Part shown: piece by piece, positions 1 to 64,000 of the stretch | Numbering within the stretch: position 1 is the first letter of the stretch | Layout: each line of letters starts with the position of its first letter | From: Terrabacter sp. Ter38 | GTDB taxonomy: Bacteria; Actinomycetota; Actinomycetes; Actinomycetales; Dermatophilaceae | DNA: 64,000 nucleotides | Assembly (NCBI RefSeq): GCF_024519435.1 | Contig: NZ_JALJRZ010000007.1 | Span: 124,001-188,000, forward strand | Reading direction: 5' to 3' | Notes under the pieces: generated by a model | The model's input: only the letters and a program-made list of their open reading frames with translations | Told to the model about the DNA's origin: nothing | Database searches by the model: none | Translations under genes and position numbers: made by a program

Positions 1-1919
1 CGTCCTTCAAGGGTGGCGCCGAGAGCTACAAGGGCGGTGCCACGACCGGTGCCACCCTGACAGCCGGTGCGACCGAGATCGACGCGAACCTCCTCAAGCT
101 GCGTGACGGCGCGGGCACGCTCCTCGCGGGCCTGATCCAGCTGCGCGATGGTGCCAAGAAGCTCGACGCGGGGATGGGCGCCCAGGCGCTTCCCGGCTCG
201 CGGGAGCTCGCCACGGGCGCGGGCCAGCTCAAGGACGGCACGTCCAAGCTCCGCGCGGGGGCGGGCGACGCGAAGGACGGCTCGGCCAAGCTGGCCGACG
301 GGGCCAGTCAGGTCGCGGACGGGAACCAGCAGCTGGACGCGGGCGCACAGAAGCTGAGTGGAGGCGCCGCTCGCGTCGACGACGGCGCCGGCCAGGTGGC
401 CGGTGGTCTGCACCTCGTGGGCGAGAATGCGCCGGCCCTGCTGGACGGCCTCGCGCAGGTGGCCGACGGTCTCGACCAGGTCGATGCCGGTCTCACCCAG
501 CTCTACGACGGCATCGGCGGGCTGCCGGACCAGGCGAAGGCGCTGCACGCAGGCATCGCGAAGCTGCGGGCCGGGCTGGGCGACAAGGGCCAGACCGGAA
601 CCCTCATCGACGGCGTCGACCAGATCCGCGGCGGCCTGGCGGAGGCCACCAAGGACGGCGGCAGCCTCGACCAGCTCAAGGGTGGCGTCAACCAGTCCAA
701 GGGCGGGGTCGACCAGTCCAAGGGTGGGGTCGACCAGTCCAAGGGTGGCGTGGACCAGGTCCGCTCCGGCCTCCAGGACGCCCTGAAGCCGGGCAGCGGC
801 ATCGACCAGCTCGACGGTGGAGTGGCGCTGGCCAAGACCACCGACTGTGGCGCGGTGTGCAAGGGGATCCTCGGGCAGGTGCAGGCAGGACTCGGCGACC
901 TCCGGACGAAGACGACCGCCGCAGCCGGTGGGTTGGGATCGGTGTCGGACGGTCTGGGGCAGGTCTCCGGCGGCCTCGGTCAGGTGTCGACGGGCCTGGG
1001 GCAGGTCTCGGGTGGTCTGGGTCTGCTCAAGGGCAAGCTGAGCGACGCGGCCTTCGGGCTCGCCAAGGTCGAGTGCGGCCTGAGCAACGCGACGCTCAAG
1101 GGGATCTGTGATCCCACGGTGCCCGGTCTGCTCGAGGGCGCCGACCTCGTCGACGCCGGCGTGTCGACGCTCGTCGACGGCGTCGTCACGAAGGTCCAGG
1201 GCGGCATCGGCAGCCCGACCGACACGGCGAAGAACCGGACGCTGCGCGGGGGTGTCAACGACCTCCAGTACGGCGTGGACCTCCTCGGTCTCGGTGGCCT
1301 CGACCTGCTCGACGCCATCGACCAGCTCACCGTCGGGGCCGACCAGGTGCACGGCGGCACGTCGCAGGTCTCCCAGGGCGCCAAGGACCTCGGTGCGGGC
1401 GCTTCGAAGCTCGCCGACGGCTCGAGCCAGGTCGCCACGGGTGCGGGTCAGCTCGATGCCGGCGTCGGCAAGCTCGCGGACGGAGCGGGGCAGCTCGACG
1501 ACGGCGCGGGCAAGCTCAGTGACGGCGCCGGTCAGCTGTCCGACGGTCTTGCCGACGCGGCGGACGGCACGAGCCAGCTCGCCGCCGGCCTGACCGACGC
1601 CGCGGCCGGCGCGCCACAGCTCAAGGACGGCGCGCAGCGTCTCTCCGACGAGGGCACGAAGAAGCTCGTCGCGGCCGGCAAGGCCACCGCGGCGGACTAC
1701 GGCGAGAAGTACGCGGTCATCGAGGTCGGTGCCCAGCGGGCGAAGGCCGAGGGGATGGCGTACGGGGCCCCCGCGGGTGCCATGGGCGCCACGGCGTACT
1801 CCTACGAGCTCGCCGGTGTCGATGGGCAGGCCTCGGCGAACCTGGGTCGGACCGCGGCTGCAGCCGCTGTGTTCGGCCTCGCCGGAGGCGCGGTCCTGCT
1901 GCGGCGCCGCTTCCCCTGA
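1..1919 (+). CDS. Heptad-repeat (xxxLxxG) membrane-anchored protein, 5' truncated
   Basis: The frame is open from base 3, so the start lies upstream of the window. Almost the whole visible protein consists of seven-residue units with Leu and, three residues on, Gly (for example KLADGASQVADG). This is typical of X-X-X-Leu-X-X-Gly repeat proteins, often annotated with the YhgE/Pip group. Such repeats probably form long coiled or fibrous stalks. Two short Cys-containing stretches (DCGAVC and VECGLSNATLKGIC) interrupt the repeats and could form disulfides outside the cell. The C-terminus has one hydrophobic segment followed by RRR, fitting a single membrane anchor with a cytoplasmic tail. The function is unknown. 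The N-terminal half, needed to tell a YhgE/Pip transporter-like protein from a surface protein, is missing. A strong hairpin terminator follows. Confidence 0.8.
   Translation, partial: SFKGGAESYKGGATTGATLTAGATEIDANLLKLRDGAGTLLAGLIQLRDGAKKLDAGMGAQALPGSRELATGAGQLKDGTSKLRAGAGDAKDGSAKLADGASQVADGNQQLDAGAQKLSGGAARVDDGAGQVAGGLHLVGENAPALLDGLAQVADGLDQVDAGLTQLYDGIGGLPDQAKALHAGIAKLRAGLGDKGQTGTLIDGVDQIRGGLAEATKDGGSLDQLKGGVNQSKGGVDQSKGGVDQSKGGVDQVRSGLQDALKPGSGIDQLDGGVALAKTTDCGAVCKGILGQVQAGLGDLRTKTTAAAGGLGSVSDGLGQVSGGLGQVSTGLGQVSGGLGLLKGKLSDAAFGLAKVECGLSNATLKGICDPTVPGLLEGADLVDAGVSTLVDGVVTKVQGGIGSPTDTAKNRTLRGGVNDLQYGVDLLGLGGLDLLDAIDQLTVGADQVHGGTSQVSQGAKDLGAGASKLADGSSQVATGAGQLDAGVGKLADGAGQLDDGAGKLSDGAGQLSDGLADAADGTSQLAAGLTDAAAGAPQLKDGAQRLSDEGTKKLVAAGKATAADYGEKYAVIEVGAQRAKAEGMAYGAPAGAMGATAYSYELAGVDGQASANLGRTAAAAAVFGLAGGAVLLRRRFP
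675..758 (+). repeat. Four tandem 21-bp units inside the heptad-repeat gene
   Basis: Four consecutive units of 21 bp, each encoding a variant of SKGGVDQ, differ by only a few bases. The near identity at DNA level suggests recent slippage or unequal recombination expanding the heptad array. A looser array of GLGQVSGG-type units follows at about 952-1020. Confidence 0.85.
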
Positions 1920-1933
1920 CGGCAGTGTGACGA

Positions 1934-1968
1934 CGGCGGCCACGGATCCCTCGGGTCCGTGGCCGCCG
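1934..1968. terminator. Hairpin terminator between converging genes
   Basis: A perfect 13-bp stem (1934-1946 with 1956-1968) with a 9-nt loop sits between two convergent genes. There is no clear U-tract, as is common in actinobacteria. It could serve both strands. Confidence 0.7.
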
Positions 1969-1970
1969 CC

Positions 1971-2034
1971 GTGTCGGGACGCCCTCGTGTAGGGACGCCC
2001 TCGTGTCGGGACGCCCTCGTGTCGGGACGCCGTC
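1971..2034. repeat. 16-bp tandem repeat, four copies, intergenic
   Basis: The unit GTGTCGGGACGCCCTC is repeated four times head to tail. Copy two has one change (TAGGG) and copy four has one change (CCGTC). It lies just after the terminator in the convergent intergenic space. No function is evident; it is a likely variable-number locus. Confidence 0.9.
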
Positions 2035-2052
2035 GTCGCCGGGCCGAAGCCG

Positions 2053-2874
2053 TCAGGCGGGCTTGTGGCACACGAAGATCGCCGTGCCGGGAATGACGCG
2101 CCCGCGCAACGGAGACCATCCGCCCCACGGCTCGTCGTGTCCCTCCGGCCACTCAGGCTCGACGAGGTCGACGAGGACGAGCCCGGCCGCGGTGATCTCC
2201 CGCACCCGGTCGCCCACCGTCCGGTGGTGCTCGACGTAGGTCGCGTGGCCCTCGTCGTCCTGCTCGACGTAGGGCGTGCGGTCGAAGTAGGAGTGGCGCG
2301 CCGTCAGGCCGGCGGGCCCGGGGTCGTCGGGGAACGCCCAGCGCACCGGATGGGTCGTCGAGAAGACGAAGTGCCCACCGGGGCGCAGCACGCGGGCAGC
2401 CTCCGCCATGACGACGTCGGAGTCCGCGACGAAGGGCACGACGCCGTATGCCGTGAAGACGGTATCGAAGGACGCGTCGGCGAAGGGGAGGGCGCGTCCG
2501 TCGCACTGGGCGAAGGGCACGGGCGTCGCCGCGTCCGGGCCGTCGCCGAGTGCCGCGTTGACGGCCATGCCCGTCGCGACCATGCCGGCCGACAGGTCCG
2601 TGGCCACGACGGTGGCGCCGTGGGCCGCGAGCCAGCGGGAGCACTGCCCCGAGCCGGCGCCGATCTCGAGGACGACCTGGCCGGCCGGGTCCCCGAGCAG
2701 CCGCGCATCCTCCTCGCGCAACCGCTCCGGCCCCCAGACGAAGTCCGTGTCGCCGAGGAACGACCCGTGCTCGACGTAGTACGACGCCGCCTCCCCGTCC
2801 CACCAGGTGCGGTTCGCGGCGGCCGTCTCGTCCGGGGGAGCGGGACGACGGGTGGCCTCGGTGGGCGTGCTCAC
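2053..2874 (-). CDS. Class I SAM-dependent methyltransferase
   Basis: The 273-residue product carries the Rossmann SAM-binding motif LEIGAGSGQCSRWL, the acidic loop ATDLS and a post-motif region typical of Methyltransf_11/25 enzymes. The methyl acceptor is unknown; the protein is soluble with no signal peptide. The GTG at 2874 was chosen because an AGAGAG stretch lies about a dozen bases upstream, and because a longer reading would run into the rpsA promoter. It is divergent from rpsA and converges on the preceding gene. A methyltransferase beside rpsA is seen in related actinobacteria, but a role in ribosome modification would be speculation. Confidence 0.8.
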   Translation of the reverse strand: MSTPTEATRRPAPPDETAAANRTWWDGEAASYYVEHGSFLGDTDFVWGPERLREEDARLLGDPAGQVVLEIGAGSGQCSRWLAAHGATVVATDLSAGMVATGMAVNAALGDGPDAATPVPFAQCDGRALPFADASFDTVFTAYGVVPFVADSDVVMAEAARVLRPGGHFVFSTTHPVRWAFPDDPGPAGLTARHSYFDRTPYVEQDDEGHATYVEHHRTVGDRVREITAAGLVLVDLVEPEWPEGHDEPWGGWSPLRGRVIPGTAIFVCHKPA

Positions 2875-2891
2875 GGCATACGTGCTCTCTT

Positions 2892-2921
2892 TTGACCGGC
2901 TGGTGACAGCGCGGATAGGAT
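2892..2921 (+). promoter_or_regulatory. rpsA promoter
   Basis: TTGACC (2892-2897), an 18-bp spacer and TAGGAT (2916-2921) form a good housekeeping-sigma promoter. It implies an rpsA leader of roughly 120 nt. Confidence 0.7.
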
Positions 2922-3046
2922 TGCCGAGCACATCCGTGTGCGCACGATCAATGTTGCACCTGTCCACAAGGCTTCGAGACGCAGACCGTCAGGTCCGCCG
3001 CCACGAGGTCCCCAATCTAACTGTCCACAATCGGAGTTCCTACTAC

Positions 3047-4558
3047 ATGACTGCCAACACGGTCGAGAAGACCGCGCCTGAGATCGCCATCAACGACATC
3101 GGCTCTCAGGAAGACATCCTTGCGGCGATCGACGCCACCATCAAGGACTTCAACGACGGCGACATCGTCGAGGGTCGCATCGTCAAGGTCGACCGGGACG
3201 AGGTCCTGCTCGACATCGGATACAAGACCGAGGGCGTCATCCCCTCGCGCGAGCTGTCCATCAAGCACGACGTCGACCCGGGCGAGATCGTCAAGGTCGG
3301 TGACGAGGTCGAGGCCCTCGTCCTCCAGAAGGAGGACAAGGAAGGCCGTCTGATCCTGTCCAAGAAGCGTGCGCAGTACGAGCGCGCCTGGGGCACGATC
3401 GAGAAGGTCAAGGAGGAGGACGGCGTCGTCACCGGCACCGTCATCGAGGTCGTCAAGGGTGGTCTCATCCTCGACATCGGCCTCCGCGGCTTCCTGCCCG
3501 CCTCGCTCGTCGAGATGCGCCGTGTCCGCGACCTCCAGCCGTACGTCGGCAAGGAGATCGAGGCCAAGATCATCGAGCTCGACAAGAACCGCAACAACGT
3601 GGTCCTGTCGCGCCGTGCCTGGCTCGAGCAGACGCAGTCCGAGGTGCGCACGACGTTCCTCAAGGAGCTCCAGAAGGGCCAGGTCCGTTCGGGCGTCGTG
3701 TCCTCCATCGTCAACTTCGGTGCGTTCGTGGACCTCGGCGGCGTCGACGGTCTCGTCCACGTCTCCGAGCTGTCGTGGAAGCACATCGACCACCCGTCCG
3801 AGGTCGTCGAGGTCGGCACCGAGGTCACCGTCGAGGTGCTCGACGTCGACATGGACCGTGAGCGTGTCTCCCTGTCGCTGAAGGCGACGCAGGAGGACCC
3901 GTGGCAGCACTTCGCTCGCACGCACGCCATCGGCCAGGTCGTCCCCGGCAAGGTCACCAAGCTCGTCCCGTTCGGTGCGTTCGTGCGCGTCGAGGACGGC
4001 ATCGAGGGCCTCGTCCACATCTCCGAGCTGGCCGAGCGCCACGTGGAGCTGCCGGAGCAGGTCGTCAACGTCGGCGACGAGATCTTCGTCAAGGTCATCG
4101 ACATCGACCTCGAGCGCCGTCGCATCTCGCTGTCGCTCAAGCAGGCCAACGACCAGGCCGTCGCTGCGTCGGAGTTCGACCCGACGCTCTACGGCATGGC
4201 CGCCGAGTACGACGAGCAGGGCAACTACAAGTACCCCGAGGGCTTCGACTCGGAGACGAACGAGTGGCTCGAGGGCTTCGACGCCCAGCGTGAGAAGTGG
4301 GAGCGTCAGTACGCCGACGCCCACGCTCGCTGGGAGGCCCACAAGGCCCAGGTCGACGCCGCGACGAAGGCCGACGCCGAGGCTGCGGCCAACGCCGGCT
4401 CCGCGACGTCGTACTCGTCCGCGACCGGTGACGTGGCCGAGGCCGCTGACGCCGACCGTGGCGAGCGCGCCCCGCGCAACGCCCCGGCACCCGTCGAGGG
4501 CACCCTGGCCTCGGACGAGGCGCTCGCCGCGCTTCGCGAGAAGCTGACGGGCAACTGA
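3047..4558 (+). CDS. rpsA: 30S ribosomal protein S1
   Basis: The 503-residue product holds four S1 RNA-binding repeats. They begin near residues 35, 120, 205 and 292 and include the typical motifs NFGAFVDLGGVDGLVHVSEL and PFGAFVRVEDGIEGLVHISE. S1 binds mRNA on the small ribosomal subunit and helps initiation on structured leaders. Four repeats, rather than the six of E. coli, is the normal actinobacterial form. The ATG at 3047 is preceded by GGAG at about 10 nt. The C-terminal ~90 residues are acidic and alanine-rich without S1 folds, as in relatives. The gene is single, with its own promoter and terminator. coaE, usually next door, is here 16.6 kb downstream. Confidence 0.98.
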   Translation: MTANTVEKTAPEIAINDIGSQEDILAAIDATIKDFNDGDIVEGRIVKVDRDEVLLDIGYKTEGVIPSRELSIKHDVDPGEIVKVGDEVEALVLQKEDKEGRLILSKKRAQYERAWGTIEKVKEEDGVVTGTVIEVVKGGLILDIGLRGFLPASLVEMRRVRDLQPYVGKEIEAKIIELDKNRNNVVLSRRAWLEQTQSEVRTTFLKELQKGQVRSGVVSSIVNFGAFVDLGGVDGLVHVSELSWKHIDHPSEVVEVGTEVTVEVLDVDMDRERVSLSLKATQEDPWQHFARTHAIGQVVPGKVTKLVPFGAFVRVEDGIEGLVHISELAERHVELPEQVVNVGDEIFVKVIDIDLERRRISLSLKQANDQAVAASEFDPTLYGMAAEYDEQGNYKYPEGFDSETNEWLEGFDAQREKWERQYADAHARWEAHKAQVDAATKADAEAAANAGSATSYSSATGDVAEAADADRGERAPRNAPAPVEGTLASDEALAALREKLTGN

Positions 4559-4588
4559 CGCTAGTCACTGCTCGGAGCGACCCGCTCT

Positions 4589-4625
4589 GAAAGAGCCCCG
4601 GACCCCAGTGGTCCGGGGCTCTTTC
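4589..4625 (+). terminator. rpsA terminator
   Basis: A perfect 16-bp stem (4589-4604 with 4610-4625) with a 5-nt loop; the 3' arm ends in CTCTTTC. It lies 30 bp after the rpsA stop codon. Confidence 0.9.
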
Positions 4626-4804
4626 GCGCCCCGCGTCTCAGGATGCAAGAAGGCTAAGAACTCATTTCCGACTGAATCACTAGGAATTAAGAGTTGGACG
4701 AGAGCGTCGTGGCCCGCGAATTACCTTGCGGCACAGACAAACCGGTGTCGTTGGGTGTGGTGGAAGGGCCCGGCGCACCGAGGAGAAAGCACGCATTTCG
4801 ACGA
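4626..4804. other. Gene-free, relatively A+T-rich stretch upstream of the sulfur operon
   Basis: No credible gene is seen here. Bases 4640-4700 are markedly richer in A+T than the surrounding DNA (for example ACTAGGAATTAAGAG). This is a plausible place for activator or repressor binding upstream of the TTGACG promoter. No recognisable operator was identified. Confidence 0.5.
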
Positions 4805-4834
4805 TTGACGGGCTGCCCAGCGCCTTCGTAGTGT
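4805..4834 (+). promoter_or_regulatory. Promoter of the sulfur-salvage operon
   Basis: TTGACG (4805-4810), an 18-bp spacer and TAGTGT (4829-4834). The predicted start of transcription, near 4841, falls at the first base of the SAM-IV aptamer, which supports both calls. Confidence 0.7.
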
Positions 4835-4842
4835 CGTCGACA

Positions 4843-4956
4843 GGTCAAGAGTTCCAGCCTCAAGCCCCGGCTCGCTGGACAGCAACCCTCCACCGCGGCG
4901 GGGTGCTCCGGGTGAGGACCAGGCCGTCGCCAGCAGGCGACGGCAAGCGCGGGCTC
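4843..4956 (+). ncRNA. SAM-IV riboswitch
   Basis: The segment matches the actinobacterial SAM-IV aptamer in order: GGTC (closing with GACC at 4917-4920), the CAAGCCCCGGCTCGCTGG arm, the core GCAACCCTCCACCGCGG, GGGGTGCTCCGGGTGA, a perfect 8-bp hairpin (4924-4931 with 4936-4943), and the conserved tail CAAGCGCGGG. SAM-IV aptamers bind S-adenosylmethionine and normally switch off sulfur-amino-acid genes when SAM is plentiful. Only a leader peptide and the ABC/monooxygenase operon lie downstream, so that operon is the presumed target. Confidence 0.93.
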
Positions 4957-4988
4957 GACGTGGTCGGGTCCAGGACCGAGGAGCCGAC

Positions 4989-5072
4989 ATGGCGCGCACG
5001 ACGAGCACCCGCCTGGTGCTCCGCCGCCACGTCGACCTGCTCCGCGTGTCCAGCGCGCTCTGTCGTCCCTGA
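4989..5072 (+). CDS. 27-residue leader peptide of the sulfur-salvage operon
   Basis: A short gene lies 32 nt after the SAM-IV aptamer. It has a strong GAGGAG ribosome site 5 nt before the ATG and a TGA stop at 5070. Its C-terminal half reads RRHVDLLRVSSALCRP. This closely resembles the small putative leader peptides annotated upstream of sulfate, sulfite and cysteine genes in Streptomyces and relatives, with a basic segment, HVDL and a late cysteine. The single Cys is the third residue from the end, where a stalled ribosome could report Cys-tRNA supply. It is followed by 158 nt with potential hairpins before the permease start. A role in attenuation is inferred. Confidence 0.75.
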   Translation: MARTTSTRLVLRRHVDLLRVSSALCRP

Positions 5073-5175
5073 CGACGTCCTGGCCGCCGAGACCTCGGTC
5101 GGCCGGTCGGTGCCCGTGGCGCAGCGGTGACCCCGCAGCGCCCGGTCGCCAGCACGCACCCCCGCAGCCGCCGCC

Positions 5176-5205
5176 GCACCCTGCCACCCGTCCGGTGGCG
5201 GGTGC
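5176..5205 (+). promoter_or_regulatory. Hairpin just before the permease start (possible attenuator)
   Basis: GCACCC-T-GCCACC pairs with GGTGGC-GGGTGC (12 bp with one bulged T, 5-nt loop), ending about 15 nt before the AGGAG ribosome site. No U-tract follows, so translation control, Rho-dependent control or no role are all possible. Confidence 0.45.
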
Positions 5206-5230
5206 CGAGCCATCCTTCCAGGAGCCTCAC

Positions 5231-6316
5231 GTGCCATCCCTCTCCACGGTCCGGCGCTCAGCGCCGCCGACCACCACAGCGTCACCGTCCTCCTCGGCGC
5301 CTCCGGCCGCTGAGCCCACGCGGCCGCCGGCCGCGTCGATCTCCGCCACCTCGGCTGCCTCGGAGCCGGCAGCCCACTCGGTCCCGCTCTCCGGAGGCGG
5401 GGCCGTCCTCACCGTCGTCCCGCGGCGCAACCGCTGGACCTGGGTCGGCGTCGCCGGTGTCGGACTGCTCGTGGCGATGTTCGTCAACGGCCTCGTCACC
5501 AACCCCGGTTGGGACTGGCCCACCTTCGGTCGCTACTTCGCGACCGAGACGGTCGTCCGGGCCCTCGGCACGACGATCCAGCTCACGGTCCTCGGGACCG
5601 TGGCCGGCTTCGCCCTGGGGCTCGTCCTCGCGGCGATGCGTCTCTCGTCCAACGCGTTCCTGCGGACCGTGGCGTGGGCCTACATCTGGGCGTTCCGGTC
5701 GATCCCGCTCATCGTGCAGCTGCTCTTCTGGTTCAACATCGCCTACCTCTACCAGACCATCAGCGTCGGCGTCCCGTTCGGCCCGTCCTTCGCCAGCGTC
5801 GAGACCAACGACCTCCTCGGGGCCCTCGGCGCGGCCGTGCTCGGCCTCGCCCTGCACCAGGCGGCCTACGCGGCGGAGATCATCCGCGGAGGCATCCTCT
5901 CCGTCGACGAGGGGCAGCGCGAAGCGGCATCGGCGCTGGGCATCCCGCGGCGCCGTCAGCTCACGAGGATCGTGCTGCCGCAGGCGATGCGCTCGATCCT
6001 GCCCAACGCGGCCAACGAGGTGATCAGCCTCTTCAAGGGCACCTCGATCGTCTCGGTCCTCGCGATCCCGGAGCTCTTCTACCAGGTCCAGGTCATCTAC
6101 GGCCGCAACTCCCGGGTCGTGCCGCTGCTGCTCGTGGCGACCGTCTGGTACATCATCCTCACGACGCTCCTGTCCATCGGGCAGTACTACGTCGAGCGGC
6201 ACTTCGCCCGAGGCAGTGCGCGGTCCCTGCCGCCCACACCGCTCCAGCGGCTCCGGGCCCGGTGGGCCGGCATCGCGACCCAGGCAGCGCGACGTCCCGA
6301 GGCGGTCGGCCGGTGA
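5231..6316 (+). CDS. Amino-acid-type ABC transporter permease
   Basis: This 361-residue inner-membrane protein belongs to the HisM/GlnP/TcyL polar-amino-acid permease family. A Pro/Ala/Ser-rich cytoplasmic N-terminus of about 70 residues precedes the transmembrane helices. The EAA-like loop [20 protein letters not shown] contacts the ATPase. The GTG at 5231 is preceded by AGGAG at 7 nt. The stop codon overlaps the ATPase start (GTGA), so the two are translationally coupled. It is the only permease in the operon, implying a homodimeric channel. The upstream SAM-IV aptamer and leader peptide suggest import of a sulfur-bearing amino acid such as cystine, an S-substituted cysteine or an amino-sulfonate. 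The substrate itself cannot be read from the sequence. Confidence 0.9.
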
Positions 6317-7074
6317 CCGCCGCCGTCGACCTCCGCGGCGTCACGAAGTCGTTCGGGGCCCACCGGGTGCTCGACGACGTCGACCTCGAACTGGCCGAGG
6401 GCACCGTCACGGTCGTCCTCGGACCGTCGGGGTCGGGCAAGTCCACGCTGCTGCGCACCATCAACCACCTCGAGAAGATCGACCGGGGCCAGGTCCGGGT
6501 CAACGGCACGCTCATCGGCTACCGCCGGGTGGGCGACCGCCTGCACGAGCTGCCCGAGCGCGACATCCTGCGCCAGCGCAGCCGCATCGGCTTCGTCTTC
6601 CAGCAGTTCAACCTCTTCCCGCACCTCACCGTGCTCGAGAACGTCGTCGAGGCACCGGTGTCGGCGCAGCACCGCAAGCGCTCCGAGGTCGAGGTCGAGG
6701 CCAGGACGCTCCTGGAGCGAGTCGGTCTGGCGGACAAGGCTGCTGCCTACCCGCGCCAGCTCTCCGGTGGTCAGCAGCAGCGGGTCGCCATCGCCCGTGC
6801 CCTCGCGCTGCAGCCCGACGTCATCCTCTTCGACGAGCCGACCTCGGCCCTCGACCCCGAGCTCGTCGGCGAGGTCCTCGCCGTCATCAAGGAGCTGGCC
6901 CGCGACGGGGCCACTCTCGTCGTCGTGACGCACGAGGTCGGCTTCGCCCGCGAGGTCGCCGACACCGTCGTCTTCCTCGACGGCGGGCGCGTCGTCGAGC
7001 AGGGACCGCCCGAGCAGGTCATCGACCACCCCACCCACGAACGCACCCGAGCCTTCCTCGACCGCGTCCTCTGA
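6313..7074 (+). CDS. Amino-acid-type ABC transporter ATP-binding protein
   Basis: The 253-residue ATPase has Walker [10 protein letters not shown] (residues 37-45), the signature LSGGQQQR, Walker B VILFDEP, D-loop SALDP and switch His in [10 protein letters not shown]. It is of the GlnQ/TcyN type. A roughly 15-residue insertion ([20 protein letters not shown]) lies between Walker A and the Q-loop. It starts at a GTG overlapping the permease stop by 4 nt. It energises the importer made with the preceding permease and the two binding proteins that follow. Confidence 0.95.
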
Positions 7075-7153
7075 CGCCACCACCGACCACCCACACCCCA
7101 GGCCGCACCGGCCATCCATGACTCGCACCCTCCGGGTGCCGAGAGGAGTCCTC

Positions 7154-8158
7154 ATGCCCACACGTCCCCACGCCGTCCACCGCCCGACGACGTATGCCGT
7201 CACCGTCCTCGCGGTCGCCACCGCCGTCGCGCTCTCCGCCTGCTCCGGAGCAGCCGAGGCCAGCTCGGGCGGTCCGGCCGGCTCGACCGCGCAGGCGGGC
7301 CCGGCCGTCAACACCTCGCCGGACCAGAAGCGGATCACGGCCACCAAGGACGAGAAGGCCGCGGCCCTGCTGCCGGCGGCCGTCCGAGAGCGGGGCACCA
7401 TCACGGCCGCCAACGCCGGGGCGGGTGGGGGCACGCCTCCGCTGGTCTTCACGGCCGACGACGACAAGACCGTCATCGGCGTCGAGGTCGACCTCGCGCA
7501 CCTGTTCGCCGACAAGCTGGGACTCAGGGTCGAGACGCCGGCGACCAGCTGGGAGAACGTCTTCCTCGGCATCGACTCAGGTCGCTACGACGTCGCCCTG
7601 ACCAACGTCACGGTCACGGAGGAACGCAAGGAGAAGTACGACTTCGCCACGTACCGCAAGGACGACCTCGCCTTCGAGGCGCCCACGGGTGGCACCTGGA
7701 AGGTCACGAGCGGCAAGGACATCGCCGGCAAGACCATCGCCGTCGGTTCCGGCACCAACCAGGAGAAGATCCTGCTCGACTGGAACGAGGCCAACGTCGA
7801 GGCGGGCCTCGCGCCCGCCGAGGTGAAGTACTTCCAGTCGCAGACGGACTACTACCTGGCCCTGGCGTCGCACCGGATCGACGCGTACTTCGGACCGAAC
7901 CCGAGCGTCGCCTACCACGTCGCCACGGCCGGCCAGACCGAGGCCATCGGCCACTTCTCGGGCGCCGGTGACTCCCTCCAGGGACTCATCGCCGTGCTGA
8001 CGAAGAAGGGCTCCGGTCTCGCCGCGCCCTATGCCGCCGCCATCAACTCGGCGATCGCCGACGGCAGCTACGCGAAGGTGCTCCAGCGCTGGAACCTCAG
8101 CACAGAGGGCCTCGCGAAGTCCGAGATCAACCCGCCCGGCCTGCCCAAGACCGACTGA
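7154..8158 (+). CDS. ABC transporter substrate-binding lipoprotein 1 (SBP family 3)
   Basis: The 334-residue product begins with a lipoprotein signal peptide whose lipobox is ALSAC. The mature part is a family-3 periplasmic-binding fold (amino-acid type) with the motifs VIGVEVDLAHLFADKL, SGRYDVALTNVTVTEERKEK and DAYFGPNPS. AGGAG lies 8 nt before the ATG at 7154. An earlier in-frame ATG (7118) would place a basic stretch before the signal and lacks a ribosome site. The next gene encodes a clear paralogue, so the importer can probably take more than one ligand. Confidence 0.92.
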   Translation: MPTRPHAVHRPTTYAVTVLAVATAVALSACSGAAEASSGGPAGSTAQAGPAVNTSPDQKRITATKDEKAAALLPAAVRERGTITAANAGAGGGTPPLVFTADDDKTVIGVEVDLAHLFADKLGLRVETPATSWENVFLGIDSGRYDVALTNVTVTEERKEKYDFATYRKDDLAFEAPTGGTWKVTSGKDIAGKTIAVGSGTNQEKILLDWNEANVEAGLAPAEVKYFQSQTDYYLALASHRIDAYFGPNPSVAYHVATAGQTEAIGHFSGAGDSLQGLIAVLTKKGSGLAAPYAAAINSAIADGSYAKVLQRWNLSTEGLAKSEINPPGLPKTD

Positions 8159-8187
8159 GCCCCCCACGAACCAGGAGACGAATCGCC

Positions 8188-9219
8188 ATGCACCACAGCC
8201 AGACCCATGCACCTGCTCGTCGCCGGGCAGTCGTCGTCGCGACCGCCGTCCTGTCGACCGTCGGTGGGCTCGGAGCCTGCGCCGACCCGGTCGGCACCGG
8301 GACGACGCGGGTGGACCCCACGTCTCTCGGCGACTCGAAGGTCCTTCCGGTCTCCTTCGACACCTCGGCCCACGCGAAGCGCCCGGCGGGCACCCTGCAC
8401 CCGGAGATCGCCGCCACCCTGCCGGCCGACGTCAGGGCCAGGGGCACCCTGGTCATCGGCAGCGGCGGCTCCGGCGGCGGCATACCTCCTCTGGCGTTCA
8501 CGGCGGACGACAACAAGACCCCGATCGGGGTGGAGGTCGACGTGGCCCACCTCGTCGCGGACGTCCTCGGTCTCGCGCCCGACGTCCGGACGACGAGCTG
8601 GGAGAACCTCTTCATCGGCGTGGACTCGGGCACGTACCAGGTCGCGATCTCCAACGTCGGCGTCTCGGAGGAGCGCAAGGAGAAGTACGACTTCGCGACG
8701 TACCGGCTCGGGCTGCACGCGTTCGAGGCGAAGAAGGGCTCGACGCTCCACGTGCGGGGTCCTGCCGACATCGCGGGCCAGAAGGTGGCCGTCGGATCGG
8801 GCACCCTGCAGGAGGCGATCCTGCTGCGCTGGAACGAGGCGAACGAGAAGGCCGGCCGAGCACCGGCCGAGCTCGTCTACTACCAGGGCGCGACGGAGTA
8901 CTACCTCGCCCTCGACTCCGGACGCATCGACCTCTACCTCGGCCCGAACCCCACGGCGACGTACCACGTCGTCACGGCCGGGAAGACGCAGATCGTCGGC
9001 ACCGTGTCGTCGAGCTTCCCGATCCCCGGGAAGGTCGGGGTCCTGACGAAGAGGGGCAACGGCCTGGCCAAGCCCGTCTCCGACGCCATCAACGCCGCCA
9101 TCGCGGACGGCAGCTACGGCAAGGTCCTCGCGCGTTGGGGCCTGACCGCCGAGGCGGTCCCGGCCTCCGAGGTCAACCCCGCAGGGCTGCCCAAGCCGAC
9201 CGAGACCTCGGACCAGTGA
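8188..9219 (+). CDS. ABC transporter substrate-binding lipoprotein 2 (paralogue)
   Basis: This 343-residue lipoprotein (lipobox GLGAC) is the tandem paralogue of the preceding protein. Both share IPPLAFTADD/TPPLVFTADD, TSWEN, EERKEKYDFATYR and the closing INPPGLPK/VNPAGLPK. They differ in the signal peptide and several binding-cleft positions. AGGAGA precedes the ATG. Two binding proteins feeding one permease-ATPase is also the arrangement of the Bacillus tcyJ-tcyK cystine/S-substituted-cysteine importer. Divergence after duplication to bind different sulfur compounds is an inference. Confidence 0.92.
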   Translation: MHHSQTHAPARRRAVVVATAVLSTVGGLGACADPVGTGTTRVDPTSLGDSKVLPVSFDTSAHAKRPAGTLHPEIAATLPADVRARGTLVIGSGGSGGGIPPLAFTADDNKTPIGVEVDVAHLVADVLGLAPDVRTTSWENLFIGVDSGTYQVAISNVGVSEERKEKYDFATYRLGLHAFEAKKGSTLHVRGPADIAGQKVAVGSGTLQEAILLRWNEANEKAGRAPAELVYYQGATEYYLALDSGRIDLYLGPNPTATYHVVTAGKTQIVGTVSSSFPIPGKVGVLTKRGNGLAKPVSDAINAAIADGSYGKVLARWGLTAEAVPASEVNPAGLPKPTETSDQ

Positions 9220-9228
9220 GGGACTGAC

Positions 9229-10401
9229 ATGGCCACCATCGTCACCCTCGCCTCGAGCCCGTCCGCGGCGTCCCGCACGGACGCCGTCCTCGGCCACATC
9301 GAACGCCGCCTCACCGTGCGCGGTCACGTCGTCCAGCGTGTCGTCATCCGTGACCTGCCCGCTGAGGCGCTGCTGCGCGCCGACGTATCGGATCCGCGGA
9401 TCGCCGCGGTCGTCGCGCAGATCGACGCGGCGGACGCCGTCGTCGTCACGACCCCCGTCTACAAGGCGGCCTACACCGGACTGCTCAAGACGCTGCTCGA
9501 CGTGCTCCCGCAGTACGCGTTGCGTGGCAAGTCGGTGCTGCCCGTCGCCACCGGCGGCAGCGCGGCGCACGTCCTCGCCGTCGACTACGCGCTGCGCCCG
9601 GTCCTCGTGTCGCTCGGCGCCGAGCACGTCACCCAGGGCTGGTTCGTCCTGGCGTCCGACGTGCAGGTCTTCCCGTCCGACGGGGGCGTGCTGCTCTCGG
9701 AGGCCGCGTCCCGAGCCCTTCACCAGGTGACGGAGTCGTTCCTGTCGCACGTCGCACGGCACCGCCGCGACGAGTCGCCCGCCCTCGACGACGACGTCGT
9801 GCTGCGGGTGTCCCCGCACGACGACGTCGCGGCCCCGTTGCTCGAGGACCTCGTCGTCGAGTACGGCACGCGCTACGGCCTGTCGACGCCGCACACCCAG
9901 CTGACGGAGGTCCCGGTCAGCGACTTCGAGGGACCCCAGGGGGCGTTCGTCGTCATCCTCCGTGGCGGGCAGACGATCGCCGGCGGCGCGATCCGCCGCT
10001 ACGACGAGCAGACGGCCGAGGTGAAGCGGGTCTGGACCAACGCACAGTTCCGGCGGCAGGGCCTCGCCCGCCGCGTCCTGCTCGAGCTCGAGAAGGCCGC
10101 GGCGGCCCTGGGCTATCGGAGGATCCACCTCACCACGGGTCCGCGCCAGCCGGAGGCCCGTGCCCTCTACCTCGCGGCCGGCTACGTGCCGGCCTTCGAC
10201 CTGCACGGCGACCCGGAGTCGATCGGCCCACACGCCTTCGACAAGGAGCTGCCTGCCGGGACCGTCCGATCCGCCTCAGCCGCAGGGGTATCGGACCGCG
10301 CCATCGTGGATGGCGCTGCGGTCGCCGCGGCCGTCGGAGCGACCGCGGCGACGGTGGAGGCCGCGGGTCTGCGCTCCTACCCGGACTGGGGTGCGGCGTG
10401 A
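9229..10401 (+). CDS. Fusion: NAD(P)H-dependent FMN reductase (SsuE-like) + GNAT acetyltransferase
   Basis: Residues 1 to about 180 match the SsuE-type flavodoxin-fold FMN reductases (LASSPSAASRTDAVL at the N-terminus, TTPVYKAAYTGLLKTLLDVL, PVATGGSAAHVLAVDYALRP). Residues about 200-345 are a GNAT acetyltransferase, with the acetyl-CoA loop RRQGLARRVL near residue 275 and the late motif EARALYLAAGY. A further ~45 residues follow. The first half would supply reduced FMN to the SsuD-like monooxygenase three genes on. The second could acetylate the amino group of the imported compound. The frame is continuous with no sign of an assembly join, and the gene starts 9 nt after the preceding stop. GTGA overlap couples it to the next gene. 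Confidence 0.88.
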   Translation: MATIVTLASSPSAASRTDAVLGHIERRLTVRGHVVQRVVIRDLPAEALLRADVSDPRIAAVVAQIDAADAVVVTTPVYKAAYTGLLKTLLDVLPQYALRGKSVLPVATGGSAAHVLAVDYALRPVLVSLGAEHVTQGWFVLASDVQVFPSDGGVLLSEAASRALHQVTESFLSHVARHRRDESPALDDDVVLRVSPHDDVAAPLLEDLVVEYGTRYGLSTPHTQLTEVPVSDFEGPQGAFVVILRGGQTIAGGAIRRYDEQTAEVKRVWTNAQFRRQGLARRVLLELEKAAAALGYRRIHLTTGPRQPEARALYLAAGYVPAFDLHGDPESIGPHAFDKELPAGTVRSASAAGVSDRAIVDGAAVAAAVGATAATVEAAGLRSYPDWGAA

Positions 10402-12338
10402 CCGACCGACGGGTCATCGTCGTCGGCGCCGGACCACGTGCGCTGGGCCTCGTCGAGCGCATCGGCGCCAACGCCGGCGTGGTGGGCCGCCCGAGAGAGC
10501 GGGTGGAGGTGCACGTCGTGGACCCGCACCCGCCGGGCGGCGGCCGCATCTGGCGGTCGGCCCAGTCGCCCCTGCTCTGGATGAACTCCGAGGCGCAGGA
10601 CGTCACGGTCTTCACCGACGCGTCCGTCACCTGCGAAGGCCCGGTCGTGCCCGGGCCGTCCCTCGCCGAGTGGGCGGCCGGTCCGGACGCGAGCGCGGCC
10701 GCCTTGGCCCTGTCGGCGCGTGACTTCGCGCCGCGCGTCGTCCAGGCCGACTACCTCGAGTGGGCCTGGCGACGAGTCGTCTCGACCCTGCCGGAGCACG
10801 TCACCGTCCACGTCCATGCGGACCGGGCCGTCGAGCTGCACGGGGCCGACGCCGAGGGGGGTCACCAGCGGGTCACCCTCGCCCGTGGTGCGGTGCTCGA
10901 GGGCGACCTCGTCGTGCTCGCCCAGGGCTATCTCGACCAGGCGCCCGGGCCGGACGAGCAGCGGCTGCTCGACGAGGCAGCGTCACACGGGCTCACCTAC
11001 GTCCCGCCGGGTCACACGGCCGACCTCGACCTCGAGGGCCTGCGTCCGGGCGAGCCCGTCGTCGTCCGCGGCATGGGTCTGGCCTTCATCGACCTCGTCG
11101 TCCTCCTCGGCGAGGGCCGCGGCGGGACGTTCACCGGCGAGGGCACGCAGCTGACCTACCACCCGAGCGGGCGCGAGCCGGTCCTGCACGTCGGCTCCCG
11201 TCGTGGCGTGCCGTACCACGCCAAGCTCGGCTACGAGGTGCGAGCGCCCGCCTCCGGACCGGCCTCCCTGCGACACCTGACCCGTGAGCGCCTCACAGCC
11301 CTCGGCGGGGGCACTGCGGCCCTGGACTACCGCACCCAGGTCTGGCCACTCGTCGTGCTCGAGCTGGCGGTGGCGCACTACCGGCGGCTCTTCGAGGCCC
11401 ATCCCGAGCGGACCCGCGGCACCTTCGAGGCGCTCGAGCGCGCCCTGGTCACGGCCGACGCCACCAGCGGTGAGCTCGCAGCCGTCGCCCTGACGCACCT
11501 CGCGAACCCCGAGGACGTCTTCGACATCGAGCGGATCGACCGCCCTCTCCGCGCAGTCACCGACCACGCCACGCGGCCTGCCGACGTCGAGCGCGTCGTC
11601 GCCGAATACATCCGCCTCGACGTCGTCCGGCGCGCCGACCCGTCGCGGTCTAGCGACCGTGCCGTCTTCGACACGCTCCTCGGGGTGTATGCCGCCCTGG
11701 CGGAGCTCGTCGTCTCGGGGCGCCTCCTCGACGACGACCGGGTTCGCCACGTCGAGGGCCACTTCCACGGCCTCTTCTCGTTCCTCGCGAGCGGGCCGCC
11801 GCCTCGGCGACTCACCGAGCTGCTCGCGCTGCACCGAGCCGGCGTCGTCCGCTTCCTCGGCCCCGACCTCGAGCTCGGGATCGAGGACGGTGCCTTCGTC
11901 GGGAGGTCCGGAGACCGCGTGGTCCGGGCGCATGCCGCCGTGGACGCACGCCTGCCCCGCCCCGACAGCTCCCTCGTCACCGACCCCCTCGTCGCCGGGC
12001 TGCTGGCCCGGCGCGAGCTGCGCTCGCAACCCGCCATGGGCGCCGACGGAACAGCCCTCGGTGCGGGGCAGCTCGTCGCCGATCCCAGAGCGCGCGCCGT
12101 CCGCGCTGACGGCACCGTGCACCCCCGCCGGTACCTCCTCGGGCCCGCCGTGTCGGGCTCTGCCGGTGCTGGGGGCTTCTCCCGCCCTCGCTTCAACGGG
12201 CCCGGCTTCCGCCAGAACGACGCCGTCGCCCGCGACCTGCTCACCGTCGCCGTCAGCGACCGTGCCACCGCCCGCCTCCGACTTGCCCCGCCCGCAGTTC
12301 CGACCACGAGAGACAAGGACCACCGCCATGCCAGTTGA
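10398..12338 (+). CDS. FAD/NAD(P)-binding protein (NAD_binding_9 type)
   Basis: The 646-residue cytoplasmic protein opens with the dinucleotide-binding motif VIVVGAGPRALGLVERI. It has the family hallmark region PGGGRIWR...LLWMNSEAQDVTVFTD and a later GMGLAFIDLVVLLGEGRGG segment. These belong to the large FAD/NAD(P)-binding group (Pfam NAD_binding_9), which resembles N-hydroxylating monooxygenases. No member with a defined reaction is recognised here. It starts at a GTG overlapping the previous stop by 4 nt, and its end overlaps the monooxygenase gene by 11 nt. In this operon it may oxidise the imported sulfur compound or an intermediate. Confidence 0.8.
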   Translation: MTDRRVIVVGAGPRALGLVERIGANAGVVGRPRERVEVHVVDPHPPGGGRIWRSAQSPLLWMNSEAQDVTVFTDASVTCEGPVVPGPSLAEWAAGPDASAAALALSARDFAPRVVQADYLEWAWRRVVSTLPEHVTVHVHADRAVELHGADAEGGHQRVTLARGAVLEGDLVVLAQGYLDQAPGPDEQRLLDEAASHGLTYVPPGHTADLDLEGLRPGEPVVVRGMGLAFIDLVVLLGEGRGGTFTGEGTQLTYHPSGREPVLHVGSRRGVPYHAKLGYEVRAPASGPASLRHLTRERLTALGGGTAALDYRTQVWPLVVLELAVAHYRRLFEAHPERTRGTFEALERALVTADATSGELAAVALTHLANPEDVFDIERIDRPLRAVTDHATRPADVERVVAEYIRLDVVRRADPSRSSDRAVFDTLLGVYAALAELVVSGRLLDDDRVRHVEGHFHGLFSFLASGPPPRRLTELLALHRAGVVRFLGPDLELGIEDGAFVGRSGDRVVRAHAAVDARLPRPDSSLVTDPLVAGLLARRELRSQPAMGADGTALGAGQLVADPRARAVRADGTVHPRRYLLGPAVSGSAGAGGFSRPRFNGPGFRQNDAVARDLLTVAVSDRATARLRLAPPAVPTTRDKDHRHAS

Positions 12339-13464
12339 GTTCCTCGGCATCGCCGCCAACCACGACGGCACGGAGACGAGGGCCCGCAGCGCCGGCGCCC
12401 TCGACCTCCCGTATGCCGTCAAGCTCGCCCGAGCCCACGAGGACAACGGGTGGGACCGCGTCCTCTTCGCGTACCACTCCGGCTCGCCCGACCCCGCCCT
12501 GGTCGCCGCGCACGTGGCGGCCCACACCGAGCGGCTCAACCTCGTCGTGGCTCACCGGCCCAACACCGCCTACCCGACGCTGACGGCCAAGACCTTCGCC
12601 ACGCTCGACCACATCAGCACGGGCCGTTTCGAGGTCCACGTCATCACCGGCGGCAGCACCGCGGACCAGGCCGCCGAGGGTGACCACCTCGGCAAGGACG
12701 CGCGCTACGCCCGCACCCGGGAGTTCATCCAGATCCTCAAGCAGGCGTGGACGAGCGACGAGCCGTTCGACTTCGACGGTGAGCACTACCGGTTCGAGAA
12801 CTTCCTCGCTGACATCAAGCCGCTCCAGACCCCGCGCCCACGGATCTCTTTCGGCGGGTCGAGCCCGGCGGCATACGCCGTCGGGGCGCAGGAGGCGGAC
12901 GTCTTCGCGCTCTGGGGCGAGCCGCTCGCCGGGACGGCGGAGCAGATCGAGACGATCCGCGCCGCTGCCGCGGCAGCCGGGCGGCCTCTCCCGACGGTCC
13001 AGGTCGCCTTCCGACCGATCCTCGGCGCCACGGACGAGCTGGCCTGGGAGAAGGCCGAGCGCACGCTCGGCGACATCCGTGCGCACCAGGCCGCGGGCGA
13101 GTCCGCCTCGCGGGGCCGACTGCGCCGCAGCGGGTCCCAGCCCGAGAACGCAGGCTCGCAACGCCTGCTCGCGGCCGCGGAGGCGGGGGAGCGCCACGAC
13201 CGCGCCCTCTGGACCGCGACGTCCGCCGCGACCGGAGGCGGAGGCAACTCCACGGCCCTCGTCGGCACGCCCGAGACCGTCGCCGCGGCGCTGCTCGACT
13301 ACTACGACCTCGGGGTGCGGATCTTCTCGGCCCGGGGCTACCACCTCTACGACGACGCCGTGGACGTCGGGCGGCACGTCATCCCGCTCGTGCGCGAGGA
13401 GGTCGCGCGTCGGGAGGCAGCGACCGCCGCCACGACGCCGGCCGACCGCGAGGCCGTCGCATGA
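12328..13464 (+). CDS. LLM-class FMNH2-dependent monooxygenase, SsuD-like
   Basis: The 378-residue protein is collinear with alkanesulfonate monooxygenase SsuD (about 380 residues): the N-terminal FLGIAANHDGTE, LVVAHRPNTAYPTLTAKTFA, GRFEVHVITGGS, ISFGGSSPAAYAVG, LWGEPL, and the C-terminal TALVGTPETVAAALLDYYDL and GYHLYDDAVDVG. SsuD-type enzymes use reduced FMN and O2 to cleave C-S bonds. Related enzymes (YtnJ, YxeK) act on N-acetylated S-substituted cysteines. The reductase half of the gene three steps upstream is the likely FMNH2 source. The ATG is inside the preceding gene, with AAGGA upstream. Whether the substrate is a sulfonate or a thioether is open. Confidence 0.9.
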   Translation: MPVEFLGIAANHDGTETRARSAGALDLPYAVKLARAHEDNGWDRVLFAYHSGSPDPALVAAHVAAHTERLNLVVAHRPNTAYPTLTAKTFATLDHISTGRFEVHVITGGSTADQAAEGDHLGKDARYARTREFIQILKQAWTSDEPFDFDGEHYRFENFLADIKPLQTPRPRISFGGSSPAAYAVGAQEADVFALWGEPLAGTAEQIETIRAAAAAAGRPLPTVQVAFRPILGATDELAWEKAERTLGDIRAHQAAGESASRGRLRRSGSQPENAGSQRLLAAAEAGERHDRALWTATSAATGGGGNSTALVGTPETVAAALLDYYDLGVRIFSARGYHLYDDAVDVGRHVIPLVREEVARREAATAATTPADREAVA

Positions 13465-14231
13465 GCACCCGGGACGAGTGGCTCGCGTGGCGTGCTGCTC
13501 GCGAGCGCGATCTCGCGAAGGAGCACGGCTGGCTCTCGCTGACCGGCTTCGCCTGGCTGCCGGACCGCCGGACGAGCCTGCCCGGCCTGCCGGGCCGGTG
13601 GTGGGCCGACGGCTCGGGTGCGAACGTCGAAGCGACCGCGAGCGAGGGCCTGAGCATCGACGGCGAGCCCATCGCCGGGTGGGCCTCTGCGGACGTCGAG
13701 GAGGCAGGGTCGCGGCTGTGGGTGCGGCACGGCGAGCGCATCGTCGAGCTGCTCCGGAGGGGAGGCCGGCTCGCGGTGCGTACCCGAGACCCGCGGGCCA
13801 CGACGCGCCAGAAGTTCGACGGCGTGCCGACGTGGGAGCACGATCCGGACTGGGTGCGCCCGGGACGGTTCACGGCCGCAGACCCCCCGGCGCGGGTGGA
13901 GGTGCGCTCCGCCCGTCATGACCTCGTCCAGCACACCACGGTCGTCGGCACCGTCGACGTCGACATCGACGGTGTGCGGCACCGTCTCAGCGCGGTCGGC
14001 GCAGGAGAGGGCCTCGGACTCCTCTTCCACGACGCGACGAACGGCTCGCTCTCGGCGCCCTGGCGCACCGTCACGACGTCGCCCCCGGACCTCGACGGCA
14101 ACGTCGTCGTCGACTTCAACCGGGCCGTCAACCTCCCGTTCGCCTTCACCGCGTACGGCACGTGTCCGGGACCGGTGACGGGCAACCGGATCGCCGTGCC
14201 CGTCACTGCCGGTGAGAAGCGCCCGGCGTGA
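13461..14231 (+). CDS. DUF1684 family protein
   Basis: The 256-residue protein fits the DUF1684 family: HGWLSLTGFAWLPD near the N-terminus and the hallmark DFNRAVNLPFAFTAYGTC then NRIAVPVTAGEK at the end. No enzyme activity is established for the family as far as I know. The ATG overlaps the monooxygenase stop (ATGA), so it is translationally coupled and probably works in the same pathway. A missing step is removal of the acetyl group, but there is no motif evidence that this protein does it. It is the last gene before a 107-bp gap. Confidence 0.85.
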   Translation: MSTRDEWLAWRAARERDLAKEHGWLSLTGFAWLPDRRTSLPGLPGRWWADGSGANVEATASEGLSIDGEPIAGWASADVEEAGSRLWVRHGERIVELLRRGGRLAVRTRDPRATTRQKFDGVPTWEHDPDWVRPGRFTAADPPARVEVRSARHDLVQHTTVVGTVDVDIDGVRHRLSAVGAGEGLGLLFHDATNGSLSAPWRTVTTSPPDLDGNVVVDFNRAVNLPFAFTAYGTCPGPVTGNRIAVPVTAGEKRPA

Positions 14232-14242
14232 GGTCCTGCACG

Positions 14243-14281
14243 GACACGTGTGCTCGTCGCGACAGGAGTTCAGACACGTGT
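14243..14281 (+). promoter_or_regulatory. Twin ACACGTGT boxes upstream of the ugp operon
   Basis: GACACGTGT occurs at 14243-14251 and again at 14273-14281, starts exactly 30 bp apart (about three helical turns). Each contains the 8-bp palindrome ACACGTGT. They lie 45-85 bp upstream of the ugpA -10 box, a suitable position for a regulator dimer pair. The regulator is unknown. Confidence 0.5.
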
Positions 14282-14326
14282 TGAATGCCTGACGCACCAA
14301 AGCCGCAATCGGTGCATCCCCGCGGC

Positions 14327-14332
14327 TAGGTT
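14327..14332 (+). promoter_or_regulatory. -10 element of ugpA, leaderless arrangement
   Basis: TAGGTT ends 6 nt before the GTG start codon, so transcription should begin at or next to the start codon. No convincing -35 hexamer is visible, which would fit activator dependence. Confidence 0.55.
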
Positions 14333-14338
14333 TGCCGG

Positions 14339-15301
14339 GTGCAGTCATCGGTGACCCAGCCCCAGAGCGCCACGCCCGGGTCCGGGGGACCCCCGCCCGA
14401 GGTGGGGCCACCCCCGCGACGGTCGAGCGGTCGGGCGTGGGAGTGGTCGCTCGCGGCCCTCCTGCTGCTGCCCAACCTCCTGCTGCTCATCGTCTTCACG
14501 TACCGTCCGCTGCTCGACAACATCAGGCTGTCGTTCACCGACTGGAACATCTCCTCGCCCATCGCCAACCCCGTGGGCCTGTCGAACTACATCGAGTGGT
14601 TCGGCCGTGACGACACGAAGATCATCGTGCGCAACACGCTCGTCTTCACCATCGCCACGGTCGGCATCTCGATGGCGGTCGGGCTCGGTCTCGCGCTGCT
14701 GCTGGACCAGAAGCTCAGGGGGCGCAACCTCGTCCGCTCCATCGTCTTCGCGCCCTTCGTCATCTCCGGCGCGGCCATCGGCATCGCGTTCCAGTTCGTC
14801 TTCGACCCGCAGTTCGGCCTCGTCCGTGACCTGCTCGCGCGGATCGGGGTCGCCTCGCCGGACTTCTACCAGGAGCCCGGCTGGGCGCTGTTCATGGTGA
14901 CCGTCACCTACATCTGGAAGAACCTCGGCTACACCTTCGTCATCTACCTGGCCGCGCTGCAGGGCCGGCGCGCCGACCTCGACGAGGCGGCCGAGATCGA
15001 CGGCGCCACGGCGTGGACGCGCTTTCGTCGCGTCCTGATGCCCCAGCTGCGCCCGACGACGTTCTTCCTGTCGATCACGGTGCTGCTCAGCTCGGTCCAG
15101 GTCTTCGACATCATCAACGTCATGACACGTGGCGGTCCGCAGGGCAACGGCACGACCACGCTCGTCTACCAGGTCTACCAGGAGACGTTCGTCAACCAGC
15201 GCGCCGGCTACGGTGCCACCGTCGCCACCATCATGTTCGTCATCCTGCTCGTCGTCACGGTCGTCCAGGTGCGCTTCATGGACAGGGGGAAGCAGGCATG
15301 A
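14339..15301 (+). CDS. ugpA: Glycerol-3-phosphate-type ABC transporter permease UgpA
   Basis: This 320-residue permease of the carbohydrate-1 family (MalF/UgpA side) has a Pro/Gly-rich N-terminal tail and about six transmembrane helices. Its EAA loop is LDEAAEIDGATAWTRFRRVL. Motifs YRPLLDNIRLSFTDWN and TRGGPQGNGTTTLVYQVYQ are typical of UgpA-like proteins. The start is a GTG in a leaderless position. The UgpA assignment rests on context: ugpE, ugpB, ugpC and a glycerophosphodiesterase follow in order. By itself the protein could serve another sugar. ATGA overlap couples it to ugpE. Confidence 0.85.
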   Translation: MQSSVTQPQSATPGSGGPPPEVGPPPRRSSGRAWEWSLAALLLLPNLLLLIVFTYRPLLDNIRLSFTDWNISSPIANPVGLSNYIEWFGRDDTKIIVRNTLVFTIATVGISMAVGLGLALLLDQKLRGRNLVRSIVFAPFVISGAAIGIAFQFVFDPQFGLVRDLLARIGVASPDFYQEPGWALFMVTVTYIWKNLGYTFVIYLAALQGRRADLDEAAEIDGATAWTRFRRVLMPQLRPTTFFLSITVLLSSVQVFDIINVMTRGGPQGNGTTTLVYQVYQETFVNQRAGYGATVATIMFVILLVVTVVQVRFMDRGKQA

Positions 15302-16230
15302 GCACGCCGACCATCGTGGGGTCCCTCGACGACGAGCAGCTCCCGCAGACGGCCCGGCGCGGCAGGCGGCGGCGTGCGTCGCACCACGCCGAGGCGTCGA
15401 CGCACCACCGCGGGCCCCTCTGGACCGCGGCGGGCTACGCCGGCATGGTCCTCGTCGTCCTCGTCATCGCCGTGCCGCTCTTCTGGATCCTGCTCACCTC
15501 GTTCAAGGAACGGGGTGACATCTACGTCCGGCCGGCCCAGTGGTGGCCGGACCCCGTGACGGGGCAGAACTACCGGGAGCTGACGACCCGCATCCCGTTC
15601 TTCGACTACGTCCGCAACTCGGTCATCATCACGTCGGCGACCTCGGTCGCCAAGATCGTGCTCGGCGTCATCAGCGCGTACGCCCTCTCGCTGCTGCGCT
15701 TCCCGGGACGCTCGGTCGTCTTCCTCGTCGTCATCGCGGCGCTCATGGTGCCCAACCAGATCACGGTGATCAGCAACTACGCCCTCGTCGCCCAGCTCGG
15801 CTGGCGCAACACCTTCCAGGGCATCATCATCCCGCTCGCGGGCGTCGCCTTCGGCACGTTCCTCATGCGCAACCAGTTCCTCAGCCTGCCCGGCGAGATC
15901 ATCGAGGCCGCGCGCCTCGACGGCGCCGGGCCGATGAAGCTGCTCTGGCGCGTCGTCATGCCGATGTCGTGGCCGACCCTCGTGGCCTTCGCACTCATCA
16001 CCGTGGTCAACGAGTGGAACGAGTACCTCTGGCCCTTCCTGATGTCCGACGACGAGTCGACGGCGCCGTTGCCGGTCGGCCTGACGTTCCTCCAGAACAA
16101 TGACGGCGTCACGAACTGGGGGCCGGTCATGGCGGGCACCGTGCTGGCCATGCTGCCGATCCTCGTCCTCTTCCTCTTCCTCCAGCGACAGATGATCAAG
16201 GGGCTCACGGCGGGGGCCGTGAAGAGCTGA
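15298..16230 (+). CDS. ugpE: Glycerol-3-phosphate-type ABC transporter permease UgpE
   Basis: The 310-residue partner permease (MalG/UgpE side) has a basic, His-rich N-terminal tail and six predicted helices. The EAA loop is IIEAARLDGAGPMKLLWRVV. The motif EWNEYLWPFL and the closing RQMIKGLTAGAVKS are typical of UgpE. It starts within the ugpA stop codon and forms the membrane channel with UgpA. Confidence 0.87.
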   Translation: MSTPTIVGSLDDEQLPQTARRGRRRRASHHAEASTHHRGPLWTAAGYAGMVLVVLVIAVPLFWILLTSFKERGDIYVRPAQWWPDPVTGQNYRELTTRIPFFDYVRNSVIITSATSVAKIVLGVISAYALSLLRFPGRSVVFLVVIAALMVPNQITVISNYALVAQLGWRNTFQGIIIPLAGVAFGTFLMRNQFLSLPGEIIEAARLDGAGPMKLLWRVVMPMSWPTLVAFALITVVNEWNEYLWPFLMSDDESTAPLPVGLTFLQNNDGVTNWGPVMAGTVLAMLPILVLFLFLQRQMIKGLTAGAVKS

Positions 16231-16298
16231 GCCTCGCTCTGCCGCCTGCCGATCCATCCTCACGACCCCACCCACCACCACAGGGAAAGGCACCATCC

Positions 16299-17600
16299 AT
16301 GAACGAGTTCTCACGTCGAGGCTTCCTCGGCCTCGCCGGCGCGGCCGGCGTCGCCGGTCTTGCGGCCTGCGCGGGCACCGGCACGTCCCCGACGACGGGC
16401 GGCGGCGGCGGCTCGAGCAACACCATCGAGTTCTGGAGCAACCACCCCGGCAACAGCAAGCCGGTCGAGCAGGAGATCATCAAGGCCTTCGAGGCGGCCA
16501 ACTCGGGCCTCAAGGTCAAGCTCGTCGACGCCGGCAAGAACTACGAGGAGGTCGCGCAGAAGTTCAACGCCTCGCTCGCCGGCGGCTCGCTGCCCGACGT
16601 CGTCGTCGTCTCGGACGTCACGTGGTTCAACTTCGCGCTCAACAAGCAGCTGAGCCCGCTCGACGATCTGCTGTCGTCAGCGAAGATCGAGACGAGCGAC
16701 TACGTCGACGCGCTCTACAACGACTACAACCTCGACGACAAGCACTACGCGCTGCCGTACTCGCGGTCGACGCCGCTCTTCTACTACAACAAGGACCTCT
16801 GGAAGGCGGCGGGTCTCGAGGACCGCGGCCCGAAGGACTGGGACGAGTTCCTCACGTGGGCACCGAAGCTCAAGGCGGCGGCCGGCTCCGACAAGATCGT
16901 CATGGAGCTGCCCGACGGCTCGAACTACCTCGACTGGGTCTTCCAGAACATGGTGTGGGGCTACGGCGGTGCCTACTCGAAGGAGTGGACGCCGACGTTC
17001 TCGGACCCCAACACGGTCAAGGCCGGGACCTACCTGCAGAACCTCGCCAAGGACGGCTACCTCAAGCTGTCCAAGGACCCCGCGCCCGACTTCACCGCCG
17101 GCATCGTGGCCTGCAGCATGATGTCGACGGGTTCGCTCGGTGGCGTGGCCAAGGACGCGAAGTTCCCCGTTGGCACCGCCTTCCTGCCCGGTGACGGCAA
17201 CTGTCCCACCGGTGGTGCGGGCGTCGGCATCCCGGCGACGATCTCGGACGACCGCAAGAAGAACGCGTTGAAGTTCATCGAGTTCCTCACCAACGCGCAG
17301 AACACCGTGACGTTCACGCAGGCGACCGGTTACATGCCGGTGCGGAAGTCGGCCGTGGACCTGCCGGAGGAGAAGGCGTTCCTCGAGAAGAACCCGAACG
17401 CGAAGACGGCCATCGAGCAGCTGCCCAAGACGCGGTCGCAGGACAACGCCCGCGTGCTGCTGCCCGGTGGCGGCGCCCGCATCGGCAAGGGGCTCGACCA
17501 GATCGTCCAGGGCCAGGACGTCGCGACCGTCTTCAAGGGTCTCGACGCCGAGAGCCAGCAGGTGTTCGACTCGCAGATCAAGAGCAAGCTCGGCGCCTGA
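16299..17600 (+). CDS. ugpB: Glycerol-3-phosphate-type substrate-binding lipoprotein UgpB
   Basis: The 433-residue extracytoplasmic binding protein has a Tat-type lipoprotein signal (SRRGFLGLAGAAG, lipobox LAAC). The mature protein is of extracellular solute-binding family 1. It shows IEFWSNHPG, FNASLAGGSLPDVVVVSDV, LPYSRSTPLFYYNKDLWKAAGL and the UgpB-like TQATGYMPVRKSAV. A GGGAAAGG ribosome site precedes the ATG, unlike the two tightly coupled permeases, consistent with higher production of the binding protein. Confidence 0.88.
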   Translation: MNEFSRRGFLGLAGAAGVAGLAACAGTGTSPTTGGGGGSSNTIEFWSNHPGNSKPVEQEIIKAFEAANSGLKVKLVDAGKNYEEVAQKFNASLAGGSLPDVVVVSDVTWFNFALNKQLSPLDDLLSSAKIETSDYVDALYNDYNLDDKHYALPYSRSTPLFYYNKDLWKAAGLEDRGPKDWDEFLTWAPKLKAAAGSDKIVMELPDGSNYLDWVFQNMVWGYGGAYSKEWTPTFSDPNTVKAGTYLQNLAKDGYLKLSKDPAPDFTAGIVACSMMSTGSLGGVAKDAKFPVGTAFLPGDGNCPTGGAGVGIPATISDDRKKNALKFIEFLTNAQNTVTFTQATGYMPVRKSAVDLPEEKAFLEKNPNAKTAIEQLPKTRSQDNARVLLPGGGARIGKGLDQIVQGQDVATVFKGLDAESQQVFDSQIKSKLGA

Positions 17601-17670
17601 CGCGCCACTCACCACCCGGTCGTATGCCGTCCGGCGAGGCCTGCACGGACCCGCCGGACCGCTCCGGAGT

Positions 17671-17710
17671 GACGTGGGAGGTGGCGAGCACGCTCGCCAC
17701 CTCCCACGTC
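17671..17710 (+). terminator. Very stable intercistronic hairpin between ugpB and ugpC
   Basis: A perfect 18-bp stem (17671-17688 with 17693-17710) with a CACG tetraloop and no U-tract, 70 bp after ugpB. It may partly terminate transcription or protect the ugpB message 3' end, raising binding-protein output over ATPase. Confidence 0.75.
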
Positions 17711-17754
17711 CCCGGCTCCAGACCCCCGAACCAGAACGACCCGAGAGGCCACCG

Positions 17755-18867
<1,113 letters not shown>

Positions 18868-18869
18868 GG

Positions 18870-19751
18870 ATGGCATCTCGCCCCGGTCCCTGGGCGTCGG
18901 GCCGCTTCGACGTCGAGGGGCATCGCGGCGCCAAGGGGCTCGTCGTCGAGAACACGCTGGCCAGCTTCGCCGCCGCGTACGACGCCGGGGTGACCGGCGT
19001 CGAGCTCGACGTCCGGCTCACCGCCGAGGGGGAGGTCGTCGTCTGGCACGACCCGGTGCTGCTGCCTCCCAAGTGCCGGTCGACCGAGCCGGGCCTCGTG
19101 GGTGCCCGGGTCGCCGACCTGAGCCTCGAGCAGCTGCGCACGGTCGACGTCGGCAGCCAGACGCTCGCCGGTTTCCCGGAGCAGCGACCGTCGCCGGGCG
19201 CCCGCATCTCGACGTTGGACGAGGTGCTCGCGCACGGGATCGAGCACGCGCCCGACGTGTGGTGGACCATCGAGCTCAAGGTCGACCCGCTCGACCCGGG
19301 TGAGTCATCTCGACGTCGACAGCTCCTCGAGGCGGTCCTGGCGAGCGTCCACGAGGCCGGGCTCGAACGGCAGTGCTTCATGCACTCGTTCGACTGGGCC
19401 GTGCTCGAGCTCTCGGCAGAGCTCGCGCCCGACGTCATCCGGTCGGCCCTCGTCGAGGCCGCGGTGACGTGGGTGCCGGGCAGCCCCTGGACGGGCAGCG
19501 TCAGGGTGGGGGAGTCGCACGACGACGTGTGTGCCGGGGCCGCCGCCGTCGGCGCCGGCGTGATCTCGCCCGAACACGTGCTCGTCGACGCGGACTTCGT
19601 GCACCGCGCGCACGCGGCCGGACTCGCGGTCCTGCCGTGGACGGTCAACGCGCCGGCGCGGATGGTCGAGCTCGTCGAGGCGGGAGTCGACGGCATCGTG
19701 TCGGACTACCCCGACCGAGCCGTCTCGGTGCTCGCGCCGGCACCCGCCTGA
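18870..19751 (+). CDS. Glycerophosphodiester phosphodiesterase (UgpQ-like)
   Basis: The 293-residue TIM-barrel enzyme has the GDPD motifs EGHRGAKGLVVENTLASF (general acid/base His and metal ligands), GVELDVRLT and VVVWHDP, and the closing VEAGVDGIVSDYPD. It hydrolyses glycerophosphodiesters to glycerol-3-phosphate and an alcohol. It has no signal peptide, so it acts in the cytoplasm on imported substrate, which supports the ugp naming of the four genes before it. It starts 2 nt after the ugpC stop and a strong terminator follows. Confidence 0.9.
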   Translation: MASRPGPWASGRFDVEGHRGAKGLVVENTLASFAAAYDAGVTGVELDVRLTAEGEVVVWHDPVLLPPKCRSTEPGLVGARVADLSLEQLRTVDVGSQTLAGFPEQRPSPGARISTLDEVLAHGIEHAPDVWWTIELKVDPLDPGESSRRRQLLEAVLASVHEAGLERQCFMHSFDWAVLELSAELAPDVIRSALVEAAVTWVPGSPWTGSVRVGESHDDVCAGAAAVGAGVISPEHVLVDADFVHRAHAAGLAVLPWTVNAPARMVELVEAGVDGIVSDYPDRAVSVLAPAPA

Positions 19752-19785
19752 CGCCGAGGGCTCGCGATGCCGTGCCTCGTGCCGT

Positions 19786-19821
19786 AGCGAGGGGCCGGAC
19801 CTGATGGTCCGGCCCCTCGCT
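19786..19821 (+). terminator. Terminator of the ugp operon
   Basis: A perfect 16-bp stem (19786-19801 with 19806-19821) with a TGAT loop, followed by a C/T-rich run. Confidence 0.85.
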
Positions 19822-19949
19822 CCCCCTCCGGTGCCCCTCCGGGGCGGAGCCGTGGCGCCCGTGGCACACTCGTGCGGTCGACAGGCGCCGATGTCGACGC
19901 TGTCACCGTTCGGTGCAGCAGACGGGTGGGGACCCCTGGACCCCACCCA

Positions 19950-19974
19950 TTCGCTAGAACGCCGTTCCAGCGAA
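19950..19974. promoter_or_regulatory. 25-bp palindrome, likely TetR operator
   Basis: TTCGCTAGAAC-GCC-GTTCCAGCGAA is an inverted repeat with 11-bp arms and one mismatch, 25 bp before the TetR-family start codon. This is the usual size and place for an autoregulatory TetR operator. A second inverted repeat (GGGTGGGG 19924-19931 with CCCCACCC 19941-19948) lies next to it. Confidence 0.65.
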
Positions 19975-19999
19975 CTCATGATGCGTTCGAAGGGCTCCG

Positions 20000-20662
20000 A
20001 TGTCAACAGACCGGGCGTACGACAACAGCTCGCGTGCGGAAGCAGCCCTGGCCACCCGGCGCCGGATCATCGAGGCTGCCGGCGAGATGCTCCTGCGCGA
20101 CGGCTACCACGCCATGTCCGTGAGCGCGCTCGCCGCGAACGCCGGCGTCAGCGCGCAGACCGTCTACAACGCCGTCGGCGGCAAGGCGGCCGTCGTCAAG
20201 GCGGTCTACGACGTGCTCCTCGTCGGTGACGACGCGCCCGTCGCCATGCAGGACCGGCCGGAGTTCCGCGCCATGTCGACGGCCCCGGACCGTGAGGGCT
20301 TCGTCCGGGCGTACGCCGCGTTGTGCGCGACGATCTACGAGCGGGTCGGCCCCCTTCTCGGCGTGCTCCTCGCCCAGGGCGCCGGCGGCGACACGGGCTT
20401 GCAGGAGTTCGTCGCGACGATCGACCGCGAGCGCCGGGCAGGCAACACGAACGCCCTCAACGCCCTCGAGGCCGCTCACGGGCTGCCCTCACAGCTCGAC
20501 CGCGAGCGCTTCATCGACATCGTCTGGACCGTGACGTCGCCCGAGATCTACGACCGTTTCGTGCGACGCTGCGGGTGGACCCACACGATGTATGCCGCCT
20601 GGCTGGCCGAGGCGGTCGTCGCGATCTTCGACCGCGCCAGCAGCGCCGAGCAGGAGGAATGA
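20000..20662 (+). CDS. TetR/AcrR family transcriptional regulator
   Basis: The 220-residue protein has an N-terminal helix-turn-helix (residues about 18-65): RRRIIEAAGEMLLRDGYHAM, then VSALAANAGVSAQTVYNAVG with the typical TetR recognition helix. The C-terminal ligand domain is not assignable to a known inducer class. GAAGGG precedes the ATG by 7 nt. A near-perfect 25-bp palindrome just upstream suggests autoregulation. It is followed at once by a PPOX oxidoreductase gene, probably co-transcribed and a possible target. Confidence 0.92.
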   Translation: MSTDRAYDNSSRAEAALATRRRIIEAAGEMLLRDGYHAMSVSALAANAGVSAQTVYNAVGGKAAVVKAVYDVLLVGDDAPVAMQDRPEFRAMSTAPDREGFVRAYAALCATIYERVGPLLGVLLAQGAGGDTGLQEFVATIDRERRAGNTNALNALEAAHGLPSQLDRERFIDIVWTVTSPEIYDRFVRRCGWTHTMYAAWLAEAVVAIFDRASSAEQEE

Positions 20663-20664
20663 CC

Positions 20665-21126
20665 ATGCCCCGCCAGATCGCGACCAACACCGAGGTCGAC
20701 CGCGACGCGATGCTCGACTTCGTCCGTCCGCGCCACTCGATGGTGCTCATGACGCAGCGCGCCGACGGGCGCCCGCAGGCCTCGCCGGTCACGGGCGGCG
20801 TCGACGAGCAGGGACGCATCGTCATCTCCACCTACCCCGAGCGTGCCAAGACGACGAACGCCCGGCGCCGGCCGCAGGTCAGCGTCCTCGTCCTGTCCGA
20901 CGACTTCGGCGGTGAGTGGGTGCAGGTCGACGGCGACTGCGAGGTCATCGACCTGCCGGACTCCGTCGAGCCCCTCGTCGACTACTTCCGCGCCATCTCG
21001 GGCGAGCACCCCGACTGGGACGAGTACCGCCAGGCGATGCGCGACCAGGGCAAGTCCCTGCTTCGGGTCACGCCCACCCGGTGGGGTCCGGTCGCCAGGG
21101 GCGGCTTCCCCGCCCGCCTCGCCTGA
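20665..21126 (+). CDS. PPOX-class F420-dependent oxidoreductase family protein
   Basis: The 153-residue split-barrel flavin/deazaflavin-binding protein has MLDFVRPRHSMVLMTQRADG, RPQASPV, ISTYPERAKTTNARRRPQVS and a C-terminal LLRVTPTRWGPVARGGFP. It resembles mycobacterial Rv1155-type F420 enzymes. The ATG at 20665 was preferred over the one at 20659 because AGGAGG then sits 7 nt upstream rather than touching the start codon. It lies directly after the TetR gene and 8 nt before coaE. Confidence 0.87.
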   Translation: MPRQIATNTEVDRDAMLDFVRPRHSMVLMTQRADGRPQASPVTGGVDEQGRIVISTYPERAKTTNARRRPQVSVLVLSDDFGGEWVQVDGDCEVIDLPDSVEPLVDYFRAISGEHPDWDEYRQAMRDQGKSLLRVTPTRWGPVARGGFPARLA

Positions 21127-21134
21127 GGTCACCC

Positions 21135-22343
21135 GTGCTGCGCGTCGGAGTCACCGGAGGGATCGGGTCGGGCAAGTCCACGGTCTCGCGACGGCTGGCC
21201 GAGCGGGGCGCGCACGTCATCGACGCGGACGCCGTCGCCCGCGAGGTCGTCGAGCCGGGCGAGCCCACCCTGCAACGGATCCGGGCACGCTTCGGTGAGG
21301 CGGTCGTGCGTGACGACGGCAGCCTCGACCGGGCAGCCCTGGCCGCGATCGTCTTCCCCGACCGCGACGCCCTCGATGCGCTCGACGCCATCACCGGGCC
21401 AGCCATCGCGGCCCGCGTCGCCGAGCGTCGGGCCGACGCTCCTGACGACACGGTCTCCGTCTACGACATGCCCCTCCTCGTCGAGCGCGGGTTGTGGGTG
21501 CACGAGCACCTCACGGTCGTCGTCGAGACGGACGTCGAGACGCGGGTGCGCCGGCTCGTCCGAGAGCGAGGCCTCGACGAGAAGGACGCCCGGCACCGCA
21601 TCGCCGCCCAGGCGACCGACGACCAGCGCCGTGCGGTCGCCGACGTCGTGCTCGACAACGCCGGTACGCCCGACGACCTCGCCCGCGCCGTCGACGCCCT
21701 CTGGCACGAGCGGCTCGTGCCCTATGAGAGCAACCTCGTGACCGGCACCCGGTCACGCCGGCCGGACCTCGCGCGAGAGTGCGTCGTCGACCCCCGCGCG
21801 GACTGGGAGCCACGCGCCGAGCGCGTCGTCGCCCGTCTCGCTGCGGCACTCGCACCGACGGGCATCGTCACCGAGGTGTCGCACATCGGCTCCACGTCCG
21901 TGCCTGGCCTGCTCGCCAAGGACGTCATCGACGTCCAGATCGGGGTCCGCCACCTCGCCGACGCCGACCGGGACGATGTGCAGCGGGCGTTCCGGGACGC
22001 CGGGTACGTCTTCTCCCACGGCATCCACAGCGACACGCCCCACCCGCTCGGGTCCGACCCGGCCGACTGGACCAAGCGCTTCCTCGGCGGGTGCGACCCG
22101 GGCAGCCACGTCCACGTCCACGTCCGTGAGCACGGCTCCGGAGGCTGGCGATTCGCGCTCCTCTTCCGCGACTGGCTGCGCCACGAGCCGCCCGAACGGG
22201 AGGCGTATGCCGCGGAGAAGCGCCGGCTGCTCGGGCTGCACGAAGCCACCTCGGACTACGTCGTGGCCAAGGAGGCGTGGTTCGAGGGCGCGTGGCAGCG
22301 CGCGACGGACTGGGCCGAGCGCACCGGATGGCAGCCGCGGTAG
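21135..22343 (+). CDS. coaE: Dephospho-CoA kinase fused to a GrpB-like (UPF0157) domain
   Basis: Residues 1 to about 200 are dephospho-CoA kinase, with Walker A GGIGSGKST (residues 8-16), DADAVAREVVEPG and VYDMPLLVERG. It catalyses the last step of coenzyme A synthesis. Residues about 225-402 form a GrpB/UPF0157 nucleotidyltransferase-fold domain with VSHIGSTSVPGLLAKDVIDV and HVHVHV. The same fusion is known in mycobacterial CoaE (Rv1631). A GTG start is preceded by GAGG. In many actinobacteria this gene directly follows rpsA; here about 16.6 kb of other genes separates them. Confidence 0.95.
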   Translation: MLRVGVTGGIGSGKSTVSRRLAERGAHVIDADAVAREVVEPGEPTLQRIRARFGEAVVRDDGSLDRAALAAIVFPDRDALDALDAITGPAIAARVAERRADAPDDTVSVYDMPLLVERGLWVHEHLTVVVETDVETRVRRLVRERGLDEKDARHRIAAQATDDQRRAVADVVLDNAGTPDDLARAVDALWHERLVPYESNLVTGTRSRRPDLARECVVDPRADWEPRAERVVARLAAALAPTGIVTEVSHIGSTSVPGLLAKDVIDVQIGVRHLADADRDDVQRAFRDAGYVFSHGIHSDTPHPLGSDPADWTKRFLGGCDPGSHVHVHVREHGSGGWRFALLFRDWLRHEPPEREAYAAEKRRLLGLHEATSDYVVAKEAWFEGAWQRATDWAERTGWQPR

Positions 22344-22387
22344 GGGGCACCCGGCATACGCAGGGGGTGTGTGGTGTTGAGCGTGAC

Positions 22388-23437
22388 ATGCGTGGTGAGT
22401 ACAAGGTCCCCGGTGGCAAGCTCGTGGCGGTCGACCTCGAGGAGGTGGACGGCCGGCTCGCCGGGGTGAGCGTGTCGGGTGACTTCTTCCTCGAGCCCGA
22501 CGAGGCGCTCGGCGACATCAACGCAGCCCTGACGGGCATGCCCGTCGACGCAGGCGTCGAGCAGCTGGCCGCCGCCGTGACGGGCGCCCTCGGCGACGGC
22601 GTGTCCCTCATCGGCTTCACGGCCGAGTCGATCGGCATCGCCATCCGTCGTGCCCTGGGCAAGGCCACCGGGTGGGACGACCACGCCTTCGACGTCATCT
22701 CCGCCCGCGTTCTCGACCCGGCGCTGCACGTCGCCCTCGACGAGGTCATCGCGCGCGAGGTCGCCGCGGGGGAGCGCCCGCCGACGCTGCGCTTCTGGGA
22801 CTGGGACAGCCCGCTCGTCGTCATCGGCTCGTTCCAGTCCTTCCGCAACGAGATCGACCCGGAGGGGGCCGAGCGCCACGGCATCGACGTCGTGCGGCGC
22901 ATCTCCGGCGGGGGTGCCATGTTCATGGAGCCCGGCAACACCATCACGTACTCGCTCGTCGTGCCGACCTCCCTCGTCGAGGGGCTGAGCTTCGAGCGGT
23001 CCTACTCCTTCCTCGACGAGTGGGTCATCGAGGCGCTCGCCGACGTCGGTGTGACGGCCCACTTCGTGCCGCTCAACGACATCGCGAGCGACCGCGGCAA
23101 GATCGGCGGTGCCGCGCAGAAGCGCTTCGTGTCGGGTGCGGTCCTGCACCACGTGACGATGGCCTACGACATCGACGCTGACAAGATGCTCGAGGTGCTG
23201 CGGATCGGCCGCGAGAAGATGAGCGACAAGGGCACGAAGTCCGCCAACAAGCGTGTCGACCCGATGCGTTCGCAGACGGGCATGACGCGCGACGCGATCC
23301 TCGAGTCGTTCACGGCGTCGTTCGCCCGGCGCTACCGGACGACGGTCTCCGACTACACCGAGGCCGAGCTCGCCGAGGCCCAGCGGCTCGTCGACGAGAA
23401 GTTCGCGACCCCGGGGTGGACCCACCGCGTCCCGTGA
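22388..23437 (+). CDS. Lipoate-protein ligase A homologue with permuted domains
   Basis: The 349-residue protein contains a biotin/lipoate ligase catalytic domain (about residues 100-320): RFWDWDSPLVVIGSFQS, VVRRISGGGAMFMEPGNTI and DRGKIGGAAQKRF, the last carrying the adenylate-binding Lys. The first ~90 residues (RGEYKVPGGKLVAVDLEEVD onward) look like the LplA C-terminal accessory domain placed at the N-terminus. It probably attaches lipoate to 2-oxoacid dehydrogenase subunits using ATP, but octanoyltransferase activity cannot be excluded. The ATG at 22388 has only a weak upstream ribosome site. The gene stands alone between coaE and a YciI gene. Confidence 0.85.
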   Translation: MRGEYKVPGGKLVAVDLEEVDGRLAGVSVSGDFFLEPDEALGDINAALTGMPVDAGVEQLAAAVTGALGDGVSLIGFTAESIGIAIRRALGKATGWDDHAFDVISARVLDPALHVALDEVIAREVAAGERPPTLRFWDWDSPLVVIGSFQSFRNEIDPEGAERHGIDVVRRISGGGAMFMEPGNTITYSLVVPTSLVEGLSFERSYSFLDEWVIEALADVGVTAHFVPLNDIASDRGKIGGAAQKRFVSGAVLHHVTMAYDIDADKMLEVLRIGREKMSDKGTKSANKRVDPMRSQTGMTRDAILESFTASFARRYRTTVSDYTEAELAEAQRLVDEKFATPGWTHRVP

Positions 23438-23514
23438 TGTCGAGACCGGCGTGTCCGCTCCGACGTCCCTCCGGAGGCGGCAGACTGGCCACCCGCGAAC
23501 CGAAGGGACATCCC

Positions 23515-23898
23515 ATGAAGTACGTCATCCTCATCCACTCCAACCCGCGGCCGTGGGGCCACCCGACCGGTGACTTCGTCGCCGAGGCGCTGGCCCGGCC
23601 GCAGGAGGAGCGCGACGCCGGAGGCGCGGCCTTCGACGCGATGCTCGAGGAGCTGTCGAAGAGCGGTGAGCTCAAGGGCGGTGAGGCGCTCGGCGACCCG
23701 GCGTCGGCACGGCTCTACCGGTGGGCCGAGAGCGGCACGGTCGCGACGGACGGTCCGTATGCCGAGAGCAAGGAGCACCTGGCCGGCTTCTTCCTGCTCG
23801 ACGTGGCCACCCGGGAGCGGGCCGAGGAGCTCGCCGTGAACTTCGCGGGGCCCGGCGACACCATCGAGCTGCGACCCGCCTACGTCTGGGAGGAGTAG
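23515..23898 (+). CDS. YciI/YCII-related domain protein
   Basis: The 127-residue protein has the YCII-related ferredoxin-like fold signature MKYVILIHSNPR at the start and the family motif DGPYAESKEHLAGFFLLDV near residue 80. Homologues are small cytoplasmic proteins, some fused to or encoded beside ECF sigma factors; the reaction is unknown. GAAGGGA precedes the ATG by 5 nt. No sigma gene is adjacent. The uvrB promoter starts 12 bp after its stop codon. Confidence 0.85.
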   Translation: MKYVILIHSNPRPWGHPTGDFVAEALARPQEERDAGGAAFDAMLEELSKSGELKGGEALGDPASARLYRWAESGTVATDGPYAESKEHLAGFFLLDVATRERAEELAVNFAGPGDTIELRPAYVWEE

Positions 23899-23910
23899 GC
23901 GAGTGGGCGC

Positions 23911-23932
23911 TGTCGGTCGTGCGACGTACGGT
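23911..23932 (+). promoter_or_regulatory. PafBC/RecA_NDp-type DNA-damage promoter of uvrB
   Basis: TGTCGGTC (23911-23918), exactly 8 nt, then TACGGT (23927-23932), and 6 nt later the ATG. It follows the mycobacterial RecA_NDp consensus TGTCRGTG-N8-TAnnnT. The spacing to the ATG implies a leaderless mRNA. Confidence 0.75.
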
Positions 23933-23938
23933 TGAGCC

Positions 23939-26053
23939 ATGCGTCCCACGACCGACCTCCAGCGCACGGTGGCCCCCTTCGAGGTGATCTCCGAGTACAC
24001 CCCGAGCGGTGACCAGCCCACGGCGATCGCCGAGCTCGCCAAGCGGGTCCGGGCGGGGGACACCGACACCGTGCTGCTCGGTGCCACCGGCACCGGCAAG
24101 TCGGCCACGACGGCCTGGCTCATCGAGCAGGTCCAGCGGCCGACCCTCGTCATGGCACCCAACAAGACGCTCGCCGCGCAGCTCGCCAACGAGTTCCGCG
24201 AGCTGCTGCCCAACAATGCCGTCGAGTACTTCGTCAGCTACTACGACTACTACCAGCCCGAGGCCTACATCCCCCAGACGGACACCTACATCGAGAAGGA
24301 CAGCTCGGTCAACGACGAGGTGGAGCGGCTGCGGCACTCGGCGACCAACTCGCTGCTGACCCGACGTGACGTCATCGTCGTCGCCTCGGTGTCGTGCATC
24401 TACGGTCTCGGGACGCCGCAGGAGTACGTCGACCGGATGGCCCGGCTCAAGGTCGGCCAGGAGGTCGTGCGCGACGACCTGCTCCGCCGCTTCGTCGAGA
24501 TGCAGTACACCCGCAACGACCTCGCCTTCACGCGCGGCACCTTCCGCGTCCGCGGCGACACCGTCGAGATCATCCCCGTCTACGAGGAGCTCGCGATCCG
24601 CATCGAGTTCTTCGGCGACGAGATCGAGCGCATCTACACCCTGCACCCCGTGACCGGCGAGGTCGTCAACGAGGAGCAGGAGATGTACGTCTTCCCGGCG
24701 TCGCACTACGTCGCCGGCCCCCAGCGGATGGAGCGCGCGATCCGGGGGATCGAGCTCGAGCTCGAGGACCAGCTGGCCCTCTTCGAGAAGCAGGGCAAGC
24801 TCCTCGAGGCCCAGCGCCTGCGCATGCGCACGACGTACGACCTCGAGATGATGCGGCAGGTCGGCTTCTGCAACGGCATCGAGAACTACAGCCGCCACAT
24901 CGACGGTCGCACGTCCGGCTCGGCCCCGAACTGCCTCATCGACTACTTCCCGGAGGACTTCCTCCTCGTCCTCGACGAGTCGCACCAGACGGTGCCGCAG
25001 ATCGGCGCGATGTACGAAGGCGACATGTCCCGCAAGCGGATGCTCGTCGAGCACGGCTTCCGTCTCCCGAGCGCGATGGACAACCGGCCCCTGAAGTGGG
25101 AGGAGTTCCTCGAGCGCATCGGGCAGACGGTCTATCTCTCGGCGACGCCGGGGGAGTACGAGCTGGCCAAGTCCGGGCCGCCGGTCGAGCAGATCATCCG
25201 CCCCACCGGTCTCATCGACCCCGAGGTCGTGCTCAAGCCGACCAAGGGCCAGATCGACGACCTCATGCACGAGATCCAGGAGCGCACGAAGCGCAACGAG
25301 CGTGTCCTCGTCACGACCCTGACGAAGAAGATGGCCGAGGACCTCACCGACTACCTCCTCGACAAGGGCATCCGGGTCCGCTACCTCCACAGCGACATCG
25401 ACACGCTGCGCCGGGTCGAGCTGCTCCGCGAGCTGCGCACCGGTGTCTTCGACGTCCTCGTCGGCATCAACCTGCTCCGCGAGGGCCTCGACCTGCCCGA
25501 GGTCTCGCTCGTGTCGATCCTCGACGCCGACAAGGAGGGCTTCCTCCGCTCCGCCCGGTCACTCATTCAGACCATCGGGCGCGCGGCCCGAAACGTGTCG
25601 GGCCAGGTCCACATGTACGCCGACAAGATGACACCGTCGATGGAGCAGGCGCTCGACGAGACCAACCGGCGCCGTGAGAAGCAGATCGCCTACAACACCG
25701 AGCACGGCATCGACCCGACGCCGCTGCGCAAGAAGATCGCCGACATCACCGACCTGCTCGAGCGTGAGGACGCCGACACCCAGGAGCTGCTCGGCTCGGG
25801 GCGCATGCAGTCTCGCGGCAAGAGCGGCTCGGGGCGCGGCGCGATGGCGGCCGACGTTGGGGTGTCCGCGGGTGGCTCGACCAACCGTCCGGCGGACATG
25901 GCCGCGGCGGACCTCGCCGGGCTCATCCAGGAGCTCACGACCCAGATGCACCAGGCGGCGGCCGAGCTGCACTTCGAGCTCGCAGCGCGCCTGCGCGACG
26001 AGATCGGCGACCTCAAGAAGGAGCTGCGGCAGATGAGTGCCGCGACGCGGTGA
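23939..26053 (+). CDS. uvrB: Excinuclease ABC subunit UvrB
   Basis: The 704-residue nucleotide excision repair helicase-like subunit has Walker A GATGTGKS (residues 48-55), the beta-hairpin [12 protein letters not shown] used to probe damaged DNA, and helicase motifs [11 protein letters not shown] and [11 protein letters not shown]-terminal UVR motif ([20 protein letters not shown]) contacts UvrC. Full length for the family, with a short Gly/Ser-rich insertion near residue 625. It forms the UvrA2B2 complex and then hands the lesion to UvrC; both partners are also in this window under matching promoters. The ATG sits where the transcript should begin. Confidence 0.98.
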
Positions 26054-26083
26054 GGGCACGGTGAGGGCACGGTGAGGGCACGG
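26051..26083 (+). repeat. 11-bp tandem repeat at the uvrB stop codon
   Basis: TGAGGGCACGG occurs three times in tandem, followed by a partial copy (AGGGCACG). The first copy begins with the uvrB stop codon, so the array offers several TGA codons. Probably slippage-derived. Confidence 0.85.
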
Positions 26084-26094
26084 AGGGCACGCTG

Positions 26095-26463
26095 ATGGCT
26101 GAGGGTGCCGGGAGGGGCGTGGCGGCACGGCTCCGCGCCGCCGCCCTTGCGCTCCCCGGGGCGTGGGAGGACTCCCCGTGGGACGGCGACACCGTCGCCA
26201 AGGTCGGCGACAAGATCTTCGTCTTCCTCGGCGACGACTCGATCGGCGTCAAGAGCGCTCGCAGCCGCACCGAGGCCGACGAGTGGCTGCATCGCTACCC
26301 CGACGACGCCTCGGTCATGGCCTACATCGGCCGGCACGGGTGGAACACCCTGCGCACCACGGGCGCGATCGACCCGGATGAGCTCCTCGAGGCGATCGAG
26401 ACCTCCTACGAGATCGTCGTCTCGGGTCTGCCGCGCAGCAAGCGCCCCGGGACGGTCGGATGA
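26095..26463 (+). CDS. MmcQ/YjbR family protein
   Basis: The 122-residue protein shows the MmcQ/YjbR fold pattern: ALALPGAWEDSPWDGDTVAK near the start, KIFVFLGDDSIGVK, and a C-terminal HGWNTLRTTGAIDPDELLE. Family members have a CyaY-like DNA-binding fold and unknown function. It follows uvrB by 41 bp and may be read from the uvrB promoter, but nothing links it to repair beyond position. Confidence 0.85.
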   Translation: MAEGAGRGVAARLRAAALALPGAWEDSPWDGDTVAKVGDKIFVFLGDDSIGVKSARSRTEADEWLHRYPDDASVMAYIGRHGWNTLRTTGAIDPDELLEAIETSYEIVVSGLPRSKRPGTVG

Positions 26464-26547
26464 CCGCCGTGCGACAGTCGACCCGTCGTGCTCACGGTGC
26501 GGACCGATTTGAGGCGCGCGGCTCGGAGTGAAAGACTCAGGCGTTCA

Positions 26548-26654
26548 CGGAGGGGAGTATCCCCGACACGACGGGCTCGTCATCACGGAGTGGGTCTCAC
26601 CGCCGCTCCCGGTCCCGTCGGTCCGGCAGCTCGCCGGGCGGGAGAGACCTCCGG
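26548..26654 (+). ncRNA. yybP-ykoY (Mn2+) riboswitch upstream of terC
   Basis: The 5' strand CGGAGG-GGAGTA matches the conserved aptamer start, and AGACCTCCG at 26645-26653 matches the conserved end. The 6-bp P1 helix is 26548-26553 with 26648-26653. The inner CTCGTCATCACGGAG corresponds to the conserved GTC-TCA region. These elements define the Mn-sensing yybP-ykoY class, which commonly precedes TerC/Alx or other Mn exporters. Confidence 0.85.
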
Positions 26655-26673
26655 TTACTGCTCTGGTGACCGG
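26651..26673 (+). promoter_or_regulatory. Likely expression platform of the Mn riboswitch
   Basis: CCGGTTAC (26651-26658) pairs with GTGACCGG (26666-26673, one G-T wobble). This hairpin covers the first two bases of the GGAAGG ribosome site (26672-26677). Its 5' arm shares bases 26651-26653 with aptamer helix P1, so the two structures exclude each other. Mn-bound P1 would free the ribosome site. Confidence 0.6.
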
Positions 26674-26685
26674 AAGGTTGTGCCC

Positions 26686-27801
26686 ATGAACGTTCCCGTG
26701 TGGGGTTGGTTCCTCACCATCGGTCTGATGACCGTCTTCCTCGCGGTCGACGTCTTCGTCATCGCGCGGCGACCCCACGTCCCGTCGATGGCCGAGGCCG
26801 GCAGGCATCTGGCCTTCTTCGTCGGCCTCGCCGTCCTCTTCGGACTCTTCATCTGGTTCGAGTGGGGCGCGCAGTACGCCGGCGAGTTCTACGCCGGCTG
26901 GCTCACCGAGTACTCGTTGTCCGTCGACAACCTCTTCGTCTTCCTGCTCATCATGGGCAGCTTCAAGGTGCCGAAGAAGCTCCAGCAGTCGGCGCTCATG
27001 GTCGGCATCGTCATCGCGATCATCCTGCGTGGCATCTTCATCGGGCTCGGCGCGGTCGTCATCAACGCGTACGCGTGGGTCTTCTACATCTTCGGCGCCT
27101 TCCTCGTCTACACGGCGATCAAGCTCGCGACCGGCGGCGAGAGCGACGACGACGAGTACCACGAGAACCGCTTCCTGCTCTGGGTCGAGAAGCGCTTCCC
27201 GGCGACCAAGGAGTGGCACGGCACGAGCCTGACGGTGATCGAGAACGGCAAGCGCCTCATCACGCCGATGCTCATCGTGATCCTGGCCCTGGGCACGACC
27301 GACCTGCTCTTCGCGCTCGACTCGATCCCGGCGATCTATGGCTTGACCAACGAGCCGTACCTCGTCCTGACGGCCAACATCTTCGCCCTCATGGGACTGC
27401 GCCAGCTCTACTTCCTCATCGGCGGCCTGCTCAAGAAGCTCGTCTACCTCAGCATCGGCCTCGCGGTTCTCCTCGCCTTCATCGGCGTCAAGCTCTTCAT
27501 GCACGCGATGCACGAGAACAACCTGCCGTTCATCAACGGCGGCCAGCCGATCGAGGGCGTCCCCGATATCCCGATCCTCGTCTCGCTCGGTGCCATCGTC
27601 CTCATCCTCGGCGTCACCACCGTCGCGAGCCTCTGGAAGTCCAGCCGCGACGCGAAGCTCGCGGCCGCGAACGGCTCTGCCGCCGTTGACGGCCGCCAGG
27701 ATGGCGACATCGAGGCTCCCGACGTGTCCGCGGACGCCGCCGCCGGACCGCCGGCCGAGGACGACATGACCACTCCTCGCGCCACGCACGACCAGCGCTG
27801 A
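26686..27801 (+). CDS. TerC family integral membrane protein (probable Mn2+ exporter)
   Basis: The 371-residue membrane protein has about eight to nine hydrophobic helices and the two conserved acidic stretches of the TerC/Alx family: TEYSLSVDNLFVFLLIMGSF and LGTTDLLFALDSIPAIYGLT. An acidic loop (GGESDDDEYHENR) and a ~60-residue hydrophilic C-terminal tail complete it. TerC/Alx proteins under yybP-ykoY control are linked to Mn efflux and to metalation of secreted proteins. GGAAGG lies 8 nt before the ATG at 26686; in-frame codons upstream lie within the riboswitch and are not used. Tellurite resistance, the source of the name, is unlikely to be the primary role. Confidence 0.92.
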   Translation: MNVPVWGWFLTIGLMTVFLAVDVFVIARRPHVPSMAEAGRHLAFFVGLAVLFGLFIWFEWGAQYAGEFYAGWLTEYSLSVDNLFVFLLIMGSFKVPKKLQQSALMVGIVIAIILRGIFIGLGAVVINAYAWVFYIFGAFLVYTAIKLATGGESDDDEYHENRFLLWVEKRFPATKEWHGTSLTVIENGKRLITPMLIVILALGTTDLLFALDSIPAIYGLTNEPYLVLTANIFALMGLRQLYFLIGGLLKKLVYLSIGLAVLLAFIGVKLFMHAMHENNLPFINGGQPIEGVPDIPILVSLGAIVLILGVTTVASLWKSSRDAKLAAANGSAAVDGRQDGDIEAPDVSADAAAGPPAEDDMTTPRATHDQR

Positions 27802-27835
27802 GGTATGCCGTCACGACGCGTCCGCCGACCACCCG

Positions 27836-27869
27836 GTCCGGCGGGCGCGTCAGGACGCGCCCGCCGGAC
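27836..27869. terminator. Bidirectional terminator between terC and the VOC gene
   Basis: A 16-bp perfect inverted repeat (27836-27851 with 27854-27869). The 2-nt gap means the real loop is 4 nt and the stem 15 bp. It sits between convergent genes. Confidence 0.85.
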
Positions 27870-27923
27870 GCCTCCTCCGTCGTGCAACGGCAGCCGCCGT
27901 GCGTCGACCAGGAGGCGCCGGCA

Positions 27924-28361
27924 TCAGGCGCCCTTGAGCTCCTGGGCCAGCATGACGATGATGCCGCTGGGTCCGCGCAGGTACGTCAGCTTGTAGACGT
28001 CTTCGTAGGTCGCCACGCCGCGCAGCGGGTGGCACCCGTGCCTCGCAGCGATCGCCAGAGCCTCGTCGATGTCGTCGACCGAGAAGGCGACTCGGTGCAT
28101 CCCGATCTCGTTGGGCAGCGTGGGCGTCGTCTCGATGGCGCTGGGGTGGATGTACTCGAAGAGCTCGAGGCGGCCGTGCCCGTCCGGCGTCTGGAGCATG
28201 GCGATCCTGGCGTGGTTGCCGTCGAGGCCCACAGCGGTGTCGGTCCACGCACCGCTGACCGTGTCCCGGCCGAGCACCGTCAGTCCGAGATCGGTGAAGA
28301 AGGCGATCGTCGCCTCCAGGTCGTCCACGGCGATGCCGACGTTCTCGAGCTTGATGGGCAT
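27924..28361 (-). CDS. VOC (glyoxalase/epimerase-like) family protein
   Basis: The 145-residue protein has two beta-alpha-beta-beta-beta modules of the vicinal oxygen chelate fold: KLENVGIAVDDLEATIAFFT then MHRVAFSVDDIDEALAIAAR, with a final Glu in the EL of AQEL. This looks like the methylmalonyl-CoA epimerase/lactoylglutathione lyase branch, but the substrate cannot be assigned. The ATG at 28361 starts the first beta strand; longer readings add a low-complexity segment overlapping the divergent promoter region. The ribosome site (GCAGGGC) is weak. Confidence 0.82.
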   Translation of the reverse strand: MPIKLENVGIAVDDLEATIAFFTDLGLTVLGRDTVSGAWTDTAVGLDGNHARIAMLQTPDGHGRLELFEYIHPSAIETTPTLPNEIGMHRVAFSVDDIDEALAIAARHGCHPLRGVATYEDVYKLTYLRGPSGIIVMLAQELKGA

Positions 28362-28440
28362 GCCCTGCACGCTACCGAAGCGGGCTGACGCGTTGCCGGA
28401 TTGCCCGGTGACGTCGCCCTCCGTGGGCGTCGGCCGCGAG

Positions 28441-28446
28441 TAGGGT
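28441..28446 (+). promoter_or_regulatory. -10 element of the secreted-protein gene
   Basis: TAGGGT about 46 bp before the ATG; no good -35 hexamer is seen. AGGGGA at 28480-28485 is the ribosome site. Confidence 0.4.
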
Positions 28447-28492
28447 CCGAGCATCGGGGGAAGAGGTCCTCCGACGACGACAGGGGAACCTC

Positions 28493-29422
28493 ATGAGGAC
28501 AAGACTGCGCACCGTGGCCGCTGGGCTCGCACTGACGCTCGCACCGACGCTCGGCGTCGTCGCCGCATCGCCGGCCACGGCTGCCGACCCGGTCGGCTTC
28601 GCCAAGGTGAGCAGCTGCGCCGACCCGCAGCTCAACGCGTTCGACCACTGGTCGGGCCACACGCTCGGGGCCTACAAGGACACCAACTGGGTGCCGCAGG
28701 GGATGACGTACGACTCCGCGGGCGACTACCTCTACGTCTCGATGTACCACCGTGACGCCGCCGAGGTGCCGCGCATCGTCGTCTACAAGCGATCGACCTC
28801 CGCATGGGTCAAGACGATCGAGCTGAGCGGCGTCCCCAAGACGGGACATGCGGGCGGTCTCACGATCGGGAGAGGCAACCTCTACGTCGCCGACAGCGTC
28901 GGCGGCGCGCGGATCTACCGCATCCCGATCGACCGCATCCGTGCCGTGCCCGCCGGCGCCCGCAAGGCGGTCAGCTACGCCGCGCGCTACACCCTGAACA
29001 GCCTGGCGCGGGCGTCCTACGTCGACTACGACGGTGGCTCCCTCTTCGTCGGCGACTTCTACAACAACGTCATGCGTCGCTACCCGACGTCCGCCGCCGG
29101 CACGGTGACGCTGGCCCCCAACGCCTCCTACTCCACGCCGACCATCGTCCAGGGCGTGCAGGTCACGAGCAGCCGGTTCGTCTTCAGCCGCTCGTGGGGC
29201 CGGGACAACCTGAGCAAGGTGACGACGCAGGTGAGGTCGACGGGTGCTCGCACGAGCCACAACACCCTGCCGATGATGGAGGGGATCGTCTGGGCTCCGC
29301 AGTCTGCGGGCTCGTCGGTCAAGCGTCTCTACTCCGTGTTCGAGTCGACGTCCAAGGAGTACGCCGACTCCAACTGCCGCACCCACGCCATCTGGAGCGC
29401 CTCCAGCGGCTACATCCTCTGA
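28493..29422 (+). CDS. Secreted protein, predicted beta-propeller-like
   Basis: The 309-residue protein has a Sec signal peptide (basic MRTRLRT, hydrophobic core, cleavage near SPATAADP at residue 30). The mature part is rich in repeated short strands: GMTYDSAGDYLYVSMYH, GLTIGRGNLYVADSVGGARI and DGGSLFVGDFYNNVMRRY. These recall SMP-30/NHL-like propeller blades. Two cysteines near the start (SSCADPQ) and end (SNCRTHA) may close the ring. No catalytic motif is recognised and the function is unknown. It stands alone with its own -10 box, ribosome site and terminator. Confidence 0.75.
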   Translation: MRTRLRTVAAGLALTLAPTLGVVAASPATAADPVGFAKVSSCADPQLNAFDHWSGHTLGAYKDTNWVPQGMTYDSAGDYLYVSMYHRDAAEVPRIVVYKRSTSAWVKTIELSGVPKTGHAGGLTIGRGNLYVADSVGGARIYRIPIDRIRAVPAGARKAVSYAARYTLNSLARASYVDYDGGSLFVGDFYNNVMRRYPTSAAGTVTLAPNASYSTPTIVQGVQVTSSRFVFSRSWGRDNLSKVTTQVRSTGARTSHNTLPMMEGIVWAPQSAGSSVKRLYSVFESTSKEYADSNCRTHAIWSASSGYIL

Positions 29423-29435
29423 CCCGCGGCGCGTC

Positions 29436-29472
29436 GTCCCCCTGTCACCGCCTGCACGTGTGACAGGGGGAC
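29436..29472. terminator. Terminator after the secreted-protein gene
   Basis: A perfect 13-bp stem (29436-29448 with 29460-29472) with an 11-nt loop, lying between convergent genes. Confidence 0.8.
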
Positions 29473-29527
29473 CTCGGGATCCGGAGGCGGCCCCGGTGGA
29501 GGACGTCAGTCCGACGGCCCGGTGTGG

Positions 29528-30901
29528 TCAGCGGACGCGGTGCGCGACGACCCAGCCGAGCAGGGCGGGGACGGCCATGACCGTGAAGACGACGGCATAC
29601 GCCCCGGGGACCGACGAGCCGGCCCCGGCGAAGACGATGGCCGAGAGGGCGATCGCCGTCGCGGCCCCCGACGAGTCGCCGATCTGCAGGGCCGAGCTGA
29701 CGAAGCCCTGCTCCGTGGACCCGGCGCGCGCGAGGGCCTGGGCCGTCACGCGCGGGTAGAGCGTCCCGATCCCGAGGCCGACGACGGGGAAGAGGGCGAT
29801 GACGACCCAGGTCGGAGCGTCGAGCGCCACGGCTCCGGCGAGGGCGAGGAGGGCGAGGGCGATCGCGGCGAGGGAGAGGGCCGCCGTGCGTCCGATCTCG
29901 AAACGGCGGTCCCAGCGGCCCTGGACCCATGATCCGGCGAACCAGGTGACACCCGTGACCGTGAGGGCGACGCCGGCGAGGCTGGGGCTGAGGCCGTCGC
30001 GTTCGGTCAGGAGGCGAGGCAGGTAGACCTCGGCGCCACTGAACGCGGCAAAGGCGAGGGCACGCAGCGCGACGTCGGTCGGCAGCCCCCGCGCGGCCCG
30101 CAACGTCCCGCGCGGTGTGAGCGGGATGAGGGTCAGGCCCACGACGACGAGGGCGAGCACCGCCAGGGTGACGCCCCACGGGTCGAGCCGGTCGGCGGCC
30201 GCGTTGAGACCGAGCACGGCGACGGCGAGCACGACGGACGCGGCGATCGACCGCCATCGCCAGGGCACGTCGACGACGTCCTGCCGGAGCCCGGTGATGA
30301 TGCGGCCGAGCAGCACGGCCGCGACGACGAGGACGACGAGTGCCAGCCCGAAGACCCAGCGCCAGCCGATCGTCTGGGTGACGAGGCCGGCCACGAAGGG
30401 TCCCGCGATCGACGGCACGACCCAGGCGGCCGAGAAGCCGGCGAGGATCGCCGTGTGCAGTCGCTGGGGGTAGACGCGGGTCACGAGGACGTAGAGCGCC
30501 GTGCTCGTCATGCCTGCCCCCAGGCCCTGCACGACCCGCGCTGCGACGAGGACCCCCATCGTGGGCGCGAGGCCGGCGACGACGAGACCGGCGGCGAAGA
30601 GCACCAGGCCGATGAGCAGTGGCGGCCGCGGCCCGCGACGGTCGGCGAGGTTGCCGGACCACACGATGCTGACGATCCCCGATGCGAGCGTGGCCGTGAA
30701 GGCCATGGCGTACAAGGACGCGCCGTCGAGCTCGCGGGCGATCGTCGGCATGACGGTGGTCAGGGCGAGCGCCTCGAAGGCGTGCAGGGAGACGAGGGCG
30801 ATGACGCCGATGGTCGTGGCCCGCAGCGCGGGGGCGAGGATGCCGCCGCCCGCGTCGGGGACGGCCGCGCCGGTGTCAGGGCGCATCGTGCTGGAGGTCA
30901 T
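29528..30901 (-). CDS. MFS transporter (DHA2/EmrB-like)
   Basis: The 457-residue protein has 12 or more hydrophobic helices and major facilitator motifs: ALTTVMPTIARELDG in helix 1, the loop motif GNLADRRGPRPPL between helices 2 and 3, and VVQGLGAGM in helix 4. Drug-proton antiport is the commonest role in this group, but the substrate is unknown. The ATG at 30901 coincides with the transcription start predicted from the MerR-type promoter (30908-30938), so the message is probably leaderless. Longer readings add nine basic residues that would lie within the promoter. No regulator gene is adjacent. Confidence 0.85.
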   Translation of the reverse strand: MTSSTMRPDTGAAVPDAGGGILAPALRATTIGVIALVSLHAFEALALTTVMPTIARELDGASLYAMAFTATLASGIVSIVWSGNLADRRGPRPPLLIGLVLFAAGLVVAGLAPTMGVLVAARVVQGLGAGMTSTALYVLVTRVYPQRLHTAILAGFSAAWVVPSIAGPFVAGLVTQTIGWRWVFGLALVVLVVAAVLLGRIITGLRQDVVDVPWRWRSIAASVVLAVAVLGLNAAADRLDPWGVTLAVLALVVVGLTLIPLTPRGTLRAARGLPTDVALRALAFAAFSGAEVYLPRLLTERDGLSPSLAGVALTVTGVTWFAGSWVQGRWDRRFEIGRTAALSLAAIALALLALAGAVALDAPTWVVIALFPVVGLGIGTLYPRVTAQALARAGSTEQGFVSSALQIGDSSGAATAIALSAIVFAGAGSSVPGAYAVVFTVMAVPALLGWVVAHRVR

Positions 30902-30907
30902 CCGGCG

Positions 30908-30938
30908 ACGGTAGGACCTCAGGTGCACCTGAGGTCAA
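30908..30938 (-). promoter_or_regulatory. MerR-type promoter with 19-bp spacer, MFS gene
   Basis: Read on the minus strand: TTGACC (30938-30933), 19 nt, TACCGT (30913-30908), then the ATG at 30901. A long 19-bp spacer filled by a palindrome is the hallmark of promoters untwisted by MerR-family activators. Confidence 0.65.
30915..30936. promoter_or_regulatory. Perfect 22-bp palindrome, MerR-family operator candidate
   Basis: GACCTCAGGTG followed by its exact complement CACCTGAGGTC. It resembles SoxR/MerR-class operators (CCTCAA...TTGAGG) and lies between the -35 and -10 boxes. Confidence 0.7.
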
Positions 30939-30958
30939 GCACGAGGCCCGGCGGGACA

Positions 30959-31834
30959 TCAGCCCGGCCCCAGCGCGGCGTCCGGTGACTCGGGACGCGA
31001 CTGGGCGCCGAGGACGATGACGCTGGCGAGGACGACGAGTGCCATACCGGCCACCTGCCCTCGGTCGAGCACCTGGTCGAGGACGACGAACCCCGCGAGG
31101 GCCGCGACGACCGGCTCGAGGCTCAGCAGGATGCCGAACACGCGTTGTGCGAGGTGGCGCAGGGCGACCAGCTCGAGCGAGTAGGGCAGCACGGACGACA
31201 GGACGGCGATGCCGAGACCGAGCGCGACGTCCCGCGGCGTCCAGCGGTCGACGGACGCCAGGCCGAGCGGTGCGACCACGACCGTCGACACGATGAGGGC
31301 GAAGGCCAGCCCGTCGAGACCCCCGAACGCCTTCCCGGTGCGCTGGCTGAGGACGATGTAGGCCGCCCACATGACGCCCGCGAGGGCGGCGAAACCGACG
31401 CCCACGAGGTCGAGCTGGTCCCACGACGTGTGCAGCACCCCGGAGACGAGCACGACGCCGAGTGCCGCCGCGGCGACCGCCAGGACGTCCCGCGGCCGAC
31501 GGCTCAGCGCGGCGGCGAGACCCAGTGGGCCGAGGAACTCGATCGTCACGGCCACGCCGATGGGCAGGTGCGCCAGGGATGCGTAGAACGAGGTGTTCAT
31601 CGCGGCGAGCGCGAGCCCGAAGAGCACGACGGTGCCCCAGTCGGAACGGCTGCGACCCCGCCACGACGGGCGCGCGACGGCATAGAGGATGACCATCGCG
31701 AAGAAGAGGCGCAGCAGCACCGAGCCGGGCGCCCCGATGCGGGGGACGAGCGTGGCTGCGAAGGCACCACCGAACTGGACGGAGACGACACCGCCGAGGA
31801 CGAGCAGGGGAGCGCTGCGGGAGTCGACGCTCAC
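30959..31834 (-). CDS. EamA/DMT superfamily transporter (RhtA-like)
   Basis: The 291-residue membrane protein has ten predicted helices in two EamA repeats. Motifs GGVVSVQFGGAFAATLVPRI, IEFLGPLGLAAALS and SSVLPYSLELVALRHLAQRV, then GILLSLEPVVAALAGF, are typical of RhtA-type threonine/homoserine exporters. Substrate assignment is by resemblance only. The GTG overlaps the stop of the NlpC/P60 gene (GTGA), so the two are coupled. Confidence 0.87.
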   Translation of the reverse strand: MSVDSRSAPLLVLGGVVSVQFGGAFAATLVPRIGAPGSVLLRLFFAMVILYAVARPSWRGRSRSDWGTVVLFGLALAAMNTSFYASLAHLPIGVAVTIEFLGPLGLAAALSRRPRDVLAVAAAALGVVLVSGVLHTSWDQLDLVGVGFAALAGVMWAAYIVLSQRTGKAFGGLDGLAFALIVSTVVVAPLGLASVDRWTPRDVALGLGIAVLSSVLPYSLELVALRHLAQRVFGILLSLEPVVAALAGFVVLDQVLDRGQVAGMALVVLASVIVLGAQSRPESPDAALGPG

Positions 31835-32634
31835 GGCATCGGCAGGCGCCCTGCGCCGACGAGGGTGGCGAGGCGGTCGGCGGGCAGGTCCTCCTCGACG
31901 AGCACGCCGCCGGTCTCCGAGGCGTGGACCATCCGCCCGGGGCGCACGACGATGCCCACGTGGTGGATGCGCTGACCCGGCCTGGCGAAGAAGTAGAGGT
32001 CGCCCGACTCGACGGCGTCGGGCTCGACCGGCGTCGCGAGCTCCGCCTGGGCGTACGCGTCGCGGGCTACCACGACGCCGAGGAGGCGCCACGTGTGCAG
32101 CACGAGTCCTGAGCAGTCGAAGCCGAGGGGGGACACGCCGGACCACAGGTAGGGCAGTCCGAGGTGGCGGCGGGCCTCGGCGACCGCCGGGTGCGTGTCG
32201 TCGGGGTCGGGCGCGCCGGGCGCGTCGATGACCGGCGCCGGACCCTCCACGAGGGTCTCGCCAGCGGGCGTCAGGTGGGCCGAGGGCACCCACCCCGGGT
32301 AGCCGCGGTCGTCCTTGGGGGAGAGCTGCCACGGTGCCACGACGTGGGACCACGTGCCGGACTCGGAGGTCTCCGTCACGACGACGGGCTCCCCGGCGAG
32401 CAGCTGCGACTCCACCCGACCGTGTAGACCGAGCCGCCCCTGGCCGGACTCGTCGTCGGAGGGGTGCCCGTCGAGTGCGGCGAGCCAGGCCGCGGCATCG
32501 GGCTCGTCGGCGACGACGGGCGCGTCGACGGGGCGTGGGCTCCCCGGGCTGGACCAGACCGTCGTCACGGGGACGCGGACGAGGTGGGTGGCGGTGACGG
32601 CGTGGACGGCGACGGACGGGCTCACGCCCGTCAT
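31831..32634 (-). CDS. NlpC/P60 family cysteine peptidase, cytoplasmic YkfC-like
   Basis: The 267-residue protein has an N-terminal SH3-like region and a C-terminal NlpC/P60 domain with catalytic Cys174 in LGFDCSGLVLHTW, His225 in IHHVGIVVRPGRMVHA and a downstream polar residue. No signal peptide is visible. This resembles YkfC-type enzymes, which trim gamma-D-Glu-diamino acid bonds in murein peptides recycled into the cell. The coupled EamA gene could then export or exchange the released amino acids; that link is inferred. The 25-bp gap to the preceding gene suggests one transcript. Confidence 0.85.
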   Translation of the reverse strand: MTGVSPSVAVHAVTATHLVRVPVTTVWSSPGSPRPVDAPVVADEPDAAAWLAALDGHPSDDESGQGRLGLHGRVESQLLAGEPVVVTETSESGTWSHVVAPWQLSPKDDRGYPGWVPSAHLTPAGETLVEGPAPVIDAPGAPDPDDTHPAVAEARRHLGLPYLWSGVSPLGFDCSGLVLHTWRLLGVVVARDAYAQAELATPVEPDAVESGDLYFFARPGQRIHHVGIVVRPGRMVHASETGGVLVEEDLPADRLATLVGAGRLPMP

Positions 32635-32659
32635 CCTCGCACCCGGCTCCTGGGCTCGC

Positions 32660-33229
32660 TCAGGCCGGCCACGCGGCGGACCCGGCGACGTGCACGGGCC
32701 GGCCGTCCACGGTCACCTCCCACACGAGGTGCTCCGGCGTCCGCTCCCACGTGAGGACCGGCTCGCCCGTGTGCGCGCCCTCGCCGGCGCCCTCGCCGGC
32801 GGCGGCCACGGCCGTGGCCGTGATGGTCGGCAGGTCGGTCCAGAGGAGTGCCGGCGGGCACGACTCGAGGTCGCCCTCGTGACGCTGGAACGTCGACCAC
32901 CGGCGTATGCGTGCAGCGGGCTCGCGGACGTCGCTGCCGTCCGTGCCCGGCGGAGTCGTCGCGACGTCGACGAGCGCGAACCCGAGGAGGCGCTCGCCGA
33001 TGGTGACGGGCACGAACCACGGTCGCATCTCGTCCACCCGGTCGCCCGGGGCGCTGACCGAGCCCGGTGACCGGACCGGCACCGGTCGCCCCACGACGCC
33101 CCGCCCGTGCACGAGTGGACCGACCCTGTTCGCGTCCGCGACGAGCTGCTGCGCCGCGGCGCGGGCGTGCTCGGCGAGGATCGAGCCGTCGTCGCGGGTC
33201 CCCCCGGGGCGGTCGGCGTCACGGTCCAT
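32660..33229 (-). CDS. Hypothetical protein coupled to a C39-like peptidase
   Basis: I do not recognise this 189-residue soluble protein. It has no signal peptide or membrane helix. Visible landmarks are GRGVVGRPVPVRSPGS, the central strand-rich MRPWFVPVTIGERLLGFALV and WSTFQRHEGDLESCPPA, with one Cys. Its ATG overlaps the stop of the C39-like peptidase gene (ATGA), so the two are made together. It could be an inhibitor, partner or substrate of that peptidase. A Gly/Glu/Ala low-complexity run (AAAGEGAGEGAHTGE) lies near the C-terminus. Confidence 0.7.
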   Translation of the reverse strand: MDRDADRPGGTRDDGSILAEHARAAAQQLVADANRVGPLVHGRGVVGRPVPVRSPGSVSAPGDRVDEMRPWFVPVTIGERLLGFALVDVATTPPGTDGSDVREPAARIRRWSTFQRHEGDLESCPPALLWTDLPTITATAVAAAGEGAGEGAHTGEPVLTWERTPEHLVWEVTVDGRPVHVAGSAAWPA

Positions 33230-34407
33230 CAGGCCAGTGTGACCTGCGCGGTGAAGGTGCGGCGGTACGTCGTCACGTCGAAGTTCTCCCAGCGCGTGAC
33301 GACTCCGGTGCTCGGCGGCCACGGGTCGAAGACGGTGAGCCCACGGTCCGTGGCCGTCAGCAGGAGCCAGCCCGTCTCGGAGTAGCCGACGACGGTCCGC
33401 GAGTGGCCCGGCACGAAGCTGACGAGCGGCCGGTTGGCGTTGATCTCGCTGACGAAACGCGAGAACGGGTTCGTCGTGTACATCGTCGCGTCGAGGGCGT
33501 TGCTGCTGAGCCGCTCGAGGACGGTGACGACGAGCGCGTCGTTCGCGTAGGGCAGCCCCGTCGGGCTCGACAGCGTGCCGAGGCCGAGCTCGGCCGCGAC
33601 CCGCACCTGGTCGTACTGGTAGCGGTAGAAGTCGAGCAGCATCTGCACGCTCGCGGCGACGCACCACACGTTGGTCTGCTGGCCGCGCAGCTCGTAGCAG
33701 ACCTGGTGGTCGCTGGTGCGCGTGCTGTAGTGCAGGTCCCGACGGCGGGTGCGCAGCAGGATGTCGACGGTGTCGACGACGGAGACCGTGTAGCGGTCCC
33801 GGTCGAGGCGCTCGACGAGCCGCGACAGCTCGCCGACCGCGGTGTCGTAGCGCGCGGCCCGGGACTCGCGGGCCTTCGCGGTCAGGCTGCCGAGGAAGGA
33901 CCAGCGCTCGAAGTCGGCTGGGGGTGCGCCGCGCTCGCGCCTGCTCGCCGGCGGGACGACCTCCCACGTGTGCAGCTCCAGCATCGTCACCTCGCGACCC
34001 TCGCGGAGGAGCTGGAGCGCGAGCTTCGGGTGGCTGTAGTCCACGAAGCGCACCTCGTCGACGTCCACCTGGGTGCCGTCGTTCTGCTTGGCGACCACCT
34101 CGAGGGCCTCTTCGACGAGGCGCTCGGGCTCCCAGACGGCATCGGGCGAGGCGGCGACGAGGACGGCGCCCATCGCGGAACTGGCTCCGACGTCGAGGTA
34201 GCCACGAGCCTTCCTGCCCCGGAGGCGGGCCCGCCAGAAGAGGACGTCTCCTGACAGGTCGTGCACCGGCGTCGCCGCCGACTCGACCTCGGCGTCCGCG
34301 AGCGAGCGGGGGAGCGCGTCGACGCTGAGCAACAGGCTCGCGTGGGTGGCGGCGAGCGCGACGTAGCGCTCGGACTCCTGGCTGACGACAGCGGTGGTGA
34401 CAGACAT
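33229..34407 (-). CDS. C39-like (papain-fold) cysteine peptidase domain protein
   Basis: The 392-residue protein has a C-terminal papain-like domain of the C39/AvrRpt2-like type. Cys249 is in GQQTNVWCVAASVQMLL after the oxyanion Gln, His335 in SFVPGHSRTVVGY and Asp361 in VFDPWPP, a complete catalytic triad. The first ~200 residues form an unassigned domain (ALAATHASLLLSVDALPRSL, SSAMGAVLVAASPDAVWEP). No signal peptide or leader motif is seen and no ABC exporter domain is fused, so a bacteriocin-leader role is not supported. AAGGAG lies 7 nt before the ATG. It is divergent from a 105-residue unknown gene. Confidence 0.75.
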   Translation of the reverse strand: MSVTTAVVSQESERYVALAATHASLLLSVDALPRSLADAEVESAATPVHDLSGDVLFWRARLRGRKARGYLDVGASSAMGAVLVAASPDAVWEPERLVEEALEVVAKQNDGTQVDVDEVRFVDYSHPKLALQLLREGREVTMLELHTWEVVPPASRRERGAPPADFERWSFLGSLTAKARESRAARYDTAVGELSRLVERLDRDRYTVSVVDTVDILLRTRRRDLHYSTRTSDHQVCYELRGQQTNVWCVAASVQMLLDFYRYQYDQVRVAAELGLGTLSSPTGLPYANDALVVTVLERLSSNALDATMYTTNPFSRFVSEINANRPLVSFVPGHSRTVVGYSETGWLLLTATDRGLTVFDPWPPSTGVVTRWENFDVTTYRRTFTAQVTLA

Positions 34408-34545
34408 GGATGGCTCCTTCGCACGGTTGCCCGTCAGTGGCCGGCGGTCCGCTGCCTGATACCCCCCTGTCCCTTCCCTCACGAATCGGTGTGGACCTCG
34501 GAGAGGTACTGGTCTGCAGGCTCTGGGCGCCGTACCGTCAGGAGT

Positions 34546-34863
34546 ATGGAAGAGCGAATCACCCTGGAGGGATTCGATCCCCCGAAGAACCGACGTCACG
34601 GCCCCGACGGAGACCTCGTCGACGTCCAGGGATGGCTGCACGCCCCGCTCGACTGGACGGGTGGGCCCCGGCTGGAGCGGACCTGGCGGGCACGCCACGG
34701 CCGGTCGCGCCTCGGCGTCGGCCTCTCCGTCGCGGGCAACCCGCGCCGCCACCTCCTGCTGACCAACGTCCCGCCGGACCTCGACTTCCTCCGGTCCGAG
34801 CTCGAGTCGCTCATCGCGGAGCTCGACCCCGACACGACGTCGGACCTCGAGGACGCCCAGTAG
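34546..34863 (+). CDS. Hypothetical protein, 105 residues
   Basis: An unrecognised small soluble protein. It has an N-terminal PPKNRRHGPDGDLVDVQGW segment, a basic middle (ERTWRARHGRSRLG) and an acidic, probably helical tail (FLRSELESLIAELDPDTT). AGGAG lies only one base before the ATG, too close for normal use, while TACCGT at 34533-34538 puts the predicted transcription start at the ATG, so a leaderless mRNA is likely. It is divergent from the C39-like peptidase gene and may share regulation with it. Codon use is normal for the window. Confidence 0.6.
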   Translation: MEERITLEGFDPPKNRRHGPDGDLVDVQGWLHAPLDWTGGPRLERTWRARHGRSRLGVGLSVAGNPRRHLLLTNVPPDLDFLRSELESLIAELDPDTTSDLEDAQ

Positions 34864-35021
34864 CGGGACGCCGCGTGGCCGCGACACCGGGTGACGCCCG
34901 ACGCGGCACGCGACGCCGCGTGCCCGGTTCGTGACACCGTGCCCCGCTCCGCCCGTCTCGTCCCGCCCACCTCGACGGGGTGAACCGCCCCGACTCGCCC
35001 CCGCACACGGGTTCCCGCTCG

Positions 35022-35027
35022 TACGCT
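35022..35027 (+). promoter_or_regulatory. -10 element, leaderless, receiver/redox fusion gene
   Basis: TACGCT ends 6 nt before the GTG start at 35034. The 170-bp gap upstream (34864-35033) otherwise holds only G+C-rich DNA with repeated ACGCGGC-type words. Confidence 0.5.
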
Positions 35028-35033
35028 GAGCGC

Positions 35034-36692
35034 GTGGCGAGACCCGCGATCATCACCGTGGACGACGACGCGCCGGTCTCGGCCGCGATCGCCAGGGACC
35101 TGCGGGCCCGCTACGGCGCCGAGCACCGCATCCTGCGCGCGTCCTCCGGGCCCGAGGCCCTCGACCTCGTGGCTCGTCTCGTCCTGCGCAACCAGCCCCT
35201 CGCGCTCGTCGCGTCCGACCAGCGGATGCCCGGGATGACCGGCATCGAGCTGCTGGCTCGGGTGCGGGTCGACGTCCCGGACGCCAAGCTCTTGCTGCTC
35301 ACGGCGTACGCCGACACCGACGTCGCGATCTCGGCCATCAACGACATCGGGCTCGACCACTACCTCCTCAAGCCCTGGGACCCGCCCGAGGACCGGCTCT
35401 ACCCCGTCGTCGACGACCTGCTCTCCGACTGGCACAACGCGCACCCGGAGCGCGCGTCCGACGTCCGCGTCGTGGGCCACCGGTGGTCCGAGGCGAGCGA
35501 CCTCGTCAAGACCTTCCTCGCCAACAACCACGTTCCGTACGTCTGGCTCGACGTGGAGCGCGACGAGGAGGGGGCTCACCTGCGCGACCTCGCGGGCGCC
35601 GGGCCGGAGGACCTCCCGCTCGTCCTCGTCCCCGACGGCGACACCCTCCGTGCCCCGACACCGGTCGCCGTCGCGACGGCCCTGGGGCTGCGCACCCGGG
35701 CCGAGCGCGCCCTCTACGACCTCTGCATCGTCGGCGGCGGACCGGCAGGGCTCGCCGCCGCGGTCTACGCCGCCTCCGAGGGCTTGAGCACCGTCGTCGT
35801 CGAGCACGACGCCCCCGGCGGGCAGGCCGGGCAGAGCGCGGCGATCGAGAACTACCTCGGCTTCCCGCGGGGCCTCTCCGGTGCCGACCTCGCGCAGCGG
35901 GCGATCGCGCAGGCCCGCCGCTTCGGCGCCGAGATGGTGCTCGCCCGGGACGTCATGGCGCTCGAGCAGCGCGGACCGGTCCGTGCCGTGCGCCTCGACG
36001 GAGCCGACGACATCGAGGCTCGCAGCGTCGTCCTCGCCACCGGCGTGTCCTACCGACGTCTCGAGGCCCGCGGCATCGACGCACTCTCGGGTCGTGGCGT
36101 GCACTACGGGTCCAACGCCGGCCAGGCGGCGGCGTGCGCCGGGGACGAGGTCTACGTCGTCGGCGCCGCCAACTCGGCAGGCCAGGCGGTGCTCAACCTC
36201 GCCCGCCACGCCAGGCGCGTCACCCTCGTCGTCCGCGGCGAGTCGCTCGAGGCGAGCATGTCGCAGTACCTCGTCACGCGGATCCGTGCCGACGAGCGCA
36301 TCCGCGTCCTGTGTCGCACCGAGGTCGTCGCGGTGGACGGTGACGGCCACCTGGAGCGGCTCACCCTCTCGGACCGGCACACCGGCGCCACGACGGAGGT
36401 CGAGGCCGCCTGGCTGTTCGTCTACATCGGCGCGTCGCCGCGCACCGACTGGCTCGGCGCCGACGTCGCACGCGACGAGCACGGCTTCGTCGTCACCGGC
36501 CACGATCTGGTCGTCGGACAGCAGGCCCACGGGTGGCCACTCGCCCGGCCGCCGTTCGCCCTGGAGACGAGCCTGCCGGGCGTCTTCGCGGCGGGCGACG
36601 TGCGCTCGGACTCGATGAAGCGCGTCGCGTCCGCCGTCGGCGAGGGCTCGATGTCCGTCTACTTCGTCCACCGCTACCTCGCCACGATCTGA
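35034..36692 (+). CDS. Receiver domain - glutaredoxin-like - thioredoxin-reductase-like fusion
   Basis: This 552-residue protein has three modules. Residues 1-125 are a response-regulator receiver: acidic VDDD, phospho-acceptor Asp62 in SDQRMPGMTG, LLLTAYAD and Lys in LLKPWD. Residues about 142-220 look like a glutaredoxin fold with no active-site cysteines (HRWSEAS where CPYC would be; LPLVLVPDG as the cis-Pro region). Residues 228-552 are a FAD/NAD(P)H thioredoxin-reductase core (CIVGGGPAGLAAAVYA, VVGAANSAGQ, GVFAAGDVRSDSMKRVASAV). The usual CxxC is replaced by NAGQ near residue 360. It starts at a leaderless GTG. The next gene, a histidine kinase, is the likely phosphodonor. A flavin/NADPH-based output controlled by phosphorylation is inferred. 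Confidence 0.88.
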   Translation: MARPAIITVDDDAPVSAAIARDLRARYGAEHRILRASSGPEALDLVARLVLRNQPLALVASDQRMPGMTGIELLARVRVDVPDAKLLLLTAYADTDVAISAINDIGLDHYLLKPWDPPEDRLYPVVDDLLSDWHNAHPERASDVRVVGHRWSEASDLVKTFLANNHVPYVWLDVERDEEGAHLRDLAGAGPEDLPLVLVPDGDTLRAPTPVAVATALGLRTRAERALYDLCIVGGGPAGLAAAVYAASEGLSTVVVEHDAPGGQAGQSAAIENYLGFPRGLSGADLAQRAIAQARRFGAEMVLARDVMALEQRGPVRAVRLDGADDIEARSVVLATGVSYRRLEARGIDALSGRGVHYGSNAGQAAACAGDEVYVVGAANSAGQAVLNLARHARRVTLVVRGESLEASMSQYLVTRIRADERIRVLCRTEVVAVDGDGHLERLTLSDRHTGATTEVEAAWLFVYIGASPRTDWLGADVARDEHGFVVTGHDLVVGQQAHGWPLARPPFALETSLPGVFAAGDVRSDSMKRVASAVGEGSMSVYFVHRYLATI

Positions 36693-36711
36693 CCGGCACA
36701 CGGGACCCGCG

Positions 36712-38115
36712 ATGCTCGAGCTCTCCGACCTCCGCACGGTGGCGCTCTTCGACGGGCTGGACGACGACCAGCTCGTGCAGCTGCTCGAGGGCGGCGCCGA
36801 GGTGCCGATCGTCCCCGGCGAGGTGGTCTGGCTCGAAGGTGACCGCGCCGACTTCTGGTGGGTCGTCGTCGACGGAGCACTCGACCTCTCGCGCCACATC
36901 GGCCGCGAGGACGTCGTCGTCGGCCGGATGGACGTGCCCGGTCGCTGGGCGGGCGGGTTCCGGGCCTGGGACGAGCACGGGGTCTACCTCGCGACGGCCC
37001 GTGGCGTCGCGCCCGGACGGCTGCTGCAGGTCCCGGCCGAGCGCCTCGGCGAGCTGGCGAACATCTGGTTCCCCTTCGCCGCGCACCTCGTCGCAGGCCT
37101 CTACGGCACGGCGCGGTCGATCGAGGCGACGGCCCGCCAGCGCAGCGGGCTCGTCACGCTCGGGACGCTCGCGGCCGGGCTGGCCCACGAGATCAACAAC
37201 CCCGCGGCTGCCGCTGCCCGGTCCTCCGCCGAGCTCGCGCACGCCTGCGACGGTCTGCTCGACGCCCTGCGCCAGATGGCCACGGCCGGTCTGACCGCGA
37301 CCCAGTTCGGTGAGCTCGACGCGCTGCGCGGCGAGCTCGTACCGCCGACGACGTTGCCCGACCCGCTCGAGACCGCCGACCGCGAGGAGGTCCTGGGGGA
37401 GTGGCTCGACCGGGCCGGTGTCGAGCGGCCGTGGGAGCTCGCCGCGTCCCTCGTCTCCGCCGGCGCCGACGTCGGCTGGGTCGAGCGGGCCGCCGCGGCG
37501 GCACCGTCCAACGGGCTCGGCGCCTGTCTCGGCTGGGTCGCCCGCACCATCGACGTCTCGTCGCTCCTCGGCGAGGTGCGCGAGTCGACCCGCCGGGTGT
37601 CCGAGCTCGTCGCCGGCATCAAGTCCTACTCGCAGATGGACCGCGCCTCGCACCAGCGGGTCGACGTCCGGGAGGGGCTGGAGAGCACGCTGCTCGTCAT
37701 GGGCCCTCGGCTGCGTCCCGGTATCACGGTGGTGCGCGACTGGGGCGGTGACGTGCCGCTCGTCGACGGGATGCCCGGCGAGCTCAACCAGGTCTGGACC
37801 AACCTCGTCGACAACGCCGTCGACGCCATGGGCGGCGTCGGCACCCTCACCGTCACGACGCGTCTCGACGGAGAGTCCGTCGTCGTCGAGGTCGGTGACA
37901 CCGGCGCGGGCATGAGCCCGGAGGTGCAGCAGCGAGCGTTCGAGCCGTTCTACACGACCAAGGACGTCGGCCGCGGGACCGGCCTGGGCCTCGACATCGC
38001 CCACCGCATCGTCGTCGATCGCCACGGCGGGTCGATCGAGATCGAGTCCCGGCCGGGCGACACCCGCATGCGCGTGCGCCTCCCGGTCCACGCCGCCCAC
38101 GCTCCCGCGCCCTGA
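36712..38115 (+). CDS. Sensor histidine kinase with N-terminal cyclic-nucleotide-binding-like domain
   Basis: The 467-residue soluble kinase begins with a CAP/cNMP-binding-like beta-barrel (about residues 5-125; GEVVWLEGDRADFWWVVVDG). A two-helix dimerisation region has the phospho-acceptor His159 in LAHEINNPAAAAARSSAEL, in the HEINNPL style. The ATPase domain has the N-box LNQVWTNLVDNAVDAMGG, G1 VGDTGAGM and G2 GTGLGLDIAHRI. No membrane helix is present, so it senses a cytoplasmic signal, perhaps a nucleotide or a protein partner. It lies 19 nt after the receiver/redox fusion gene and is its probable cognate kinase. Confidence 0.9.
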   Translation: MLELSDLRTVALFDGLDDDQLVQLLEGGAEVPIVPGEVVWLEGDRADFWWVVVDGALDLSRHIGREDVVVGRMDVPGRWAGGFRAWDEHGVYLATARGVAPGRLLQVPAERLGELANIWFPFAAHLVAGLYGTARSIEATARQRSGLVTLGTLAAGLAHEINNPAAAAARSSAELAHACDGLLDALRQMATAGLTATQFGELDALRGELVPPTTLPDPLETADREEVLGEWLDRAGVERPWELAASLVSAGADVGWVERAAAAAPSNGLGACLGWVARTIDVSSLLGEVRESTRRVSELVAGIKSYSQMDRASHQRVDVREGLESTLLVMGPRLRPGITVVRDWGGDVPLVDGMPGELNQVWTNLVDNAVDAMGGVGTLTVTTRLDGESVVVEVGDTGAGMSPEVQQRAFEPFYTTKDVGRGTGLGLDIAHRIVVDRHGGSIEIESRPGDTRMRVRLPVHAAHAPAP

Positions 38116-38129
38116 CCAGCGGGGCGGCG

Positions 38130-38172
38130 GGGCGGCATACGCCATCGCGCCGGGGCGCGTGCCGTGCCGCCC
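38130..38172. terminator. Possible bidirectional terminator after the kinase gene
   Basis: GGGCGGCA (38130-38137) pairs with TGCCGCCC (38165-38172), enclosing a small GCGCC-GG-GGCGC hairpin. It lies between convergent genes. It is weaker than the other terminators here. Confidence 0.4.
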
Positions 38173-38182
38173 GGTCAGGCGG

Positions 38183-38869
38183 TCACCAGCCGCGGGCGCG
38201 CCACTCGTCGAGGTGCGGGCGCTCGGCGCCCAGGGTGGAGTCGTCGCCGTGACCGGGGTAGAACCACGTGTCGTCGTCGTAGACGTCGAAGACGCGGGTC
38301 GTGACGTCCTCGATGAGGGAGTCGAAGCTCTGCCCGGGGTTCTTCGTGTTGCCGATGCCGCCGGGGAAGAGGCTGTCGCCGGTGAAGAGGTGGGTGTGCC
38401 CGCCGGGCGCCGGGTCGGCGTAGGCGAGGGCGATCGACCCCTGCGTGTGTCCCCGGAGGTGGACGACGTCGAGCGTGACGTCGCCGACGGACACGGTGTC
38501 GCCGTGTCCGACCCGATCGTCGACGGGCACGGGCAGCGCGTCGGCGTCGTCCGCGCCGGCGATGGTGCGGGCGCCCGTGGCCGCGACGACCTCGGCGAGC
38601 GCACCGACGTGGTCGTGGTGCTGGTGCGTCGTGGCGACGGCGTCGAGGCCACCCCCTCCGCCGGCCACGAGCTCGAGCAGGCGCTCGGGCTCCGCCGCGG
38701 CGTCGACGAGCAGCTGCGCCCCGGTGGCCCTACAGGTCAGCAGGTACGCGTTGTTGCCGAAGCCGCCGACCTCGAGCTTGCGGATCGTGAGGTCGGCCAG
38801 CTCGCGGACGCCGGGCGGCCCGCCCGCGGTGACGTGACCGGAGTACGGGTCGTCGGGTGCGTGCGTCAT
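38183..38869 (-). CDS. MBL-fold metallo-hydrolase (glyoxalase II-like)
   Basis: The 228-residue metallo-beta-lactamase-fold protein has the metal motif TTHQHHDHVGAL, a further ligand in LRGHTQGS, the bridging Asp in LFTGDSLFPGGIG and the last His in YPGHGDDS. This is the glyoxalase II branch. In a mycothiol-using actinobacterium, and 2 nt after a mycothiol-dependent-isomerase homologue, hydrolysis of a thioester or mycothiol conjugate is plausible. The ATG at 38869 is placed just after the upstream gene's stop with GGAGG nearby; a longer reading would overlap that gene. Confidence 0.87.
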   Translation of the reverse strand: MTHAPDDPYSGHVTAGGPPGVRELADLTIRKLEVGGFGNNAYLLTCRATGAQLLVDAAAEPERLLELVAGGGGGLDAVATTHQHHDHVGALAEVVAATGARTIAGADDADALPVPVDDRVGHGDTVSVGDVTLDVVHLRGHTQGSIALAYADPAPGGHTHLFTGDSLFPGGIGNTKNPGQSFDSLIEDVTTRVFDVYDDDTWFYPGHGDDSTLGAERPHLDEWRARGW

Positions 38870-38871
38870 CG

Positions 38872-39573
38872 TCAGCCTCCGAAGGGCAGGGTCGGGACGG
38901 GACCGTCGAAGCTCACGCCGTCCGTGCGTCCGCGGGCGAGCCACAGCACGACGTCGGCGGCGGACCCGGCCACCTGCGTCGCGCCGTCACCGATGACGTG
39001 GTCGTCTCCCTCGGTCGTCACGACGTGCAGGGACGGGGGCGTGTCGTCGTGCGCGAGGCGGTTGGCGGCGTCGCGGAGGAAGAGCGACACGACCTCGGGC
39101 GGGGCGCTCGCGAAGGTGTAGCCGGCGTCGAGGTCGACGTGGTGGTAGACGACCTCGCGCAGCCGCATGAACGGCACCATCCCGACAGGGATCGGGAAAG
39201 CGCCCGGGGTGCGCTCGACGCGGACGTCGGCGTGCTCGGGGTGCAGGGCCTCGAGCCGCTCGGCGAGGCGGGCCGCCGTGTCGCGGATGTCGGTCGCGTG
39301 GTCGTGCGCCGACCGACGGGCGCCGCGCTCGATGTCGGCGTCACGCGAGTCGACGTCGTCGTACATCGTGTCGGCGGTGCCGGTCAGGGCCACGTCGCAC
39401 ACGCGCACCAGGGCGTCGGCGTTGCGGGCGAGGTGCGCGAGCACGTGACCGCGCGACCATCCCGCGCAGAGCGACGGGGCGAGCACCGCGTCGTTGCGGA
39501 AGGAGGCCGCCGTGGAGGCGACCCGGTCGGTCTCGGCCGCGACGAGCGCGGGTGTCACGTCGGCGTGCTTCAT
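38872..39573 (-). CDS. Maleylpyruvate-isomerase-family (MDMPI, DinB-like) protein
   Basis: The 233-residue protein belongs to the mycothiol-dependent maleylpyruvate isomerase family of four-helix DinB-like proteins. It shows VLAPSLCAGWSRGHVLAHLARNADAL with candidate metal-ligand histidines, then RLREVVYHHVDLDAGY. The C-terminal third is a sterol-carrier-like strand region (DDHVIGDGATQVAGSAADVV). Family members often use mycothiol as cofactor; the actual substrate is unknown. The ATG overlaps the stop of the GH15 gene upstream, and the MBL hydrolase follows 2 nt later, so the three form one coupled unit. Confidence 0.85.
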   Translation of the reverse strand: MKHADVTPALVAAETDRVASTAASFRNDAVLAPSLCAGWSRGHVLAHLARNADALVRVCDVALTGTADTMYDDVDSRDADIERGARRSAHDHATDIRDTAARLAERLEALHPEHADVRVERTPGAFPIPVGMVPFMRLREVVYHHVDLDAGYTFASAPPEVVSLFLRDAANRLAHDDTPPSLHVVTTEGDDHVIGDGATQVAGSAADVVLWLARGRTDGVSFDGPVPTLPFGG

Positions 39574-41420
39574 GCCGTGGCCCTCCCTGGCTGCTTCTCC
39601 GTCGCCGCGTCGGACGCCGCGCCCGAGGCCTTGGCGAGGGCAAGGGCGGCGCCGACGAGTGTCAGGTGCGAGAACGCCTGCGGGAAGTTGCCCACCATGC
39701 GCTTCGCGATCGGGTCGTACTCCTCGGAGAGGAGTCCGACGTCGTTGGTCAGGCCCACGAGCCGGTCCATCAGCTCGGTGGCCTCCGTCGTCATACCCGC
39801 CTTCGCGTAGGCCGTCACCAGCCAGAAGGAGCAGGCGAGGAAGGGGTGCTCGTCGCCGGCCAGGCCGTCGACGCCCGTGCCGGTGCGGTAGCGCATGACG
39901 AGCCCCTCGCGCAGCAGGTCGGACTCGACGGCGGCGATGGTGCCGAGCATCCGCGGGTCGTCACCGTCGACGAAGCCGATCGACGAGAGCGTGAGCAGGG
40001 ACGCGTCGACCTCGGCGGTGTCGTAGTGCTGGACGAAGGTGTTGCGCTCGGTGTCGAAGCCCTTCGTCATGACCTCCTCGCGCACCTGGTCGCGCAGCTC
40101 GCGCCAGTGCTCGACCGGCCCCTCGACGCCGTGCTGCTCGACGGCGCGGATCGCCCGGTCGAAGGCGGCCCACACCATGACGCGCGAGTGGGTGAAGTGC
40201 CGCAGCGGGCCCCGGATCTCCCACAGGCCGTTGTCGGCCTCCTCCCAGTGCTGGGCGAGGTGGTTGACGAGCGCCCGCTGCAGGTGCCAGGAGTCGTCGT
40301 TCTCCTCCAGTCCCTTCGACCGCGCGTGGTCGAGCGAGATCATCACCTCGCCGAGCACGTCGGTCTGGCGCTGCTCGACGGCCGCGTTGCCGACGCGCAC
40401 GGGGCGCGACGCGGCATACCCGGGCAGGTGCTCGAGCACCCGCTCGGGGAGGTCACGGCCGCCGTCGACGCGGTACATGATCTGCATGTCCTCGGGGTCA
40501 CCGGCGACGGCGCGCAGCAGCCACGCCCGCCACAGCTCGGTCTCCTCGACGTAGCCGCAGCCGAGGAGGGCCTCGAGCGTCAGGGCGGCATCCCTCAGCC
40601 AGCAGAAGCGGTAGTCCCAGTTGCGCTCGCCACCGAACTCCTCCGGCAGCGAGGTCGTGGCGGCGGCCACGATCCCGCCGGTCGACTGGTGGGTCAGGCC
40701 GCGCAGCACGAGGAGCGAGCGCGTGACGGCCTCCTCGTAGGGGCCGACGTAGTCGCTGCGGGAGGCGTACTCCTCGCTCAGCGCGATCGTCTCGTCGATG
40801 CGCGCGCGCACCCGTAGCGGTGGCGGGATCTCCTCGTGGCTGCGGAACCACGTCGTCGAGAAGGTGAACGTCTGACCGGCGACGACGTCGAACTCGTCGA
40901 CGTGGTGGCCGTCCTGGGCGTGGGGGAGGCGGGCGCCGCGCAGGACGAGCATGTCGGGACCGGCGATGGCCGTGATGATCTCGTCGGTGTGGTCCTCGCG
41001 GTCCTCGGTGTGGCGCATCACCCACGGGCGGGTGCGGCCGTAGTTGAAGCGCACCGTCCACTCGTGGACCATCCGGACCGTGCCCTCGACGCCCTCGATG
41101 CGGCGCAGGAGGTCGGAGCGACCGTCGCCGAGCGGCATGACGTCGGTGACGCGCACCCGGCCGGTGGGAGTCTCGTGGACCGTCTCGAGGACGAACGAGT
41201 TGCCGACGTACCGGCGGGTCGTGACCGCGTCCGGGTCGACCGGCGTGATGAGCCAGCGGCCGTGGTCCGGTGTGCCGAGCAGCGCCGAGAAGCAGGCGCG
41301 CGAGTCGAACCGGGGGAGGCACAGCCAGTCGACGGAGCCCTTGCGGCTCACGAGGGCGGCGGTGCCGAGGTCGCCGAGCACTGCGTAGTCCTCGATCGGG
41401 GTGGGCACGGGCTCACTCAT
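39570..41420 (-). CDS. Glycoside hydrolase family 15 protein (trehalase/glucoamylase-like)
   Basis: The 616-residue protein has the GH15 layout: an N-terminal beta-sandwich domain (IEDYAVLGDLGTAALVSRKG, SVDWLCLPRFDSRACFSALL) and an alpha/alpha barrel with NWDYRFCWLRDAALTLEALL, RVGNAAVEQRQTDVLGEVM and a late EEYDPIAKRMVGNFPQAFSH region. Mycobacterial relatives of this size hydrolyse trehalose, using phosphate and Mg. No signal peptide is seen, so it is intracellular. The ATG at 41420 is divergent from uvrA with about 135 bp between them. It is first in a coupled set with the MDMPI and MBL genes. Confidence 0.88.
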   Translation of the reverse strand: MSEPVPTPIEDYAVLGDLGTAALVSRKGSVDWLCLPRFDSRACFSALLGTPDHGRWLITPVDPDAVTTRRYVGNSFVLETVHETPTGRVRVTDVMPLGDGRSDLLRRIEGVEGTVRMVHEWTVRFNYGRTRPWVMRHTEDREDHTDEIITAIAGPDMLVLRGARLPHAQDGHHVDEFDVVAGQTFTFSTTWFRSHEEIPPPLRVRARIDETIALSEEYASRSDYVGPYEEAVTRSLLVLRGLTHQSTGGIVAAATTSLPEEFGGERNWDYRFCWLRDAALTLEALLGCGYVEETELWRAWLLRAVAGDPEDMQIMYRVDGGRDLPERVLEHLPGYAASRPVRVGNAAVEQRQTDVLGEVMISLDHARSKGLEENDDSWHLQRALVNHLAQHWEEADNGLWEIRGPLRHFTHSRVMVWAAFDRAIRAVEQHGVEGPVEHWRELRDQVREEVMTKGFDTERNTFVQHYDTAEVDASLLTLSSIGFVDGDDPRMLGTIAAVESDLLREGLVMRYRTGTGVDGLAGDEHPFLACSFWLVTAYAKAGMTTEATELMDRLVGLTNDVGLLSEEYDPIAKRMVGNFPQAFSHLTLVGAALALAKASGAASDAATEKQPGRATA

Positions 41421-41528
41421 GACTGCGAGTATGCCGTCCTGGCGGGCCGGGCGCTCCTGTCGCCGCGGCGCGTGGCGGGGTGGGTACGTCCCGTGAGATG
41501 TCCAGCCTTGAACCGCCGATGGGGGGAC

Positions 41529-41550
41529 TGTCGGTCACCCCACCTAGCAT
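41529..41550 (+). promoter_or_regulatory. PafBC/RecA_NDp-type DNA-damage promoter of uvrA
   Basis: TGTCGGTC (41529-41536), exactly 8 nt, then TAGCAT (41545-41550), with the GTG start 7 nt further on. It has the same architecture as in front of uvrB and uvrC. Confidence 0.75.
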
Positions 41551-41557
41551 GTTGCGC

Positions 41558-44721
<3,164 letters not shown>

Positions 44722-44725
<4 letters not shown>

Positions 44726-45294
44726 CCGAGCGCACGCACTCCAGCACCACCGAGCCGACCAGCAGCACGAGCACCTCCGACACGTCGTCCACTCCGTCCG
44801 CCCTCCCGTCCACCGGCGCCGCCGAGCCGAGCCTCGCCGACCGCATCTCGGTGCTCACCGACCGCCGCGGCGTCCTCCGGGTCGCCGGGGTCGTCCTCGG
44901 GGCCGGAGCGCTGGCCGCGTGCAGCAGCCCGCCCGTCCCGACGACCCCGGCCGACTCGGCGTCGAGCAACGTTGCTGCCGCTCCGTCCTCCGGGGCGAGC
45001 TCCGCCGCCGGCGGCGGCACCCCGACGTCCGAGATCCCCGTCGGCGGCGGCAAGATCTTCGCCGACACCGAGACCGTCGTCACCCAGCCGACCGCCGGCA
45101 CGTTCAAGGCGTTCGACGCCGTGTGCCCTCACCAGGGCTGCACCGTCAGCTCGGTCGAAGGCGGCCAGATCATCTGCCCCTGCCACCAGAGCCACTTCGA
45201 CGCCACGACCGGCGACCGCGTGTCCGGTCCGGCGCCCACCGGCCTGACCGCCAAGAGCATCACCGTCACCGGCGACACCTTCACCGTCAGCTGA
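44722..45294 (+). CDS. Rieske [2Fe-2S] lipoprotein, Tat-type
   Basis: The 190-residue protein has a Ser/Thr-rich 45-residue N-terminus, a twin-arginine lipoprotein signal ([14 protein letters not shown], lipobox LAAC) and a Ser/Ala linker. The C-terminal Rieske domain has ligands Cys135/His137 in CPHQGC and Cys152/His155 in CPCHQSHFD; Cys140 and Cys154 would form the stabilising disulfide. It ends with the usual GPAPTGL proline loop. It is likely an extracytoplasmic electron carrier. It is not the cytochrome bc1 Rieske subunit, which would have three membrane helices in actinobacteria. Coupling to uvrA is unexplained. Confidence 0.9.
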
Positions 45295-45430
45295 GCGTCA
45301 CCCGCTGTCGTATGCCGCCCGGTCGGCGCGCCCTCGGCGCCCGGCCGGGCGACGTGCGTCCCGGCCCGGCATCCTCCCGGCGCCATCACGGATCGGCCGA
45401 CACGGCATGCGCGAGGACGCCCTGCGACGA

Positions 45431-45452
45431 CGTCGGTGGGCCGACATAGGGT
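45431..45452 (+). promoter_or_regulatory. PafBC/RecA_NDp-type DNA-damage promoter of uvrC
   Basis: CGTCGGTG (45431-45438), exactly 8 nt, then TAGGGT (45447-45452), with the GTG start 6 nt further on. It is one base from the TGTCRGTG consensus and is again leaderless. Confidence 0.7.
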
Positions 45453-45458
45453 GGGAAC

Positions 45459-47510
45459 GTGGCGGACCCGACGACCTACCGACCCAAGCCGGGAGAGATC
45501 CCAACCGACCCGGGCGTCTACCGTTTCCGCGACGCGCACGGCCGGGTCATCTACGTCGGCAAGGCCAAGTCGCTGCGTCCGCGGCTGTCGTCCTACTTCC
45601 AGGACATCACGGCCCTGCACCCGCGCACCGCGACGATGGTCACGACGGCGAGCTCGGTCGAGTGGACCGTCGTGCGCACCGAGGTCGAGGCCCTGCAGCT
45701 CGAGTACTCCTGGATCAAGGAGTTCGACCCGCGCTTCAACGTCAAGTACCGCGACGACAAGTCCTATCCCTTCCTCGCCGTGACGATGGGCGAGGAGTTC
45801 CCGCGGGCCCAGGTCATGCGCGGCGCCAAGCGCAAGGGCACCCGCTACTTCGGGCCCTACGGCCATGCCTGGGCGATCCGCGAGACCCTCGACCTGCTGC
45901 TGAGGGTCTTCCCGGTGCGCACGTGCTCGTCCGGCGTGTTCAAGCGTGCGACGGCGAGCGGACGACCGTGCCTGCTCGGCTACATCGACAAGTGCTCGGC
46001 GCCGTGCGTCGGCCGCGTCACCGCCGAGGAGCACCGGGCCATCGCCGAGGACTTCTGCGACTTCATGGCCGGCAACACGACGCGCTTCGCCAAGCGCCTC
46101 GAGACGCGCATGAAGGAGGCGGCCGCCGAGCTCGACTTCGAGCAGGCCGCCCGCCTGCGCGACGACATCGGGGCCCTGACCAAGGCGCTCGAGAAGCAGG
46201 CGGTCGTCCTCGGTGACGCCACCGACGCCGACGTCTTCGCCCTCGCCGACGACGACCTCGAGGCCGCGGTCCAGGTCTTCCACGTCCGGGGGGGTCGCAT
46301 CCGCGGCCAGCGGGGCTGGGTCGTCGAGAAGGAGAGCGAGGACGTCCCGACCCTCGTCGAGCACCTGCTGCTGCAGGTCTACGGCGACGCCGAGCGCGAC
46401 GCGATCCCGCGCGAGGTGCTCGTGCCGAGCCTGCCGTCCGACCCCGAGGCCGTCACCGAGTGGCTGTCCTCGGTGCGCGGCTCCGCGGTCAGCGTCCGCG
46501 TGCCGCAGCGCGGCGACAAGCGCACCCTGAGCGAGACGGTCCGGCGCAACGCCGAGCAGTCGCTGGCCCGGCACAAGGTGGCCCGCGCCGGCGACCTGAC
46601 GCTGCGCAGCAAGGCCCTGCAGGAGCTGCAGGACTACCTCGGCCTCGACGACGCGCCGCTGCGCATCGAGTGCTACGACGTCAGCCACGTCCAGGGCACC
46701 AACGTCGTGGCGTCGATGGTCGTCTTCGAGGACGGTCTGGCCCGCAAGAGCGAGTACCGCCGCTTCATCGTCCGGGGCGCGGCCACCGAGGACGGCGAGC
46801 CGGTCACCGTCGACGACACCGCCGCGATGCGCGAGGTGCTGACCCGCCGGTTCCGGCGCTACCTCGAGGACGCCGAGGGAGCCGGCGACCTCGACCTCTC
46901 GACGGGGGTCGTCGGCGGGGCGACCGACGGCGCGGGAGGGCCCGACGCGGCGGGGCCGTCGGACGACGACGAGCCGTCCGCCTCCGGCCCGATCGACCCC
47001 GAGACCGGACGGCCTCGACGGTTCGCCTACCCGCCCAGCCTCGTCGTCGTCGACGGGGGCCTGCCGCAGGTCAACGCCGCCCAGGCCGTGCTCGACGAGC
47101 TCGGCATCGAGGAGGTCGCGGTCGTCGGGCTCGCCAAGCGCCTCGAGGAGGTGTGGGTCCCGCGCGACGACCACCCGGTCATCCTGCCCCGCACGAGCGA
47201 AGGGCTCTACCTGCTCCAGCGTCTGCGCGACGAGGCCCACCGCTTCGCGATCACCTTCCACCGGCAGCGGCGATCCAAGGCGATGACGACCTCCCAGCTC
47301 GACGGGATCCCCGGGCTCGGCGCGAGCCGTCAGAAGGCCCTGCTGCGCCACTTCGGTTCGGTCAAACGCCTTCGCGCGGCGGACACCACGGACATCATGG
47401 CCGTACCCGGCTTCGGCCGGTCGCTTGCGTCGGCCGTCGTCACCCACTTGGCTGAGGGAGCACCCCAGGAGCCAGCCGTGAACCTCACGACGGGAGAAGT
47501 GCTCGAATGA
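45459..47510 (+). CDS. uvrC: Excinuclease ABC subunit UvrC
   Basis: The 683-residue dual nuclease makes the incisions after UvrAB mark a lesion. The N-terminal GIY-YIG domain reads [24 protein letters not shown] motif ([20 protein letters not shown]) binds UvrB. The RNase-H-like domain has [20 protein letters not shown] and [13 protein letters not shown], and two C-terminal helix-hairpin-helix motifs include [19 protein letters not shown]. An acidic, Gly/Pro-rich insertion of about 40 residues (about 475-515) lies in the RNase-H-like part. The GTG start fits its leaderless promoter. ATGA overlap couples it to rapZ. Confidence 0.98.
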
Positions 47511-48424
47511 CCGCCGACACCAGGCGCACACCGCAGACGCCCTTGGCCGACGCTCCGATCGTCATCGTCACCGGGATGAGCGGGGCCGGACGCAGCACGA
47601 CCGCCAACGTCCTCGAGGACCTCGGCTGGCTCGTCGTCGACAACCTGCCGCCACAGCTGCTCACGCACCTCGCCGAGCTGCGCGACGAGGCCCGTGCCCA
47701 GCACCCCGAGGCTCACCTCCAGCAGGTCGCCGTCGTGGTCGACGTGCGCTCGCGCGGCTGGTTCGCGCAGCTCGAGGGCGCCATCGGTGCGGCCCGCGAG
47801 CGCGGTGAGCGTCCCAGCCTCGTCTTCCTCGACGCCACGGACGAGGCGCTCGTGCGACGCTTCGAGAGCGTGCGCCGCCCGCACCCACTCCAGGGTGAGG
47901 GCCGCCTGCTCGACGGCATCCAGCGCGAGCGGGAGCTGCTGCTCGACCTGCGCTCGTCGGCCGACGTCGTCATCGACAGCTCGGGCCTGAACGTCCACCA
48001 GCTGAGCGCCAAGCTCTCCTCACTCTTCGCAGGTGACCGGCGTGTCCAGCTGCGCATCGCCGTCATGTCGTTCGGCTTCAAGTACGGCCTGCCGCTCGAC
48101 GCCGACGTCGTCTTCGACATGCGATTCCTGCCCAACCCCTACTGGGTCCCCGAGCTTCGGGCGTTGACCGGGCGCGACACTCCCGTCAGCGAGTTCGTCA
48201 TGAGGCAGGAGGGCGCCGAAGAGTTCCTCGACCGCGCCGGCGACCTGCTCGACACGATGATCGACGGCTACGTCCGCGAGGGTCGCCGCTACGTCACCGT
48301 GGCCGTCGGTTGCACCGGCGGCAAGCACCGGTCGGTCGCAATCGCGGAGGCGCTGAGCGAGCGGCTCGGCGGCCGCGACCGCGTCGACACGTTCGTCGTC
48401 CACCGCGACCTGGGTCGGGAGTGA
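47507..48424 (+). CDS. rapZ: RNase adapter RapZ / nucleotide-binding protein YvcJ
   Basis: The 305-residue protein has an N-terminal P-loop GMSGAGRST (Lys replaced by Arg, usual in actinobacteria), [10 protein letters not shown] and [20 protein letters not shown]. The C-terminal domain carries [20 protein letters not shown] and the ligand-binding [15 protein letters not shown]. In enterobacteria RapZ senses glucosamine-6-phosphate and directs RNase E; the actinobacterial role is unsettled. It overlaps uvrC and yvcK by 4 nt on each side, the conserved uvrC-rapZ-yvcK-whiA unit. Confidence 0.95.
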
Positions 48425-49407
48425 CCGGGACGACCGCGGTGACGGCCCAGCGACCACCCCTCGGCTCCTCGCACCACCGGCGCATCGTCGCCCTCGGTGG
48501 AGGTCACGGCCTGGCCGCGGCGCTGACCGCGCTCCGGCTGCTCACCGACAACGTCACCGCCGTCGTCACCGTCGCCGACGACGGCGGGTCGAGCGGGAGG
48601 CTGCGCGAGGAGTTCGACGTGCTGCCCCCGGGCGACCTGCGGATGGCGCTCTCGGCGCTGTGCGACGACAGCGACTGGGGCCACACCTGGCGCGACGTGC
48701 TCCAGCACCGTTTCGCCGGCACGGGGGACCTCAAGGGCCACGCGCTCGGCAACCTCATGATCGTCTCGATCTGGGAGCTGCTCGGGGACACGGTGCAGGG
48801 CCTCGACCTCGTGGGGCGCCTGCTCGGCGCGCGGGGCCGGGTGCTGCCGATGGCAGCCGAGCCGCTCGAGATCGTCGCCGAGATCCGCGGCCACGACCCG
48901 GCCCGCCCCGATGCCACGGTCGACGTGCGCGGGCAGCACCGCGTCGCGTCGTCTCCGGGCATCGTGTCGTCGATCGGGATCGTGCCGACGTGTCCGGAGC
49001 CCTGCCACGAGGCGCTCTCCGCCGTCCGCGACGCCGACTGGGTCATGCTCGGACCCGGGTCGTGGTTCACGTCCGTCATGCCGCACCTGCTGGTGCCCGA
49101 TCTCGTCGACGCGCTCGTCTCGACGCCGGCCAAGCGGCTGCTCAACCTCAACCTCGAGGTGCACAAGGGCGAGACCCGCGACTTCCGGGCCGAGGACCAC
49201 CTCGCGTCCTTCGCCGCCAACGCTCCCGACCTCCGGCTCGACGTCGTGCTCGCCGACCCGAGCGTCGTCCCCGACGGTGCCTCCCTGCGGGCGGCAGCCG
49301 CCGAGCTCGGGGCCGAGCTCGTCGTCGCGCCGGTGGCGGCCCGCGGCGAGCTCGGGGTCCACGACCCGCTGCGCCTCGCGGCAGCGCTACGCGACGTCAT
49401 CTCCTGA
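48421..49407 (+). CDS. yvcK: Gluconeogenesis factor YvcK (CofD-like)
   Basis: The 328-residue CofD-superfamily protein has [45 protein letters not shown], the GHALGNLMI signature and [20 protein letters not shown]. YvcK (CuvA in mycobacteria) binds UDP-sugars and is needed for normal cell-wall growth on gluconeogenic carbon. The GTG overlaps the rapZ stop (GTGA). The unrelated F420 enzyme CofD shares the fold, but the operon context fixes the YvcK assignment. Confidence 0.94.
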
Positions 49408-49485
49408 TCTCGTGGCGCCGCCGTCCGCAGAGCGGGCCGGGGCTCCCGCGCGAGGGTGCTTGATCAGGGTGGCAGGATGTCGCCC

Positions 49486-50466
49486 ATGGCCATGACAGCA
49501 AAGGTGAAGGACGAGCTCTCACGCCTCGAGGTGACCAAACCCTGCTGTCGCAAGGCCGAGGTCTCGACGATGCTCCGCTTTGCCGGCGGGCTGCACATCA
49601 TCGGGGGACAGATCGTCGTCGAGGCCGAGCTCGACACCGCGAACGCCGCACGGCGCCTGCGCCGCAACATCGCCGAGGTCTACGGGCACAAGAGCGACGT
49701 GCTCGTCCTCGCCGCCGGCGGTCTGCGTCGTGGCTCCCGCTACGTCGTCCGGGTCGTCGAGGAGGGCGCCACGCTCGCCCGACAGACCGGGCTCATCGAC
49801 ACGCGTGGCCGTCCCGTCCGCGGCCTGCCGCCCAAGGTGGTCAGCGCCGCGACGTGCGACTCCGAGGCGGCCTGGCGCGGCGCCTTCCTCGCGCACGGCT
49901 CGCTCACCGAGCCCGGGCGCTCGTCGGCGCTCGAGGTGACGTGCCCCGGTCCCGAGGCCGCGCTGGCCCTCGTCGGCGCCGCACGTCGCCTCGGCATCCA
50001 GGCCAAGGCCCGCGAGGTCCGCGGCGTCGACCGGGTCGTGATCCGCGACGGTGACGCCATCGGCGCGATGCTGACGCGTCTCGGGGCCCACGACGCCGTC
50101 ATGGCGTGGGAGGAGCGGCGGATGCGCCGCGAGGTGCGGGCCACGGCCAACCGCCTGGCCAATTTCGACGACGCCAACCTGCGCCGCTCCGCGCGGGCCG
50201 CCGTCGCCGCCGGGGCCCGCGTCGAGCGCGCCATGGAGCTGCTCGGCGAGGAGATCCCCGACCACCTGCGTGAGGCCGGTGTGCTCCGCCTCGAGCACAA
50301 GCAGGCCAGCCTCGAGGAGCTCGGCCAGCTGGCCAAGCCGCCGATGACCAAGGACGCCGTGGCCGGTCGCATCCGTCGCCTGCTCGCCATGGCCGACAAG
50401 CGGGCCGAGGAGCTCGGGGTCGCCGGCACCGACGCCAACCTCACGGCCGACATGCTGGAGAGCTGA
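49486..50466 (+). CDS. whiA: Sporulation/division regulator WhiA
   Basis: The 326-residue protein has the WhiA N-terminal LAGLIDADG-like fold ([59 protein letters not shown]). The C-terminal helix-turn-helix has [20 protein letters not shown] and [16 protein letters not shown]. In Streptomyces WhiA acts with WhiB to switch on division genes; in non-sporulating relatives it affects cell-division and chromosome genes. Of three nearby ATGs, 49486 gives the family-typical [12 protein letters not shown] start. It follows yvcK after 78 bp. Confidence 0.95.
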
Positions 50467-50547
50467 ACCGAGGGCGTCCGACGCCGTCGTCGCGTGCCCG
50501 CGCCCCAGAGGGCGGCGCGTGCTGAGCGCGTGCTCACCAAGCCCTGA

Positions 50548-51672
<1,125 letters not shown>

Positions 51673-51679
51673 GCCACTC

Positions 51680-51723
51680 GGCCACCGTCCTCGGTGCTCT
51701 CCCGAGCACCCCGGGCGGTGGCC
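51680..51723 (+). terminator. Branched intercistronic hairpin between gap and pgk
   Basis: Outer stem GGCCACCG (51680-51687) with CGGTGGCC (51716-51723); inner stem GGTGCTC (51693-51699) with GAGCACC (51704-51710). There is no U-tract. It may tune the gap to pgk ratio by processing or partial termination. Confidence 0.65.
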
Positions 51724-51778
51724 GCACCCTTGTCACCCGTGCCCGCCCCACTCCCCAACTGACGAAGAGGCATCCCGC

Positions 51779-52987
51779 GTGAAGACCACCAGCGACCTCG
51801 GGGACCTGCGCGGCAAGCGCGTCCTCGTCCGGTCCGACCTCAACGTGCCGCTCGACGGCTCGACGATCTCCGATGACGGCCGCATCCGCGCCTCGGCCCC
51901 GACGATCAAGGGCCTGGCCGACGCCGGGGCCCGCGTCATCGTCTGCGCCCACCTCGGACGTCCCAAGGGCGCCCCCGAGGCCAAGTACTCCCTCGCGCCG
52001 GTGGCGAAGCGACTCAGCGAGGTGCTCGGCACCGACGTCGTCTTCGCCGACGACACCGTCGGTGACGACGCCAAGGCCAAGGCCGCAGCGCTCGAGAACG
52101 GACAGGTGCTGCTCCTCGAGAACCTCCGCTTCAACGCCGGAGAGACCGGCAAGACCGACGATGAGCGTGCCGCCTTCGCGGGCGAGCTCGCCTCTCTCGC
52201 AGACGTCTTCGTCTCCGACGGCTTCGGCGTCGTGCACCGCAAGCAGGCGTCCGTCTACGACGTCGCGCGGCTGTTGCCGCACGCCACGGGCGACCTCGTC
52301 TCCACCGAGGTCGACGTCCTGCGCCGCCTGACGAAGGATCCCGAGCGGCCGTATGCCGTCGTCCTCGGGGGCGCGAAGGTGTCCGACAAGCTCGGTGTCA
52401 TCGGAAACCTCCTCGGCACGGCGGACCGTCTCCTCATCGGTGGCGGCATGGTCTTCACCTTCCTCGCCGCGCAGGGCCACGAGGTCGGCACGAGCCTGCT
52501 CGAGGCCGACCAGGTCGACACGGTCAAGGGCTACCTCGAACGGGCCGAGAAGGAGGGCGTGGAGATCGTGCTCCCCGTCGACGTCGTCGCCGCCGACGCG
52601 TTCAGCGCCGACGCCCAGCACGAGGTCGTCGCAGCCGACGCCATCCCGGCCGATCGCATGGGACTCGACATCGGACCCGAGTCGAGCCGTCTGTTCGGCG
52701 AGAAGCTCGCCGACTGCCGAACCGTCTTCTGGAACGGCCCGATGGGCGCGTTCGAGATGGAGCCCTACGCCGCCGGCACCAAGGTGCTGGCGCAGGCCCT
52801 CGTCGACATCACGAAGGGCGGCGCCCTGACGGTCGTCGGCGGCGGCGACTCCGCGGCAGCCGTGCGTCAGCTCGGCTTCGCCGACTCCGACTTCGGCCAC
52901 ATCTCGACCGGCGGCGGTGCCAGTCTCGAGTACCTCGAGGGCAAGGAGCTGCCCGGACTCACGGTGCTCGAGGAGGGCGACGCCTGA
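51779..52987 (+). CDS. pgk: Phosphoglycerate kinase
   Basis: The 402-residue glycolytic kinase moves phosphate from 1,3-bisphosphoglycerate to ADP. The N-terminal [13 protein letters not shown], substrate residues in [23 protein letters not shown] and the nucleotide-domain [16 protein letters not shown] and [11 protein letters not shown], then [11 protein letters not shown], are all present. The GTG at 51779 has AGAGG 8 nt upstream. Its stop overlaps the tpiA start (TGATG). Confidence 0.98.
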
Positions 52988-53799
52988 TGGCCAAGGACAC
53001 CAAGCCGGTCGGGCGGGTCCCGCTCATGGCCGGCAACTGGAAGATGAACCTCGACCACCTCCAGGCGACGCACCTCGTGCAGAAGCTCGACTGGACGCTG
53101 CGCGACGCGAAGCACGACCACGCGGCCGTCGAGATCGCCGTGCTGCCGCCCTTCACCGACCTGCGCTCGGTCCAGACGCTCATCGAGGGCGACAAGCTCG
53201 ACCTCAGGTACGGCGCGCAGGACCTGTCGCCGCACACCTCGGGTGCCTACACCGGTGACATCTCGGGCGCCTTCCTCGCCAAGCTCGGCTGCACGTACGT
53301 CGCCGTCGGGCACAGCGAGCGGCGCGAGGGCCACGGCGAGACCGACGCCGTCGTCAACGCCAAGGTCAAGGCGGCCTATGCCCACGGCCTGACGCCGATC
53401 CTCTGCTGCGGCGAGGCTCTCGACGTGCGCAAGGAGGGCCGCCAGGTCGAGCACGTCGTCGCCCAGCTGCGCGAGAACCTCGACGGGGTGACCAAGGAGC
53501 AGGCTGCGTCGGTCGTCATCGCCTACGAGCCGATCTGGGCCATCGGCACGGGCGAGGTCGCCACCCCGGACGACGCGCAGGAGGTCTGCGCGGCCATCCG
53601 CACGCTGCTCGCCGAGCTGTACAGCGGCGACGTCGCCGACGGCGTCCGCGTCCTCTACGGCGGCAGCGTCAAGTCGGGCAACGTCGCCGCGATCATGGCC
53701 CAGGAGGACGTCGACGGCGCCCTCGTCGGCGGTGCGTCGATCGACCCGACCGAGTTCGCGTCGATCTGTCGCTACCGCGACCACGTCGGCACGTCCTGA
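52987..53799 (+). CDS. tpiA: Triosephosphate isomerase
   Basis: The 270-residue TIM-barrel enzyme interconverts dihydroxyacetone phosphate and glyceraldehyde-3-phosphate. It has [11 protein letters not shown] at the start, the catalytic His in VAVGHSERR, the catalytic Glu and mobile loop in [11 protein letters not shown], and the phosphate-binding [11 protein letters not shown]. It is a few residues longer than average at the N-terminus. It shares a base with the pgk stop codon, so it depends on pgk translation. Confidence 0.98.
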
Positions 53800-53861
53800 T
53801 ACGTTCCCGTCGGCCGGACGGATCCCCACGGGGCCGTTCGGCCGATGGGCCCTCGGGCAGG

Positions 53862-53867
53862 TATCCT
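53862..53867 (+). promoter_or_regulatory. -10 element of secG
   Basis: TATCCT lies in the loop of an inverted repeat, CGGGCA (53854-53859) with TGCCCG (53868-53873), about 80 bp before secG. It may give secG-rbpA their own transcript. Confidence 0.4.
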
Positions 53868-53946
53868 TGCCCGAGCCCCGGAACACGCGGGGGAGTGGCC
53901 GTCCGGCCCGACGACCCCCGAGATCCCGACGATTTGGAGTGACCAC

Positions 53947-54192
53947 GTGGATGCGGTTCGCATCGTGCTTCAGGTCCTGCTGGTGCTGTCCAGCATGGTC
54001 CTGACCCTCTTCATCCTGCTGCACAAGGGCAAGGGTGGCGGCCTGTCCGACATGTTCGGCGGGGGCATGTCCACGTCGCTCGGTGGCTCATCGGTCGCCG
54101 AGCGCAACCTCGACCGCTTCACGGTGGCCGTGGCGCTCGTGTGGGCGACGGCGATCATCGGTCTGGGCCTCCTGGCCCGTTTCGCGAGCTGA
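53947..54192 (+). CDS. secG: Preprotein translocase subunit SecG
   Basis: The 81-residue protein has two transmembrane helices (about residues 5-25 and 56-76) joined by the family loop HKGKGGGLSDMFGGG and AERNLDRFT. It stabilises SecYE during SecA-driven protein export. GGAG lies 8 nt before the GTG at 53947. Its place after tpiA is conserved in actinobacteria. Confidence 0.95.
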   Translation: MDAVRIVLQVLLVLSSMVLTLFILLHKGKGGGLSDMFGGGMSTSLGGSSVAERNLDRFTVAVALVWATAIIGLGLLARFAS

Positions 54193-54204
54193 GAGAAGGA
54201 ACAG

Positions 54205-54555
54205 ATGGCCAGCGGTAACGCCATTCGTGGAAGCCGGGTCGGCGCCGGCCCGATGGGCGAGGCGGAGCGCGGCGACGCCGCCCCTCGCGTCCACATCTCC
54301 TACTGGTGCTCCAACGGGCACGAGACGCGTCCGAGCTTCGCCGAGGAGCCCGGCATGGTGCTGCCCGAGACGTGGGACTGCCCGCGCTGCGGGTTCCCGG
54401 CCGGCCAGGACAAGGACAACCCTCCGGCCCCGCCGAAGGTCGAGCCCTACAAGACGCACCTCGCCTACGTGAAGGAGCGTCGCAGCGACGCCGACGGCGC
54501 CGCGATCCTCGACGAGGCCCTCAGCACGCTGCGCGAGCGCGGCCTCATCCAGTGA
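54205..54555 (+). CDS. rbpA: RNA polymerase-binding protein RbpA
   Basis: The 116-residue actinobacteria-specific transcription factor has a central zinc-binding core (SYWCSNGHETRPSFAEE and PETWDCPRCGFPAG, giving Cys/His/Cys/Cys). A basic linker and a C-terminal helical sigma-interacting domain follow (THLAYVKERRSDADGAAILD). RbpA strengthens promoter opening by RNA polymerase with principal sigma factors. AGAAGGA precedes the ATG. It is the last gene before two back-to-back hairpins. Confidence 0.97.
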   Translation: MASGNAIRGSRVGAGPMGEAERGDAAPRVHISYWCSNGHETRPSFAEEPGMVLPETWDCPRCGFPAGQDKDNPPAPPKVEPYKTHLAYVKERRSDADGAAILDEALSTLRERGLIQ

Positions 54556-54560
54556 CCTCG

Positions 54561-54582
54561 CAGGTCACCCGCGGGTGACCTG
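54561..54582 (+). terminator. First hairpin after rbpA
   Basis: CAGGTCACCC (54561-54570) with GGGTGACCTG (54573-54582), starting 6 bp after the rbpA stop. Confidence 0.6.
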
Positions 54583-54586
54583 ACCC

Positions 54587-54621
54587 ACGCAGGGCCCGGG
54601 AGGATCTCCCGGGCCCTGCGT
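54587..54621. terminator. Main bidirectional terminator between rbpA and pgl
   Basis: A perfect 16-bp stem (54587-54602 with 54606-54621) with a 3-nt loop between two convergent operons. Confidence 0.85.
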
Positions 54622-54663
54622 CGTGTCGTATGCCGTCCGGTGCCGCGCGGCCTGCCGCGTCGG

Positions 54664-55398
54664 TCAGTCGAGGGCCGAGGCTGCGTCGGCATCGACGAGC
54701 CACAGGGTCGCGTCCGTGCCCGCGGGTCCGGCCGCGGGGACGTCCCAGCGGTCCGCACCCGGGACGAGCGCCGCCTTGACCGCCTCGGCCTTGTCGGCTC
54801 CGGACACGAGGAACCACACCTCGTGGGAGCGCTCGAAGCACTCGAAGGTGAGGCTCACCCGGTCCGGTGGCGGCTTCGGCGAGTCGTGCACGGCGACCGC
54901 GATCGCGTCGGTCACCCGCTGGGCCGGGTGGTGCGGGAAGAGCGAGGCGACGTGACCGTCCGGGCCGACGCCGAAGAGCACGACGTCCCACGCCTTCTGG
55001 CCGTGCTCGCGGATCGTTCGGGCGTAGGCCACGGCGCTGGCATCGGCGCTCTCCGAGGCGTCGGGACCGGCCACCCGGTGCACCTTCGCCGGGTCGAGTC
55101 CCAGCGCGCTGAGACCCGCCTCGTCGTTCTGGGTGTCGTTGCGGTCGAGGTCACCCGCCGGCAGGTAGCGCTCGTCGCCCCACCACACGCGTACCCGTGA
55201 CCAGTCGACGGCCGAGCGGCCCGGCGTCGCCAGGACGGAGGCGATGATCGCCGATCCCATGGACCCGCCGGTGAGAGCCACCTGGGCCTCGGGATTGCGA
55301 GTCTGGGCGTCGATCACAGCGGTGACGAACCGGGCCGCGGCGGCGTCGGCCAGGGACTGCTTGTCCGGGTGGACGACGACGCGCGGCTCGGCGGTCAC
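54664..55398 (-). CDS. pgl: 6-phosphogluconolactonase
   Basis: The 244-residue hydrolase opens 6-phosphogluconolactone made by Zwf. It has the NagB/Pgl-fold motifs ALTGGSMGSAIIASVL, VWWGDERYLPAGDLDRND, and FGVGPDGHVASLFPHHPA with the catalytic region. GTG start overlapping the opcA stop (GTGA). It is the last gene of the pentose-phosphate operon, ending at a shared terminator with rbpA. Confidence 0.95.
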   Translation of the reverse strand: MTAEPRVVVHPDKQSLADAAAARFVTAVIDAQTRNPEAQVALTGGSMGSAIIASVLATPGRSAVDWSRVRVWWGDERYLPAGDLDRNDTQNDEAGLSALGLDPAKVHRVAGPDASESADASAVAYARTIREHGQKAWDVVLFGVGPDGHVASLFPHHPAQRVTDAIAVAVHDSPKPPPDRVSLTFECFERSHEVWFLVSGADKAEAVKAALVPGADRWDVPAAGPAGTDATLWLVDADAASALD

Positions 55399-56834
55399 GG
55401 GGTCGCCGTCCCGCTCGCCGCCTTCGTGGCCGTGGTGGCCTTGCGAGCCGTCGCCTTGCGGGTGCCCGCCGTCGTCCGCGACGCGGCCTTCGTCGTGCTC
55501 TGGGCCGCGCCCGTCTTCGACGCACCCTTCGTCGCGGCGCTCCGGGTGGCCGACGTCGCGGCCGCCTTCGTCGTCGCCCGCGTGGCGGTGGCTCGCGTGG
55601 CGGTGGCTCGCGTGGCGGTGGCTCGCTCCGTCGGGGACGCCGTCCCGGCCGCGGTCGTGGTCGACGACTCGGTCCCGGACGCCTTCTTCCGGTTCTTCGC
55701 TGCCTGCTTCTCGCGGGGCGTCCGCTTGCCGGCGAGCTTGCGGACCGTGGCCGCGTGCACGTCGGCGGTCTCGGCGTGCTCGGGCGCCGGGGGAGCCGTG
55801 ATCATCGCGCTGGCCTCCTGCGCCGACTCGTCACGGCCGAGGCGGGCCGCGAGGCGACGCGACTCGGCGGGGTCCGGAGCCTTGCCCGCCTTGGCCGCCG
55901 CGGCTGCGGTGAGACGCACCGGCTGGAGCGCCCCGAGGCCGTGCAGCAGCGCGTCCTCGTAGGCGTCGTCCGGGTCGAGGCGACGCAGCTCGTCGGCCAG
56001 GCACTCCGGCAGCTCGCGCCGGGGCAGGCTGATCCGGCGGTCAGGCTGACCGGTCTGCGAGAGCGTCGCGACGACGTCGCCGGGACGCACGAGGTCGATG
56101 GGGCCGCTCTTGCGCTCGAGGCGGACCGAGCTGATGCCCGAGCCCCGCGGGGTCGAGACCCGGTGCACGGGCACGCGGAGCCGCCGCGAGAGCCAGCCGG
56201 CGAGCAGGTCGCTCGACGGGGAGTCGGGCGCGCCGCTGACGACGGCGCCGGTGATCGGCTCGTAGGGCGGCTGGTCGAGCGCGGCGGCGAGCAGACCGCG
56301 CCAGCGGGTCAGGCGGGTCCACGCGAGGTCGGTGTCGCCCGGCGCGTAGTTCGCCGCGCGCTTCTTGAGCATGAGCCGCGGGTTGCGGTGCTCGGCCGCG
56401 TCGGTGATCCGTCGCTGGGCCATCGCGCCGATGGGATCCTTGGCGACGTCCGGCGGTGCCTCACCGGGCCACCAGGCCACGATGGGGGAGTCGGGCAGCA
56501 GGAGCGGGACGACGACGCTCGGGCCGTGGTTGGCCAGCGCGCCGTAGAGGCGGAGCACGACGATCTCGCTCGCGCCGGCGTCACCGCCGAGGCGGATCTG
56601 TGCGTCGAGGCGGTTCTTGCCGCGACGGTCGCCGGCGATGACGACGATGATGCGGCAGGGGTGCTGGCGGCTCGCCTGGTTGGCGATCTCGATGGCGTTG
56701 CCGGCGTCGGTGTCCTCGACGACCACGACGAGCGTCAGCACGCGGCCGAGGGCCATCGCTCCGACCTCGTTGCGCAGGCGCACCAGCGTCTTGCTGATCC
56801 CGGTGGTCGTGGTGTCGGTCAGGTCGCGGATCAC
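55395..56834 (-). CDS. opcA: Glucose-6-phosphate dehydrogenase assembly protein OpcA, extended tail
   Basis: The 479-residue protein matches OpcA over residues 1 to about 350: RVLTLVVVVEDTDAGNAIEI, SEIVVLRLYGALANHGPSVV, PLLLPDSPIVAWWPGEAP and WTRLTRWRGLLAAALD. OpcA activates glucose-6-phosphate dehydrogenase in actinobacteria and cyanobacteria. From about residue 355 there is a long low-complexity Ala/Thr/Lys/Ser extension, including ATRATATRATATR encoded by a 15-bp tandem repeat. Such tails are absent from typical OpcA. The GTG overlaps the zwf stop by 4 nt. Confidence 0.95.
   Translation of the reverse strand: MIRDLTDTTTTGISKTLVRLRNEVGAMALGRVLTLVVVVEDTDAGNAIEIANQASRQHPCRIIVVIAGDRRGKNRLDAQIRLGGDAGASEIVVLRLYGALANHGPSVVVPLLLPDSPIVAWWPGEAPPDVAKDPIGAMAQRRITDAAEHRNPRLMLKKRAANYAPGDTDLAWTRLTRWRGLLAAALDQPPYEPITGAVVSGAPDSPSSDLLAGWLSRRLRVPVHRVSTPRGSGISSVRLERKSGPIDLVRPGDVVATLSQTGQPDRRISLPRRELPECLADELRRLDPDDAYEDALLHGLGALQPVRLTAAAAAKAGKAPDPAESRRLAARLGRDESAQEASAMITAPPAPEHAETADVHAATVRKLAGKRTPREKQAAKNRKKASGTESSTTTAAGTASPTERATATRATATRATATRATTKAAATSATRSAATKGASKTGAAQSTTKAASRTTAGTRKATARKATTATKAASGTATP
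55581..55625 (-). repeat. 15-bp tandem repeat, three copies, in the opcA tail
   Basis: CGTGGCGGTGGCTCG (plus-strand reading) occurs three times without change, encoding ATRAT-type units. Perfect identity suggests recent slippage and likely length variation between strains. Confidence 0.9.
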
Positions 56835-58372
56835 GGCATCCTCCACGTACGTCCGTCGCGTTCGAGCATCTGGTCGGCCGAGGGTGGACCCCACGTCCCC
56901 GCGGGGTACTGCTGGGGCTTGCCGGACTTGGCCCAGTGCTTCATGAGCGGGTCGAGGATCCGCCAGGACGACTCGACCTCCTCGTGCCGCGGGAAGAGTG
57001 GCGGGTCGCCGAGGAGCACGTCGAGGATGAGGCGTTCGTACGCCTCGGGCGAGGCCTCGGTGAACGACGAGCCGTAGCCGAAGTCCATCGTGACGTCGCG
57101 GACCTCCATCTGCGCGCCCGGCACCTTGGAGCCGAAGCGGATGGTGACGCCCTCATCGGGCTGCACGCGGATGACGATGGCGTTCTGGCCGAGCTCCTCC
57201 GTCGCGGTGTGCTCGAAGGGCAGGTGCGGCGCGCGCTTGAAGACGACCGCGATCTCGGTGACGCGCTTGCCGAGGCGCTTGCCGGTGCGCAGGTAGAAGG
57301 GGACACCCGCCCAGCGGCGGGTGTCGACCTCGAGGGTCACCGCGGCGAAGGTCTCGGTCACCGACTTCGGGTCGACGCCGTCCTCCTCGAGGTAGCCGAC
57401 GACCTCCTCGGCGCCCTGCCAGCCACCGGCGTACTGCCCGCGGGCGGCGCCCTTGTCGAGGTCCGCGGGGAGGCGGACGGCCGAGAGCACCTTCTCCTTC
57501 TCGGCGCGAAGGTCCTTGGCGTCGAAGGAGACCGGCTCCTCCATCGCGGTGAGCGCGAGGAGCTGGAGCAGGTGGTTCTGGATGACGTCGCGCGCCGCAC
57601 CGATGCCGTCGTAGTAGCCCGCGCGGCCCGCGATGCCGATGTCCTCGGCCATCGTGATCTGCACGTGGTCGACGTAGTTGGCGTTCCACACCGGCTCGAA
57701 GAGCTGGTTGGCGAAGCGGAGGGCCAGCAGGTTCTGGACCGTCTCCTTGCCGAGGTAGTGGTCGATGCGGAAGACGGAGTCCGGCGGGAAGACGCCCTCG
57801 ACGATCTCGTTGAGCTCCTGGGCGCTCTTGAGGTCGTGGCCGAAGGGCTTCTCGATGATGACCCGTCGCCAGCTGTCGCCCTCGGCCTTCGTCAGGCCGC
57901 ACCGCTCGAGCTGCTCGCACACGGTCGCGAAGAACCCCGGGGGGATCGAGAGGTAGAAGGCGTGGTTGCCGCCGGTGCCGCGGTCCTGGTCGAGCTCGTC
58001 GACGGTCTTGGCGAGCAGGTCGAACGCCGCAGGGTCGTCGAACGTGCCGGGCACGAAACGGAAGCCCTCGGAGAGGTTGCGCCACACGTCCTCGCTGAAA
58101 GGGGTGCGGGCGTGCTGCTTGACGGCGTCGTGGACGACCTGGCCGAAGTCCTGGGCCGCCCAGTCACGGCGGGCGAAGCCGACGAGCGAGAAGCCCGGCG
58201 GCAGAAGCCCGCGGTTGGCGAGGTCGTAGATCGCCGGCATGAGCTTCTTGCGCGCCAGGTCACCGGTCACGCCGAAGAGGACGAGGCCGCACGGTCCGGC
58301 GATGCGGGGGAGGCGCTTGTCCTCGGCGGTGCGCAGCGGGTTGTGCCCGTGCGAGATGCGCGCAGGACTCAT
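56831..58372 (-). CDS. zwf: Glucose-6-phosphate 1-dehydrogenase
   Basis: The 513-residue enzyme is the first of the oxidative pentose-phosphate branch, giving NADPH. It has the Rossmann motif LFGVTGDLARKKLMPAIYDL, substrate-binding IIEKPFGHDL, and the active-site RIDHYLGKETVQNLLALRFA. The ATG is followed by a 25-residue N-terminal extension common in actinobacteria. It overlaps pgi and opcA by 4 nt, so the five genes pgi to pgl are translationally coupled. Confidence 0.98.
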   Translation of the reverse strand: MSPARISHGHNPLRTAEDKRLPRIAGPCGLVLFGVTGDLARKKLMPAIYDLANRGLLPPGFSLVGFARRDWAAQDFGQVVHDAVKQHARTPFSEDVWRNLSEGFRFVPGTFDDPAAFDLLAKTVDELDQDRGTGGNHAFYLSIPPGFFATVCEQLERCGLTKAEGDSWRRVIIEKPFGHDLKSAQELNEIVEGVFPPDSVFRIDHYLGKETVQNLLALRFANQLFEPVWNANYVDHVQITMAEDIGIAGRAGYYDGIGAARDVIQNHLLQLLALTAMEEPVSFDAKDLRAEKEKVLSAVRLPADLDKGAARGQYAGGWQGAEEVVGYLEEDGVDPKSVTETFAAVTLEVDTRRWAGVPFYLRTGKRLGKRVTEIAVVFKRAPHLPFEHTATEELGQNAIVIRVQPDEGVTIRFGSKVPGAQMEVRDVTMDFGYGSSFTEASPEAYERLILDVLLGDPPLFPRHEEVESSWRILDPLMKHWAKSGKPQQYPAGTWGPPSADQMLERDGRTWRMP

Positions 58373-60009
58373 GCGCGTCCTCCTGCCAGCAGCGCCTCGC
58401 GCAGCTGCGCGAGACCTGCGTCGTGGTCGGTGAGGTGCAGCTGGAGGACGGGGCGGCCGTGGTCGGCCAGGACCGCGGCGTCGCCGCCTGCCTGTGAGGC
58501 GATGAAGTCACCGAAGGTGAACTCGCGTCCGGGGATCGCGAGGTCCTCCTTGGGTGCCGTCGTGATCTGGAGGTAGACGCCGACCGCCGGGCCGCCCTTG
58601 TGGAACTGGCCGGTCGAGTGCAGGAAGCGTGGGCCCCAGCCGAACGTCGTCGGACGCTCGGTGCGACGGGCGAGCGGGACACGGCACTCGGCGAGGTCGG
58701 CGTCGGCCAGCCGGTCGAGGTAGGCCATGACGGCGACGTAGCCGTGTTCCGGGTCGAGCTGCGCGAAGAGCGCGTCGAGGGCCGCGGGCACGGTCTGCGC
58801 CTCGCCGAGCCAGTCGCCTGACCCACCGAGCGTGCGGATCTCGATAGCGCCGTCCGTCGCGGCGGGGTCCGTGCTCGCACCCGTCCCCTGGTCGAGCAGG
58901 GCACGGGCGGCCTTCTTGGCGCTCTCGACGTCGGGCTGGTCGAAGGGGTTGATGCCGAGCAGGCGCCCGGCGACGGCGGTGGCCACCTCCCACAGGAGCA
59001 GCTGGGCACCCAGGGCGCCGCCCACGCGTACCTCCGACGCGACGTCGCCCGACGGGGCCGAGTCGCTGTCGGCGTCCACGAGACGCGCCACGGTGACGTC
59101 GGCCGCGGGCCAGGCCACCTCGGGGTCCTCGTCGCCCCCGGCGACGACCGGCAGGACGCCGGTGCCGTTCTTGCCGGTGGACTCGGCGATGAGCTGCTCG
59201 GCCCAGTCGGCGAACCCGACGATGCCGGAGCCGTCGTCGACGAGGACGAGCTTGTCACGCAGGGGGTCGGTGCCACCCATGGCGGCGCCGAGGCGCAGGC
59301 CGGGGTTGGCGTCGTCGTCGGCGGCCAGCACGTCGGCGACGGACTCGGCCTCGTCGAGCAGGGCCTCGACGTCGACGCCGGCGAGCCCGCTCGGCACGAG
59401 GCCGAAGGCGGTCAGCGCCGAGTATCGGCCACCGACGTCGGGGTCGGCGTTGACGACGCGGTAGCCCTTGGCGCGGGACTCCTCGTCGAGCGGGCTGCCC
59501 GGGTCGGTGACGATGACGATGCGCGACGCGGGGTCGATGCCGGCCTCGGTGAACGACTGCTCGTAGGCACGACGCTGGGAGTCGGTCTCGACGGTGGAAC
59601 CGGACTTGCTCGAGACGACGACGACGGTGTGGTCGAGGTCGTCGCCGAGGGCGCGCCGGACGTAGTCGGGGTCGGACGAGTCGAGCACGACGAGCGGCTT
59701 GCCGGCCGTGGCACAGATGACCTCGGGTGCGAGCGAGGAGCCGCCCATGCCGCAGAGGACGACATGGGTCAGGCCCTGCTCGGCGAAGGAGTCGCGCAGC
59801 GCCGCGATCTCACCGACGAGGGGGCGCGACGACCGCGGGAGGCCTACCCAGGACAGGCGGATCCGCGACTCGGGCTCGGCGTCAGGACCCCACAGGGTGG
59901 CGTCCTGGGCGAAGAGGCGGCTCGCGACGGAGTCACCGACGAGGCTCGGCACGTGCCTCCCGATCGCGTCCGCCGCTGCTCCTGATGCGCTGACGGACAG
60001 CGAGCTCAT
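58369..60009 (-). CDS. pgi: Glucose-6-phosphate isomerase
   Basis: The 546-residue sugar isomerase has two SIS domains: [20 protein letters not shown] and [20 protein letters not shown], then [20 protein letters not shown]. The C-terminal [19 protein letters not shown] contains the active-site His and Lys region. This shorter form is usual beside tal and zwf in actinobacteria. The ATG at 60009 overlaps the tal stop (ATGA); an earlier in-frame start would lie inside tal. Confidence 0.93.
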
Positions 60010-61118
60010 GCCGTCACCTTCTCCATCTCCGCGGTGACGCCGTCCAACAGCTCGCCCCACGCCTTCTCGAACTTGTCGACACCCTCGGTCTCGAGCAGGT
60101 CGACGACCTCGTTGTACGAGACACCGACGCCCTCCAGGTCGTCGAGGACGTTGCTGGCCAGCTCGTAGCCTCCGGTCACCGTGTCGCCGTGGATGTCGCC
60201 GTGGTCGGCCGTCGCCTCGAGCGTCTTGCCGGGCATGGTGTTGACGACGTCGGCGGCGACGAGCTCGTCGACGTACATCGTGTCGGGGTAGGCCGGGTCC
60301 TTGACGCCGGTGGACGCCCAGAGCGGACGCTGCACGTTGGCGCCGGCCTCGGCGAGCGAGCCCCAGCGCGGCGTCGAGAAGACCTCCTCGAAGGCCTGGT
60401 ACGCGAGCCGCGCGTTGGCGAGACCGGCCTTGCCCTTGAGGGCGCGGGCCTGCTCGGTGCCGATGGCGTCGAGCCGCTTGTCGATCTCGGTGTCCACGCG
60501 GGAGACGAAGAACGAGGCGACCGAGTGGATCGTCGACAGGTCGTGCCCGTTGGCGTGCGCCTTCTCGAGGCCCTCGAGGTAGGCGTTCATGACGGCGCGG
60601 TAGCGCTCGAGGGAGAAGATCAGCGTCACGTTGACGCTGATGCCCTCGGCGATGGTGGCCGTGATCGCCGGGAGGCCTGCCTTCGTCGCGGGGATCTTGA
60701 TGAGGACGTTCGGGCGGTCGACGGCGGCATACAGCTGCTTGGCCTGCTCGACGGTCTTGTCGGTGTCGTGAGCCAGGCGCGGGTCGACCTCAATGGAGAC
60801 GCGGCCGTCGACCCCCTTCGTCGACTCGTAGAGCGGGAGGAAGAGGTCGCACGCGCGGCGCACGTCGGAGGTCGTCAGCTCGAAGACGACGCCCTCGACG
60901 TCCTTGCCGTCCTTCGTCAGCGCGGCGAGGTCGTCGTTGTAGCGCTCTCCCTTGGACAGGGCGGCCTGGAAGATCGACGGGTTCGACGTCAGGCCGACGA
61001 CGTTGCGCCCCTCGATGAGCTCGGAGATCTTGCCGGTCTCGATGAGCTCGCGGGACAGGTCGTCGAGCCAGATGGAGACGCCTGCTTCTGAGAGGGCCTG
61101 GGTGTTCGGGTTGGTCAT
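60006..61118 (-). CDS. tal: Transaldolase
   Basis: The 370-residue enzyme of the non-oxidative pentose-phosphate branch forms a Schiff base through the Lys in [20 protein letters not shown]. Other motifs are [50 protein letters not shown] and [10 protein letters not shown]. The ATG at 61118 is preferred over the GTG at 61127, because AGGGGAAG lies at proper spacing only for the ATG. It begins 5 nt after the tkt stop. Confidence 0.97.
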
Positions 61119-61123
61119 GCTGG

Positions 61124-63487
61124 TCACTTCCCCTTGCTCGTAGCGGATGCGGCGGCCGCGTGGGCGGCCTTGCCGCTGCCGGTCTGCGCCTCGTCACCCA
61201 TGACGTCGGTGGACGCGCTCTGGGCGGCGCGGGCCGGGTTGGTCTCGGTGACCCCCGGGGCCTTCGTCGCGGCGCCCTTGGCCGCCTTGATGGAGTCCTT
61301 CGCGGCCTTGACGACGGCGTCGGCGGTGATGCCGAACTCACGGAACAGCGTGGCCTGGTCGGCGGAGGCGCCGAAGTGCTCGATGCTGACGATGCGGCCG
61401 GCGTCGCCGACGACGTCGTGCCAGCCCATCGAGATCCCCGCCTCGACGCTGACGCGGGCCCGGACTGCCGGCGGCAGAACCTTGTCCTGGTAGGAACGGG
61501 TCTGCTTCTCGAACCATTCCCGGCAGGGCATCGAGACGACGCGCGTGGCGATGCGGGACTTCTCGAGGCGCTCGGCGGCCTGGACCGCGAGCTGCACCTC
61601 GGAGCCCGTCGCGACGATGACGACGTCAGGGTCACCGGCACGCGACTCCTCGACGAGGACGTAGGCGCCCTTGGCGACACCGCTGACCTTGCCGTACGTC
61701 GTGCGGTCCCAGGTGGGGACCGGCTGCCGCGTCAGGCAGAGGGCAGCGGGGCCGTCGCCGTTCGTCAGGATCTGGGCCCACGCGGCGGCGGTCTCGTTGG
61801 CGTCCGCGGGGCGGACGACGTCGAGGCCGGGGATCGCGCGCAGGGCCGCGAGGTGCTCGATCGGCTGGTGCGTCGGGCCGTCCTCGCCGAGGCCGATGGA
61901 GTCGTGCGTCCAGACGTACGTGACGGGCGCCTGCTGGATCGCGGCGAGGCGCACGGCGGGGCGCATGTAGTCGGAGAAGACGAGGAAGGTGCCGCCGTAG
62001 GGACGGGTCAGGCCCTCGAGCGCGATCCCGTTGAGGATCATGCCCATGCCGTTCTCGCGGATGCCGAAGTGCAGCGTGCGGCCGAACGGGCCGCCCTTCC
62101 ACGTCGACGTCTGCTTCGAGGTGGGGATGAAGGACGGCTGGCCCTCCATCGTCGTGTTGTTGGACTCGGCGAGGTCGGCGGAGCCGCCCCAGAGCTCGGG
62201 CATGACATCGGCGATGGCCGTGAGGACCTTGCCGGAGGCGGCGCGCGTCGCGACGCCCTTCTCGTCGGCGGGGAAGGTCGGCATCGCCTTGGCGAGGCCG
62301 GCTGGGGCCTGACCCGCGAGGATGCGGTCGAGCAGGGCCGCTCGGTCGGGACTGGCCTTGCGCCACGCCTTGTACGCCTTGTCCCACTCGCGGTGGGCAG
62401 CCTTGCCACGCTTGACGACGTCGCGGGCGTGCTTGAGGACGGCGGGTTCGACGACGAAGGTCTTCTTCGGGTCGAAGCCGAGCAGCTCCTTCGTCGCGCT
62501 GATCTCCTCGTCTCCGAGGGCCGAGCCGTGGGACTTGCCGGTGTTCTGCTTCGTGGGCGCGGGCCACGCGATGATCGTGTGCAGCACGACGAGGGTCGGC
62601 TTGTCCGTCACCCGGTCGCCGGAGCGGATCGCGGCAAGCAGCGCGTCGACGTCCTCGACGTAGGTCGCGCCGTCGGCGTCCTTGCGCCAGTCGACGCGGG
62701 CGACGTGCCAGCCGTAGGCCTCGAAGCGCGCCGCGACGTCCTCGCTGAACGCGATGTCGGTGTCGTCCTCGATGGAGATCTGGTTGGCGTCGTAGACGAC
62801 GGTGAGGTTGCCGAGCTCCTGGTGGCCCGCGAGGGCGCAGGCCTCGTGGGAGACGCCCTCCTGCATGTCGCCGTCGGAGGCGATGACGTAGACGTGGTGG
62901 TCGAAGGGGCTCGTGCCCGGCTTCGCGTCCGGGTCGAAGAGGCCGCGCTGGCGACGCTGCGCCATGGCCATGCCGACGGCCGAGGCGAGGCCCGACCCGA
63001 GCGGGCCGGTCGTGATCTCGACACCGGGGGTGTGGTGGACCTCGGGGTGGCCCGGCGTGAGCGAGCCCCACGTGCGTAGCGACTTGAGGTCGTCGAGCGA
63101 GAGGCCGTAGCCGCTGAGGTAGAGCTGGATGTACTGCGTGAGGCTCGAGTGCCCGCAGGAGAGCACGAACCGGTCGCGCCCGAGCCAGGCCGGGTCGGAC
63201 GGGTCGTGCGTCATGACGTTCTGGTAGAGCAGGTACGCGAGCGGCGCGAGCGACATGGCCGTGCCGGGGTGGCCGTTGCCGACCTTCTGCACGGCGTCGG
63301 CGGCGAGCAGTCGCGTGGTGTCGACCGCGCGGACGTCGAGATCGCTCCAGCCGGCCTTCTTCGCCACGGGCAGCGGCAGACCCGGGTCGCGCTGTGCCAG
63401 CAGGCCCTTCGTCTTCGCGGTCCGCGTGGTGCCGGATCGGGTGGGCTTCTTCGCCTTCGTGGCGGTGCTGGACGCAGCAGTGGGCAC
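61124..63487 (-). CDS. tkt: Transketolase with basic N- and C-terminal extensions
   Basis: The 787-residue thiamine-diphosphate enzyme has the N-terminal [19 protein letters not shown], the cofactor motif [18 protein letters not shown]...NQISIEDD, the pyrimidine-domain [20 protein letters not shown] and a C-terminal [12 protein letters not shown]. The normal core is about 700 residues. Here ~50 basic Ala/Thr/Lys residues precede it ([20 protein letters not shown]) and ~60 Ala/Lys-rich residues follow. The GTG at 63487 has AAGGAG at 9 nt. It is the first gene of the minus-strand operon. Confidence 0.97.
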
Positions 63488-63530
63488 GGAACGGGTCTCC
63501 TTCAACAAGGGTTGATCACGTACGGCCACG

Positions 63531-63536
63531 AGCCTA
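63531..63536 (-). promoter_or_regulatory. -10 element of the tkt operon
   Basis: TAGGCT on the minus strand, about 45 bp before the tkt start; the -35 is not clear. Confidence 0.45.
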
Positions 63537-63622
63537 GTGCCCGCGCTGTTGAGCGACGACACCTCGCCCGGCGGTCGGAACGGCCACCTGTGGTGCGGTG
63601 CCGGCCGTCGGCGGCGACGGTC

Positions 63623-63628
63623 TAGACT
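63623..63628 (+). promoter_or_regulatory. -10 element of ctaB
   Basis: TAGACT, about 60 bp before the ctaB GTG and divergent from the tkt promoter. Tkt and ctaB thus share a 201-bp intergenic region. Confidence 0.5.
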
Positions 63629-63688
63629 TGCGACGCAATGCTCACGTACCCAGCGGGTCGGAGCGACGTACCAGCGGTGAGGATCTCA

Positions 63689-64000
63689 GTGACAACGGTG
63701 GACCCCCGCGCCGACCTCTCGGCGCTTCACGGTCCCGACGGCAGTGGGCTGAAGTTCCTCCTCGGGCAGTACGTCTCGCTGATGAAGCCGCGGATCATCG
63801 AGCTGCTCCTCATCACGACGATCCCCGTGATGTTCCTGGCGGAACAGGGCGTGCCCGACCTGTGGCTCGTCGTCGTCACCGTCGTCGGTGGCACGCTGTC
63901 CGCCGGTGCGGCCAACACCCTCAACTGCTACATCGACCGCGACATCGACGCCGTCATGCACCGCACGAGTCGTCGGCCGCTCGTCACCGGCACGGTCAGC
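63689..64000 (+). CDS. ctaB: Protoheme IX farnesyltransferase (heme O synthase), 3' truncated
   Basis: The first 104 residues are visible; the gene runs off the window. A GTG at 63689 follows GAGGA at 6 nt. The N-terminus ([20 protein letters not shown]) leads into the first transmembrane helix. The prenyl-diphosphate-binding motif [20 protein letters not shown] then TSRRPLVTG is characteristic of CtaB/UbiA enzymes. It adds a farnesyl group to heme B for cytochrome oxidase assembly. Its position divergent to tkt is conserved in actinobacteria. Confidence 0.95.

Follow-up and report, generated by a model that had tools for sequence, protein, structure and literature searches.

The ytm/ytn operon of Bacillus subtilis encodes a tcy-type importer with two binding proteins, and the SfnB/DszC and DszA/SfnG enzymes form sulfur-oxidation pairs in which two flavin oxygenases act in series. 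In CmoO/CmoJ salvage, an N-acetyl thioether is S-oxidised first and then cut, according to the available part of PMC10863075. For the scm/yha/ytn clusters, the portion of PMC12757645 at hand describes acetylation as crucial; for the S-(2-succino)cysteine pathway (scm, yxe), the same portion gives ScmK as the single FMN monooxygenase and places a deacetylase, ScmP, within the cluster.

Within a 64,000-nucleotide stretch of the Terrabacter sp. Ter38 genome (hereafter, the window), we analysed an operon that resembles ytm/ytn (cmo) in its tcy-type importer, two binding proteins, GNAT acetyltransferase, flavin-reductase-dependent monooxygenase and sulfur control, and the scm pathway in its acetylate-cleave logic, GNAT and FMN monooxygenase. 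However, it encodes neither a CmoJ-type enzyme nor a linked deacetylase of the M20 family, carrying an FAD class B enzyme and a DUF1684 protein instead, and the amino-group site of its solute-binding proteins (SBPs) is altered. Our best model is that salvage here works as in the Bacillus cmo/scm systems, using different enzymes and no linked deacetylase. We tentatively read the locus, with a confidence somewhat short of even, as a sulfur-starvation operon that salvages N-blocked cysteine thioethers (mercapturate-like N-acyl S-substituted cysteines) by uptake, S-oxygenation and C-S cleavage. Among the matches listed in open-licence PubMed Central, we recognised no paper on this operon.

Operon layout and RNA leader

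The anatomy given in the earlier note, a SAM-IV aptamer and leader peptide followed by eight genes on one strand, was borne out (Table 1). Its description of the genes as mostly overlapping holds for four of the seven junctions, the other three being gaps of 79, 29 and 9 bases. A gene for a binding-protein-dependent transport permease begins at 14339, 107 bases past the operon, and was tentatively taken as a separate unit.

Table 1. Features of the operon and its leader (window coordinates)
Feature	Position	Strand	Basis or remark
SAM-IV riboswitch aptamer	4843..4955	+	cmscan RF00634, 110.9 bits, E 1.3e-19
Leader peptide MARTTSTRLVLRRHVDLLRVSSALCRP	4989..5072	+	NF042934 'putative leader peptide'; single Cys codon near stop
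Polar-amino-acid ABC permease, TcyL-like	5231..6316	+	PF00528 and TIGR01726 above cut-off; N-terminal start uncertain
ABC ATPase, TcyN-like	6313..7074	+	PF00005
Solute-binding lipoprotein 1	7154..8158	+	PF00497
Solute-binding lipoprotein 2	8188..9219	+	PF00497
SsuE-type NADPH:FMN reductase fused to GNAT acetyltransferase	9229..10401	+	TIGR03567 and PF00583 above cut-off
FAD/NAD(P)-dependent class B monooxygenase, aspartate N-hydroxylase family	10398..12338	+	phmmer to 8cp2, residue table, tree
SsuD-like luciferase-type FMN monooxygenase	12328..13464	+	PF00296, residue table
DUF1684 protein	13461..14231	+	PF07920, 109.5 bits

The aptamer, which far exceeds the RF00634 gathering score of 38, is the sole Rfam match in the window at the gathering threshold. 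The leader peptide scored 32.1 bits (cut-off 27) against NF042934, a profile of actinobacterial cis_reg_atten leaders that was applied to the window's own leader alone, and is the only one of the window's 513 short ORFs to match the pattern [RHLK]H[VIL][DE][LM]...C; its scores against the Cys-rich leader families Ms4527A and Ms5788A (27.7 and 17.6) lie below their cut-off of 45. A SAM-IV aptamer followed by a leader ORF of like pattern stands upstream in 8/8 Intrasporangiaceae loci found, supporting the sulfur control proposed earlier. Low SAM, sensed by the aptamer, would allow expression of the operon, and low Cys-tRNA, sensed through the leader peptide, would probably also permit it. In a search for an expression platform, the folding energies from the aptamer end to the leader start codon lay about 1 SD or less from those of simple letter shuffles in all eight loci; we make no claim about the mechanism by which SAM binding acts. 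The pairing of SAM with a leader peptide offers a two-sensor RNA leader for study.

Importer, ligand class and acetyltransferase

The tcy-type importer suggested previously is supported by identity to E. coli TcyJLN of 30–52 % (permease, 40 % to TcyL; ATPase, 52 % to TcyN; lipoproteins, 30 and 33 % to TcyJ), although the operon proteins miss the NCBIfam equivalog cut-offs for such an importer. The best model for the permease is the cystine permease PRK15100, at a score below cut-off, while the ATPase reached 313.7 bits against the TcyN model (cut-off 406) and the lipoproteins 90.1 and 92.3 bits against the TcyJ equivalog (cut-off 312). The two lipoproteins are paralogous, as had been stated (59 % identity over 282 residues), and the AlphaFold model of lipoprotein 1 (pLDDT 85) returned an engineered glutamine-binding protein (GlnBP) as its top Foldseek match.

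Residue columns revealed that in both lipoproteins Pro replaces Asp157 of GlnBP, a residue that touches the ligand there, while Arg75 is kept; lipoprotein 2 additionally has Gly at the Thr70 position. Across the operon loci, Asp157 is replaced (20 Pro, 8 Thr) and Arg75 retained in 28/28 SBPs examined, a set that includes close kin and thus fewer independent cases. Asp occupies this position in E. coli TcyJ, GlnBP and AncQR and in four of the five other SBP_bac_3 proteins of the genome, the fifth having Glu. Compensation for the loss of Asp157 by some other residue is possible. Loss of Asp157 with retention of Arg75 points to a carboxylate that lacks a free alpha-ammonium group as the probable ligand, e.g. 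an N-acyl S-substituted cysteine, and the TcyJLN-like importer with its two binding lipoproteins would take up such an N-blocked compound.

This bears on the import, acetylate, oxidise order put forward in the earlier note, which corresponds to a route in which free S-substituted cysteines enter through the importer, receive an N-acetyl group from the GNAT domain and are then oxidised and cleaved, as in Bacillus ytm/yxe (cmo/scm). The TcyJLN-like importer, the fusion of the GNAT to a flavin reductase and the likeness of the enzyme logic to scm/yha/ytn, where acetylation is called crucial in the available portion of PMC12757645, speak for such a route. It is nevertheless disfavoured because all 28 SBPs have lost an Asp, ligand-contacting in GlnBP and kept in TcyJ, that would be expected to bind a free alpha-ammonium group; the operon also encodes no M20 deacetylase and the GNAT went undetected in 10/20 operon-type loci, a neighbourhood count that, like the others given here, rests on a codon-usage gene caller. 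We consider import of free cysteines unlikely, though by no means negligible.

The SsuE domain of the fusion protein scored 195.6 bits against TIGR03567 (cut-off 164.05) and would supply FMNH2 to the luciferase-like enzyme. The GNAT domain gave no specific relative, its nearest PDB matches being generic. Its fusion partner is either the FMN reductase or the FAD protein, depending on the locus: the orthologue stands alone in L055, L057 and L060, and in L061 it is part of a fusion with the FAD protein. Genomes in which no FAD homologue was detected contain related GNATs as well. Were the imported ligand N-acylated already, it would be odd for the operon to encode a GNAT; under the N-blocked thioether reading, this domain would acetylate free S-substituted cysteines arising in the cell and so feed them into the same route.

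The SBP signature itself says only that the ligand is a carboxylate without a free alpha-ammonium group, which would suit another nitrogen-less or N-substituted sulfur acid (a thio-keto acid, a betaine such as ergothioneine or a thiazolidine) taken up and oxidised for carbon or sulfur. Relatives of the luciferase-like enzyme in other bacteria do adjoin other ABC transporters, some with a single permease and one with an SBP that scanned as the peptide/nickel type. Yet the GNAT and the TcyJLN-like importer suit cysteine derivatives better, and nothing specific favours such compounds, making them an improbable substrate class.

The two oxygenases

The earlier note left the step performed by the FAD protein open. 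We can now place this protein in the L-aspartate N-hydroxylase family (FzmM type, PDB 8cp2, PMC10404684), to which it is homologous over its full length (phmmer E 7.5e-91, residues 6–618), with a replaced substrate site. The flavin-site residues Trp51 and Asn62 are kept in 22/22 operon-type FAD proteins, whereas the aspartate-binding residues R266, R276, R409, R412, N413 and R416 are replaced in 22/22 (K, P, L, Y, A and A, respectively, in the window protein); these 22 proteins include close kin, so the independent cases are fewer. The operon-type proteins form one side of a branch with 100/100 support, and, unlike the N-hydroxylase, the window enzyme is encoded in an operon for transport and sulfur metabolism. 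Because the aspartate-binding cluster is replaced, we rejected the reading of this protein as a true aspartate N-hydroxylase. As a substrate-switched relative, this FAD/NADPH enzyme would instead oxygenate the thioether sulfur. The nearest characterised relative oxidises nitrogen rather than sulfur, which counts against S-oxygenation.

Hydroxamate siderophore pathways contain N-hydroxylase/acetyltransferase pairs, which the fusion of the FAD and GNAT proteins in L061 and their adjacency in L060 recall. Together with the full-length homology to an N-hydroxylase, flavin-site residues included, this arrangement would fit an FAD protein whose reaction remains the N-hydroxylation of some amino acid or amine, the N-oxidation, with or without acylation by the GNAT, driving loss of a beta-sulfur substituent. 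However, the aspartate-recognition cluster is gone, the importer seems not to prefer ligands with a free amino group and the flavin-reductase-dependent luciferase-like enzyme would be left unexplained; we regard continued N-hydroxylation as quite improbable.

A sulfonate substrate, the main alternative offered previously, concerns the luciferase-like enzyme (P0007), whose closest PDB relatives are SsuD/MsuD (32–34 % identity). If a sulfonate (taurine, cysteate or an alkanesulfonate) were imported, the SsuD-like enzyme and its SsuE partner would desulfonate it to sulfite, and in addition to that kinship the SsuE domain lies above cut-off, two related loci (L055 and L057) have sulfite-dehydrogenase-like genes and L057 also has an SsuA-like SBP. 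P0007, however, falls far below the SsuD cut-off (TIGR03565, 205 bits; cut-off 518) and the operon SBPs belong to family 3, not the SsuA type. The window enzyme keeps W195 of the sulfonate motif but has Ala at R225 and Thr at R296, each of which is essential in MsuD according to the available part of PMC8234197. Loss of both arginines in 10/10 orthologues, which have the same Ala and Thr in their place and in which H227 is also replaced, argues against a sulfonate; a wider set of relatives has Ala, Thr or Ser at R225 and Thr or Ser at R296, while the SsuD-like control L095_09 retains both. The sulfonate alternative is thereby weakened to a very unlikely one. Nor does P0007 reach the cut-off of the CmoJ/ScmK-type model (NtaA/DmoA, TIGR03860; 93.9, cut-off 279.7). 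In the N-blocked thioether route, it would cleave the C-S bond of a sulfoxide or sulfone.

Two loci, L083 and L084, contain an orthologue of the luciferase-like enzyme but no operon-type FAD gene within the 20 kb examined. Outside the FAD-type loci, its relatives adjoin an acyl-CoA-dehydrogenase-family protein in 8/8 annotated regions, hand-picked among 137 plasmid records; the single such neighbour scanned was SfnB-like, below cut-off. The pattern looks as though the luciferase-like enzymes had two alternative oxygenase partners, the FAD protein and the acyl-CoA-dehydrogenase-family flavoprotein. The arrangement is akin to the paired flavin oxygenases SfnB/DszC and DszA/SfnG, but in the window the FAD class B enzyme takes the place of the acyl-CoA-dehydrogenase-family protein.

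DUF1684, deacetylation and related loci

Cys235 of the DUF1684 protein is invariant in an alignment of 12. A Cx7C motif has been reported for a Haloferax member (PMC9426492, available part) and occurs in 6/12 aligned sequences; the window protein lacks it, having the second Cys only. Foldseek (E ≤ 0.001) returned six chains of four uncharacterised entries, the same ones that sequence search gave, so the fold indicates no function. The invariant Cys and the Haloferax report suggest that the protein may act as a thiol relay, reducing or carrying a sulfenic product through this residue. DUF1684 was missing from the stretch in 6/20 loci.

Neither M20 nor any other deacetylase family was found among the eight operon proteins, in agreement with the previous remark that an N-deacetylase is missing. 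Two M20 amidohydrolase genes above the TIGR01891 cut-off lie elsewhere in the genome, and an M20 deacetylase encoded outside the operon may set cysteine free at the end of the route.

Taken further, these data raise the rather doubtful prospect that the aspartate N-hydroxylase family holds an unrecognised, sulfur-regulated branch that has moved from nitrogen to sulfur chemistry on N-blocked cysteine thioethers, served by a cystine-type importer that has lost its residue for the amino group and passing the oxide on to a new C-S-cutting SsuD-like subfamily, with a DUF1684 thiol relay for the sulfenic product. Were the salvage reading true, it would assign a function to an FAD branch that, like its plasmid-borne relatives, bears no annotation beyond 'FAD/NAD(P)-binding protein', to a luciferase-like subfamily for which the name alkanesulfonate monooxygenase lies close at hand (one Neorhizobium record uses it) and possibly to DUF1684. 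It would also describe a route by which blocked cysteine thioethers in soil are exploited by actinobacteria and perhaps by those rhizobia that have related enzymes.

The Streptomyces-type loci L055 and L057 have a sulfite-dehydrogenase-like molybdoenzyme nearby, pointing to sulfite rather than cysteine as the product there. Finally, the parallel drawn earlier with the Bacillus acetylate-oxidise clusters is supported by L015, the sole Streptomyces version searched, in which the monooxygenase has YtnJ/MoxC as its best PDB matches (E 1.5e-62), is closest to B. subtilis YtnJ, which we take to be CmoJ, and exceeds the TIGR03860 cut-off (340.8 against 279.7).

Operon composition and control

The gene set that the earlier note had described, together with its SAM-IV aptamer and leader peptide, was borne out by the aptamer itself, a leader passing its model and the Pfam and NCBIfam assignments (table). 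Intergenic gaps across the eight genes are no larger than 79 bases, with overlaps at four of the seven junctions. The nearest named relatives at this locus are one Terrabacter and one Terracoccus strain (FAD protein, 93 %).

Features of the window operon and of related loci (L-numbered stretches, fetched around relatives or other hits)
Feature	Location	Strand	Basis or remark
SAM-IV aptamer, short leader ORF and eight genes	window 4843-14231	+	leader passes NCBIfam leader-peptide model
Amino-acid ABC permease and ATPase	window operon	+	Pfam, NCBIfam
Two family-3 binding lipoproteins (SBP1, SBP2)	window 7154-9219	+	Pfam, NCBIfam
SsuE-type FMN reductase fused to GNAT domain	window operon	+	Pfam, NCBIfam
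PF13454 FAD/NAD(P)-binding protein	window 10398-12338	+	Pfam, NCBIfam
Luciferase-like monooxygenase (P0007)	window 12328-13464	+	Pfam, NCBIfam
DUF1684 protein	window operon	+	Pfam, NCBIfam
Second SAM-IV and RRHVDLSRVSSALCRG leader, upstream of cysteine-dioxygenase-type gene	L072:12777-13025, 12099-12665	-	same genome as window
Leader peptide MIDGMKRQDLTRRRHVDLARVSSSCCRCRV, 5′ of another luciferase-like gene	L057:1681-1773
Extra luciferase-type gene, 3′ of operon	L008:13852-14889		top model CE1758 family, below cut-off
Extra luciferase-type gene, 3′ of operon	L054:6789-7844		top model CE1758 family, below cut-off
Sulfite-dehydrogenase-like molybdoenzyme, near FAD or luciferase-like genes	L055:7617-8909		models below cut-off
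Sulfite-dehydrogenase-like molybdoenzyme, near FAD or luciferase-like genes	L057:2393-3682		models below cut-off

The 4.83-Mb genome carrying the window contains seven SAM-IV elements. In all eight family loci with the FAD gene (window, L008–L011 and L052–L054), a SAM-IV element of at least 98 bits lies upstream of the operon, and next comes a leader ORF whose end reads ...HVDLLRVSSALCRP, ...HIDLMRIASASCC, ...HIDLMRVCAGSC or ...HIDLLQVASDLCR. When 19 locus stretches were scanned, SAM-IV was found in the same seven fetched stretches (L008–L011 and L052–L054) and was absent from the other 12 (L012, L014–L016, L018 and L055–L061). Dual control of the operon by SAM-IV and the leader peptide is likely. 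Folding across the eight loci could not demonstrate an expression platform between aptamer and leader; in actinobacteria, candidate leader peptides for cysteine that lack a conserved terminator have been described (PMC1262725, accessible part). By eye, the genes behind two other SAM-IV elements (L004 and L005) resemble O-acetylhomoserine sulfhydrylase and homoserine acetyltransferase.

Predicted substrate-facing residues of the FAD and binding proteins

The FAD protein aligns over residues 6–618 with the Streptomyces L-aspartate N-hydroxylase 8cp2 (E 7.5e-91), whose numbering we use. In the N-hydroxylase, Arg13, Arg266, Arg276, Arg409, Arg412, Asn413, Arg416 and Arg577 surround aspartate or sulfate ions, while Trp51 and Asn62 are flavin-site residues (PMC10404684, accessible part). 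Our residue table revealed that Trp51 and Asn62 are retained in 22/22 operon-type rows, i.e. those resembling the window protein; in the same 22 rows position 266 is Lys, 409 is Leu, 412 is Tyr or Phe, 413 is Ala, Gly or Met, and Arg never occurs at 416. Position 276 is Pro in 21 rows and Ala in one, Arg13 is retained in 21/22, and Arg577 in all 21 rows long enough. All six cluster residues are retained in 8 of the 11 other rows (8cp2, L062–L066, L068 and L071); in L069 and L070, position 413 is the sole difference among the six, and L067 is mixed. A tree built from 31 rows separates the 20 operon-type proteins from the rest by a branch with 100/100 support, which was recovered in 200/200 bootstrap trees. 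With its flavin site kept, the aspartate cluster replaced and its position in the tree separate, this branch resembles a monooxygenase that has its flavin site intact and acts on another, probably less acidic, substrate.

In GlnBP, Gly68, Thr70 and Arg75 hold the α group of the ligand, with further contacts from Asp157 and Gly119 in the closed state (PMC7400645, accessible part). We compared 28 binding proteins, namely the two window lipoproteins and 26 from the neighbourhoods examined here: Arg75 (GlnBP numbering) is retained in all 28, and position 157 is Pro in 20 and Thr in 8. Asp, which in GlnBP presumably holds the α-ammonium of the ligand, occupies position 157 in E. coli TcyJ, GlnBP and AncQR, and five other SBP_bac_3 proteins of the genome carrying the window have Asp (four) or Glu (one, which matches the family only in part). 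Pairwise alignment of the window proteins gave Pro in three of four comparisons, the fourth (SBP1 versus AncQR) having a gap at this site, two further operon-type proteins gave Thr, Ser, Pro and Pro, and three own-genome controls gave Asp in 6/6. An AlphaFold model of SBP1 (pLDDT 85) has an ordinary amino-acid-binding-protein fold. The simplest reading is that the ligand would possess a carboxylate and lack a free α-ammonium.

Both lipoproteins also match StpK7 MSMEG_1200, an NCBIfam kinase model, in its C-terminal half (positions 290–599), far below cut-off (E 6.6e-24 and 6.1e-32). In some loci (L055, L058 and L084), a single FAD or luciferase-like gene is surrounded by two permeases and by binding proteins of two types, which have GPxP or MSTI around position 157.

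The luciferase-like enzyme and a putative salvage route

P0007 scores far below the cut-off of the SsuD model (205 versus 518 bits). Each single Ala variant of the MsuD sulfonate motif (W195, R225 and R296) gave no measurable sulfite (PMC8234197, accessible part); P0007 retains only the Trp, as do 10/10 orthologues. In a wider set of relatives (eight annotated plasmid regions, Embleya and Streptomyces replicons, L083 and L084), residue 225 is Ala, Thr or Ser and residue 296 is Thr or Ser. The SsuD-like protein of L095 retains both Arg residues, and the distant L085_09 (37 %) retains R225 and not R296. Plasmids of rhizobia and other bacteria often encode P0007-like monooxygenases, with matches (E ≤ 1e-60) on 137 plasmid records, the motif being examined in those fetched; hosts of the eight annotated plasmid regions are Rhizobium, Shinella, Agrobacterium, Paracoccus, Bradyrhizobium, Pantoea and Pseudonocardia.

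An acyl-CoA-dehydrogenase-family gene adjoins the P0007-like gene in 8/8 annotated regions (L093, L094, L096 and L098–L102), which were hand-picked and include four from Rhizobiaceae with one gene order; the two unannotated regions differ, such a gene being present in L095 and absent from L097. The one neighbour scanned fell below the cut-off of the SfnB model (91.8 versus 430.9). ABC transporter genes are also close by in the eight annotated regions. SfnB/DszC-type proteins oxidise sulfur, after which luciferase-type enzymes cut C–S bonds, and because of this known order we infer that the FAD protein may be the S-oxygenase.

Most likely, the operon salvages sulfur from N-blocked cysteine thioethers, which would undergo S-oxygenation and then C–S cleavage by the luciferase-type enzyme. 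In operation it would resemble cmo and scm of Bacillus, yet by its enzymes it is not a member, having neither an NtaA-type monooxygenase nor a linked M20 deacetylase. The genome has two unlinked M20 genes over cut-off, one of which may supply the missing deacetylase; since N-acetylcysteine is deacetylated by three redundant enzymes in B. subtilis (PMC12757645, accessible part), an unlinked enzyme is no serious objection. The least secure element of the mechanism is the role of DUF1684.

Occurrence and variant loci

Of 149 family genomes searched, at least 8 carry the FAD gene; any FAD relative was found in at least 18 of 396 phylum genomes and the luciferase-like protein (E ≤ 1e-60) in at least 6 of 396. 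These are lower bounds, as the searches score few candidates per genome. The 20 operon-type loci (window, L008–L012, L014–L016, L018 and L052–L061), many of them close kin and hence not independent events, include an amino-acid permease in 17, DUF1684 in 14, a luciferase-like orthologue (≥64 %) in 10 and GNAT in 10. Around the distant FAD genes (L062–L071), permease, DUF1684 and luciferase-like orthologue were absent from all 10 loci (E 1e-6), with one weak GNAT match (32 %) and one weak ATPase match (38 %). The setting of GNAT varies: the window type and L054 have it joined to the FMN reductase, L055, L057 and L060 encode it as a separate protein, and in L061 it forms a fusion with the FAD protein. 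Of the 396 sampled genomes, 87 have DUF1684. By the residue table, seven sampled genomes have an operon-type FAD gene (G000, G156, G254, G275, G307, G392 and G514); DUF1684 lies within the fetched stretch in five, in four of these as the sole reported genome copy, and elsewhere in G275 and G392. The extra luciferase-type genes of L008 and L054 (table) have no counterpart in the window.

Streptomyces loci comprise L012–L018 and, apparently, L055–L060. Four of them (L015, L016, L056 and L058) combine FAD, permease, ATPase and DUF1684 genes with a longer luciferase-like gene, whose L015 product passes the NtaA/DmoA model TIGR03860 (340.8 versus 279.7) and has B. subtilis YtnJ, which we take to be CmoJ, and ‘MoxC’ as top PDB matches (E 1.5e-62). 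In CmoO/CmoJ salvage, acetylation and sulfoxidation are followed by C–S cleavage, which yields a sulfenic acid, and then by reduction and deacetylation (PMC10863075, accessible part). The molybdoenzyme genes of L055 and L057 would rather suggest sulfite as the product, which counts against a cysteine end point in those strains.
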